Source: Anisakis pegreffii (lineage: Eukaryota; Nematoda; Chromadorea; Rhabditida; Anisakidae). Taken from it: a DNA stretch of 64,000 bases. Shown here piece after piece: positions 1 to 64,000 of the stretch. The position numbers and the translations under genes are program-made. The stretch is taken from positions 62,001 through 126,000 of the forward strand of contig JAPYMA010000628.1 of the NCBI GenBank assembly GCA_035041965.1. Direction: 5' to 3'. The notes below the pieces were generated by a model, which searched no databases, was not told where the DNA came from, and worked only from the letters and a program-made list of their open reading frames with translations. Numbering within the stretch: the stretch's first letter is position 1; each line of letters begins with the position of its first letter.

Positions 1-146
1 ACAACAGGTTCCTCTTCACCTCGAAATTTTTTAGCCCATATACGGCTGCTTTTTATAGAGTGGATCCGTTGTTATCAATTTTTAAAACGATAACTACCAA
101 CCGCTTATTCAAAGTAATGAAAGGATATGGACGAATTCAATAACTG

Positions 147-347
147 AAGTAGTCCTCTGCATAGAAATCGTTGGGCAATATGAGAAAATAGTCCAAAACC
201 TCTCTGATTGCCAAATCAATGATTGAAGTTGGAATTTCGTGAAGGCATTATTCTCAGCGTGTTATTGTTAGCTGCGCTGGAAGGAGGATGTTAAGGAGGG
301 AAGAATGTGATATTGGTGATTGCAAAGAGGCATATGAGTTGTAATTG
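147..347 (+). repeat. Dispersed repeat, copy 1
   Basis: About 200 bp here resembles 4290-4490 in the same orientation. Shared blocks include AGAAATC, GGCAATATG, AAACCTCT, TTGCCA, ATCAAT, TTAGCTGCG and GGAAGAATGTGATATT, in the same order with small indels. By eye identity is about 70-75%. No terminal inverted repeat or target duplication is evident. It lies in what should be an SBDS intron. Confidence 0.6.
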
Positions 348-435
348 TTGATTAAATAAACTCGAAGTGATTTCTCATTCACAGAACAAATCTCCATTAG
401 GTCTATTCATTTCGTGACATTATTCATACATGTAG

Positions 436-953
436 TGAAATGAATCGTTTTCTCTGCAATAAAATGAATGTAAGAATTGCTCAGGCATTGGAAATGATAC
501 CAAAATTGCGCGAAATAATGACAATCGATCGTGCCGAGATGCGTCTTCGTATTTCGGTGGAAGCAAAAGAAGCAAAACGTTTGCACGATCGTCTCAAATC
601 ACTTTTCTCGAATTTGGAAGTTGAGGATTGGGATCAAGGCAATCTTGAAATTGTTAGTGATTCTATCAATTATTTCATGAACATTTGCCACATATTCTTG
701 TTAAATTGCGATGCAATAATTGATTTTCCTATCAGCTTAGTGTCCTTCAATAGTTTTCACGAAAAACATTTCATGTTTCCCGATACATTCTTAAAGTTTA
801 TGTTGATAATGTTCGCCACTTTAGGTTGGTCTGATTGAACCAGGCTCCTACAGAACGATCGATGAATTGGTACGTAAAGAAACCAAGAACGCTGCACGAA
901 TGGAATTGCTTAGTTTGAAGGTGATGAATGAAGGTGACATCGAAATATCATAA
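436..953 (+). CDS. SBDS: SBDS ribosome maturation protein, 3' end (partial)
   Basis: SBDS works with the GTPase EFL1 to release eIF6 from late cytoplasmic 60S subunits. Two exons are visible: about 436-652 and 825-953, separated by a 172-nt intron (GTTAGT..TTTAG) in phase 0. They encode the central helical domain and the C-terminal ferredoxin-like domain. Recognisable blocks are ALEMIPKLREIMTIDRAEMR, then LEI joined across the intron to VGLIEPGSYRTIDELVRKET, and an acidic end after LLSLKVMNEGD. Order and spacing match the C-terminal 100 residues of the roughly 250-residue family. The N-terminal FYSH domain lies upstream of the window or was not found in bases 1-435. The acceptor of the first exon is uncertain: a TAG at 433-435 or a CAG just before GCATTGG both fit. 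No frameshift is seen. Family assignment is secure; the exon start is not. Confidence 0.9.
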
Positions 954-3900
954 TGTATTCTTCTTTTCATTTTCGACTCTTTTTTTGTCACATATCACTC
1001 CCATTTCCTGTACTAATTTTACCCTCCCATATCTGAACGATCAATGAGAGGTTTACTCGCTCTATTTTCTGTGAAAGAACTTGTTGCAAAAGCGTTTATG
1101 ACCAGAACCAGGGGAACACTGAAGGTTGTTGAGCTACTTATCAATTGGGTTGTTGGTTGGAGAAAGCGGTTGGTGAGTCAGTCTCACCGGCTTCTAATCT
1201 TCATCCGCAACCTGAGCTCATCGTAAGCACGATGTTACGAGTTCGCAATACACGACTCATACAACTCATATTCAAACAACTGAACAAACCGTTTCCATTG
1301 TCCAAGTGGATTCAAAAACGAGTGAGGATATGATCGGATATGAGATGTGAGAGGATATGATTTGTACCGTATGATTTTTATGAATTTGATGAGATTTTCT
1401 GAGATGTTCTCCCTCATATATTTTAAAGTATGATTGTTGCCGCTTTCTGCGAAGAATATTTTCTCAATCTCGTGTTATTTCGTCATAATTCATATGGCTT
1501 GAAGAGCAGTACCAAAAATACTCTGGAATAGTCTTTTTTCGAATATTTTGTTTGATTGTTGAAAAAAATTTATTGTTGTCCACCTGCGAATATCGCAACA
1601 AATTTGTCAGATGCTTTCTTCTTAATCCTCTATTATTAGAGTCTTGCAGTAAAAGTTTTCGTCGTCATCATCAAGTTATTCTCCAATTCCAATTCGAAAG
1701 TGATTCATTTTCATATTTTTATCAGTAATTCACTTATGCTATTGTCACAAATAATTTGGTGTCATGTCCAAATCACGCGTTATGATCAATCCCGAAAACA
1801 GATCACTGACTTCGTTTGAGCCGAAGAAATGATTAATTGATCTCGAAAACTGACTGCTATCACCAAATGATTTTTACAGCAACTTTCGAGTCCATCAATC
1901 AATCACTGTAATGAGTCTCAACTCTTTTCGTTCAGTTAATGATTGTAGTATTTGTGAATCGATCGTTTATCTTTGAATTATATTATTTTCTCAGCTTTCA
2001 ATCAGTCTTGTAAAAACGTTTTATTTTTTCGATCTTATTTTTACTTCATCGAGTTGGCTATGTATCGTTACCACATATAATTTCCTGTCTTACATAACAT
2101 TTTTATCAGTCATTTGTATTTTCAACCGTTCCGTTACTTAGGGCATGAGTCAGTTCATTTCAGGTAATACAGTCTCGACCACAAACATTGACCATACTCA
2201 TTTCTCGCATTTGGGTCCATTTTATTGCACTATTCTTGCGTATATTCTATGAGAATAATGATTCAAGTATTGTAATGTTGTTTACAGCACTGGACAAAAA
2301 TAAAAATGTTTCACCTTCAAGCTACAGTTTCTGAATGTTCTCAGTGTTCAGTTTCATAATTTTTCTTTCGATCAAAGAAATTTTTTTTATCGTTGAATGT
2401 TTAAGCATAGTCTTGTTTAAGTTTTTTTTGGGTGAGTATTTTGTGTATACGTTTTCGTTTTAAATCGGTAATTGATCAATCAAACGATATGCTTAATGGA
2501 TCTGATGAGACTGAACCCAAAAAAAATCAACATTATAAGTCGACGATGCGATGACAGATGAACACTGAACAAATGTGAAACGTATTACTTGTGTCTGGAA
2601 GTTTAGTAGTACTCTTGCAGTGGTTTGTGTAATAATTCTTTCGAATTTTCGTGTCTATTTTTTCGTGCATTTCATCTGATTTTTCTTGCCTTCATTCACA
2701 TTACTTTTTCACGAATTCTTAGCACATTCGAGGTCATCGCTGTGATCATTGCAGATAGACTTGTCTCGCTTTTTCGAAACTTCACCAGTATTCTCAGAAT
2801 CAGAAACATTTATTTAGAAAGCAATCGGTTGGAATACGACATAGCTTTCACTAGCTTAAGATTAGTGCATTGTAAACTATCAGTGATTTTGCCAGAAATC
2901 ATTTGATATATAATTCGATGTTAACACATTCACATTACTTGCTCACGAATTCAATATACTCCTAAACCAGTGGTTCTCATGTTCGGGTGTTCCATTACCC
3001 CTTTAGATGATCTGACAGGCCGCAGTTACCCTCTAAAGTGAAATATGAATTCATGAGACCTCTTGAAAGATCCAAGAATGCTCCAGATTATCAGCTACAA
3101 ATGAGTTAATGCTACAAATGCAATCGATTATGATTGCATGAAAAGCTATTGTCTCTGACACACTCACTTCAAACTGATTTAGATGAATTCTCATTCTTTT
3201 CAGAGGTGTTGTATTCACTCTCATAGCTATTACCTGTGGATATCGTTCTCTCGATTAGTTTTTCTCATTCCACTTCGTCTCATTTCACTTCACAGTTCAA
3301 ACCAGTTTCTCATTCTATAGCATATAGTGTTTACTGGATACGTTGACGAGTACTGACAGCCGAAATCAACAATATAGCTGTCGAATATTATTGCTCAGCA
3401 ACGTTCAACAGTCAAATGATCAATTATAGAGTGTTTTTGATAGAATGAGAATTTGACTCCAATTGTTGAGTGGAACGAATGAGAAATTAATAAAAGATAA
3501 CAATTTTGGTGATAAAAGCTATGAGAGCGAGAAGAAAAAGAATGAAAACCCTGTTAGGCCCGGACGAGCTAATGATATTCAGAATATATGAGAACGAAGA
3601 GTGCTGCCATCAGCTAACCGCATTTACACACCAGAGTTAAAAAACACCATCGCAATGGCGTTCTATTATAACATAACAACTACACAAGATACTAATTACC
3701 CGATCCCATCCATTACCCCTTGACACTTTCAAATTACCTGAAATGTGTAATTTCATCCCCTATGAAAACCATTGTCCTATACTATCCCGGTTATTTGTGC
3801 ACAGTGTTTATACACTGGAGACTTGATTTGTGAACGCTTCGGTTCACAACTGTGTTAGTACGAGATTGCAGGATCCTGATTCCGGGGTTGATATTCTGAA

Positions 3901-4289
3901 ATATCTCATTGTCAGGAATTTGGGATTTGATAGAATATGACATTTTATTGTTTGAAGCTTAGAGCTTGGATTGTTTGGACACTGAGCGATTTGTTTCTCG
4001 ATCGCTCTACGCGATCGAAAAAATGTTCGTCATTGCTGCGATTGTTTAATGGATTGCTATTCGGCTGTATTTAATTATGCAAATTATTTATGACAACGGA
4101 CATTCACTATCGCTTATTGTAGAATGTTTGATACGCCGATTGCTATGCACATACTCGGTTACATTAACTGTTCATTATGAAACCGAAAGATTACTGATTT
4201 ACTATTGTTGATTGTTCCAAACAACTGCTCTGAACGATCGTTGGACGAATGTTCGATCGATCCATCGAAATGTATTTTCGGGCTCCTTC
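954..4289. other. Intergenic, no gene recognised
   Basis: AT-rich sequence downstream of SBDS. The open frames are short, start with non-ATG codons and match nothing recognised. No RNA gene or clear terminal repeat was seen. Confidence 0.5.
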
Positions 4290-4490
4290 CGAGTCCCTCT
4301 CCCCAGAAATCATTCGGCAATATGGGAGAGTAGCCGAAAACCTCTGTGCTTGCCAGATCAATAATCCAAGTTCGAATTTCATGAAGACAGATGATTCCCA
4401 ACGCTATTATCGTTAGCTGCGAGGAAAGAAAAATACCAAGGAAGGAAGAATGTGATATTAGTGATATTGGTAATAACAGAGAGGCATAGT
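4290..4490 (+). repeat. Dispersed repeat, copy 2
   Basis: Second copy of the roughly 200-bp repeat at 147-347, same orientation, ending with GGAAGAATGTGATATTAG and GAGGCAT. It abuts the open frame beginning at 4527, which may therefore belong to or have been captured beside a mobile sequence. Confidence 0.6.
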
Positions 4491-4526
4491 TGATTGGACA
4501 TTTTATACAACAGTGTTAATATACTC

Positions 4527-4829
4527 ATGTTGAAATTATTGCTTCGGCTGAAGCCATCTCCTAGCTGGAAACAAACAGGAGGTAGTGAGCGACTGCTATG
4601 GGAAAAAGAAGTTAAAACCGATCTCGAACTCGCTGCATTCGATGAGATAATCAAAGCGGCGACAGTTTATGGCCGAAGCATTAATACTACATGGAATAGT
4701 ACAAAGTGGATAGATACAGTCTATGAGTATGACAGAATCAAAAGACCGAATATGTGCGGATATCACGACAAAGAGGACGATAGCACGTTAGTGAAGTCGC
4801 CTTATTGGCACTCTCCTGTAATTAATTAA
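4527..4829 (+). CDS. Hypothetical 100-residue open frame
   Basis: An ATG-started frame of 100 residues with balanced composition. It has a basic N-terminus, a central helix-prone acidic stretch (WEKEVKTDLELAAFDEIIKA) and an ending rich in Asp, Tyr and His. It has no signal peptide or membrane segment and no family I recognise. It sits directly after a dispersed repeat and has no obvious donor at its end. It could be a single-exon gene, a terminal exon or a pseudogene fragment. Confidence 0.3.
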   Translation: MLKLLLRLKPSPSWKQTGGSERLLWEKEVKTDLELAAFDEIIKAATVYGRSINTTWNSTKWIDTVYEYDRIKRPNMCGYHDKEDDSTLVKSPYWHSPVIN

Positions 4830-5131
4830 GCGAGTGAGTTGAACTACACATTAACTAGTCCCAGTTCATTCATATTCAGAAATGTTTGATGTGTAGCATC
4901 TAATCTGCAATCAACGGGCAAGTGATTACATAATATCACCACCTCAGCTTTCGTTTCTCAGAACACAATGAACAAAAATTTCGTAACATCACGGCTTTTG
5001 GTTCGTTTTGCATCATTACCTCGCCTGTTGTTTTATGTTTATGGTCGTTTTTCAATGACGAGATGATCCTGAAAAGCGAAAACCAATCCTGTTCCAATCC
5101 CGGAAACTAATAAAGTCTCGTGTGCGTTCAG

Positions 5132-5334
5132 ATTTTGATACTTATGCAAACTTAAGTAATTTTTTATCATTCTTACGAGCAAAATCAAACATACCAGAAA
5201 TCCAGAATTTTGATCTAATAAAGAGTACTGGCAACCAGATTTCATCAGGATGGTTCTCAGTCAGACGAGAAACTATTCAAACGCAACTAAGTTTCGGTGT
5301 TTTACTTTCGAGATTGTTGAATACTGACTACAAG
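5132..5334 (+). CDS. Candidate internal exon, unidentified
   Basis: A 203-nt frame bounded by an acceptor (GTTCAG) and a donor (AAG|GTAATT). It starts with 2 nt of a split codon and ends in phase 0, giving 67 codons. The later half reads SSGWFSVRRETIQTQ and then SFGVLLSRLL. The G-W-x-x-x-R-R segment is loosely reminiscent of the MPN-minus region of Abraxas/FAM175 proteins, but no flanking exon supports that. The gene is not identified. Confidence 0.3.
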
Positions 5335-8300
5335 GTAATTTCTTGAAGCATTCTTTCGGTAATTACCAGAGAAAACCACTCTGATTGCTCTGTTCTCACT
5401 TCGTTTAAGTGCTTTAACGCTAGAGATATCAATGAAACTGTTGATCTTCTACACTGTGAGTGACAATCTAGTCTAGAAAGAATTGGGTCGCCTAGAATGA
5501 ATCATTTGATTTTCGTCGATTTTGTGCAGAAACTCGCTTCGGTTCACGAGTGGGTTCAGCTTAAAAGCACTCCGTTAATGTGTTCGTAAACCGAGGTTGC
5601 ACTCTTTGCTGGTTTTTCTGACGATCAACACGTGAATTGAAGTCTTGATTTAGCTATTGCTAAGAAATGTCAATTGTTGTTCTAAAAATGCAAACAAAAT
5701 ACCTTCGAAGAAATGAACACAAAAAAGAGTTTGGCAATTGGTGATGCGTGAACATTCGTTATCTTGGGAATACTATCTTGTTTTAAGTGTAAAATATAAT
5801 CTGAAAATAGAGAGATGCGATATTTGATACGGCGGATCAATGTTAAATTCGTAGTTGATGGATATTGTTTTCACTTAGCATTCGACATGTTTAAATAAAA
5901 TGATTTATGATGTAGTCATTATTCGTTTACGAAGATGTGAACTTCGTTGTTGTTTGTGAATAAATTGATTTGTATTCGTTCGTTTGCATTTATTAGTTGA
6001 TTCAATTCTACTGAACAAACAAACTTATTATTATATTAACTCTTTTTTGATTTACTATACTACAGCGTTGTATTATTAACTGTAATAGTAATGGTAACAA
6101 TAACAACATCTAATATTAATACTAATAATAACAATGCTAACAATAATGATAAGAACGGTAACAATAATTTTCTTGTATTGTTATTATTAATAATGAAAGC
6201 AAAAGACAGCAAAATGAGAACTATTGTGTGAGAGTATGTACTCAGCACATTCCACAGATCATATTTCGTCTAAATTTTTCAGGTTCATTGAACAAAAAAA
6301 ACGACGCCTTCAATTCAGACAAACAAATAAACAGAGATAAGTTGACCGACTGGTTTGCTGCTGGTCATTACTTTAGTTAAATGGACTGCAGAAGTGTGCA
6401 GTGTCCATTCAGTACAACCACAAAAATGCTCTGGTCTTTCGGTCATTTTCGATCATCACTGTAATGATTTGCATGTATTGGTCATGCCAAATTTAAGTTT
6501 CATTCGTTATTGGAAGTCGGTGACCCAACGCCCTCTTGTGGTTCCATCGCATTTCTTCTGCTGTTCATTAACGCAATTGTATTATATTTATGTTTGTAGA
6601 ACATCAATTCAATTACCATGTGCGCTGAAAAATTTCACGCTGCCCCATATAGTACACGCTTTTTGGTAACGTGTCCGAACCGATTCAGATCCGTTACAGA
6701 ACAGAGCGCCTTCGTGGAAGGCAATTTTTAGCAACATACGCGAGTACACTTCAGCCTCATCTGCCCGAATTACGCTCGCGTTTAAGCTCATGCTTGCTCA
6801 TAGGCTTACAAGGAGCCAGAATACACCCATGCGTATCGCTACAAACGCTCGATGCCTCGAATTCCTTTGAACCGATTCTACCTCCGTCAACAGTCCCTAT
6901 GTTCTTCAAAGGATTCACTGAAAAACCACTCTTGTCAGATTAACTTTCAAAACAATTGGAAAACGTTCCAATATGTCCCAAATGGAGCGTATTATTACAA
7001 GTATATCATGAAATGGGTTCCGCAAGCTTTTAATTTGATGAACAAAAAAGGCATTCTTCATTCTTGCAATCACACCATGAAGCTTTTATCGACCTTAAGA
7101 GCTCCAGGTCCGAGAAGAACATTTAGGCTGTGAAATTTTGGGTTGGTTGGTCAGATTTTCGGTATGTGAATTTTGGTAAAGTTGAGTTAGAAATGACTGA
7201 AATGACAGAAGAAAAGAACTGATGCAATTGATTTAAATTGAGGTTTATGTGTTGATGAGCGATGTTTTTTGGGTGCATCGTTTTTGTGCTGTTTATTTTT
7301 TGAGTGGTCAACAGTCTTGTAAACAAGGTAAATAAACACCATAATCCAAACCAAATGCATTCATCGAATTGATCGCATTATTCACATCACCTCGCAACAA
7401 CGAATCGCCCGCTCACCGTTGAGAAAATCTTCCGCTCACGTTCACTAGCATCTTTTATCAAACTAACCCGTTCCATCGCTGATTCCTCAGCAAATATTTT
7501 CAGAGGATTTGAATTCGAAAAAGAAGTTTATGACGTTTTGCTCCGTATATGTTATGAAATGTGAGGTTTTGTCCCTTTACTAATTTCGAGTTATTTATGA
7601 AAAGGATTTCGTTAATTTATGTGATTGTTTATTTATAGCAAAGGCAAACTTTCCATTTTTAAAATGGTTTACCTATCGACTGTTCGTTGAAAACACCAAT
7701 ATAGCGACAAGAAAACTTCTGCCACAGGAATGCCATATAAAATGAGCGAGTTGTCAGCCTGAACTCAAAGCACACCGTGATTGCAACACTGCTACGAGAG
7801 TTGCTTTTCATGCGAAAAGCGTTGTTCTGTTTCTTTACATTTCTTTGAATTCTTCCTTGAATTCATTTGGTTGATACCTGAATTCTTTCGCATATCACCT
7901 TTGCGGAACTAGCATCATAAGTTTTCGAAATTAATGCTGGCATAAATGTTTGTATGGAGGAATCCCTATGAAATGCCATCGTAGACAATGGACTCATTCG
8001 AACAATTCCAAATACTACTGAGAACATTTTAGGCTCCTCACCCCGTTGCGAATCAAGTGTGGCAGATTTGGGGGACATTTTTATAAGGAGCCTCTCAAGA
8101 TATTGAGAACGATGTATGTCTAAGCACATTAGTGATTGAGGACTCATGAGCAGACGACTAAAATGATCAGTGAACAAGCAGCTGCTAGCAAACTTTTGAG
8201 CAATGAGCATGAACAGTTCAAAATATTCATTCCGCTAGTGCAGAGAGCAGAATATGATACTCGCAAGGGTGATCGGGTTGTGAGCAACTGGTGAGCAGCC

Positions 8301-8633
8301 CCATTTCTCAAAAATCCCTCAACACCGTATCACATACCTTGCTTAGTCAGGGTAAATCAATTGATTGGAATGATTTGTCCAAACGCTTTTAATTGATTTG
8401 AGCAGTGGTGTTATCGGGATGTTCATTATAAGAAGTACCACAGGGATACGATATCCGCTTCTGTACTTTATTCTCATTACCACTTTCTCGGCTTTTTTAT
8501 TTCTTCTTGTTTATGTTTATGTCAACGTTTTTTCTTTACGTTGTTTTATGATATTCGCTGAAGTTTGCGAATGATTCGGTGATGATAATGTGAAAATTTT
8601 GTAGGTAAACGGTCGGAGAGAGGACGTTTGAAG
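5335..8633. other. Intergenic, with low-complexity tract
   Basis: No gene recognised. About 6070-6200 is a degenerate run of TAATAA/AACAAT triplets. Several open frames at 6.4-7.1 kb lie on both strands and overlap one another without conserved motifs. A 115-residue minus-strand frame at 7863-8210 lacks recognisable domains. Confidence 0.4.
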
Positions 8634-8852
8634 ATGATGCGATTACCGTGTATTTGTGAGGTGTTGTTGATTGTGCTGTGCTTAGAACTGTTTGTAGACG
8701 TTAACATGATTGCTTCTGGTCAGCAATATGTACACAGATTAAATTTAATCAGAACGCCTGTTCAGGTTAACCGAATTACTTATTCATATGCCATGAAGAT
8801 GACATGCCAAAGATTGCAGTCATCAAACTTTTTGAATGATTACATCAAGTAA
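8634..8852 (+). CDS. Candidate small secreted protein (72 aa)
   Basis: The frame starts with two ATGs and encodes a strongly hydrophobic leader, roughly residues 3-24 (CICEVLLIVLCLELF), followed by a short basic mature part and a stop. This is compatible with a signal peptide. A possible donor (CAG|GTTAAC) about 130 nt into the frame means it could instead be a first coding exon. It lies some 300 bp upstream of the GST omega exon on the same strand, so an alternative 5' exon of that gene is possible. No family is recognised. Confidence 0.3.
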   Translation: MMRLPCICEVLLIVLCLELFVDVNMIASGQQYVHRLNLIRTPVQVNRITYSYAMKMTCQRLQSSNFLNDYIK

Positions 8853-9267
8853 ACATCGATCGTTCTGTGAAGATATGATATGAAGATCATCATTTTCCGA
8901 TTCATACTTTCAGATACTGGCGATTTTCATTGAAATTTCTCTCAGTTGAAATCTCACAGATAATCTAACATAGAGTTGCGAGTCGAATCTCATAAATCGA
9001 ATACACTCTCAATATTCTCTCTGTGTGATATTTGTTTGTTGAATTCTCGACATCATTTCAAAATATTTTACTACGGACAAATTGGTTACCGATTACTGTG
9101 GACAAAGTATATGAATTCAGATCAAACAACCTCAGCAATATCAGCAAAAGTATGCAAAAGTAATGAAATCGAATAACAACAACGTAATGCACAGCTATTC
9201 GCCGAGGTTCCCATCTGCAATGTTGCAGCAGAAACCTTACGGTGGTCAGTCACGCATCACTCAAACA

Positions 9268-12200
9268 ATGTCCTACTCGAACAACCCGTTTGCGATTATC
9301 AGAGGACTGAATTCAGCCACTCTACACCCTGGTAAACATCAACTTCTTCTTTTCTTCAATAGTAATTGATGGCTCTTCATAGCACTTGAAGGTGGTACTA
9401 TGCAATGCGACACTGCTCATTCGAATCCTCAGCTCACTGTAAACGAGCCTTAGTCAGAACCTGATTGACATCAAAGTGAATTTCAGCCAGCTCGGCTCTA
9501 AACCCAATCAAACCTCAGTTAATGACTGAATATGGACCTGTAGAAATCCATTTTCTGGAAATTATGCCTCATTCGGTCACTGATGTGAAAAATCATTCTA
9601 CTTATTCATGAAACATCCATGCTTTATCTCAAGAAGTCATCAAACATGCAGCATGCCCATAGCTTGAAACCAATGAATTGGATCTCCAATGATCAATTGT
9701 TAACGCTAATCTGTTCAGAATGGTTTGCAGTCAGAACGTTTAATTTCTTAAGAAACTCCTCAACTGAATTTGATTATTGAAAACATTTTGAGGATCAATG
9801 GAACCGTACGCTGCACCTGGAACGATTCGGTTATACAGTATGCGATTTTGTCCGTATGCTGAGAGGGCGATTATTTATGTGGCAAAGAAAGGACTTCCGT
9901 AAGAGAAATTACGCTTGGATATTTTCGTAAAATGATTTCTCACTTTTCAAGAATCACTGTTTACTGAGTTATTCGAAAATCAGATTTGTGTTTAAGCATT
10001 ACGTTTCCATTGTTCTCATCATATGAAATGAAATCAGACTTTTTCCGAAGCAGTCATAATCAGTCGCACTAATAACATAATGCGTCTAATTCTCTCAATT
10101 AAACTATCACATTGAAACTTGCGGAGAACTTCCGGGTAGTTCTTTTTACAGTTAACCTTTTGAAATTCCACTGCCCATTCAAATGGAAAATTCTTGTGAA
10201 CAGTGCAAAATTATTACGAGGTAAAGTCTGCTGTAGTGGAATCTCGAGTATTGATGATTTTCATCATATAAATGAAAATCAATCAAAAGGTTGAAGCTTT
10301 TGGCTCTCTTTCGATCGTGATTTCTTCGACAACCTCTTCGATATGGCTTTAAATTGCAGTGTGCAGATTGTAAACGTGAATCCTGAGCACGGACCGGATT
10401 GGTTCCTGGCGAAGAGTCCCCTTGGGCGTGTACCAGCACTAGAGATTAACGGACAGGTCTTTAAATTTGTATCATTTTCAAAGTAGTTCAGAATGACAAA
10501 CATCAGTCCCTTGCACAGATATAATTTTTCTAAAAATCACCTGTTAGAGACTGTGAGAATTTCGCAAGCAAAATTCACCTGCAATGAAGTATCAGTGGTA
10601 TGCTGCACGCAATAAGTACGTTACTTTATAGACATATGAAATTTATGTTTATAAAATGCTGTTGTTCATATAAATGGTCATAGCTTGGGAAGGCAGAATC
10701 TTCCATCAATGCGTATGTACAAATCATAGTTTAATGAAGGTGTTATCTTCGTTAGTATCGCTGTAAGATCGCAGAGGCCTACATGTGATAGTTCTCATTA
10801 CTGGTGTGGTGCGGGGACGAAAAAAAGTCGGAGACAGGGATTCAGGGATGGGATCACAAAATCCCCCGATCCCTGCACCACACTACTCAGCGAAACTGCG
10901 AGTGGGATCCTTACGTAAAATGGTTTATGAGTAAACAAAATTTGCAGACTGTCTATGAATCAAACGTTTTGGCGGAATATTTGGATGATTTATTTCCAAG
11001 TTCATCGATTTTGCCCCGCGATCCATACCTGAAAGCTCATCAGAAGATACTTGTTGAAAGATTATCGTCGGTCAGTTCCAGTGCTTCAACTTAAGCAAAT
11101 AATCACTTCATATGAAGTAACAACTCAGTGATTCACGAGTATTGATGAAATCTCACAAGATCAGACGAAAGAACATGACAGATTTCTAGCTTTTGAAAAT
11201 GATTGTAGGTTAAGATTTTTCAGTCTATATGATTTTTTTACAAATTCTATTCGCCAGATTGTGATGAAACGCTTTGGATCGTTGACCTTCTCACTTCTTT
11301 TTTTTTCTGAAACATCGAATTTTCCGAAAACCTCGTTCGTTTCACACGAACTGAATGCTTCTTTTCAGCTAACCTCTGTGATGTATCAATTATTTTCCAC
11401 GACAACACCAGAAGCTCAACTGAAAACCGATCGAGCATTGCATTCAGCATTACGAAATGCCGAATCGCTTCTAACCAATAATTTTTATGGCGGTAATGAT
11501 TTTTAATCATATTGCTAGCTAAATCTTCTTCACCAAATGGTGTTATCATTATCTTGACCATTGATAACGGTGAAATCAGCATTGACATAACCGTTAATAC
11601 TGTGAATATCACAATATCATTGTCAATTTTTGACATCGTTGGTTGCAAAAGCATGTTTTTGACATATATGGATGCATATAATTAGTTACGATTGAGCGAT
11701 ATCGTTTCAACGCAAAAATTTAATGGTGGTGCAATTATTATCTGATCGATTGAAAAGTTGATTATGAAGAAATTGTGAATATTTTAGGTGAGCAAATGGG
11801 GTATGCTGATATAATGATATGGCCGTTCCTCGAAAGATTACAACTGATAACCAATTATCCGTATTCGCAATTCAAGTACGTTGCAATTTTATTCATATTG
11901 TCAGGTAGTCTCTCGTTACAGGACGTTATGAATATGTGTCGGTTGATTGATTTGAATTCATTGTTTAAATTTGGTCTATTTTAGATATTTCCCTGGCTTA
12001 TATTATCCAAAAATGGGCGCCTACATAGCACGAATGCAAAGGCAACCTGAGGTTGGTTTGAAAATTTTGCGTTTTTCACCTCTTTTTCGATTTACAGACC
12101 AGTGTCATTGCAACAAGCCTTTGATCACTGGCTACGTTTAAGGCATCGTAATCACTGAGAACTTATTTTAAGCTGTGATGAAGAGAAAGTAATGTTTGTT

Positions 12201-12343
12201 TCTGAGGTAAGTGAATAAACAGCGTTTTATTTCAGATAAAATTCGCTATGCGACCGTTGGCACATCATGCAGCATATATGGAGAGTTTTGCGAGAGGTCA
12301 ACCCAATTACGATTATGGAATCTATTCGATTTCTTCTTACTAA
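9268..12343 (+). CDS. Omega-class glutathione S-transferase
   Basis: Omega GSTs are cytosolic thioltransferase/dehydroascorbate reductase-type enzymes that use a Cys rather than Tyr/Ser at the active site. Eight exons join in consistent phase: 9268-9331, 9793-9898, 10360-10456, 10948-11070, 11369-11492, 11788-11875, 11985-12051 and 12236-12343, giving 258 residues (family about 240-260). The thioredoxin-like domain has [15 protein letters not shown] with catalytic Cys at about residue 41, LGRVPALE with the cis-Pro, and [12 protein letters not shown]. The helical domain has LPRDPY, FYGG and [12 protein letters not shown]. The start is a choice: ATG 9268 gives family length, but the frame is open to ATG 9163 (+35 residues). 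After the usual YDYG end there are eight extra residues. It resembles nematode GSTO proteins most closely. Confidence 0.92.
10802..10885. mobile_element. 84-bp foldback (MITE-like) in a GST intron
   Basis: The stretch begins TGGTGTGGTGCGGGGA and ends with TCCCTGCACCACACTA, which are near-perfect inverted complements. The interior also folds (GGGATTC/GGGATGGGATC against CCCCCGATCCC). It lies in the intron between GST exons 3 and 4. A related GGTGGTGCGGGG end occurs near 36726. No transposase is present and the target duplication is unclear. Confidence 0.5.
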
Positions 12344-12448
12344 ATTATGGAATTTATTCGATTCCTTCTAATTAATTTATTGATTCATTCACTAATTCAT
12401 TAATTCGAATGTAATTGAAACTTTGTAAGTAATTCGTCAAAGCTGTAC

Positions 12449-12454
12449 AATAAA
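12449..12454 (+). terminator. Probable GST polyadenylation signal
   Basis: Canonical AATAAA about 105 nt past the GST stop codon, with an AT-rich downstream region. Confidence 0.5.
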
Positions 12455-15400
12455 TGGATGAATGCAAATAAATGGGAATTTCATTCGCATTCCATTTGCA
12501 CGACGTTGTCATGATGATAAATGGGTATGCATCATGCCACGAACACATTATTCAAATACGCGTCTGCTTGGCTGATAAGAAAGCTGAAAGTGCAGCTGCT
12601 ATAATGCATACGATTACGTTTGCGATCAGCAAACAGCTTCTCCCTAGCAATCCTGAATAATTGAGTGCGCTCGGTACATAAAATGTCGGAAGTCAGAATC
12701 TGTTGTGACTTTAAAATGAAAGTCTGCATTAGAAAAAGTTCTATCAAAAGCATGAAAATTAAATCGTTCCCAATTGAACGGAAGGAAGTCTGACATTACA
12801 TTTTGCTTCGTGCAATGGCTTGAATTAAGATTTGAGTGATTAACAGTTCATGTACCAATTTATCCTTCAAATACCTTCTAAAATATCAGCGTGAAGTAAG
12901 TTCCACAAAAAATCAAAAGATTAGAGACAACCAACGGCTAAGTAAGCACATATTTCACTTATTTTTTGACATTTATTCATAATGATGTCATAAAAGTAAT
13001 TGTATTATGAACCACATTATTTATTTAGACTGCTCACCTTTTTTAATATTTGGGCAGTTTCAATATTTTCGATATTTTGAGATTTGATGTAAAAGAACAC
13101 AACTCGTGAGTGAGGGATATCCATTCGCACTTAACTAATACTATATTCATTGAATTGCGGATTTTAATCGATCGTTTCTGCACTGGCAAATGAGTCTCCT
13201 ACGAGAACATAACATCAATTACTTTCTTCGTCCCATCTCATTCTCTTGCTACTGAATAAGTCATGCATTTAACCATACTTATAACTAACTCGTCGTGGTC
13301 TGCAATCGATCTTTCTGATTAAGAAATATTCCAAACTGAGTATTAACTGGCAACAAGTATGCTTCAAAAATCCATAAAAATGCTTCCGAAAGTATTCCTC
13401 TGGTTCCTTTTGAGTGAGACAATTTTGCGAGTGAATCGAATCGATTTTGTCGAAAGCGAGGAAAATGATTATACTAGGCATAAAAGATTCGGCGAGAATG
13501 CTCTTTTCTCTTATCTCAATCCCGTACTTTTTTAGTAATCAGCGGAGACGTTCAGAATCTCATATGGCCTTCAACATGACTCGAAACCGTCCGTTTCTTC
13601 ATGTTTTCCGAGAAATTTCAGTTCATATTGCAATAATTCACTTGAAGTCAGTTTCGAAATGCTTCCGAAAATTCCTCATAAACTTTTGATCTCGATGACT
13701 GATGATCTCGATCAAAATTCTCACTCCCAATTTTCGATGTTCGATCAGTCGTGAACAGCGGACAGAATGTAGATGGAAGTAATTGTTCCATGGAGTGTTG
13801 AAATGATTTGAAGTGATTGTGCCATGAATTCGAGAAGTGCACTTGAGAAAACGAATATTTCAACGAAGCAGCTATTCCATCGGTTTATTTCGACGTTTTT
13901 CTGTTCGTTCCAAATGTTTCCTTTTTTCAGCAACCCAGTCGATATGCATCCACGGCTGGATGCATATCCATATCCACTCGGCTCCATACCAGTCATTCAC
14001 TTACATATCTAGACGAGAAGCTTACACAATCAACGAAGGATACTCACATTTTATTTTCACGAATCTATGTGAATCTCATAACATGATGCATTATGTATTT
14101 CATCGGACTTGGTGCATTTATAAAAATGCATTCACGATGCACATTCAAATTTATGTGCTTTCTCGGATACATCAATGTAACTCCTCTACGCATTCATCTA
14201 TAAAATATACATCCACTGTAAAGAATTGTGGACTGTCGATTCAATCTTTATTCGGAAAATTACCTCAAACTTGTGTAATTAAACCACATACAATTAACAT
14301 GCATCACGAAAAAAATTATAATGCAAACAGTTAATCAAGAAAATAGGAAGTTATCATTTCAACTCCACATAGAGAAACTTATTAATGGTAGAACTTTCCT
14401 TTTATACTGATTTATTTCTGATCAACAGCTGCACCGCCTTATTAGACTTAATTCTTCGAACCTTGGAATGACTTTATCTTATCAAACTATCCCTTTTATC
14501 TTATCAAACTATCCCTCTGATCATTTTCTCACTGATTCTCTGAGGGATAGGTTGCCATATGATACTCAGTGGCTCTTCGCGTAAACAATCTACTATCAAT
14601 CAAACTAACAATATTGTTGTTAAATCATTCTAATAATTAAAATATCATTTTCAATTACCTCACGACTCAATAGTCGTGAAATCCACTAAAAATTCTCGGA
14701 AATTCTTACTTCCAACTCCAAACTTCGATTAACAAGTGATCTGTGAACAACGAGCATTCTCCAAAAATTCAAGAATTGCTTAGTGCACATTCAGTTGAGC
14801 AGATTCGATTCAGAAGTTGAACAAAGGGAATTTCAAATGAGATAAAACCTAATTGGCTATTCTTTAAAATTCATTTGCTTCCGAGTGAGTTAAAATCTCA
14901 TTCTATAGATTTTTTCACTCAGAATTCAATTTCTTCGAATTGTTCCCAGATGGCTTCTTGTTCGTTTCCAACTAACAGAGAATTTTCTTTGCATCAACAA
15001 TCGCTGAATGGATCAATTTTATGCATTTCAATTATTAACTTTTTTTCGCATTCGGCAGGAAGGAGAAAGAAAGACAAACGAGTAAAAGAAATAATAATTA
15101 TATGGTGTAGGAGGGAGAAAGTCTCGGCAAAAAATTATCAATATCAATGGTGAGTGACCGAGTTGATTTAATGTGTGATTTGGTGCTGCTGGCTAATGAT
15201 ACATACCTTGTATGCGTTTTGTATTAAACGGGTAGATACCGTTGCTACACAACGTAACGTTGATATGGTGTTCATTTTTATTTCTCGAATCATCCATTTT
15301 TGATGCACTCTCCGATTGGATTTGGTGCTGTTTTCATGACTAATGCATGAAATGAAATTATACGCAATTTTTTTGGATTTTAGCAAAAATATATACATCG

Positions 15401-15603
15401 TTAATATTTCTCTTCTGCCATCTTTTTGATTGAGTTACAGCATTGGAAATTTTCAATTTCTGTTCCATCCATTCATGTGATAGGTGATTTTTCTTTTGAA
15501 AGTGCCGTTTTTTGTTGGTGAAGAGAAAGACAATTTTGGCACATACGATAGTTCAGAACCATAGTTTCATATGGGTAGTATCAATCGATTTTCCAATTTG
15601 CAG
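12455..15603. other. Intergenic or upstream intron sequence
   Basis: No gene recognised. It may contain 5' exons of the gene ending at 16182, but none could be fixed. A short perfect hairpin (GATATGCATCC/GGATGCATATC around ACGGCT) lies at about 13940-13968. A 165-residue frame at 13837-14334 starts with a non-ATG codon, has poor composition and is probably chance. Confidence 0.4.
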
Positions 15604-16182
15604 CGTCTTATCGACACATGTACAAAATGCTGAAGGAAGACACGGATGAGTTTCAATCCGCTCATTTTGCAGGATTTCAGTAATTAAGAAGTTTAGAAAA
15701 AAATCTTCAAATCAAAATTCTTTCAAAATTCATCAACAAATTCTTTAACATTTTGAGGTTTTCATATTGACGATAATCACTGAATGATAGGAAAATTGAA
15801 GAAATGTAAATTGAAGATGAAAAAATTTGATCGGATTTTAGATTTTAGCCACAAATGAATGAACGATGAGATAAATTAACTGTGCAATGGGAACGTTAAG
15901 ACTAATCGATAGGAAGAGGAGGAGACAAGGAAGCAGACATCCGCCATCGATCATGAAAGATATCGTCGGCGAAGTACACCTCAACCCAGTGATTCGTTCG
16001 CTTGTAGCAATTTCACAATCCAACGAAATTTCAGTGGATTCTACCACTGAACACCAGTCACTGCAGCAATACGATACGAAAATCTCTCCTAAATCAAAAA
16101 CTTTTTAGCTTTCAGCTCAGCGACTGAACGTCGTTCACAATTGATTCTCGAACGCGATACTCAAATCGATTCAAGGGAATGA
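15604..16182 (+). CDS. Unidentified gene, three 3' exons (partial)
   Basis: Three short frames join in phase: 15604-15679, 15913-16056 and 16116-16182. The acceptors are TTTGCAG, ATAG and TTTCAG, and the donors GTAATT and GTCACT. The product reads SYRHMYKMLKEDTDEFQSAH, then a basic KRRRQGSRHPPSIMKDIVGE stretch, ending ATERRSQLILERDTQIDSRE and a stop. The YKMLKE...QS pattern faintly recalls the linker of ALP/Enigma PDZ-LIM proteins, but no PDZ or LIM domain was found nearby. The second acceptor is not pyrimidine-rich. Another exon-like frame at 17404 (reading DRYMDEVYPGGESRSIFFEG) starts in a phase that could splice from either donor, so alternative 3' ends are possible. Coding character is moderate; identity is unknown. 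Confidence 0.38.
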
Positions 16183-18727
16183 TTCACCTCATCCGGAACT
16201 TATCTTATTCATTGCAAATCCATTGAATTAGTGCAGTTTCGATCGGTGAGAATATCGAAAGAGAGTCGTGAAGGTCACCGTTGGATGATAGGAGTCCACA
16301 TTATCCTATCCAATATGTGAATTCCTGTTAATATTTGACAATCGTTTGGCTAATGATGATAGCTATTATCATAAGCCAAACAATATCTGTTATTATATTA
16401 GTTTCTTTGGTAAACATTTATCATAGTTCACAGTTTTGGCGTCATTTTGATGGCAATTTTGAAAAACCGATAATTGTGACACTTGTAAGAGCCTCTGGAT
16501 TATAGAATTCTTGTTAGACGTTTAGTTCGTTTTCAGTTTTCTGGATTTGACTACGGAAAATACGTTCAGTGTTCATTAGTGGTTGAATGGTTCATGAGCA
16601 TATTTTAAGCAAAATACGCTTTCCTTTTTCAGTACATCTTCTTCATACTTCGAATAATTTCCTAGTTGATATTTTTTGACATAATTAGAAACAATTACTG
16701 ATTAGCTTCATAAGTATAGCTGTGCGTTTTTCTTGAATAAATGGTGAATTGAAATGAAATATCATTTGATTTTATCGAGATTTCGCTTAATGTACTCCGC
16801 ATGATGGTTTTGTAGCATCTAGTAAAATGATATAAGTACAAGCATGCTCACTGCGTTGAATGTTATTCTTTTATTGAAGCACTAATCAGAAGTCGGCAAT
16901 ATGGAAAATATAATGAGCAGTAATTGTTCGTTAAATGGCTTCGTTGAATGAGTTCAGAGTTGATATTTTAGGACATAATCAGAAACAATTATTGATTAAC
17001 GATAAATTTTTTCTCACCGCAATTCAATGTTTCGTTCAAATGTAATCTGAACCTATAATGACGCAAATAATGTCTAAATGATTTGCTCTTTCAATCGTCA
17101 CATATCTGGTATACATATATATATTTACCAATTGAAAAATCTGATTTTATGAAATGCTCAATTGGAATAATTTAAAATTAATTTCATTGATATCAATCCA
17201 TTAAAATGGTATTTTATCTGCTGCGTTTTAGTAATTGTTAAACATATTCGTTAGCTAAATCAGCTGCTGGTGTTCTTGCTTCTAATAATTACTTCTGATT
17301 ACTTCAAGACTAGGCTCGAGTTCAAGATGACAATACGATAAATTCTGAACTAACTGTTTCAAGCACTCCAGGATCACTAGTAAACAGATGGTCCTTATTA
17401 CAGTGATCGTTATATGGATGAAGTCTATCCAGGTGGCGAGAGCAGAAGCATATTCTTTGAAGGATTGCTATATGCACACATGTGGAATACTACATTCACT
17501 TACACGATGAATGTTATTCTTTTTCCGAAGCCGTTAATTAAAACTCGTCAATTTGGTACCATTGAGCATCGTTTGTGTCGTTCCACTAATCACAGTCAAC
17601 ACTATTTCTCAGCTTCAAATCTTCACGAAACTTGTTTCTACCTCACGTTTACCGATTTAACGAGGTCTTTTGAGTTATTCTTTCGCTGTGCTTCGAACAT
17701 TGCTCATCGGCCATGCACTCGCGTTTGTGTGAATCAATTTTGGTATTTCATCCTTTACGACTGATGAAAATTTGAATGCTGTGAGGAATTAATCAATTAG
17801 TCACGGAACATTTGATCAACAATAGAGGCCAATTTCATTCACTGAAATTGAATATTGTTTTGTGCGAAAGGTTTCAGAACTGAGTGGGATATTATTGTCC
17901 CACATGTTTCTATACGCATAGTGGATGAATACTGTGTGAAAATCGAATTCAATGCGCCAGATAATAGTTTACCAGCCTCTTTTCATGTTATTTTAAGCTC
18001 GTAGCATACTGTGCAGTAAAAATGACGATTACTTATGCAGAATGTATTCTTAAATTTCATTTGCGTGACCACTTGTAATGACTTGCATTTTACGTTGTTA
18101 AAATTATTTTCTCTTTTTAAAATTTTCCAGTTTCGTGCCGATGTTTGATTGCTCTACAAGCAGACATGATGCGTAATTGTAAACATTTTAATTAACCTTG
18201 AAGGAAATTGAAATTTCCATACCTTCTCACTTCACCAAACTTTTGATACTTTCATCTGAATGCACTATTTTCTTTAGAGGACAATAAACACGTATTTCCT
18301 CATTATCAGTGATTCAACTCTGAGATATTCTCTGGAAAATGTGTTATGCTTCAGAATTGATTTCTATTTTTACTTAGAACTCTGCACAATTTTTCTTCGT
18401 TTTTGAAGCACTTGCTTCAACTTTGACTGAACGTCATAATTCGTATTGTCCCACTGATCAGTGTTATACATATTTTGCGAGGGTGATATTGTTTTCTCGG
18501 AAAAAATGCATCCTAAACGAAGCCATAATTCATTTCATTTTTTGTTTCATTGTTAATTTCAACATTGCGATCGTATGTGATTAATTTTAGCGATTTCATT
18601 CCACTTGCTGTTATTTGTTCGTTGAAGAAGTTCCTCGATTTGCGAGAAGCTTTTGAGACGTATACGACGACGTCACTTTAGCCACTTTCACTTCACTTAT
18701 TCATCAGCTTCTCAATTTTTCGTTAGA
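16183..18727. other. Intergenic, one exon-like frame at 17404
   Basis: AT-rich. The only coding-like signal is the frame after TTATTACAG at 17404, open for about 120 codons. Only its first roughly 35 codons look protein-like. Nothing else is recognised. Confidence 0.35.
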
Positions 18728-20025
18728 ATGCTCGTTTTTGTGAAGGTAAGCTGGAATTAGGAAGTGAATTTGAATATTTCCTTCTATCTAGTGTTCAGTC
18801 GAGCAAACAAATTCGACTAATTCCCAATTTGTTTTCACAATTTTTCCATTATGCTCATTTCAAATTTATTGTTTTCCATTCGTCGCATATGCGCTAATTG
18901 CACCATTACGCTTAAGGTTGTATGCTTTTTTGACGTCTAAAACGGGTCGATTGTATTCGTAGAAATGCATCGACTTAAAAAGTGCCCTCACTCTATCCCC
19001 ATTAATGAATCACTTCTCTATGCAGACATCGGTTGAAAGAAATGGAGAATCGCAAATAACGCCAATCAAAAACTATTAATGATTATTTGACATCACATAC
19101 TATAAGGCCTAATCAAACTGTTCGAGTTCACTGTATCTCAATGTTGCTTCTTATAGAATGAACACGGTGAAACGTTGTCAATTGATGTGCAAGCAAAAGA
19201 CGATGTTCGAGCGTTATGGAACGAAATCCAAGCGGAAGTCAAGGACCGTGATTTGTCAAACGCTAGACTTCTATTTAATGGTTCGTCATGCATAGTCAGT
19301 TCGATTGAATGCTTCTCTCGTTTATGTTAAGATGACGGTCTTATGTTATGCTGACGGCCGAAGTGCTTCATTACAACAAGAACTTCTAATCGAATGAGAG
19401 TTTGCCTCTCAATTCGCTGGATGTTAATTCCACTTATCTTCTCGTTATGAACGAATGTGCAACTGAAAGATTTCAAATCTCGGCATGTGAATTTGCAAAA
19501 ACTAGAAGACTCTACAATGAAGACCTGAACACATATGCCTGAAGACCTCATAAGGGTCGTTTGCCATTAATTTCGGTCTTGATTAAAGACTGTGAACAAG
19601 AGGCATCGGGTACATCGACTAAAATTGATCCACTACGATTCTGTTTCTGAAACGCTCTTACGAAAGATAAACATTTTTATCAACGGTTTGCTTTTTCGTC
19701 CACTTTCAACGAGTGTCAATTTTTCATATGCATATGGCATATTGATTCATTGGCCTTTCCATGAAGTTTTTCCTTCTAATCAGCTGTCAACTTGTTCACT
19801 AAAAATTTCCAATCTTGCAGCTGCAGAATTTTCAGTTTTCAGTAATTTTCAAGCAATTCGCAAATCGAATACCTTAAAAGCTGAACTTTTGTTGTTTGAA
19901 ATGTTTCATTTACTACATTCAAAAATAATATGATCATTTTTGGTTTAGGCGTCGAGTTGGAGGATAGCAAACCATTGAAGCATTATCAAATTGAAGAGGC
20001 GTCTGTGATACATCTTGAGGGATAG
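18728..20025 (+). CDS. Orphan ubiquitin-like protein, 72 aa
   Basis: Three exons join in phase: 18728-18745 (MLVFVK), 19157-19280 and 19949-20025. The whole product is a single beta-grasp ubiquitin-like domain. MLVFVK aligns with MQIFVK of ubiquitin, SIDVQAKDDV with the strand-2/helix start, ARLLFNGVELEDSKPLKHYQ with [20 protein letters not shown], and the end IEEASVIHLEG with the last strand. Translation stops where ubiquitin would continue LRLRGG, so no conjugation tail is present. The Lys48 position is Val. It could be a non-conjugated ubiquitin-like modifier or adaptor, or a conserved fold of unknown role. Splice signals are good (GTAAGC; TTATAG, TTTAG) and an AATAAA follows at 20205. Confidence 0.8.
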
Positions 20026-20204
20026 TTGGGTAAAGAGTTGGCCGTTATGTGATGATGATTGCTGGTCTTTCTGAACGATTCGAAAATAGCTTATATCAGA
20101 CAATGGACGCGTCGCTTTTCTGCTTATCTAATTGAATTCTCTCGAAGGATTGTTCTTTTACCGAATGGTTCACACCCATTTAAAAGAATCATATAGTCAG
20201 ATTA

Positions 20205-20210
20205 AATAAA
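20205..20210 (+). terminator. Polyadenylation signal of the ubiquitin-like gene
   Basis: AATAAA about 180 nt after the stop codon, followed by a T-rich stretch. Confidence 0.55.
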
Positions 20211-20211
20211 G

Positions 20212-23200
20212 TTTTCAATCAAATTGAATGTTTGTTTAATAAAATCTCGTAAGGGTTATTCGTCACACATCTACACAACCACACACATTTCAATGAAGCG
20301 ATAATTTCTCAAGAATTCTGCATAAACAATGGTTGACATGAAATTCGTATTGGTGATTAACGTATTCACAACTCATTCACTGATCTCGTATGCAATACTT
20401 TATCCGATTGAACTTCAATGAATTCATTCGAAATTTGTGTGAGAGCTGAAACTCTTCAGTTCATTCACTGTTCAGTTGCTTATCGATCGAGCTGCCGACT
20501 GAAAATTTTATAAATATTCTTTCTGATCTTTAAGTTGTTAATCCTCCAAATAAGTGACTCTGGAAATGGGTGATGAAAAAAAAACAAAGGAAGTGAGCTT
20601 TTCCTTGCTTCAGTAGAGCCAGTTTTGAGCTAGCGTTAAGTACTTTCATTTGATTCAAACCATAGTTGTTCTATGAAACATTATGTCAGGAACATAAGAT
20701 GTCCTACCAATAGGATATACTCTCTTTGAAATGAGAACTTATGTTCTGCAATATGGAAATATAAACTTATAAGATTGATTGTTGATCTCAAAGTACGGTT
20801 GTCATATGAAGCTATCACTTCAGCGATGAAATACTAATGCATCAACAAACAAATACTCTTCAAAACCTAAACTCATATCTACAACGTCAATTCAGAAAAT
20901 TATAAAATCACTGATTCCAGTTACCGGTAAAAGCTTGCTGAAAATGATATATTTGGTGCCCATAGTTAGAACTAGCCTTCAGAGCACAGTACCGTTCCTA
21001 TAGAATCCAATTGAATTTCATGTGCTGTTCTTTCAGTCGTACTAGATCGTACCTCTTCTGAAACGCTGATTCTCTAACGATGCAGTGTTCGCGATTCAAA
21101 AAATGGGTCTCAACATGCAAATTCGCATTTGCCGAATTTACAGTGCGAGAATCGCCTATCTGGCACGATTTATTGTTGTTACTATTCGTTTGGATAGAAG
21201 TGGCATTTTTTTGCGTGGAATCGTTGAAGTAAGAATTATCTTGCTCGTAATTCGTCAATATCAGAGTTTAAACAATTCCATCTAGGGGCAGTTGGATTCC
21301 ATGAGTTCATGCGTTTAGAAAGATGAAACTAAAGTCGTTTAAATTCGCTGATTTCTTTTCATATCAGTAGTCCAAGTAGTTTACATCAATTTTATAATTA
21401 GTTAACAAATACTTTATCCGATTTTGGTGTTGAGCAATTTACTTGAGAAGCATAATTTCTTGACGGCTCTCCCAACAGGGAGATTCCGCTGAGATGATTA
21501 CATCATCTTGTTTCTCTTTAAGCGACCGTATTCATAACTTCAACATAAATCACGAGCTGCCGATACAGTGCAAGAATCAACACCATTACGAGCAGCCACG
21601 ATGAACCTTGGGCCGAACACAAGTTTGGCTGCTTCATTCTTTGCTTTCATTTCTATTTTTCCTTCCTCAGATATTTCATCCGATTTTGATGCCAACAGCA
21701 TTCTGTCTTTATTTCTGTTGCTTCGGGCAATAATGTATGAATTGTATCATGAGCTTAACCGTGGATCTGGAATGTCTGCGAGGGTCATGAATCCCTAAAT
21801 TTGAATCCTTCTTATAACATTATGATCGCATCTCCTGTATATGTGAAATATATACAGCGGGGATTTACAACAACAACAAAACGTGTCCTTTTCACAAATC
21901 TGTATGATCTCAACAAATAGAGTTGCCAATGAGGGGAAGGAGGGTAAGGCGCGTGTCTTTATGAGATTTCCCCACATACAGGCAGACTCATCCAGTCGGG
22001 GAGAATTAATTTTGAATATGTTCGCAGTAATTACTTGGGCATCGCCAACACCGTTCGTTTCACCACAGTATAAGGTGTATTTATTTATTCGAGGATACGG
22101 ATTGCTTATGAGTTCGTCTGAGGAGTACCTTCGGGTGCATGCTTAGGCGTGGAGTGTTCCTGAGCTCAGAGCGCCTTCTCTTCAGAATTTTAGAACGATG
22201 CTCTTGGTTAGCCATTCAGTGCACATATCTTGGCATTTTACTTGAGCATAACAAGCGATGTGATTTGTTTTACTGGTTCCTTTTAACCTTCAGTGAGGAT
22301 TGCCGGATGTGTCAGCTTCATAATGCTGGCATTTCGATATCAATCTGAAAAGTTTTCATCACAGCTGCACAAAACTTTTCATCTTTCCAGGTCTTTTGAA
22401 ACTTCTTTCCATTGCACATTAGTTAAAAATATGTCTTCAAACTGATGCGCTTATAGATTCAAAATTATTTCGCACTTACATTCAATAATAATCGTACTTA
22501 TAGAGCGTACCTCCAGTGTTCGTTTCCTCCCGAACGCATTTCTGCATTGAAGCAGTAAAACGTTATTAATGAACCAAGAGAATATTTAGTGTCAAGTATT
22601 TGGTGAGAGACTGCTGTTATACTGAATTGTTCGAGTGTAAAGATGAAGATGGCTGATCGTACGATCTGCTGCTAGCTGACGATACAATAATTTAGATGGA
22701 TCAGTTTTAAGCATATATCTTAAATGAGCACAATCCAAACAAAATGCCTGTACTTATGGCTAGCATTCGTACAGTTACTGTCACTCAACACTGCAGTTAT
22801 TGCTGCCAGTGTTGTTGTAGCTTCGCATCTAATACTACTATCTCAACGTAACAATTCTCCTCTTGAATTCGATTATTCAGTCATCAAATATTTATGATTT
22901 TACAAGGGAATGGCGTTGTAACAGAGCTTGCACGTTCGCTTTATTTGAAATTCGATTTTTGATTATTTTTATGCATAATCTGTAAACTTCGTACGCTTGT
23001 TATAGAGACACGGATAAATCTGGTAGCCTTATATGCCCTCCCTGAACGATCTTTGGTACAGGTCAGACCTGTTCTAAACTTGGACTTAAGCTTGCACCGA
23101 GACCAGACGGGCTCAAAAGAGAGCTAAAGTACATTCGTATGTACACTGCTCGATCCGTATGAGGTTTACAGGTTGTCGCACGTATACGACGATGTGCATA

Positions 23201-26200
23201 CATGTATATATATATATGTGTGTGTGTGCACATGAAATGCTATAGATGTTGTTTTATGATGAATAATATGATTGATGCACATTGTATTGTATTGAGTGTG
23301 CATGTGTTTACACATGTACTATATATGTCCATCTTCATAGTTGCTTTTAGTTTTGAAAGTTTGCAGTGAATTAATGTGTGAACATTTTGATTTATTTTAA
23401 TGCTCATCGAAATTGAAATCAAATTTAAGCGGATGGTTTAAAAAAAAAACGACGCACTTTCATTAAGTTGTTTCCAAAAAACACTTGCATTTAATTCGAT
23501 TCAAAGAGTCAATTTTGCATTCAGTGCTGTCGTTGTTGTTGTTTCGTCGTCATTGCTGTTTTGAAATTGCAGAATTGATTCCATTCAATTTACGATCAGT
23601 AAAGGCCGACCGGCTCTGAATAACTGTTTTAATGTTGTGATTTACGAGCGAATGCATTTTGCGGATATGTTTAAATGAAGCAGAAAATTGTTCGTCAGGA
23701 AATGTATCAGTTGAAAACAATTTCTGAAAGCCATGCATGCACCACATCACTTTTAAAATTCCCCCAACTGGTTTATTTGTTGTTGTACCAACGAAAATTG
23801 AAATTGTTTGAGTGGAAAAGTAATTCGAAAAGCGGAGCAGTTGCTCGTTACTAATGCTTCGGAGATAACGACCGCTGAATCGTACAGACACTGTCTCGAT
23901 TCAAATCTGCTAAAGCAGTCTTTTTGTTAAAGTTTTTGCATCACCAGCTTCCTGTTTCCTCTTTTTGTGGTTTGGTTTTACCTAACATCTGAGTAACTTT
24001 GAATTAGTTATCCTATTTTCCAAGTTGATTTGACTGTACGCCGTTTCATCTCTATAGCCTCACACTGATCGCTTTCTGTCTAATACTAAATCATGGTTTT
24101 GGAATCACCTGAAAGAAACAAGGTGTACATCAAAATTGAGCACTGAAGACTGAATTCATTTTAATCTTCGAGAAAGTGAAATCCTGACGAAAAATTTGAA
24201 TTGATTTGCAGGATATAACGGGGAATGCTGAATGTGGTTAACGTTTTGATGGCCTTAGCGTCAACTGTCAGAAAGGTGTTGAATTGAGAGTTGTACATCT
24301 GAACGAATCTTGAACTTAACAATGGATGATTTGGGTACGTTTCATTCATTGTACGTGAGCAAGTTTTCGGAAATTTTCCGAATGTTTTCATTGCTTAAGG
24401 TACCCTCTATCAATGATTACCTATATCAAAGCGGCTCTCATTCAACAGTGTTTTGTTAATCGCAATTTGAGAATTTGAGCTCAATTTACCGGATCATTAA
24501 TTGCTGTCAATCGGTAAAATAGTTAAGCTTAATAGGGTGCTTCAGCAAATTATTCAATTTAAACAAATTGGTCGTTAAATGAAGTGTATTCTCTTCGGAA
24601 ATGTTGTTCCTGTGGACTTGTTTCAAAGCATTTAACCGCTCGAAAGGAAAATTCTGATTCGTTTTTGTTGCTCGCTTACAAATTTTGCTTGGATCAATTC
24701 TGACAATGCGTATTTCTTTGTAACATTTCAAATGTAATGTTCATTAAAGTGAAATTAAATATGAAAGGATTTGTTATTTCGCTTGTGGTGCAAGCAACAT
24801 GCGCATGTTTAATAGCGAAAGAAATCTGAGACTGTGGATAAACTTTTTTGTCTTCATTTAATTTCTCTTAAACGCAAAAGTGATAATAATTGGTTTCGAA
24901 AATCTACATTCTTTTTATGATCAATTTTGAATCATTAACTTTAATGATAACTCGTTTTACATATCAGTCATGTAATTATATTATTATAAAAAATGTATCC
25001 ACTAATTATTATGAAGTCGTTCTACACATATTCCCACAGGACAAACTTCGAAGAAATACGAAACTATAAGGAAAAATTGTGATTACAGAAATCTCGAAAT
25101 TGATACTATTCCGCTTTTTCTTGTTTAATCGAGCAACAGATGTTGCGTTTCGCCGACGTAGATGAGAGATAAGTTTTGATGCAGTTGCATTGATACGAAT
25201 TCAAATGAGAATAATTAAGAAACGAATTCTAAAGATATTATGAAGAAAAAAATTTTTCTGAGCAATGGAAATTATTGTGAGAAAGATCGCTTGCTTGAGT
25301 TAAGTATACGATGGGATCATCAATTGTTGAGTTGAGAGCAGCGAACTGTTTCATGTGATTACTCACGATCAATGCAAAAACAAGTTCGTTTTGTAAAAGC
25401 ATGACCATAGATCGCTGAGGATATATATCCATAAAAACTTACCAGTTGTTTTGTGCTGTGCACATCAATTATCATTTATTCATTAATTGATTCTCTCTCT
25501 CTTCACATTTTCTCGTTTTGTGCATACTTCATTGTGAGTTATGTGCTGATGTAATGGTTTAAAGTTTGTTCATCGTATGGTTTAAAAAGTTTGTTTGTGA
25601 TATTAAACTTGAATACTCGCAAATTTATCGTCTTTGTGAAGTTCTGATAACATCTGCGAACTTTATGTCAGTAGTTGTATGTGTAGATACCGAAAGGCTC
25701 GATAGAGTTTTACTCAGCACTTCAACCAATTCTTCGTGATCTCGTTCAAACCGTTATTTCTTCATACATATATTGCATTTCAACTTGACATCACACGTCT
25801 ATTCGTTCCGTATCGACAATATTTGAATCTGACAGCGCAAATAAATCTGAATACCTTAATATTCTACAATCGAGTAATCGCTCATTTGTTGGCTGACTGG
25901 AAATAGAAGCGATACTATTTAAACGAATGAGTCTATCAGATGAGTATGTGCATAATTGGACAGAACTTACTAATTACACCAATGGTATGTTGATTATATC
26001 CGATAAAATAGCTTGGTTATTCGGAACTTTGAACTTGATTACGTTCGATACAATAGTTAGTTTATGAGAAGACTGACCGAATTTTTCGTTTTAAACGAAT
26101 ATTATGGTGAATGGATGATGGGATTTGTCGAGGTTTGGTTCGGTTGAAAAGATTCAGCTGAGTGCGCGTAGAGCTAATTCTCATTCAACATGCAAAATTA

Positions 26201-29200
26201 CTGTAAAAATTTGTGGTGACTGAATGTAAATTTTGTTTTAACGTGATCAAGTTGAGTAGCGATTAATGAACAACCATTCGAGTTTGAGCAAAACTTACCT
26301 TTGCAAATGAGATGCCAACTTGTGTCATGCGCTGATCGAGTCTGTTGAGCCAGACAGTGAATTAAGTCTTAAAATAAATTTACTATTATTTGTAATTCAA
26401 TAATTAATTGATGCAATCTCCGAACGCATGAATATGTGCACAATTAGTGTCACCAGTCCGAGTCTGCACATATCAGCAAGGGCGCAACATAAATATTCAT
26501 CAATATTCTCTCTCACAGTACGCATATTTTCGCAAATTTTTAGCTGTTCTCTGAAGTAAGTTCTTATTTTCATATGTTGAGTTCATAGAAGTGAAAATAA
26601 ACGGAAAAATGAAATTGAACGTTTAAGTATAGAAATGTCAGTTATTGTTTATGAAGTGATCATATTCATTCGATTGATCTAATTCTTTATCAGTCTATTG
26701 GCGTAATTCGTTCTTCTGATCTCGTCCGTATGATCACGATTCAGCCATATATCAACAAATAGTTTTATAATCGCATACGATTAATTGAATCTTGTCTAGA
26801 CGGATCATATTTTTGGAAATGCAATCAACGGAATTGCTAACAAGAATGCATACGTATAAAATCACATTATCATTGCTGCAGTAAGGCGAATTGAAGCACA
26901 CACACATTAAATTGATAGCGATAAGTATAGTGGACTGAATAATTGCTGTTTAAACAGATGTATCATATCATATCTCATATACAACATTCACGAGTGATGA
27001 AAGACGAGAATGACAGGGCATCGGTTGCGATATGATATGATTTGATGATCACTTGTAACTGTTAGCTGCCTGAATATCTGATGAATGATGCTCCTTCAAC
27101 AGCTTCATTCACACATCCATTAATCTACATATGTATATTCTCTATATATCCATCACAGCTGTATACATATATTATGCGAATGAAGCGTTAATCTCAGCTG
27201 TGCGTTCAAAATTATTGGTGACCACTGAACCTCAGCTCTGCATTTTCATTTCTACTGCATCAGTACGTCCTGAAGTGCAACTTAGCATCGTTGCATTCAG
27301 TTGTTGATTTCCTTCTCATGCGTTTTCATTTTTCATATTTTCCGTCTCATTTAGCCAATGTTGAAGAATTCCCTATATATTTACATTATGCAGCGTATAT
27401 GAATGATGATAATCAAAGCATAACATAAATATTTGGGACTACATGGATGAATTATATTTGGGTTGAAACCTAAGCTGAGGCTCATGCTGAGGCTGAGGTA
27501 TCTGTCCAGAAAATAAGTGGTTCTGTCGATATCTGTTAAGCAAATTGATAATTCCCCAGCAGGAGCTTAAGTTCAAGCTCAGGTACAATCCATTACGATA
27601 CTATAATCTGATTATCGCCACCAACTATACGTCCATTGACGACTTTCAATTTTCGAAATGATCTTCTGAACATTTTTAAATATCGCACGTAAAGAAAGGT
27701 TAATCATGGTTTATCATCAATGAAGTGAAATAAATAATGTCTTGATGAAATTTTGACGGGAATAAAGAAAAAGAAACGAAAATATGACAGCGCCTGATTG
27801 AAATTTGAAAGTTTGTGTGCAGTGTTGCAATCAAATGCAGATTATAGTTCACGTTTAGTGTAACGAAAGAATGCAAAAAATTTCTCAAGTATTCATTATT
27901 ATTGTGGTTGTTAATATCTTACATTTGTGTTGTAAAGAAGTGACTTATTATTATGATTATTACGTCAAGTCAAACACGTTTCATCAAGAAGGATTCATAT
28001 AAATAAAACAAACACGTTCCATAAATATTAATGCATCAATATAATACATATGCCTACCAATCTGTTGGTGAGAGGAAGAACTAAATATTCGTATAGAATT
28101 TTGTATTTTACATATCTCTTCTTTTTTTCCTAATTTTTTGCTGTTTCCCAACAGATTTTCTTGTAGACACACATATAAACTTTCAAATTCCTTCATATGA
28201 TAGAAAAAATGAGGTTTTTCGTATCGTTCGTCGGTGAACTTCTGTTTGATTCGATTAAATTTTGCAATCAACGAGACTTCATTTTTGTTTGATTAAGCCA
28301 AGACGAATGAATAAAATGACAATGGAGAGAGTTATGCATATTGACTTTCATTACTATGCAATGTATATTTGAGTTTATTTTAATCACACACATCAGTTCA
28401 TTTATACTATATGTATTGTGTGTATGTATGTATGTTTCATATCGTTTACACAAAACCACTTCGTTGTGTAAGTAAATCTTTGAAATACATGGCTGAATTC
28501 TTTCATATGATAGGAAAAAATAGGAAGTTCACCGATGCTGTCTCAAGATCTTTATGCGAGTTTCATTCGTCGTGGAAAATTCCTCATTCTAATTTCTGTC
28601 TGTTCAGCTTCATTCTGAATGAAGAAATTCATATTTTTCACGAAGTATTTTAATTTAATTTACAGATTTCTAATGCAGTTTGAGTGAAACGAATATATTG
28701 GTTGAAATATTTGTATAGAATTTGTACTTATTAAAACATAGTTCTTTTGTTAGTCTTGATGAAAAACCATGATTCTATCTTAGGTTGGGGTATAGCATGC
28801 TTTGCAAATCACATCCATATCTATGTTTACGCTTCTGAGACACGCAGGAAATCGCCCGAAAAAGTCAACGATTCCAGATGCTGAATTTTACAGGAAAAAT
28901 TTTAAGCAATTTTAATTGGAGAAAAATTGGGTATCCAAAAGTTGAGAAAAAATTTATAGAGCGGAGTTCAATGAAATCTGTTGGTTCAAATTCCCTAGTA
29001 ATCGCAATTTCTCATGTTCCAATATAACTATTCGAGCTCTTTTCAATGTGTATGTGTGTGTGTGAAAATAAAGTTGGGCGAGAATTTTTGTTCGTGACAA
29101 GCACATGAATACAATCAATGTTTTATTAGGATAATATGCCAACGAGGCATGACGATGGTTTTGTCGAAGCAGTAACGCCTGCGTTGGGTTTGTGTTATTG

Positions 29201-29473
29201 TTTGATAGAAGCATGAGTAGAACTTGATCTGGACTATTTTTTTATGATTACAATTGCGTTTTGCCGATGCTTCGAGTGAATTTCGAAGATTTTGAACATT
29301 CTCAAACATGTCATTCATTGAATGACAGAACAACTGTAAGCAGATTTGTTGAGAGTTTAACGTTTGAATCGATCAAACAGGTGATGAACATAGTCAGTCC
29401 CAGTGATTCAAATTACACATGACATTTTTTTGCAAGAAAACTGGATCTTAATTGAATTTTATTTCTTTTTCAG
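20212..29473. other. Gene-poor 9-kb stretch
   Basis: No gene assigned. About 21540-22350 is less AT-rich and has open frames on both strands. A minus-strand frame of 53 codons (about 21730-21555, with SDEISEEGKIEMKAKNEAAK then FIVAARNG) looks protein-like but is unassigned. The missing 5' exon of paxillin probably lies in the distal part. A degenerate GCTGAGGCT repeat occurs near 27475-27510. Confidence 0.4.
23203..23229. repeat. (TA)n(TG)n microsatellite
   Basis: A run of TA dinucleotides passes directly into TG dinucleotides over about 27 bp. Confidence 0.85.
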
Positions 29474-32400
29474 AGGCTTTACTATCGGATCTACAACATA
29501 CAACTGAAGTGTTGAAACGTGCTAATCAAAGTAATCACTATGCAGACACCAATGATATTGATCCGATTTATCAAGAACAGACTATTAGGTACCTTTCAAT
29601 TGATTTTAAGGGCAGGGTTGGGAGGGATCGAATTTTGAGGTATTTTTCGACAATAACCTCTGAATTGGGATTATTTTGGAATTGTTCTCGTAAATTACAC
29701 CCGTCTGTTCCATTCGTCTTGAATTTGTGGAAACTTTTCGATTTTTCCAACGATGTCTAATTTTGTATCATGAATTAAAAAAACATTCAATATCAGAACG
29801 ACCAGTTCTCAGCATGGTTTGGACAACTTGGAACAAATGTTGGACGATTATTCGGAGAGGAGACGAAATTCTGGAGGTAGAACTGTTTATTAGCAATTAA
29901 CTTACTCACTAACTTTCAGTCATATAAAACCTATCCTCCCATTCATTACTAGCTGTCTTCTATTAGTACAGAATACGTGTTTCACAACATATGAAATAGG
30001 TAGTCCCATTAAAGAAATCATTATTTTTGGACTACTCAATTTTTCAAGCCTCAGGAAACGCTTCATTGAATTCGACTGACAACTTTTGAATCTTATGAGT
30101 TTTAGTGCATCAATAATGGTGATAGTGCGATCGAATGAATTATCATTGTTGAAATTAGAATTTTTAATGAATTGTTCCTTTCAGCAAGCCCGTTTGAACG
30201 ACCAACAGTTCACAGTTTATTCAATGAATTGGAGCAAGATGGGTAAGTGTAGATTTTTTAAATGAATTTTCTCATTATTGATATAGATGTAATCCTCTTT
30301 TACATACTGACTATTGCGAGCAGAAATATGAATCCGTATTGCATGCTACCTTTTCAATGGAGCGAATATCTTCATGTCTATTCTCCACCTCGATCTCCTA
30401 TCATCGAATGCAATTGATCGTATGAATGCCGTAGTTGTTCATCAACTGCGTTGCGTACAATTTCGCTACCGTCTGTTTCGAAAATTGCTACCGAGTATCG
30501 AAAATAACAGCAGTTAGAGGAGGAAATTGCAGCAGTCATCTTGTAACCAGCTTTTTCCAGTCAAACGACACTCTTAGCTTATGTTACGGTCAAATTGCCC
30601 ATCACCTGCCCAAAGATCGCATTCATTCATTGTACCGAAATTATCTCACTTGCATCCATTTTTACCGTTTGTAGGCGGCAACGATCGCGCTTAGAAAACC
30701 TATTTTTCCTACTTCAGCCACGTTTGTAGACATATTAACAATAAGCATCCAAACGATTGATTCTCAGTTGATCATATATGCACAATATCAAACGGATTCA
30801 CCTAATCGAAAAATTGGCAACGTGTTGAAATAGACGTGCACACTGCAAACAATGTTGCAGATTCGCCTGTATAAACATTCAAATTCAAATTAGATTTCGA
30901 TTGCATAACAAGGTCTTAAAATTTGATTGGATACGAAGTTGTAAGCAGATATGTAACATCACATAAAATTCTATTATATTGCAGTAGCGATGAAAATAAA
31001 ATCTGAAACTGAATAAATTCAACAGTTGAATAGTGCATTTAAAGAGTCAAGTGAAATTGTTCGAATCCTTGAATTTCAATTAATGAAAGATGAAATGAAA
31101 CTAGGCGTTAGAAGTAGGAATGATGAGGATTGTTGATTTGTTTATTTACGTAAAATGTGGATAGGGTTAAGAGAGCAGCTGACAGATAACGGAGGGGGAT
31201 AGAGGACAGTTGAGTGAATTAGTTGAAGTTGATTTCGTTTGTTGATATCGTCGATAAGTGATTATTTGGTAGCGATGTTGTTGTTGGTGAAAAGTTCGTC
31301 GATTGTATTGAGTAATGATTGTATTAGTTGTTGGGTTATTATTAAAACGTTACTGCTGCTAGAGGTGGATTTCGGGTGCAATGACGACGAAAAATTCATT
31401 CGCGTAAGAATGGGAAAGAGCAACTAGTGTCAGCCTGATGGTAAACAAAATCTAGTAGTGACTTTTAACTACTTTTCAACAGCTGAACAACGGTTGAAGA
31501 AGAAGAAGACGATGCTGACATTAGCTAAAAGCATTAGCTGACGTGTTCATTCATTTGGGATAGATGAGTAAATGTTGCATGCCATTCATCTATCCATCAC
31601 TCGGCCATGCCCTGCGTTGACTTTAACTCGTTTTCATCTGAACACACAATAACAAAACGTATTTGATGTGATTTCGAGACTAGCAGTCATAACACTCGAC
31701 AAGCTGAGTATTATTTTACTCCAACGCATCCGTCAGTCACTTCAAGCTCACGTTCTGCAGTTCTGTCTTCTTTCGCTAGTTCTCTTCTTTTACCTTTCCA
31801 TCCATCCACATATGATTGCTTTCATCTTAAACAGATCCTTTTTCAAATTATCTTTTTGCGTTAAAGCTGATCTATAGCAAATGTCGAAAAAAAGGAAAAT
31901 TTAAAGCAATTAATTAATTTGATTCGTTTATAAGATGGATGCTTATATTTAAGTGAATGGATGGTTTTTTTCTTGAAGCTTCCTATCCTTTTCGTTTAGT
32001 GATCGGCTGTGTTGTGTGAAAAGCAGTTGTATTTTTATGAATGGATCATTTTCGATCTAATAGTAGAAAATTCCATTGATAAAACTTAGTTTTTCCAGCG
32101 TTATTCCCCAAATGATTACAGGCCAAGAAGAATAATCAACAATCCTCCTCCACCGTTGGAACAACGGGCATACACGAACGGCACTGCGACAGATCAAGAA
32201 TTTGTACGTACTAACTGATATTTTCAAATCTTGCATTTTTTACGGAAATTTCCCTTTCATAATGTTTCCTGGTTCAGGCATCTCATTTGTTATTTTTAAG
32301 GTTAAACTGGTTTTCCCAAGTTTTTGTACGTTAATTTACAGCAATTCTTTTGAGGTTTATATCCTGTTATGTGTGATATAGGGCAAGATTGTAAATATTT

Positions 32401-34997
32401 GTGTTTGTATGTATGTGATATGTATGTTTGATATGGACATTTCGAAATCTTAAATGATCAATTTTTTTGGTTTAATTAAGCGTAAATCTCCGTCTCGCGG
32501 TCCATCACAGCTAGACTCAATGCTGGGTACGCTTCAAAACGATATGTCCAAGCATGGAATTAGCACAATTCCAAAGGGAGATTGTGCATCGTGTGGAAAG
32601 CCTATTGTCGGACAGGTAAGGTTATCAGTCTCTTTTCATCCGTCTCCAGTAATGATACGAAGGATATTTCAAAAGCTTGCTGAAAATGTTTCTAATATTT
32701 TTGTTAGATGAGTAATGATGTTCAGTGCATTTGAAATAAATGAGACATTCGAAACATTTGAAACAAGTATTGTGATATTCTTGAAATTAACAGGCTTGCA
32801 TTTGATAGACTCGCGTTGACCGTCAGGAATGGTCATGAAATTCATAAGTGCAGACTGTATTTATTTTCACATCGCCGTTAAGAATTTTTCACGAAAACGT
32901 GAACGTTATTTGAGATGAAATTGTAATGTTTCACTGAAACGAGTTAACAAATATGAATCGTAATGAACATATTCAGGTTGTGATAGCATTAGGTAAGATG
33001 TGGCATCCCGAGCATTACGTATGCTGTCAGTGTGGAGAAGAGTTGGGTCATCGGAATTTCTTCGAGCGTGGTGGTAAAGCGTACTGTGAGAACGATTACC
33101 ACGATATATTCTCACCGCGTTGTGCCTATTGTAACGGACCGATCAAAGATGTTAATTCTGTTTCATTTTTTTTCTTACGAACTTCTCGGTCGTATTATTT
33201 GTAATTGTTGGTGGTTTCCTGATCGACAATTCAGCGATACCATGAAGTGCTCGTTCAGTTGATCTTGTTAATCATCTTTTTCGAATTTCATAGCCAATGA
33301 TTTTCAGCGTTGTGTAACAGCCCTTGGTAAAACTTTCCATGCTGAGCATTTCGTTTGTGCAGAATGTGGACGAGAATTTGGTGACGAAGGTTTTCATGAA
33401 AAGGTTTGTGTGTCTTTGAATAAAATAAGCCCTGCTGGTAGGTCGTATGTAGAATAAGCCATGCTAGCAGACTTTATGTATTTTCGAAGATAAGACCTGT
33501 TCTCATGGGGATGCTGGTAGAGCATTTCTTTGAAAGTTACAGTAGCAATAGCATGAGCATCAATGATGCTGATGATAAGTGGAAATAGCAATAGAATTTA
33601 AGAACTGTTAAACGACGTCATCAAACGTCTGTTATTATCAAGCTTCACGTCAAGGAATGTTCAGCTTTCACTTTCAAGCATATGCGGTCGTTACCGTGAC
33701 ACAGCCAGGTGAAGAACTGGTAATTTTCATGTGTGCAGATTGAATTTTTCAGGACGGTCGTGCTTATTGCAAAGCGGATTTCTTCAGAATGTTTGCGCCT
33801 CGATGTAACGGTTGTAAGAATCCGATTAAGATGAATTTCATAACAGCGTTGGGAACGCATTGGCATCCGGAATGTTTTGTTTGCCAGGTATTATTTAGTG
33901 ATTCAACTTTTTTTAAGTTATTCAGTTCGTATTTATAAACATTAGAAATATGGAGATCTTCAGCGCAAAGAGATTCGTATTCACTGGATAGTTGAGGAAT
34001 CCTCTCTATTTTTCCTATTTCTATTCACTGAGAGTTTCCTGAAGTTGTGATTATTTGTTAGTGAAGTTTTGGTTATGCTTCATTTTTTGTTCTCAGTATA
34101 TTCATTTTTCTTAAATTTTGATCGCTCCCGTTTGAATTTTTCAATTTAAAAAATAGTTAGTCATTATTATAGGTAAAATTGGATTAACCACTAACACTTC
34201 CTCATTGTTAGTTTGGTGTGATGACCCACGTTTAAAGCATGTCTTGACACTGTTTAGTTATATAATATAATAGTTTTGTTTTGATTTTTCTAACCTGGTA
34301 ATTTTGTCGTTTCAGAGTTTATTGTAATAATTGCGAGTTTCATCTTCCGATTTGCTGACATCTTTGAGTAGTTGAATTCGTTCAGTGTTTTCTGTGGAAT
34401 TTCCAAGCACATACTATTAACTTTTCTGTCGATAATTCTCGGACCATCGATAATACTCGAGGATTTTTGAATCACTCAGAGCCGCCAGATAACTTTCCAG
34501 TGATATGACTCATATTGAGGATTATCTCGGTCTGAAGCATGGCTCGCGTCTTCGCAAAAAAAATCTGCTTCTCGAATATAATTCGCAAAAAAAGTAGCAC
34601 CTATCATGGATGTAGAGTGCGATGATTCCTAAATTTATTCGGTTCAATCAGTGAGCATTTGTTTGAGGATTGTCTTCCATAATAGCAACACCGAGTGCCG
34701 TGAGTAGATGGTAGTAAATGAAACTTATAGGAATGTCATCTGCCATTCGAGAGTGGTTCATTCTATGAGCATTTCGGTATGCCATTGTGTGAGACACACT
34801 TCCATGAGAAACGCGGTAGTTTGTGTGCATCGTGCAATAAACCGATCAGTGGACGTTGCGTGTCGGCGATGGGACACAAATTTCATCCAGAACATTTCTG
34901 TTGTTCGTACTGCCGTAAACAACTCAATAAAGGAACGTTCAAAGAGGTCGACCGTAAACCGTATTGTCATAAATGCTATCAAACAACACATGCTTGA
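29474..34997 (+). CDS. Paxillin-family LD/LIM adaptor (5' exon missing)
   Basis: Paxillin is a scaffold at integrin adhesions; in nematodes the PXL-1 orthologue acts at muscle dense bodies and in the pharynx. Nine exons join in phase: 29474-29588, 29797-29876, 30185-30242, 32122-32203, 32481-32615, 32977-33150, 33308-33403, 33753-33887 and 34731-34997, for at least 379 residues. The N-terminal half has leucine-rich LD motifs [30 protein letters not shown] and [12 protein letters not shown], plus a Pro-rich linker (NNPPPPLEQ). Four LIM domains follow, each with Cys/His zinc ligands, for example [29 protein letters not shown] and [10 protein letters not shown]. The fourth ends near HKCYQTTHA. 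The first exon shown begins with a split codon and has no Met, so an upstream exon is missing. The 32481 acceptor (AATTAAG) could instead be the in-phase CACAG at 32506-32510. Confidence 0.95.
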
Positions 34998-37900
34998 AAT
35001 ATGATAACAATTCGATTGTTATTGGCTTCATTTCGTTTGATTTTGTTCGTTTCGTTTCATTCATTGTTTAGTTAACTCCATATCTGAGTGTTTGTGTCAT
35101 CTATTAAACGGGATAGAAATTCATACTTTTCTTGGTATTCTTTGATGTCATTGAAGTGTTTTTTCTGACGAAACAGTAACTCTTCAAGGTCTTCATCGTT
35201 TTGGTTTGTTCTCAATTCGTTGATGTTGGTCGGAATAGCTTTCAATAATTGTCGTTGATTGATTGATACTATTAATTGATTTGAAGGTATTTTATTTGTG
35301 GAAGTTATTGTTTTTTTTGTAAAAATGTTCCACAGTACATCGCACGTGCAAAAAGAATGCGTTATGCCTCAGCAGTTGTTTGAGAGAAATTTGTTCAGAA
35401 ACTCAATCGTTCGTAACGAAAAACGAACATGTATTTTGTTGTTGTATTGTGGAAATTATTTCTGATTGTGTACGGTTAAGGTATTTTCTCACGTTCTTTG
35501 ATTAGAAATCAACCAACTAACAATTGATTCAAGACATTCATTTACAGTAACAAAAACTAATCGTGTGAGAAAGTTCATGACAGTAATAATAATGTGCGTG
35601 TCTTCGTTCATCAAGTGTTCTGTACGCCTTTTTAAGTTCTCTCTTTTTTCGATTGGAATTGTTCAAATGCTTTTCTTTTTTGTACGCTGTGAGTTGAAAT
35701 TCAACCAGCCATAGAGCATAGCTCATTTGCATTTATATAGCATGGTTTGTCCATTTCATATCATCGCGATGATTCATGTTTTTGTTTGTTTATTATGATT
35801 ATATTGTATTATGATTCTGACCAATGGAGTAGTCAAAATCGAATGGAACGATTCGAAAAATAATTGACAATCAACTTCATCGAGTGAGTGGTACTAAATT
35901 CATCTAGAAATGCAATCGAAAAAGTCGAATGCGAAATTCGATGCGTTTGAAAAAGATATAATTGCTTTTGTTGAACTCACTGAAGCAAACTTTCAATTTT
36001 CATCATGAAAAATAACAGCAATATAATTGTGATTTGTATTAATCGCGTTTTTCGTTTTGAAAATATTCGTTGTTTTAATTACGTTTTTTATTAATCGTTC
36101 ACTATGTTCTTAAGAATGTAATATTCATAGAATAACCGAGAAATGTGATGCAAAAATGTGTGTCATATTTTCCATGTAATTGAGCAATAATGAAATTTTC
36201 AACGGCACTCTTCTATTTTTGAGGTCACGTTGCTGAAATTGAGCAAGAATTGCCGATTGTAGACGAAATTGCTCCTGATGAGGATAACTCCATTCACCTG
36301 GATTATCGCAATCCATTTAAATACAATGCTTATTGTTAGGAAACTTACGCTTATTGTTAGGAAACTTGTTTCCGCGTTGTGATGACTTCATCAGTACGTA
36401 AGATTAGCCTCAGGGTCACGGCGGTGGGAGGATTTCTTTCACAAGTCACTATTTAAACCTAACAGAAACTTAAAATAATCGGTTTATGTGACGGTATGGA
36501 TGAGCTTCATGGGTTCAAATTTGGTTTCTTGGGTAGACTATTCACTGAGATTACCTTGGACGGTGATGAATTTGAGGAATGGTTGGCATTACCTGGTTTG
36601 ATGCATGGCACTGGTGGAGTTGTTCGGTTCGGTCGGAATCCGATCGATTTTAAATTTTGATTCGGATTCCGATTGAAATGCATCGGACTATACCGACCGA
36701 ATTTCAGTCGATTACCATCACTAGGGTGGTGCGGGGTATGGCACGGATGAAGGCTGGAAAAAGTAGGATCTATCGATGTGAGATGAGCCGCTGTAGGAAG
36801 ACGTTGGGGAATTTAGGTGGTTCATTTTTTGGAGATGCTCTTTTATCTTCGAAGGAGGCATCGCAGCTATTAGTCTACTGGTGAATGGAACAATCTCCGT
36901 GAGGGAGATAAATGAACACTGTTATGTAAGAACATGATCTAATGCTTTACATATGCCTGGCTAGTTGTAAATAATGCATTCATTGTAAAAAATGCAGCAA
37001 TTACGCACAATGAAAGGTTAATACGCAGGTGTATGAGAGTGGATGAGACAAAATGCAGCAAAATATACTGACATTTCAATGAGTGATCTTGGATTTCGAA
37101 AAATTGTTTTAAATTACATTAGAGTATAAACTAGAAGAGTGCCTTTTTAAAATTATTTTGCAAATTTTGAGACCAATTATTTCAGAAATTTTCTTCACTT
37201 CATCATATGCACATTTTTGTCTTGTATTGTTCATTCGTTTGACGATTTCACTTCTGCATTCTTCACTCACTTTTTTTTATCGTTCTCAATTCGTTCATTC
37301 GCAATAATTTTTTAGTGTTCTTTCTTTGTTTCTGATTTTTTTGTATTGTTCAAAAGAGTGATTTCAAACGATATTCCTTTAAATTCGTTGATTGCTTTTC
37401 TGTGTGACAAGTTTGTTTTTACTTTGTTTTGGTTGGTGCTTTGATATGTTGATTCCATGTGCTGTTGCCATATAGCATTTTCAGTTGTGTGCTCCAGAAA
37501 CCAATTAATTAATTCGAATTCTTTAATACATACTTACGAATGAACGTATGTTCGTTTTTTTGGTGTGTTTTGTTGATGTGTCATTATGCAATATCAATAA
37601 CTCTGTGAAGCTAATCACCTTTTTTTTTCTCAGTTACCTTCCCTTCTACTCACGCAAAGCAAAGAGCGAACAACTGAATCTTTTGCAGTTTCCGTCTTAA
37701 GGATATTTTTAATGATATCTTTGAGGAATTCAATATTGAAGCCCCAAAACTTGGTGAAATCAAAATCAATGGATAATTTCAAGCAGTTTTCATGAATATT
37801 TTAAGGCGATAATCGCGATTAAGATTAGCAATTTTTTCGAATTGACGACCTCGAAATTCACCCAAATCAATTTCTTTCGTCAGCAACATCCTTCAGTCTA

Positions 37901-38657
37901 CCAGATAATATTTTCTCTATGCAGTTCACATATGTTGTTTGCATTTCTGTTGTTTATTTGCGTTTTGGAAAATTCATTAATCAATGATCTTATTATATTT
38001 ATTAAATATTTCGTTTATTTTGTGTTATTCTATTTGAAGCGGTAAATGAGTTGATATTTTTTGAAAGCATTTCGCGTCATTTTCAATGAGATAATTTTTT
38101 AAATGCTCTTTGGGAATTGCTGAATCCGTTTTGAGCTCAATTCTAAATTTGATGTAATGAAACGTTCCTTAATAGCAATAAATAAGTGCATTCCATTAAG
38201 AGCAAACATTCGATATCCGATTAAATATTTTTAATTCTTATACTCAAGTTTTTATATCCATCGGTTATCGTTAAACATTTGCTTTCATGCCATTGAATAA
38301 GAGTGAGTTGCTCAGTGGTCAGTGATTATCGGCTGTTCAGTTACTAAACGATGTAATATATTTTGAAGAGTGATGAATATTTCGCACACCGTTGTCCAAT
38401 GCACGTGACGTACTTCGATGAAGATGATTATTATTGACTCGTTGAAGTGGAACGGTCAATGCTCAGTGCATTTCGCATATACTCGTATTACATTATACAT
38501 CACAAATGTTGTTTCATTATGATATTATTAAGAGTCGTCGGTGATGAACGATTATGACTGATGAGTGATATATCTGATTCGTTTGTAGTTATAGTCAGTG
38601 ATTTCTTGTCGTTTTAAATAGCACCTGTTACTTTACTTGTGCAAGAGAAGAAGTATC
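34998..38657. other. Intergenic, with a repeat-like island at 36.4-36.9 kb
   Basis: Paxillin 3' flank and intergenic DNA. At 36499-36660 an ATG frame of 53 codons (starting MDELHGFKFG) lies in less AT-rich sequence. It is followed by nested inverted repeats around TCGGAATCCGATCG and GATTCGGATTCCGAT, and by a GGTGGTGCGGGG end matching the foldback at 10802. This looks like transposon debris. A 63-residue minus-strand frame from ATG 36316 has protein-like composition but no family. Confidence 0.4.
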
Positions 38658-38786
38658 ATGGCAAATTCAAAACGACCGAACAACAAATGCTATAATCCAA
38701 GCAAATTTTTGGTCGATGACACAGCTCAACTATTGTACCAATTTACGAAGCAAGGTGCAGGTGCAGTATCGTGTAAAAACTTTTAA
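38658..38786 (+). CDS. Candidate short frame or first exon (42 aa)
   Basis: An ATG in fair context (ATCATGG) opens 42 codons beginning MANSKRPNNKCYNPSKFLVD. Two possible donors (CAAG|GTGCAG and GCAG|GTGCAG) sit near the end, so it may be a first coding exon. No continuing exon was identified and no family is recognised. Confidence 0.25.
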   Translation: MANSKRPNNKCYNPSKFLVDDTAQLLYQFTKQGAGAVSCKNF

Positions 38787-40025
38787 TGCAACGACATCAT
38801 TGGTTTCAATCATGTATGTGGAAATGAAAGAATAAAATTGTTTAATTTGTTGAAGTGCTACGAAAAGATTGCATACGATCTGATCGTCGGAACTGGAGGA
38901 CTGGAAAAAATGTGACAAAAAAAACGAAATAATCCACAAAATGCTTATAATCAGTACGAGTGATAAGACATTGATAAATATAATTATGAATATTTGAGGA
39001 TACGCGCATTTTGAAACTGAGTCAACACAACTGAAAAGCAATTTTTAGATGTTGTGACCTATGAAAGCACAGTACTGATATGATAATTTGTAAGAGTGTT
39101 TAGTAGTGGTATCGGTAATGATGGAATTATGATAGTAGTAGAGGCGGGGTGGTTTGGAAAATAGATATATCCATAACAATAATGAAGTGAATGGGATGAA
39201 ATGAAATGAGAATAATGGTAATTATAGTAGACAGATTAACATAAGTGGAGGATTATAAAGAAAGGATGAGAAATTTTATTGACCAGTGAAGGTGGATGAA
39301 CTCATCGATAGTGGATATGTGATACGATCGATTCTCAGATTGGTTTCAGCCAAACGAATGATAAAACTTTGAGAAATAGATCTTACTACAGATAATCACA
39401 TCTCCATTCAATCATAACTATCTCAAAGTGGAACAAATCACACTATCCAATAGTCGGTATTTTATTCAGCAGGTAACGAACTGAGGATGACACTATCGTT
39501 TCAGCGCCTTTCGTCTGAAAATCCCATTTACCGCTTTCTCCAAATTTGTTATAAAATCGTGTGCCCTCATGCACGTGAGGCTACTTGAATGCAACTCCTT
39601 CTTGATTTCAAAAATAAGCTTTTCTTCAGATTCATAATCCTAAAAATGTTTCATAAACGTAATCGATAGTAATTGCTTTTCGTAGGAATTTTAATCCACG
39701 AGAAATACGAAACCAAGACTCTTTTCATGCTTTGAACATTGAATAATGTTCCTTTCTCATACATATTTTGGTTTCTAAACGATTTTTATGCATGATAATC
39801 ATATGTGATGTATGATTTTTTAAAACTATTCTGAATGGAATACCCGCTCCATTCGGTATAGTTTTCAAATTTGCATGAAAATTTCAAACTTGCATGATAA
39901 TTTAAACTAGCTTGATAATTTTAAATGGAAACTTGTTTAAACGATTGCGTATTTCACTAAAACTGCGATTGTTTGTTGTTGCATTCTGATCGTTCGATTA
40001 ATATTTCGATTCCCATTGATTTCAG

Positions 40026-40043
40026 CTCAATAAACTCAAGAAG
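40026..40043 (+). other. Possible 18-nt 5'-UTR exon
   Basis: Eighteen nucleotides lie between a strong acceptor (GATTTCAG) and a strong donor (AAG|GTAAGA), about 170 nt upstream of the ATG at 40214. A further acceptor, TTCTTCAG at 40162-40169, precedes that ATG. This fits a small non-coding 5' exon, or a trans-splice site if the organism uses spliced leaders. Confidence 0.35.
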
Positions 40044-40213
40044 GTAAGAATATTCTAATCTTGTGAACCACTACGGAAGCGCTACACTAAGTAACAACCG
40101 AAAATCAAATATCAGTCTAAGTGAACGCAACAAATTTATTCTGACGCACAACTGTGCGGTGTTCTTCAGCTGCGAAGACTTATCTGTGGTCTTCAATTGA
40201 GCACTGAACGAAT

Positions 40214-40501
40214 ATGGGACGTAAACTTGTAACGCTGCGTCGAATAGTGCTGCTGCTGTTTGGTGCTGTCTGTCTCGTTTCGTTGATGGCAATGGTAATT
40301 GACGCACCATCACGGCCGAACTACGCTGATGTCGATGTGCCATGGATACCTGATCTCCTATCGCATTCAGAAGGGAAGGCGAATGCACCATGGAATCCTG
40401 ATATTCGTCTTTTATTTGACACCATCCGTCGGAAAAAATCGTTCGTAAATTTTGATTCGGGAAAAAGTAATGAAATGTTTGCGCCAATTGACCGCTTTTG
40501 A
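40214..40501 (+). CDS. Small secreted or signal-anchored protein, 95 aa
   Basis: A single open frame from ATG (context GAATATGG) to TGA. Residues 1-10 are basic and residues 11-30 hydrophobic (IVLLLFGAVCLVSLMAMVI), a typical signal peptide or type II anchor. The remaining 65 residues are polar. They contain a short internal repeat (VPWIPDL and APWNPDI, about 22 residues apart) and a dibasic RRKK site, and the protein ends APIDRF. It has no Cys in the mature part. The dibasic site and short length would also fit a processed peptide precursor. A longer minus-strand frame overlaps it but starts at a non-ATG codon. The family is not recognised. Confidence 0.5.
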   Translation: MGRKLVTLRRIVLLLFGAVCLVSLMAMVIDAPSRPNYADVDVPWIPDLLSHSEGKANAPWNPDIRLLFDTIRRKKSFVNFDSGKSNEMFAPIDRF

Positions 40502-42795
40502 TAAGCCAGTGATCAAAAAACGAACAAACTTCTCACTTTATCAGTCATCGACGTTGTCTTCTTTCAATTCACTATCATAAAGTTAAACTGAATACAGAGG
40601 TGAAACCAAATGGGGAGGCACAAGAACCCAACACTCTCCTATCGGAGGGTAGGGGAAAAGAAGAAAGAAAGGACAAGGGAAGGGAGAAAAGAGGGAAAAC
40701 AAACGTAGAAAAAGTCACCCCAATATTTAGGGCTCAGACCGTCTGTGCGCTCTCCGCAGGGAAAAATCCTGGCTACGCCATTGCTTGAATACTTTGCTAA
40801 GGTTAAGCAATTGTTTTATTAAAGCAAAAGCGTACATTTTCACAAAATCATATATAAGATAAAGTAATTTCCGTTGAATGATTATGTTTATGATTAGATA
40901 TATTATCAGTTAGATCATTGAAAATGTATCGAAAGTGGGTGATGATCACGCGGAATGAATGTTTGTTATGTATTTTGTGACTGAATGATAAATGAGTTTT
41001 ATAATATATCATTATGCATAAGACATGAATTTTTATTGTTTGTTATCCTTTCGAATATATGCTGAACATTTTAAGCGATTCTGTCTTTGGTTTTAATGGA
41101 TACGTCAAAAAGTGATATAACAAAACCTAACGCGATACTAAAAACTCTCACAAGGGACACAGCTATAGACTCGAAACCGTTATTCGATGTATGAGAAAAT
41201 ACATTATTAATAATTGGCGCTGTTTTAGTTCATATCATCTGTTATTTCACATCACTGAAGTGTTTTCTATTAAAAATACTAAAAACGTTATGGTTACTAC
41301 CAGGTCTTATGAAAACTGTCAGACATTCATTCAGTTAGTATATTATTATTATTAATATTACAATCAGTCTGAAAATCTGAAACATACGCAGTACGTTCAG
41401 TATTCTACAAAAAAACCTATAAGATATCATCAGATGACCGATTGTCTGCAGCAGTCGTTTACATATTACCACAATTATCAAAATGAAGGATATAGCTTTG
41501 AAATTGCAGCGATGATTCAAAACCGTTGAACAAATACCGAAACTTTTGATGTGATTCACGTTGTTTCTCGTTGGATGCAATAAAATTTCTTAATGTGTCT
41601 GAAAAACTTCATCTGGTTGCGATGGTTTCTCAGGATTTGGCAGTCGAATGAAGATTTTTTATGAAGATGACCTATTTTAGTGCATCCGGGAACGTTTTTG
41701 TGAGGTGCAATTTCAGATCATAGAGAATGTCTTGAACATTGTGTGCGAAACCGAATTATCTGCGTTGAGGTATTTGAAATAGTATGAGAACGTTTCAGTA
41801 AAGATTGCTATTCCATATTTATGATGAGTTTCATGAGGTAACAGTATTCATCAACTGAATGTCATCATATCTATCCATTTGTCATGGTTATCCTAATAGT
41901 TTTCTTCTAGCAGAAACAAACTTTTCATCATTGATTGCTACCATGAAGTCACATGGATTTTCTGAGAAAACTCATGCAATATGTTCGAAGTATTGAAATC
42001 GACTTGAACTGACTTGTGCACTTCGCAATAACCACAAACAGTTTCATTTATAAAAGAGATTTTGGCTAAACACTGAGTTATTGCGATGACATCAATACTC
42101 TCTCTGTTCAGTGGACATTGGCGCTTATAACTGTTCTCCAAAACTTAAATGAAGATTGATTCTCTGGAGTAAATAAGATTATGGCAAACTCGAATGCCGA
42201 GATTGATATCTAAAGTGATGCCCGAGCACTGAGTCGAAATAGAAAACTGTTCCATGTGCATAATATCGCAGAGGATTTTCTCTACAATTAAATGGAGAAA
42301 CACTGAAGATTGGAGAAATGCCGTCCGAGAAATCTAGCAATTCCCATTATTTATTTGACCGAATGTGAACGTTGCCGATGGATACTGCTTGCACCCATAG
42401 ATCTACCAAAAATCTCGAAGGTTTGTCATACAACTGAATGATGTCACTAAATCCTATGCATTTTTAATATATTACTATAGGAACATCATGAATATCACTT
42501 CCAATTAATCTGCATGCTCAGATTTGCTCGACAGTGCCATAATTTAATTGCAGCAAGTTCTCCATTATCAGAAATAAAAATCTCTTGCTAATGAATGATG
42601 CCTATTTCGAGATACATTGATAAATTTCTAAATTTATATCACACTGCAATGAACAATAGTCATTACTACAGAAAAATCGAGAGCACGATTTTCAGAACGT
42701 ATAAGCAATTAGTTTTGACAAGAAACCTTTTATTTTTCACAATGTTACACAGAGAAAACAAACCAAACAAGCAAACAATCAAAAAGTATGAATAC
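40502..42795. other. Intergenic, with a purine-rich repeat-like tract
   Basis: About 40600-40790 is unusually GC- and purine-rich (GGGAAGGGAGAAAAGAGGG) and ends AATCCTGGCTACGCCATTG, resembling the edge of an interspersed repeat. The rest is AT-rich without recognised genes. Confidence 0.4.
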
Positions 42796-42897
42796 TGTAA
42801 CGATTATTGGGTTTCCAACAATCGTTTATTCGTCCAATTACCCAAGTTTGAGGTAATTGGACGAATAAACGATTGTTGGAAACCTAGTAATCGTTAC

Positions 42898-42944
42898 ATG
42901 GTGCCCGAGGTGAGGTACGAACTCACGACCTTCAGATTATGAGA
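42898..42944 (+). promoter_or_regulatory. Primer-binding site with extended tRNA-Met complement
   Basis: Directly after an LTR end (CGTTACA) comes TGGTGCCCGAGGTGAGG, the complement of a tRNA 3' end including CCA. Complementarity continues through the T arm and anticodon arm: the reverse strand reads GTCTCATAATCTGAAGG with a CAT anticodon in a seven-base loop, matching the 3' half of elongator tRNA-Met. The inverted copy is at 46140-46186. A usual primer-binding site is about 18 nt; this spans about 47 nt. The D-arm half of a tRNA is absent, so it is not a tRNA gene. Confidence 0.7.
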
Positions 42945-42959
42945 CCCGAAGTGAGGTAG

Positions 42960-43505
42960 GTGGCCAGAACAAACCCAGTTGAAGCGGTAAAATTCATACT
43001 TAATCGAGGCGATGTCACCACAGCAAAAATCCGGCGTGATAAAATGATAGTCAGATGTGCAGGCAGCGATCAGCCAAATTCGGAAAAATGGTCGATCAAT
43101 TCCACATTACGTGAAGTCATCTTCAACGCATCTACAATCAGTGAAGAACAACGAACGGGAGTACTTTTACAACAGATCAGCAACTACCAGAAATCGTTTC
43201 CAGAAATGAGTGAAGGAGGGAATTTAAGCAATGAAGAAAAAGATGATGAAGAATTCCTGGAAGAAGTCGGCGGTGAATTCGAAAAAACCATTGAAGATAC
43301 CGAAGAACAAATTATGTCGATCGTCAGTCACTGGAAGCTTGGCCTAATAGCCTTGACGACGATACTATTGATCGTTGGGGCTGTCGCCGGCTTAATTTAT
43401 TTCCAGATATTCTGTGGATGGATGCGATTATCCCCTTGGAAATCGCGCCGGACAGATGTGGAACAGAAACGAACCTATCGAGAACTCTTAGCGGAAATTG
43501 ACTAA
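42960..43505 (+). pseudogene. Env-like transmembrane fragment, inverted-arm copy
   Basis: A frame of about 181 residues with no ATG near its start and a stop immediately upstream, so it is the C-terminal remnant of a longer protein. It contains an acidic, helix-prone stretch (about residues 80-120), one hydrophobic membrane segment (LIALTTILLIVGAVAGLIYF, about 131-150) and a basic cytoplasmic tail (WKSRR). This layout fits the membrane-proximal end of an envelope-like protein of an LTR element, but no diagnostic motif proves it. Relative to the minus-strand copy it lacks 33 nt between two TGGAACAGA repeats. Gag-pol is missing upstream, so it is unlikely to be expressed as a functional protein. 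Confidence 0.6.
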
Positions 43506-44155
43506 TCTCGTGAACCACAGCAGATATCGATCAAACCGCCTATGTGGAATAACGTTAAAGCAGTAAAACTTCTCCAAATATCAACCAACCACGACAATCA
43601 AACAACGGAGTTGTGAGTATGGCGGTATGGTGAATATGAACTAATAATTGAATAATGGATATCTACGAATAATTAACAAAATGAATGAATATATTGAAAA
43701 AATTATGAGTAATGAATATTGGATATCTGGAAATTCGGATGATTATAATGAATGAAATTGGAATGTAGATTATTAACTAAATAATTGGAATATATTTTAA
43801 ATGTATACACATATCGGTTATAATCGAATTGGATCAATATCGGTTGGTATGGGTATTGAATATATATTATTGGATCTAATAAATATTATGGAAAGTGGAC
43901 TATGGGCGTCAAGAAGTTTATTTAACGATTGGTACCACAATGGAGAGAAACATCTGTTCATTACACTCTTTGTGATGGGAGTGTCGCGATTATCGCGACT
44001 GTAAACGATTATCGCGATTGTAAATGGAAGATATCTAATTGATTGCTAGAGACCAGAGAGTATACCTATTTTATAAAGTTATTTTGGGAATCAAAACCGA
44101 GGAGCAACGAACATAAATCACCTCAGTGCTCAAAGATCGCGACAGAGGCTAAAGT

Positions 44156-45070
44156 TGCAACGATTGCTAAGTTTCCAACAATCGTTTATTCGTCCAGTTA
44201 CCTCAAATTTGGGTAATTAAACCTCGGATTAATATGAGCACGTCAAATATTCGAAAATATCAATCGCTCAAGTTATTCCTAGCTTATGTGGTCATGGTAA
44301 CAATTTAAATAATAATGATAGTAACAACAATATGACAATAATGTTATTAAAGAATAATCGTTTACGATATAATCAGATATAATAATACGAACTAATCAAA
44401 TAGTATAATCAAATAAGAAATATGATCAAATGATCAGGTAATAAGATTATCGATGATCAAATAATAAGTATCGAATAATAATAATAAGTATAACAATGAT
44501 AATAATAGCAACAGCAATGATGACAGTAATCATATTTATAAAGAGTAATGATTTACGAACGGATAAGGCCGAGAACTAGGATTATATTAGCGATATTGGT
44601 AATAATAACAAAATAATTCAAACTTATGGAACATTGAAAAGGATAATACGATCACAAATGAAGATGTCGCCCGAACTTTATTCTTATATACCTCAGGATG
44701 ATAGGCGTGGTGGTTTTTGATCCATGAGTAAAAGCGGAAGTTATCTGAATTGGTTTTAACTTTAAATATTTCTAAGAATAACTTATACCGGGGTTGAAGT
44801 GATCTCTGTTTAAGAGTGCGTTGCGATTATCTTGATTTAATCCAATTGTACTATTTTATTGTGATATTCGATAGCCATATTTCATGTGAAGATATAACTT
44901 TAGCCTCTGTCGCGATCTTTGAGCACTGAGGTGATTTATGTTCGTTGCTCCTCGGTGTTGATTCCCAAAATAACTTTATAAAATAGGTATACTCTCTGGT
45001 CTCTAGCAATCAATTAGATATCTTCCATTTACAATCGCGATAATCGTTTACAGTCGCGATAATCGCGACA
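44156..45070 (-). repeat. 3' LTR (about 915 bp)
   Basis: On the minus strand it begins TGTCGCGATTATCGCG and ends GCAATCGTTGCA, matching both ends of the longer LTR at 46187-47576. The CGCGATAATCG end is itself tandemly duplicated (45036-45070). Its first roughly 175 bp are repeated in inverted orientation at about 43981-44155. Confidence 0.7.
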
Positions 45071-45546
45071 CTCCCATCACAAAGAGTGTAATGAACAGAT
45101 GTTTCTCTCCATTGTGGTACCAATCGTTAAATAAACTTCTTAACGCCCATAGTCCACTTTCCATAATATTTATTAGATCCAATAATATATATTCAATACC
45201 CATACCAACCGATATTGATCCAATTCGATTATAACCGATATGTGTATACATTTAAAATATATTCCAATTATTTAGTTAATAATCTACATTCCAATTTCAT
45301 TCATTATAATCATCCGAATTTCCAGATATCCAATATTCATTACTCATAATTTTTTCAATATATTCATTCATTTTGTTAATTATTCGTAGATATCCATTAT
45401 TCAATTATTAGTTCATATTCACCATACCGCCATACTCACAACTCCGTTGTTTGATTGTCGTGGTTGGTTGATATTTGGAGAAGTTTTACTGCTTTAACGT
45501 TATTCCACATAGGCGGTTTGATCGATATCTGCTGTGGTTCACGAGA

Positions 45547-46125
45547 TTAGTCAATTTCCGTTAAGAGTTCTCGATAGGTTCGTTTCTGTTCCATAGACTT
45601 CATAGTTCGCATGCATATCTGTTCCACATCTGTCCGGCGCGATTTCCAAGGGGATAATCGCATCCATCCACAGAATATCTGGAAATAAATTAAGCCGGCG
45701 ACAGCCCCAACGATCAATAGTATCGTCGTCAAGGCTATTAGGCCAAGCTTCCAGTGACTGACGATCGACATAATTTGTTCTTCGGTATCTTCAATGGTTT
45801 TTTCGAATTCACCGCCGACTTCTTCCAGGAATTCTTCATCATCTTTTTCTTCATTGCTTAAATTCCCTCCTTCACTCATTTCTGGAAACGATTTCTGGTA
45901 GTTGCTGATCTGTTGTAAAAGTACTCCCGTTCGTTGTTCTTCACTGATTGTAGATGCGTTGAAGATGACTTCACGTAATGTGGAATTGATCGACCAATTT
46001 TCCGAATTTGGCTGATCGCTGCCTGCACATCTGACTATCATTTTATCACGCCGGATTTTTGCTGTGGTGACATCGCCTCGATTATGTATGAGTTTTGCCG
46101 CTTCAACTGGGTTTGTTCTGGCCAC
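45547..46125 (-). pseudogene. Env-like transmembrane fragment, main copy
   Basis: The equivalent frame of about 192 residues on the minus strand, nearly identical to the copy at 42960-43505. The few substitutions include EAVKFIL to EAAKLIH near the start. It keeps 11 extra residues (ICMRTMKSMEQ) in the tail. It also begins without an ATG directly after the primer-binding site, which implies that an internal deletion removed gag-pol and the N-terminal part of this protein. Confidence 0.6.
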
Positions 46126-46186
46126 CTACCTCACCTCGGGTCTCATAATCTGAAGGTTGTGAGTTCGTACCTCACCTCGGGCACCA

Positions 46187-47576
46187 TGTAACGATTACTA
46201 GGTTTCCAACAATCGTTTATTCGTCCAATTACCTCAAATTTGGGTAATTAAACCTCGGATTAATATAAGCACGTCAAATATTCGAGAATTTCAATCGCTC
46301 AAGTTATTCCTAGCTTATGTGGTCATGGTAGCAATTTAAATAATAATGATAGTAACAACAATATGACAATAATGTTATTAAAGAATAATCGTTTACGATA
46401 TAATCAGATATAATAATACGAACTAATCAATTAGTACAATCAAATAATAGGTATCGATATAATAATAAGTATAACAATGATAATAATAGCAACAGCAATG
46501 GTGATAATAATCATATTTATAAAGAGTAATGGTTTACGAACGGATAAGTATGAGAATAATTGAGTTATATAAACTATGATTACATTAGTGATACTGATAC
46601 TAGCAAACAATATTCATAATATCGATCAAATAAGAACTGTGATTATGTTAATGATATTGGAAATAATAACAAATTAATTCAAAGTTATCGAGCACTGAAA
46701 AAGATAATCCGATCACAAATGAAGGTGTCGCTACAACTTCGTTCATTTATACCTCAGGATGATAGGCGTGGTGGTTTTTGATTTCCAGCAATTGTTTGTG
46801 ATATTTGATAGCCTTATTTTATGTGAAAATATTTATTTTATTGTGATATTCGATAGCCATATTTTATGTGAAAATATAACTTTAGCCTCTGTCGCGATCT
46901 TTGAACACTGAGATGGTTTATGTTCGTTGCTCCTCGGTGTTGATTCCAGGGTTGAAGTGATCTCTGGTTAAAAGTGCGTTGCGATTCATATTTCATGTGA
47001 AGATATAACTTTACAAAATCGGCATAATCTTTGGTAGCTGATTGTCGTTGATTTAAGGGGATCAGTTAGATATCTCTTTCATTTACAATCACGATAATCG
47101 CGACAATTATATTAGGTATATTGGTAATAATAACAAAATAATTCAAAGTTATGAAGCATTGAAAAGAATAATACGATCACAAATGAAGATGTCGCCCCAA
47201 CTTCATCCTTTTATACCTCAGGATGATAGGCGTGGTGGTTTTTGATCCATGAGTAAAAGCGGAAGTTATCTGAATTGGTTTTAACTTTAATTATTTCTAA
47301 GAATAACTTATACCGGGGTTGAAGTGATCTCTGGTTAAGAGTGCGTTGCGATTATCTTGATTTAATCCAATTGTACTATTTTATTGTGATATTCGATAGC
47401 CATATTTCATGTGAAGATATAACTTTAGCCTCTGTCGCGATCTTTGAGCACTGAGGTGATTTATGTTCGTTGCTCCTCGGTGTTGATTCCCAAAATAACT
47501 TTATAAAATAAGTATACTCTCTGGTCTCTAGCAATCAGTTAGATATCCTCCATTTACAATCGCGATAATCGCAACA
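46187..47576 (-). repeat. 5' LTR (1390 bp) with internal duplication
   Basis: On the minus strand it runs TGTTGCG...CGTTACA. Compared with the LTR at 44156-45070 it carries an extra segment of about 460 bp: the block CTCAGGATGATAGGCGTGG occurs at about 46752 and again at about 47215. AT-rich triplet runs and GATATTGGTAATAATAAC blocks are shared with the other copy. Confidence 0.75.
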
Positions 47577-48085
47577 AATACTTTTGACAGATAATGCTTA
47601 TTCCAAGTTACAGCTAAATTTTTTGAAGGTCATATAGCTGATTGTGAGTAATTTCATAATACCATTGAAGCTTATAGTCTCTTTTTGATTAATGATACAC
47701 TACAACAAGAAAGGAGACATTCAAGCTATCTCTGTTGTCTCGTTTGCGAAGTTAAACAAATTCAAGAACGACTGTCTTCAGGCTCTGTACGCCTAGATTT
47801 AACCGACAAACTCAGAATTCTTGTGCCATGCAGTATTGAGCTTCAAGAAGTGTTCGAGGGGAAAGTTCTGGTTGCAGTGATGTGATCATACTCTCCTCAA
47901 ACTTCAGGAATCTCCTCACCAAGATATTGTTCAACAAAAGAACTCTTGATCTATTGAGAATGTTTGTATTTTGACATCGAAATGATACATCTTGACAGTT
48001 GATCAAAGGATAGCTTTGCTAGCTATGAGAGTCATCTTTTGAACAATTGATAAAAAGGACGATGTTCATCATTCGTATTCGTAGT
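47577..48085. other. Spacer between the LTR element and the next gene
   Basis: Both strands carry a 60-residue open frame (plus 47685-47885, minus 47812-48006), neither with a recognised family or convincing splice borders. It may hold an alternative 3' exon of the minus-strand gene upstream. Confidence 0.35.
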
Positions 48086-49915
48086 TCATCCGGTCACTGG
48101 AAGCAATTTATCGATTTCCTGTTTCATTAGCTGCTGATTGTCTTGAAATTTTTTGACTACACCTTGTACCAACGGATTGGTGTTATTCGAGAAGCTGTTC
48201 GCAATCACATCCATGTCATGCAATATTGATTTTATAACTGCGCTGACTGTTGTACTCTGATTTGGATTCACTTCTGAAAGTTCCACTCGATTTTTGGTTC
48301 AAAGCGATTCGGGAATGAACCATTTCGCTTCAGATGCATTTTAAAATATCAAAAGTTTAATGAGTTTTTCGAGTTTCTGAAAGTCATCACTTGAATTCAA
48401 CCAGTTGTCTTTCACCAATGCTGTAGTTTAGTGTTCATAATGTTCACATCGCTTTCGGCAATTCCTCTAACATACTCAATTTTACAAACGACGTCCTTAA
48501 TTAGAAACTGTGGGTAATCTACGAGGTAAAAGATAAATTCATTTGGTTGAAGTTAAATTTATTCAGTTTCCAGAGATTTTCATATTTTTGGAGTCCCATT
48601 TGACAAGCTCAACGAAACAGCAATTTATCAATAATGTGATAGTACAACACAAGGGAAAGAAACGTCAGCTGAATGTCAGTTTTGTATTGCTAGAGAGACC
48701 AAAAAATTCTGGTAGAACACTTAAAATTCATTGCATCTCCAGCTGGATTGCCATGATCTTTTTAAGTAAATTCGAATTCGAAGCAAAAAAGTTGACGCAA
48801 CCTCCATTAACCTTCAAATTTTCAACCAGAAGCGATAGAAATATGTGAGTGGAATTCTCAAAATACCAAGGTATGCTTCAACATGAGCATGGATCAGCTT
48901 CAGCGTGAGTCCCGTGATAGGTTTCAGTAGATATCTCAGAAGAAGTCTTATTGTTAGAGCCTGAGTATATCTCACTTGAGCCTAGTGTATACCTTACGCT
49001 CAGCCCCGTAGTAGTCTCTGTTCTAGGCTCGAAAATAACCTCATCCGGAGCCCGGGATAAACGGCATCCTGAACCTCATGTTAAGTCTAAGCGTTGGCCA
49101 AAGCTTAACCTTCTTTGCGCGTCTCATTCTGAGACCTAAAAGCCATCGAACTGAGCGTGAAGCTGAGCCTCAGCCTGAAGTAAGCCTAAGTTTGTACTTT
49201 AGTGTGTTTCAGTAGGTGAGAACAATTTTATTACGTTTGATGCACAACTTCGAGATATTGAGTTCAATTTTATCAAAAAGCAAATGTGGAGCAAATCCCG
49301 TCTTTACTTATCATTAGCATAATTTCGAATCCGATTCTCAATTTTTTACGTAGCATAAGAAAACTTCCAGATTTTGAATTTCGCTTTCGAAGTTCAAATA
49401 TACGATAGTCAACTTTCGAATTGGGACGGGATCGGAATTTCGACGAGCCTCATATGCTCCCAACAGTACACCTAATGAGATAGAAAATTTTCTCCTGCTA
49501 TCCGGCTTTGTTTATGATCGTTTGACATGAAATGCTTCAAGTGAATACTGTCTTTACCTGATAAATTCCATAACGTAGAATTCGTCCTCCCAAACCACGT
49601 CCCATTGATAGCACAATTATAGTCAATAATCTTTTTGATTAACAAGTCTGTTGTATTGACAGTCTGATTTTGACAATGACACGACGAAGACCTCTTCTGA
49701 AGTTTCTTTGGTGGTAGAACAAAATCAACGCTTTTATTGTTCGTCAACGATACCAGATTTGTTGTTGAAGAAGACCCCAAAGGATCCTCCTCGCCTATAA
49801 TTGTGACATGTGATATTAGGTCAAATTACAAATTTTTTAAATGAAGAATCTTTAATTCAACCTCAACATCATTATCATTTTCTTCGGGTAGCAGTCGAAG
49901 TTTCGAAATGCTCAT
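48086..49915 (-). CDS. Unidentified protein, tentative 4-exon model
   Basis: Proposed exons in coding order: 49915-49862 (MSISKLRLLPEENDNDVE), 49789-49558, a short exon starting DYPQFLIKDVV near 48500, and a last exon of about 210 nt ending at the TGA at 48086. The second exon is Ser/Asn-rich (TNLVSLTNNKSVDFVLPPKK...) and ends NGTWFGRTNSTLWNLS at a good donor (GTAAAG). The last exon is helical (VVKKFQDNQQLMKQEIDKLL), suggesting a short coiled coil. The first and second exons join in phase only through a weak acceptor (GGCGAG). The third exon could use either of two donors. The protein would be about 160 residues, and no family is recognised. The individual frames look coding; the assembly is uncertain. 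Confidence 0.42.
48880..49195. repeat. Degenerate GAGCCTCAG/CTGAGGCTC repeat tract
   Basis: Many imperfect copies of a GAGCCTGAG- or CTTAGGCT-like word at roughly 20-30 bp spacing, for example GAGCCTGAGTAT, GAGCCTAGTG and AGCTGAGCCTCAGCCTGA. Similar words occur near 27480 and 60330. It lies inside the proposed long intron of the gene ending at 48086. Confidence 0.5.
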
Positions 49916-50460
49916 TCAGGGCATTTCAGCTCCATTTATGTTAATCAAAACTGCTTTGTATCGGATACATATACAACGGTTTCCTGGGGATGTTCCGCAA
50001 ACATGCGAATATTTATTATTTATTCATAAATCCGTTGAAAGTACCATCACCGATTCGGCGCTTCATCGTTAATAATTCTCCAAGTTGTCAATTTTGTTGT
50101 AATCATTAAGTGATTCGGATAATAAAATATTTAGACTGAGGCCGAAGAATTGAGGACCTTTCTTTTCGAGAAATGAATGACCGAGCAAAAATTTGTGACT
50201 TTACTGGTTATCATCAACAAAGTAGCATGTAACATATCCTGTTCAAGTCAACATCATCAGTGTGAACCAAGAAAAGTTGATGAATTTATTAATTTTAAAA
50301 AAGAATCATTATTGATTCATCAGACTTTCATTATAATTGCCCAGCTATCTGCTTATCAAATGCGCTTTTATGTTGACAATGAGTGAATATTGCCCTCCAT
50401 GTTATGAGACACTTGTAAGCGGAAACATTTCATATTGCATGATCGATTGTCACATATTTA

Positions 50461-50500
50461 CTTCATATTTTACTTCGTACTTTACTTCGTATTTTGCTTC
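50461..50500. repeat. 12-bp tandem repeat
   Basis: About three and a third copies of CTTCRTAYTTTA in tandem. Confidence 0.75.
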
Positions 50501-50698
50501 TCTTTATTATCGTACTTATTCAGTAAACATAAGGAAAAGGCAGGAAAGAACACTGTCTGACCGAAATCGTGAAGTACTTTACAGGATGGTAGGAATCGGG
50601 TTCGAATTTGATGGTTATAAAAGATTCAAAATTGCGCTCAATCGAATTCGGAGCATCAGTAATACTAGTACATCACTCGGTTCCGAGCAAAACTTTCA

Positions 50699-50767
50699 TC
50701 CGCGATCGGGAGTCGAACCCGCACCGTATGAGAGACAGTGATTTGCTTTGTATCTAACAAATTCGGA
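50699..50767 (-). repeat. tRNA-like sequence (tRNA pseudogene or SINE head)
   Basis: On the minus strand 69 nt can fold as a tRNA. There is a partial acceptor pairing (TCCG with CGGA) and a D-like stem (TTTGT/ACAAA). The anticodon stem is ACTGT/ACGGT, with a seven-base loop CTCTCAT. The T arm contains a perfect B-box-like GGGTTCGACTCCC. The acceptor has mismatches and the D loop lacks GG, so a functional tRNA is unlikely. It lies just downstream of the Ly6-like gene. A second GGGTTCGAATTTG on the other strand near 50597 hints at a composite tRNA-derived SINE. Confidence 0.4.
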
Positions 50768-50793
50768 CCGTACTAAATTGACGACTGTAACAA

Positions 50794-51230
50794 CTAACGT
50801 TTGGATTGATGAATTTTGAGAAAGTATTTGATCAGAAGCTCAAGACCATTGCATTTATCAGTTGAACAGTAGCAATGTACAGAGTGGTGATTCGCCGATG
50901 AGCTTGTCGTATTGCAAACATCTGTGCTTTTGATATTCGAACATCCAAAATCGTATGATAAGTTGGTGTGAATGCCTCAATTTGTTACTCTTGAAAGTAA
51001 TGTTAATAGTTTAAGATAGATAAGAAATAAAATCCCCTACAGAGTTCAATGATGAGAAGGTATTGGTAAAATATAAACGAGAACGTCTTACCCAAAAAGC
51101 AACTTTCAGCGGTACAAGTTGATGTGCAGTTGAGTGTGTCTGCACCTTGACAATTCAAGCACTTCACTAAATTAAGTGCCTCTTGAATGAAAAATGCAGA
51201 ATGTATAAACACAATAACAACTCGTTTCAT
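50794..51230 (-). CDS. Secreted Ly6/three-finger domain protein, 106 aa
   Basis: Two exons, 51230-51092 and 50975-50794, join in phase 1 (donor GTAAGA, acceptor ATTGAG). Residues 1-20 are a signal peptide (VVIVFIHSAFFI core). The mature part has ten Cys in Ly6/uPAR order: CLNC, then NC, STC, SC, GC, VC, a paired HCYC and a terminal KCN. The C-terminal CYCSTDKCNG is the hallmark. After the final CN there is a moderately hydrophobic tail (LELLIKYFL) ending in basic residues, too weak to be sure of a GPI signal. Family members are secreted or membrane-anchored ligands or modulators, for example of acetylcholine receptors. The specific target cannot be inferred. The acceptor is weak, but the cysteine pattern supports the join. 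Confidence 0.75.
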
Positions 51231-51789
51231 TTGTCATGCAATGAAGCACTTTCAAATGAATGCACTTTCAACTTTTGATGAGGATACTCTATTCGATGCT
51301 ATGGGAGGAAGGACAACTGCAAAATGATTTAGCACGAAAATGTGAATTACAAATGCTTGTTGAATGCGCTAGCTACATTTCATTTATTGTGGTGCAGCTG
51401 ATTAGAGTGTCATTATGAAAGGTTCAATCTGATGTTCGTTACGTGTAATTGAGTGTGGTTTTTCTCCAATCCACAAAAAAACTACTCATTAACAGTGGAT
51501 ATTCATCTCATCGCGGATGCATAACGATGGTACGCTGAAAGATTTTGATAATCCGAAAATTGAACATTGTGGATATTTTCTACTGGTGCCACTTTTCATT
51601 GCATAACATACTGCAATTGATTTCAGCAATTATTTCTGGATTTTGCGACGATCATTTCATGAATCATGATCAACAAAGCGCCGAATAATTTGGATTTCTA
51701 AGAGCGGAACCCAGACCGACAATGAGTCATTCGTGCTTCTTGCAATGGATTTCTTCAAAAAAAAAAACTGGATTCCCTCTAATTTACAG
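51231..51789. other. Upstream region of the Ly6-like gene
   Basis: AT-rich sequence without recognised genes; it should include the Ly6-like promoter on the minus strand. Confidence 0.35.
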
Positions 51790-52044
51790 TGTTGTGTAGT
51801 GATCGACTTAGCATATGTGATCAAATTAGCATACGTGATCTGCTGATTCGTATATGAGTTGTCATCTATTGTTAGAAATTTACATAGAAGAAACTCTATA
51901 TAAGGACGAGATTTCATTGTCTTGTGTGTCTTGTCTCGGTCCTAAGTGAAGTCGTGTCGTGTCTTGGTTTTGTTCTCGAGTAAAGGATTTATCAGCGTCG
52001 TCTCGGGTTTTGTTCGTCGCTCATCAGTGTTCAGCGACATAACA
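51790..52044 (+). mobile_element. Probable solo LTR, 255 bp
   Basis: It begins TGTTGTG and ends ATAACA. The flanks are TACAG and TGCAG, a 4-of-5 match to a target duplication. The first part has a directly repeated TTAGCATAYGTGATC. A TATA-like CTATATAAGG is at 51895-51904, followed about 30 nt later by a C/T/G-rich segment, matching the U3-R layout of a retroelement LTR. No adjacent internal region or second LTR was seen, and it does not resemble the LTRs at 44-47 kb. Confidence 0.42.
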
Positions 52045-54653
52045 TGCAGATCTAAAGTTTGCTTTTTTCATGGGTCAATCACATATTTATTACACACTTC
52101 TTATGAACGATATGGTTGTGTTCGCATGACTGTTCACATGCAAATTGCATGAAAAACATTCTTCTGTAGCACAAAAATTGTTTATTCGTCTCATTCATCA
52201 TTATTGATGCATGCAGTGAACAGCAATTGTAACAGTTCAAAATCGTTGCTTTGCTTGCCAATCGAATGAAAACTCAATTGTAACAACCACATCTTTGACA
52301 GTTTCGTAGTAGTGCCACTGAAGCGCTGCCTAGAACAACAATGAATTCCTCGAATCTACCATTGAATGAAGTACATTCTCCAGCGCATTAGCAATTCTAA
52401 TGATCTTTTCTAACACAGAGTATTTGTTCAAGTACTTCTTACAGAGAATATTTGTAAGCAACCAAATGTTTGCAGTTCAACCAATTTCGAGAGCTCTAGA
52501 GTACTAACTTGTGGGTTCAAATTTTTTGAAGTGTAGCATACAAATTGTGACAAATTTACATGCAAATATATATTTTATTCACAATCAGTCATTGATGAAC
52601 GTTTCGAACCTTTGCACAAGATTCTATTGAAACGAAATAGATGAAAGATTACAATCCTATCACAATGCGAACGTGAAGACGTTTTTCGATTCATTATTCA
52701 ACAACAAACGTAAAGCTTTTGAAATACAGTTCATTCATAAAAACGAATGTATACTAGAATTCATTCAACGTGTATCACAAAATGGCTCTCAACTGAACGT
52801 ACGCAAAACTCTGCTCGAAATTTTGATTAACATCAACCTGAACTGAGTAATGCATTCACACTCAATTAGTTCCCATTTTGCCAGGATCGGCTCACTAGCA
52901 GAAATGATTTTTGAAACAAGCAACTAGACGATGCGAGTGAATTGAGATAATGATAAGACGGATGCAATGGGGATAAAACTGAGTGTGAAATTCGCTCACA
53001 ATCAGTGTGAAAACAACTATGAGATAGCAAAGATTATTTTTTAATTCATTTCTTAGAATGAATAATTCGACTTAATCAACTTATTTTCGTCATATCACAA
53101 CGCAAATGACAATGACGCACTATGTGCACTTCAACAATTTATGTACATGACTGACGCGTTATATATACAGTAAATGAAATTTGAAAGTGGATATTTCACA
53201 AAATTACAAAGCAAAGCAATTAAAATATGACCTAAGTTGCATAAGCATTATTGTTTCTCTCTGAGAAAAAAAAACACATACACAGTGAATGGAAAAGCGA
53301 TCATCTACAGGAGGATAAATGACGAATTTTCTCTATTTTTCAAACGAACCTCCACCGTTGAGTCCTCTCTGATTGTGAGGATATAAAGTGAACCGAATCG
53401 ACGACCAACAGAGTCAGTCCCTTGACAAAGAGATAGTGAAATCTCTTCAAAAGTACAAATGTTCCAAATTTATAAAATCTTGAAAAACGTCACTGAAAAT
53501 TTCGCTCCATCTTCTTTTCAAAAAATTACAATAATGCCATTTTTTCTCAAATTCAACAATACTTAAAATAGAACGCACTTACTTACATTCTTAAAACTGA
53601 CTGAATTTCGTAACATGATAATATATAACACGATGGTGTTCATATAACATGATAAATGAATAAAGGTCGTCAAAGCCGAATCTGAAAGAAACATAGAAAC
53701 TCAAATAAAACGTTCTTTGAACTAAGTGATATGCTTCGAAAAGAACTGTTGAAATATCGATCGCTCAAAAAAATTTCTCGCATTCTTGACGGTCAATACA
53801 AAAACGAAATTTTTCTCTTTTTTTCGATTGACCGAAAAAATCTCCCGCAACCTTGAAACAACTCTCCGAATATCAATTAGAAATAAGGAACACAAAGTGC
53901 TATAATTCAATTCATGTTTCCAGCTACTAAATATGAATAAACTTTCAAAATCACCAACCAAACACATGCCGATGAATATGTGGCTGATAATGAAAAAGTT
54001 ATACAAAAAGTCCCAATTTTCACATAAAACTCTGCGCTAATGACTGATAACATTTCGGAAATGAATCAATCTCACGATCCGACGAAAATGCCAACTGAAT
54101 TATCAACCGACATATGAATATTTGTGAAGTGATGAGGTAATCGGTTACAAAAATGAGATTGGAAAAATAAAATAATCAATTATACAAATATGAAATAGAA
54201 TAATCATCAAAAAAAACATAAATAATCTCATCATACGTTATGATATGTTAATTTAGGAATAGAAATAATAGTGGTGATAACAATAACGATAATACTTCAA
54301 AGAGGAACAAGCATTCCACTTTAGAGACTAGCAGCAGTAATGTGCATAGTGTTATGAAAATCACCCTTTTCACTAGAAACGACTGACAAACAGACGCACG
54401 GACACAGAAGAAGAGAACAGCGCCTCAGGAAGTTATTCGATCACATCGACTATTTGACCAGCACAGAACGACCACTTTATCCCACCTGTTCAAAAACACA
54501 TGCTTAAAGTACCCATTCACTAGGGTTGCAACAGGCCTGCCTGCGAGACTAAAATCACCTCGTCGTTTCCACTGAATATTTCTCGAAAACAGTGATCGAA
54601 TAAAGCACTGGCGCAATTGGACTCTAGAGATTGTCCATAAAAGGAGAGTGCAT
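52045..54653. other. Intergenic, 3' side of Slingshot
   Basis: AT-rich. No gene recognised. The part nearest 54653 should be the Slingshot 3' UTR; no unambiguous polyadenylation signal was fixed. Confidence 0.4.
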
Positions 54654-57600
54654 CTATTGCGAAATGGTCAGCGCTCGGATTTCACTTTGTATTGAAGATA
54701 CAGCATTTTTGACGTATGAAGACGGCATCGGAACAGCGCCGAGAGTATGTCGTCTGTTCCAATCGGTCAATTCCCCTAAACGAAACGTCACCGGTGACGG
54801 CGGTGATCCTTTCTCATAAGCACCTTCCTTTCTTTGACGCTTATTCGTTTCTTCTCCTTCTTTTATCTCCGATGAAGATGATAACATTTCTCCTTTCGGC
54901 ATTGCTTCAACACGAACTTTCGCCTCAAAACTTCCGACCAAACTCCGAACCATACTACTCTTCTCTTCCAAATGACTGTACAATTTTGATGATCCACTAT
55001 CTATCTGAAAAACCGAGTGCTTTCAAATAATATTCTTCAGCCCTAAAAATAATATTTTCCGAATTGGAATGTTCTGATACCTTGCACTGATCAAGATAGC
55101 CAGCAATTGATACTAAAAATGGAGTAACATAATTTTCCATCAGATAATGCAGCCTCAATTCACCACAAAAAATTTCAATCCGCATGACTAGTGGTAATCA
55201 TACAACGAAACGTAATTTTGAAATATTTTTCAAAGACAACAAAAAGCAAGCAAACACGTTCGTGTAAGTAAAAGTAGATTGCAAAAGATTGCTTTCCAAT
55301 GACTCTCAATTGATTCTTTACTAAAGGATCATCACTGAAATTCACACTCAAATGCAGCGACAAATTGAAAGTTAAAACATTCATAAAAGTTACAATATTA
55401 TGCGAGAAATGATGTAATTTGAGATGCTTTCGTCGCAATTTACGCCTTTCGTTGCATATCGGTGAATCACAAATCAGCGGTGTTGACTGATGACGCGAAG
55501 TGAGCAATTTATCAAATTGGTCACGTTTTTTGAATGCATCTAACATACCTTAAAACATACATAACTCACTCATTCATCAATGATCGGTACATAGATAAAC
55601 ACATAGATATGATTTTAGATTACAAAATCTTGAAAAGAAAACAAGTCCGAAAACATTGAGAAAAAGACCTTAAAGTGATTATTTGCGTGAGATTAATGGA
55701 GAGTTCTCTCTGAAAGTAGTGAGTGAAAAACATTCGGGAAAAATAAATTATCGCAAATTATCTTCAGTTGAACAATCAGTCCACAGCATTCATGCAAAGG
55801 GCAGACATTATTTCACTCAATGATTCATTAATTTGATCATTCCTCAGAAATCACTACATCTCGAAAAAAATGAAGTGTTACGTATCTCCTTAGAAAAGAA
55901 AAATTAATATATGCCAACTATAATTCCCAAATAAATCTTTGTACAATGAAAATAAAATTGAAATGCTCTGTTAATAATACCTTCAAATGTTTTAAGCTGC
56001 TCAACAAAACCTTTATTTGGAGTGATACAGTCACGTTTTTTCTTAACGTGCTCCATTGCTTGCGATAAACCCCAACCATATTCCTTCAAATTTCCACTTT
56101 ATTCAGCTCATCCAAACTAGTAAAAATATTTCAAAATTATAGCCTTATTCAACACAATTTATTTCAAAAATGGAACCGAATGGGAACTCTCAGATGGGAT
56201 CAAAGTATGGAATTGTGATAGAATCTTTCACAATTCAACAGATGGGAAAAATTCGACTGAATCAGAATAAAAGTACAATATAACGGACAGCCGAGTGAAA
56301 AAAATATGATGATACCTTCATTGCGTAAGCAATAACCGTAGACGACGATCGACTGATACCTTTTTTACAATGGACTAGAACTGCACTACCCTTCTCCCTA
56401 AAATATACATTTCATGCTTCAGCCATTCAATAACGGTAAGTAAGCATAAAGTAAGCATACATTTGTTAAATTACCTGATTGAGTTAAAGCTAAAAATTGA
56501 ATCAGTTTGATTGCTGACAACATAAGAGGATAATTTGGAATGTAATCAAGGCTCTAGTCGCGAGTTTTACCATGCAAACGTTAAGACAGAACATCGAATC
56601 TTTAATTATCAGTTGGTGTATTTAAAACACAAGTTGTTTCCATTTATAATACCGACTGGATGACTTTGAAGAGAACTGAATGAATCTTGAAGAAATTCTC
56701 AAAGATATTGTTACTTTGCTTCTTTGATGAACTGATTCGTCTGATTCCAATATTTCAGCAGCTCACTGCTCGCTTTATCACAAACACGAATTTTCAAGTA
56801 TTTCAAACGAGCCGGAAAAAAATTCTCCACTTCAGTCGTAACGTTAACAATATATTCAATCCTGAAAAAGAACAGAACAATTCTGCACTCATTTCACCGA
56901 GTGATTCGATTCACGATTCATAAACTGAATAACTCTAAGATCCACAAAACGGATAAACAGATCCTCAACCAAATGGCGCACAACCTTCCTGTACTGAAAA
57001 TCGTCATCCCGTTCAACAATCAACAGTTTATCTGAATTTTAGAATCGGATTAACCATTCTTGCACCTATTCTAAAACTACCATTGCTTCGCCCACACAAC
57101 CAACATCAAAATAAGATTCTCCCCTTCCTCGCCTCCAGAAAAAGTATGCACTGACCCCACACTTTGTAGCCATTGCCAATCACATGCATTCCATTCAGTT
57201 CCTAGATAAAGATACGGAAAAATTTGTGATGCCTTGTCCATTTGACCCATTATAACCATCATCTGACGACTGATGAAGTCTTTATAATCGTTCAATTCAC
57301 ACCCCATACTTTCTTCTACCTGAACACTACCATGTTAAATAAATATTTTAATCCCCGCATTTACAAATACCAACAATCAATTTCACTTCAAAACCATCGA
57401 ACATACTTCAAAATAAGCAAGATATTCACTATTATTTTATCTGATTATCGAATAAAGGTTGTATGTGATGGATTTCTGAACCATTTCGAAATGTGAAACA
57501 GAATACTCGAAGATCATTTAACGAACGTAATCTTACGGTCAAATGAATGATTTTGAAAAGAGGACGATTTCCGAAGAGATTTGTTGAAACTCACCTTCAG

Positions 57601-60600
57601 ACGGATATCCTTACTTGTCACGTCATCCAGATCCACTGTTTGCATCACTTCTTTCAGGCATTCGTGAATTTTTGACTCCACTTCAAATAAATTGAACAGT
57701 AATTCCACGAAATACCGCAAAAATATGTATATCGTTTAATAAATTAATGAATAGTTCACCAAATTGATTATTTAAAAAAGTAATGAAGCAACAAGATTAT
57801 GTAATCACCAATGAATTAAATTAATAGATTACATTTATTCAAACCGATAATGATGACTATCAGTTGCTAACAATGAATAATAAATGACAACAAAATATAA
57901 ATGATAATAATAAATAATTAAAAATAACTTGAAGTGTCATTGATGGGTCGTTCGATGTTGAATCGTTCAGCATCGGCAATCGTCGCACCTAGATCACTCA
58001 TCGGTCCATCGCCACAATATTCCAAAGACGTTCTCTCCCTGAATCGTCACAAAGATTATTTTCGATTCGGTCACTCAGTATGGTTCACTTTCTGCTACAT
58101 ATTTCATTCAAGAATTATTTTATTTCAACGGAAATTGATCTGAAGAAATGGATTTGAGAACCATAAAGTTGAAAACGTTTCAACGGTAATGATATAAATC
58201 AACGAAAACGAATAAATACGATCAGAATTTCAAGAAAATAAGAACGGCCAAACAACCGACCATTCATTGCGGATTGCATCTTGCGATGAGATATTCTTCA
58301 GATAATAATCTGTCATACGTTCATCGGATCGTGCCGTCTGTGACGGCGAAGTTTTAGCGTTTTGAGCTTCCCGCAATTCCTCAAAGAATCGCATATGTGC
58401 ATTATAATGAGCTGGGAATAGTTACACAAAAATTCTACTCAGCTTTTCAATAATATACAAGAAAGTAAATGAACGTTAAAACATAGCATATACTTAAAAA
58501 CAAACACAGAACACTTCAGAAATTTCACAAGAAAAATCGTACAATCTGGATAAGAAGCTTTCTTTGGGTAGTGGTGGAAAACGTACTTCTACTGAACACG
58601 TCGCTGAATAAATCCTAAGTTTACATTGAAAATTTCGCCTAAACGATCGTAACTTACAAATCAAAACAAAAGCTCACTTCTAATGAGATAACGTTAATGT
58701 ACCACAAAATAAAATTCGATTGCATGACTACCTTATGAAGGCACTGAAACATAGTCCACATAGCTTGAACAGAAACAGGTCTGAATAAGTGGTGATATGA
58801 TTGATCAAAATCAATTGATATCCCACCATCGCCATCCAAACGAATATGCGTTGATGCATGAATCGGTATCACTACACCGATCCTGCAAGATTATTTACCA
58901 ATGGCATGAATTTCTTTTGATAACGATGTTGTTGGCAACACTATCATCGAGCATTACAAATGTCATTCTCAATAATGACAAAGAACTATAATAAAAGAAT
59001 TCTAATCTTCAAATAACACGGTCAGCAAAAGACGCATACATGTTCTAATTTCGATTGCGCGGAGAACTTTCAAAATAAATGTATCAACTGAATTCTTCAA
59101 AGTTTCGCTTCAAATTTCACACACCTAAGTTTTAAGGCTATGAAGTGGTTTCGCTGACGCGAAGACAAAATTTTGGAGAACAATTCAACTCAGATGAAAT
59201 GAAACGAAAACTGACGTTGCCTTCTCGTCATTAGTGATGCAGTCAAGTCCAAGTAGAACGCATTCTCGGATATTGAATGACAGATCCTTATCAGCACTAT
59301 TACAATCGTCATTACGATTCGAGGAACAAGAAGCAGGGCGGAATGAAGACGTGACAACGGCAAGATATCTGGCATGATCTTGTGATAGCGATACCAATGA
59401 TGAATAGGATGAAGTGGAACACGGGAATGAACAACACTCATCGAATTCATTATTGACTGATGCCGTCAAAGAGGATGTTGTTTGTAGACGAACAGCCATT
59501 GTGAGTGTGTGTTGAGGTGATATGATACGTAACATTGACTGCAGATGCTCCTCAATTTCATCTGAATTGAATCCAGTGACTGATTCATTAAGCTACCAAG
59601 TGTTTGCATGCAATCCATGACAACAACACTCGTTGTTACAGATTTCGTCGTCATAATATTAATCCATATTCTCTGGATAGGCGGACAAACGAAACTTCTT
59701 TTCTTCATTAAGTGAATGAATATTTTTTGTATTTCTCTGATCAATAACTCTGCAAACGATCAATTTCTGTGACTGTTTATTCAAAAACTTCACAGCCATG
59801 ATAGAATTCGTTGCTGTTGCGACTGATCTTTATTTTCAGATGGCAATCGAGAAGCATTAACACTAATTGTTAGCAGTATCATTTCAACATTTAATCATCG
59901 GATGGAAATCAAAATTATAAAGGAAGTAGTTCAAGCAATAGTATCGCTAACCATTCGTAGAAGTTGGTACCGTATTAGTACGGTCATGATTCAGTAAAAT
60001 CACTGCAGTTCCTTTAACGTAGAAGAAACATTCGCTTGAGGTAACACTTCTACATCGACGTGGTGATGATGAGTCGCATTCACTTATATCAACATCCTTC
60101 AATTTTACTGACTGTGTGCATTCAGTGCCGATATACAGTATATTCAAAAATGAACGTAAATTATCAAAATTTTCCAATTTTCAATTATGAAAGTTTTCAA
60201 GATCATGGAAATATGAATAACGTTTACAACCCAAATTAAAAAATCACGTCTCAGTTCCTCAACTTTTTGGAGAATCAATGCCCTGGAATACAAGCAGACT
60301 TACGAAAGGCCTAATATAATATCAAGTTTGAGGCTCAGGTTTTTATTCAGGTAGGTGCTCGGGGTAGTACGGTAAATACTTTCTTCACTCTTTTCTTTAA
60401 TTTATCAATTCTTATTTGATGCAAGATGCTCAATTGACGTATTCATTAGGAAAAAACACTTTTAGAACACTTCGTTTGTTCAGTACACAACTTTTTCTTG
60501 AGTAAACGCTGATAAGAAAAGTCACACACTCATAAATTATAAGACGACTTAACATTCGCCATACGTAACTGATTCGTATTTTCATTACTCTTACGATTAG

Positions 60601-61005
60601 TCATTATGTTAACATAATTAATGAATCGCTATATCAGTTAACAGCAATAAACTAATAAAAATGCTTTTATATGAATACAAATCAAAACTAATTTTTGAAT
60701 TTGATCCTGATCGTGAATAAATCAACTCTTGATCAAGGAAGGAAAAGTGGCAGTAAATTTAGGGTACAGGAGCACATACTTTTGACCATTTGTTTGCTTG
60801 CTTTCTCATCTTATTATTACCTATTCTTCAGATATATGTAACTGTAATGTTGAAGTGGTGATTAGAACAGAAATTATCTTGGCTGATATTACTGTTACTG
60901 GTATTATTGTTGTTATAACCGAATAACATGAATAAAACTTACAGTTTCATCTAAGTCTGCATCCTCACTTGGAGTCGGAGAACGCTGTACGGTCACCAAA
61001 GACAT
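54654..61005 (-). CDS. Slingshot-type cofilin phosphatase, complete
   Basis: Slingshot phosphatases remove the inhibitory N-terminal phosphoserine from ADF/cofilin and so promote actin filament turnover. Fourteen exons join in phase: 61005-60943, 60111-59952, 59579-59216, 58882-58732, 58588-58543, 58411-58261, 58038-57929, 57680-57595, 57319-57156, 56861-56715, 56397-56316, 56083-55981, 55548-55394 and 55004-54654. They give 710 residues. The start MSLVTVQRSPTPS is the family's conserved N-terminus. The SSH-N region has FFYVKGTAV, a Ser-rich insert (about 95-135), VLLGLD, IRLDGDGGIS and FRPVSVQAMW. A DEK_C-like segment follows (VDLDDVTSKDIR, MVIMGQMD). The catalytic domain has IFPYLYLGTEWNA, VNVTTEVENFFP, a probable acid Asp near 460 and HCKKGISRS (Cys about 491, Arg about 497), then KEYGW and EGMLDAFKKR. 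The tail is Ser/Lys-rich. The 46-nt fifth exon is the least certain. Confidence 0.93.
60300..60365. repeat. Short GAGGCTCAGG-type repeat
   Basis: The words TTTGAGGCTCAGG and TTCAGGTAGGTGCTCGGG match the degenerate repeat at 48.9-49.2 kb and 27.5 kb. It lies in the first intron of the Slingshot gene. Confidence 0.3.
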
Positions 61006-64000
61006 TTCATACCGCCCTTGCTAAAAATTTCTACACCTTAGAGTAATATTTTTCTTGGCTTCGACCTAAATCAATATTCAAATTCAAAAGCAATCGATTC
61101 AACACAATTCGGTTTGGTGACATCAACTGAAAAGTAGAAAAAGAATGAACACTAAACTGGTACAGAATGCGAGATAAATTCGGAGAGGGATGATACATGT
61201 GTACACGATCATTGTATCAATTCGAGATTATTCTACTCATTTTTTGCACCATTTATGTATTATTATATCACAAAACGCTGAGGAGATTTTTGAAAATTTC
61301 AGCAACAGTGTTCTAACATTTTTTTACATCACCACATGCGAACACTATAAATGTGTGCATACAAACAATATAAATTGCTACTGAAACTGATCAGTGGGTG
61401 GTTTTTGTGAAAATGTGGATTGTAATTTGTAATCTGAACAGAATCGGTTATTATATACGTATTCCGAAAGAATGATTCATTTCGAAGGATGAACGATTGT
61501 TTGAAAAAAGTAAAATAACCAAAGCACACAAATGATACGACGATACGATCAAATTACAGTTTTATCGTTACATTGTGTACGATTTTTGTAAATGAATGAA
61601 AGGTTATTGAAAAGGTATAGAAACAGATAGGGAAAAGATGAAAATGTTTTGAAGTGTGGCTGTTGACTGTTGTAATGATGTGTGTGCATGTGAACTGACA
61701 GACTGCTACCTAGTATTGATATTATTACATCACGGAGTTACTCGATAACCCCTAGCCTACATAAACACAGCCAAACGTTTATTGTCGTTATTTGCTTACT
61801 AGAATTTCAGTCATTCAAGCAGCATGAGCAGGAAACAATTGTATCTATGGTACGCAACAAATAGCACACTCCACAAATACAAAACAGTTACAGTTACTTA
61901 TACCATAGCAGTGAAAATAATTCACAATCTAGTGAGTTTTAGTGACAACATCATGATGTTCAAGGTTGCTTTATACGTTACACATTCAGCTTCTATACGG
62001 ATGTTTTGTTAGAATGACGGATCTAGAAATGAAAGTAGGAAGGAGCAGAAAAAAACGTCGTAAATTTTAGATGCAATCGAGATAGTGGAGAGGATATTTT
62101 GAAAGAATTTAGTTGCCAGTTTTCCGATTTTTGACAAAAACAACGATCATTAGCAGTAAATTGTGAGTCAGCATAAGCAGAAAAAATCAGAATGTTCATC
62201 GTAAAACGACAAATATGGAACGCTTTCAAAATGGAACTAAACTAAACGATGAAACATAAACGCATAAACCCGGATAAAGAGTAAAAAGAGATGAACATCA
62301 TTTTAGAGCTGAATTAGGTTCGATGGATTGATGCATAAAGTGCGACGCTGACTTAAGCAATAACGGTTTTGGTAGACACAGAGAAGCAGACACCTCAAAC
62401 CCGCGCAAGCAGACAAAATATTTTGTCGTCAACCGCTCTCAGCTGATGTCAATTTAAAAGAGCATAAGAAACCAGCGTGATAAAAGCACTACGAAACAGG
62501 TTTCGGGGGTTAGGGGGTTGAACAGTCAAATTTTGCACTGTATATGTCAAGAGAAAAAGATAGCAGAAGACGCACAGAGAATATGGCTTAGAAATAAAAA
62601 GAATGCAAGAGTGAACGATAAGACGTTTGGGTATAGTTACTTTACATAGGACGACGTTTAATTTGCTTGCTGCTGAAAGTTTTTCAATTGAATTGCACAA
62701 GTAGCGTCGTCGTCATCTCGTTAGAGCGTCAGCGCATAAAATGTCTATCGAATGGTTTCAAATGAATAAAATATGAACGTGAGAATAAACCTATGTGTAC
62801 ATTCAATAGATAATTGAATAAATTTATGCGTAGAGGTTGATTTTTTGAACGTCGATGAATGTGACGTGTAACACTTATAAAAGTGAATGTGGGCGAGCGT
62901 TAGAAATGGTCAATTTTTATGATTAAACGCCTAAAGTATCAATCATGAATGAATGTTCTGAAACGGACGTATACGATGAGCTTGTACGAGTTTGTACCCA
63001 ACAAACAAGAAACAAAATGTATAGTACTTAATTGCGATGAACGAACGATGATAAATCGAAATTCGGATTTTCTGCGATCACAATGAAGTGATGGAATGTA
63101 TGCTTGATGAGCGTAAGAGGTATGCAATACAAATTTCAGTAGATGAATAACGAACGTTACGATGGTGCCATCGAAATGATGTACTTTGACAATAACAATG
63201 AATGTAGAGTTCAATGCATCAATCAATGTTCCGATTACTGTGAATTGCTGGAATACAAAAGGGTAATGAGGGCTTATTGGAGTTGTTAAATCATTTCATA
63301 TCTCATACGATCGATCCCCTTTTATAGAAATAATGATCCATTTCATCATGTCACGATTTTAAGTATGCTTTTATGAGCAATCAACACAATTGATATTGCA
63401 CACTGTTCTACAAACTTTCCCATAATGTTCGTAAAAAAAGGAACCATTCCGCTTGGGCAGAATTCGTGCAGAAAGGTTGCGTATTCGGAATAATTTCGTT
63501 TATGTCCCCATTAAAATCGATTTTCACCAAAAAAATAAGAGAGTTCATTGAAGGATCTCTTTGCACTAGGATTGCAGAGAAATTTATTTACATTGTTGTA
63601 GAGTGGTGTACGATAAAGTCAATAATCAAATATATCTCAAGTAGTTGAACGGATGAATGATTGTTCAGTCAGGTGCTCGTGCTTACAACCATCCAAATTA
63701 TTACTTTCTTAATGATGCTCCCATAGGCTAACACAAAATAACTCTACACAAGACTCGTCTCGAACGAAAGAGACTGGCAGACGTTCAACTCTCTATAAGC
63801 TGAATTCATTCATGGAGCATTATGAAACTCAATGATTGTTGTGTTGAACGCAACAGCAGCACAATCGAAGAAACTCGCAACATTGCACTGCTGATGTGTT
63901 TGTGTGTGTATTTTAAATTAAGCATTCATCATCGAGCACATTCAATTCAAAGCAAAGACACAATCGAATGTGGGCGTTATGAGAGCTCATAGATAACACT
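61006..64000. other. Upstream flank of Slingshot, no gene recognised
   Basis: AT-rich DNA with only short, unassigned open frames on both strands. It should contain the Slingshot promoter and 5' UTR. No TATA box, RNA gene or repeat could be assigned with confidence. Confidence 0.4.

Follow-up and report, generated by a model that had tools for sequence, protein, structure and literature searches.

In Brugia malayi, 22-mers of the spliced leader SL1 that lie outside the SL RNA arrays are found beside PAO elements. Such 22-mers are within 1 kb of a PAO element in 60 of 120 cases, and they have been interpreted as trans-spliced leaders that were integrated with the element (PMC7181701). In HIV-1, TAR-dependent self-priming of minus-strand strong-stop DNA has been described (PMC4668388). 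Inverted cDNA by-products have been described for retroviruses and for Ty elements (PMC2644782, PMC4751563).

The locus analyzed here belongs to a stretch of 64,000 nucleotides from Anisakis pegreffii. We call this whole stretch the window, and use its coordinates throughout. In contrast to what is reported for Brugia PAO elements, the Anisakis SL1 sequence stands at the head of the 3′ block that the LTRs share, forms a hairpin, and is followed by GTAATT in 15 of 23 LTR ends, as in the host SL1 RNA. The case has a stem-loop in R in common with HIV-1 TAR, which is linked to self-priming of strong-stop DNA. However, the present case is an integrated relic, and the sense of its loop does not agree with a strand simply folding back on itself. 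The element also resembles the Ty1 and retroviral autointegration products in that an LTR end is joined to an internal site and segments are inverted. The products described there are circles, whereas the window element is linear and integrated, its outer ends are genuine, and its inner joins lack a duplication.

The family is a BEL/Pao LTR retrotransposon and its host is a nematode. It has TG...CA LTRs, a 5-bp target-site duplication and a tRNA primer-binding site (PBS) beside the 5′ LTR. One relative, C400, additionally has a second long frame and a Pao-type pol, with matches to DUF1759, reverse transcriptase, Pao peptidase A17 and integrase. The LTR, the PBS and the 3′ part of the second frame of C400 match the window copy. 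However, the window copy, which is a deletion derivative, differs from C400 in lacking gag-pol (no Pao-type pol was found in it), in retaining no more of the second frame than a 3′ fragment, and in being palindromic and chimeric. We read the second frame, to which Pfam assigns no family, as “env-like” from its place and its hydrophobic stretches. Its 3′ fragment is present twice in the window copy, with an open frame of 181 aa on the left (42960-43505, + strand; the shorter copy, by 33 nt) and of 192 aa on the right (45547-46125, − strand). A single Pfam match, to MARCHF6_C and below the cut-off, was obtained for the two fragments. A scan of C400 for splice acceptors gave four TTT(N)CAG or TTTTAG matches, and the one at L039 6175 is about 480 nt before the second frame.

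Extent of the insertion and its inverted arms

In the assembly, positions 42796-47576 form one insertion with true LTR ends, which starts with TGTAACG at 42796 and finishes with ...CGCAACA at 47576. The perfect AATAC pair that the first-pass annotation had seen beside these outer ends is confirmed at 42791-42795 and 47577-47581. At the local base composition, the chance of a 5-bp match at two fixed places is about 0.0015. Moreover, 5 bp is the rule for the length of the duplication in this family. Both LTR ends of nine other copies were surveyed, and the duplication is perfect in six of them (C400, C383, C706, C1409, C587 and C318), has one mismatch in C10 and is absent from C229; the compound copy C1739 was left unscored, and C1688 and C1043, with no comparable pair of ends, were left out. 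The AATAC pair encloses the palindromic structure only as a whole, and the complete element inside it lacks a 5-bp duplication at its ends. The first reading had called the structure one transposed unit. This is appropriate for a single integration event, but not for a propagating palindromic family, because only a single copy is known. The flanks, at 400 bases on each side, are single-copy in the assembly, and so no paralogous empty site was found.

The inverted arms themselves are real: there are 2352 inverted 20-mers in the 6.5 kb from 42000 to 48500, and at most 3 in 200 mononucleotide shuffles, so that the arms are not a product of chance. Their previously proposed limits are revised: the left arm (42836-44156, + strand) begins about 9 bases closer to the left flank, and the right arm (44896-46249, − strand) extends about 14 bases closer to the right flank. 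The left arm consists of 63 nt of R-U5, the PBS with a tRNA copy, the env-like fragment, a polypurine tract (PPT) and the first 174 nt of U3. The PPT is a probable one, based on its position and on the same context as that found ahead of the C400 3′ LTR (43973-43981, + strand), or, for the right copy, on its position (45071-45079, − strand).

In the alignment of the two arms, 1311 of 1321 columns are identical, i.e., there are 10 mismatches (0.76%), plus one gap of 33 nt. The 33-nt stretch is absent from the left arm and lies between copies of a 9-nt direct repeat, an arrangement that resembles slippage. Both arms have changed: three substitutions are assigned to the left arm, four to the right, and three are unclear. 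Because this divergence is about as low as that between the two LTRs in each of two ordinary family copies, C400 (3 of 850 positions) and C383 (4 of 744), the arms were probably identical at insertion. Gene conversion between arms could reduce their apparent age.

We searched the 122.7-Mb assembly, for which match counts are lower bounds. Among the matches listed, no other place has the same inverted arm, and none has the PBS/tRNA-env junction. Given that this junction is common to both arms and unmatched elsewhere, either one arm was copied from the other or both were copied from one source. A scrambled cluster of family copies (C361, 117000-126900) has an inverted junction between a reverse-complemented LTR and env-PPT-U3, at approximately L043 5460-5473, with 9 nt (AATAATTGA) in common as judged by eye. 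It lies within the scrambled cluster and is too messy to count as a second palindromic case.

LTR seams, the SL1 hairpin and the tRNA copy

All three LTR stretches run on the minus strand, which was not stated in the earlier reading. At the outer left end, the last 47 nt of U5 (42796-42842, − strand) are inverted relative to the left arm, with the LTR terminus, TGTAACG on the + strand, towards the flank. This constitutes a second, smaller inversion, in which 45 of 47 pairs match between the leftmost bases and 42852-42898; there are likewise 2 mismatches to the right LTR. The first 174 nt of U3 in the left arm (43982-44155, + strand) end at the join with the middle LTR (915 nt; 44156-45070, − strand), such that the U5 terminus of the latter, at 44156, abuts U3 position 174 of the inverted arm. 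Two LTR types are combined in the right LTR (46187-47576). It contains a complete B-type LTR of 919 nt (46187-47105, − strand), which starts with TGTCGCG at 47105 and whose shared 3′ block is 68 nt long (46187-46254), and, ahead of this, a 471-nt piece of A-type U3 (47106-47576, − strand), with the LTR terminus at 47576. There is an inner, complete small cDNA (LTR-PBS-env fragment-LTR), both exact termini of which are joined into the interiors of other LTRs, and one of the pieces joined to it is an inverted partial sister of the same cDNA. The seams sit at exact LTR termini (42796, 44156, 47105 and 47576 are involved) or on the R hairpin, and the joins 44155/44156 and 47105/47106 share 0-1 nt.

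The LTR pieces derive from different parental lineages, which argues for template switching between different RNAs. The A-type U3 differs from the middle LTR at 15 of 465 positions, and the B-type LTR at 50 of 678. Distances to C10 are 8.1% for the A-type piece and 6.9% for the middle LTR, and those to C400 are 15.2% and 12.4%; the B-type LTR is slightly closer to C400 (9.0%) than to C10 (10.6%). Because of this mixed parentage, the comparison of arm divergence (10 of 1321) with LTR-LTR divergence within the element, which had been proposed as a check, is unusable in its simple form.

The outer strand switch is located at an SL1 stem-loop, AATTACC-CAAGTTTGA-GGTAATT (42836-42858, + strand), whose loop is in SL1 sense on the + strand. 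An SL1-like 22-mer with 1 mismatch to the host SL1 lies where R probably starts (46233-46254, − strand), and the same 22-mer is present in the middle LTR (44202-44223, − strand). Rfam scores for SL1 in the three LTR stretches are 31.5, 30.8 and 27.9 bits (E 0.01-0.06), of which the best does not reach the gathering score of 75 for an SL1 RNA gene (RF00198); complete host SL1 genes in 5S arrays score 78 bits. What the element has in common with the SL1 gene is the 5′ stem-loop only. The sequence common to the family LTRs begins exactly at SL1 nucleotide 1: mean identity over the 10 flanking nucleotides is 0.64 before this point and 0.965 after it (17 LTR ends, 136 pairs, ungapped). SL1 probably opens the R region of the family, and we infer that R starts at SL1 nucleotide 1.

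The mirror symmetry at the tip of the element extends over 45 of 47 bases, versus at most about 11 at ordinary hairpins (two in the window, and those at C121, C987 and C1430). When up to 3 mismatches are allowed, the SL1 hairpin pattern occurs at 13 places, and the window tip alone has none. As further inversions at SL1 hairpins, C121 and C987 were rejected, since symmetry stops with their perfect 11-bp stems, as was C1430, where it stops earlier. The places at C130, C289, C657, C1043, C1065 and C1688, and a second one at C121, were judged by matched letters or from loci inspected earlier. Long-range R stems are not claimed for other SL1-headed sites: in a sample of 20, two sites clearly exceeded 200 shuffles, with 0 and 1 shuffles reaching their values, four of one type were equaled by 9-16 of the 200, and the other 14 by at least 23. 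Sub-threshold Rfam matches to mir-983, mir-184 and snR96 at the tip are taken as chance matches to the hairpin.

The PBS (TGGTGCCCGAGG) directly follows the LTR and is extended to a 47-nt complement of the 3′ half of tRNA-Met(CAT) (42899-42945, + strand), which recurs on the right (46140-46186, − strand). Compared with the tRNA gene plus CCA, the left copy is identical at 46 of 47 positions, with the difference at PBS nucleotide 19, and the right copy at 45 of 47, with differences at nucleotides 19 and 29. Nucleotide 19, where the change is common to both arms, corresponds to tRNA position 58, where all 33 gene-type matches have A, whereas the two element copies have T. This change would mark an m1A modification. 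A second, partial PBS-like tract (CCCGAAGTGAGGTA; 42945-42958, + strand) lies ahead of the env-like fragment. At C1043, the first of two PBS-like sites diverges from the family PBS after nucleotide 18, and so has no readable position-58 mark.

Possible origins of the palindrome

On balance, we favor one integration of a mis-made BEL/Pao cDNA, in which one strand underwent three template switches. A particle would have held at least two different family RNAs, presumably co-packaged. Reverse transcription would have involved a deleted derivative, with its PBS joined to the env-like 3′ end and with the 47-nt read-through copy of the primer tRNA. The first switch, near the start of R, would have taken place at the 7-bp arms of the SL1 hairpin with which R opens, and given the small outer inversion. 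In the second, the strand would have left its template at U3 position 174 and continued at the exact U5 end of a complete, oppositely oriented sister cDNA, which would give the large palindrome. In the third, it would have run off the exact U3 end of the sister and onward inside another U3, leading to the composite right LTR. Because the product would still have had true LTR ends, integrase could have inserted it normally, with a 5-bp duplication.

The seam marks point to errors of reverse transcription before integration. The proposal that the inversion arose before or during integration is supported, because the duplication is outer-only, the seams are at termini or the R hairpin and arm divergence is low. 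As to self-priming or strand switching, which had been suggested as examples, our analysis favors switching to another strand, and plain self-priming fits less well. The inversion does sit at the R hairpin. Self-primed strong-stop DNA would have a minus-sense loop on the strand that starts at the free U5 end, but the loop found there has SL1 (plus) sense. The switch must therefore have led to another strand, or have occurred on a longer minus strand. We infer that the joins were made by reverse transcriptase, as well as their order and direction. The sharing of 0-1 nt at two joins suits integrase or end-joining equally well.

An unlikely alternative, and the best of those considered, is that sister cDNAs were joined before integration, by integrase autointegration or host end-joining, and that the concatemer was then integrated. 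Two joins do put an exact LTR terminus against an LTR interior with so little shared sequence, and autointegration with inverted products has been described for retroviruses and Ty elements (PMC2644782, PMC4751563). However, no terminus-to-interior join with a duplicated stagger of integrase size was found, i.e., the joins lack a 5-bp duplication, and this explanation alone does not account for the SL1-hairpin switch or the tRNA copy. A single strand with three template switches covers every seam, whereas joining of sister cDNAs could explain two.

We consider it improbable that two nested or neighboring copies were rearranged in the chromosome by inversion, deletion and gene conversion. The scrambled family cluster at C361 is compatible with such a history, and gene conversion can keep inverted repeats alike. 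However, base-precise changes would be required at two LTR termini, with the perfect outer AATAC pair left untouched, and no separate duplication flanks the inner complete element. By our reasoning, inverting the loop between the arms also yields no simple nested arrangement. An assembly or library artefact is very improbable: fold-back chimeras produce inverted repeats, but these arms differ by 10 substitutions and the 33-nt gap, a different LTR stretch forms the loop, the LTR at the right end has no counterpart at the left, and a family-type 5-bp duplication encloses the whole.

We tentatively advance a broader idea, which is possible rather than probable. The host spliced leader SL1 might have become the first 22 nt of R in nematode BEL/Pao elements, whose RNAs would be SL1-headed without trans-splicing; this hairpin, in a position like that of HIV TAR, might make reverse transcription prone to switch strands, with the palindrome as a preserved product; and the 23-nt PBS of the family might record read-through of the primer tRNA past position 58.

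Relation to earlier reports and significance

SL1 beside Pao elements is already reported in Brugia (PMC7181701). In a literature search that covered few subscription papers, we found no description of an integrated LTR element with a palindromic structure, and none that places SL1 at the start of R or treats it as a switch point. The present copy, which is chromosomal and has true LTR ends, suggests that integration can be completed by a palindromic product. Its seams suggest that strand switching is connected with the SL1 hairpin in R, a connection that can be tested. Read-through of the tRNA in old elements may become visible from the position-58 mark. If SL1 does stand at the start of R, retrotransposon RNAs would gain a host-like mRNA head.

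Anatomy of the palindromic element

The searched assembly comprises 122.7 Mb in 1740 contigs (the window is C464:62001-126000). The first-pass annotation had described near-identical inverted arms inside a perfect AATAC duplication. Both are present in the assembly: the arms (42836-44156 and 44896-46249) are identical in 1311 of 1321 columns, with one 33-nt gap, and AATAC lies directly outside both 42796 and 47576. The 33 nt are absent from the left arm and bounded by two copies of TGGAACAGA.

In minus-strand order, from the right end leftwards, the element begins with an A-type U3 piece (471 nt; 47576 to 47106), directly followed by a complete B-type LTR (919 nt; 47105 to 46187), a PBS with a tRNA copy, an env-like fragment of 192 codons and a probable polypurine tract. 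After these comes a middle LTR (915 nt; 45070 to 44156), at the end of which the orientation turns. There follow, in opposite orientation, 174 nt of U3, a probable polypurine tract, an env-like fragment, a PBS with a tRNA copy and a 63-nt stretch of R-U5. A second turn occurs at a hairpin formed by the host spliced-leader sequence (SL1), and then the last 47 nt of U5 reach the terminus at 42796. The same-strand repeats that a repeat search found in this region are minus-strand LTR copies.

Evidence for formation before integration

The proposal that the inversion arose before or during integration is supported, as the target-site duplication belongs to the whole palindromic unit, with none for the inner complete element, and each internal join lies either at an exact LTR terminus (44156, 47105) or on the SL1 hairpin. 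The palindromic element is a single insertion, formed beforehand.

The A-type U3 differs from the middle LTR at 15 of 465 positions and the B-type LTR at 50 of 678, and the LTR pieces derive from at least two lineages. A full-length relative on contig C400 has a PBS and two LTRs with 3 differences in 850 positions, and the LTRs of a second ordinary copy, on C383, differ at 4 of 744. Because these ordinary copies have nearly identical LTRs, the palindromic element was probably already chimeric when made. Its arms differ at 10 of 1321 positions. Judged against relatives or against the tRNA gene, the left arm changed at three of these (42988, 42993, 43910) and the right arm at four (opposite 42927, 43000, 43088, 43491); the other three (42846, 42950, 44095) were assigned to neither arm.

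The gag-pol frame of the C400 copy matches DUF1759, reverse transcriptase, Pao peptidase A17 and integrase. Its second, env-like frame had no match in a Pfam search; a protein search gave two, both in filarial nematodes and both with PF18701: an Acanthocheilonema viteae 'Integrase core domain family protein' (30% identity, 37% of query) and an unnamed product of Onchocerca ochengi (26%, 53% of query). Another contig, C361, carries a scrambled cluster of the family (L043 1910-6805), with LTR termini joined to interiors of LTR or gag, one inverted junction, and short GC-rich repeats separating two LTR pieces.

The PBS in both arms extends to 47 nt of tRNA-Met(CAT) complement (46/47 identical on the left, 45/47 on the right). 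Beyond it lie part of a second PBS tract and then the env-like fragment. This PBS-tRNA-env junction was found nowhere else in the assembly. The 3' part of the tRNA occurs at 35 places by pattern search, and position 58 is A in all 33 tRNA-gene-type matches and T in both element copies. Thirty of the 33 form a tandem array on C1730 (about 52206-58990), mostly at intervals of about 215 or 310 bases. All six sites that match the PBS with no more than two mismatches (C361, C383, C400, C1043 and two in the window) carry the corresponding changed base; therefore, the change is older than the palindromic element. On C1043 (L042 about 5570-5880), one copy holds a pair of U5-PBS units whose PBS starts are separated by 197 nt, the first PBS departing from the family PBS after nt 18; this is perhaps another reverse transcription error.

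We infer that position 58 of the host tRNA-Met is m1A. In a review (PMC13191261), m1A58 of the primer is given as the normal stopping point of plus-strand synthesis, with longer products also occurring. Another paper describes misincorporation opposite m1A, mainly of dATP in one sequence context (PMC4787781); that context is m1A followed by U, and that of the palindromic element differs.

SL1 in the LTRs and elsewhere

The sequence GGTTTAATTACCCAAGTTTGAG is the SL1 exon, in the same form as in host SL1 genes. These occur in tandem 5S rRNA-SL1 RNA units (two contigs inspected), which point to a nematode host; the score is 112.6 bits for the 5S and 78 bits for complete SL1 genes, whose gathering score is 75. 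We examined 23 family LTR ends, excluding the left tip (42796-42842). The exact exon is present in 13, AATAAA lies inside the shared 68-nt 3' block of the LTR in 22, and GTAATT directly follows SL1 in 15, as in host SL1 RNA. The start of R is most likely SL1 nt 1, because the LTR ends split into dissimilar sequence types upstream of SL1 and mean pairwise identity (17 LTR ends) rises from 0.64 over the 10 nt preceding this point to 0.965 over the 10 that follow.

SL1 22-mers are common in this genome, at 205 places within one mismatch. From the matches listed (100 of the 205), we chose 20 exact 22-mers (L067-L086) outside the array contigs and the element's family. The SL1 RNA intron is absent from all 20, and by eye they show about nine dissimilar upstream types, for which a trans-spliced origin is possible. 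Seven share one LTR-type end, in which SL1 is followed by ATTAAAAGATTAACGAC or AGTAAAAGATTAACGAC, terminating in GTTACA; at L068 a PBS-like sequence follows the LTR-type end. In Brugia malayi, one study describes SL1 sequences adjoining PAO retrotransposons and attributes them to trans-splicing before integration (PMC7181701). A further SL1-like 22-mer, with one mismatch, lies at 14264-14285 (minus) of the window; the surrounding stretch (14217-14294) is 76% like the family U5 of C361 and is probably part of another LTR.

The probable outer strand switch and the origin of the element

The SL1 hairpin carries the outer inversion, which lies 5 nt from the probable start of R, and the predicted stem energy is -7.7 to -8.2 kcal/mol (four 30-nt sequences folded). 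Mirror symmetry at the left tip extends over 45 of 47 bases; at the two ordinary window LTRs and on C121, C987 and C1430, there is none past about 11 bases.

Reverse transcription errors explain the palindromic element best. The main rival is that sister cDNA joining produced the structure. On the plus strand, the free end at the left tip is the reverse complement of U5 (47 nt), followed by the loop in the SL1 sense; if strong-stop DNA had simply folded back on itself, the loop would have the opposite sense. Under reverse transcription error, a 47-nt strong-stop DNA might pause at the SL1 stem and move via a 7-nt arm to another minus strand or, in reverse, a longer minus strand might switch onto a strong-stop DNA. 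By our reasoning, either path would account for the order observed and for the exact terminus. The value of the palindromic element lies in its clean molecular record and its SL1 hairpin; it is not a new kind of mobile element.
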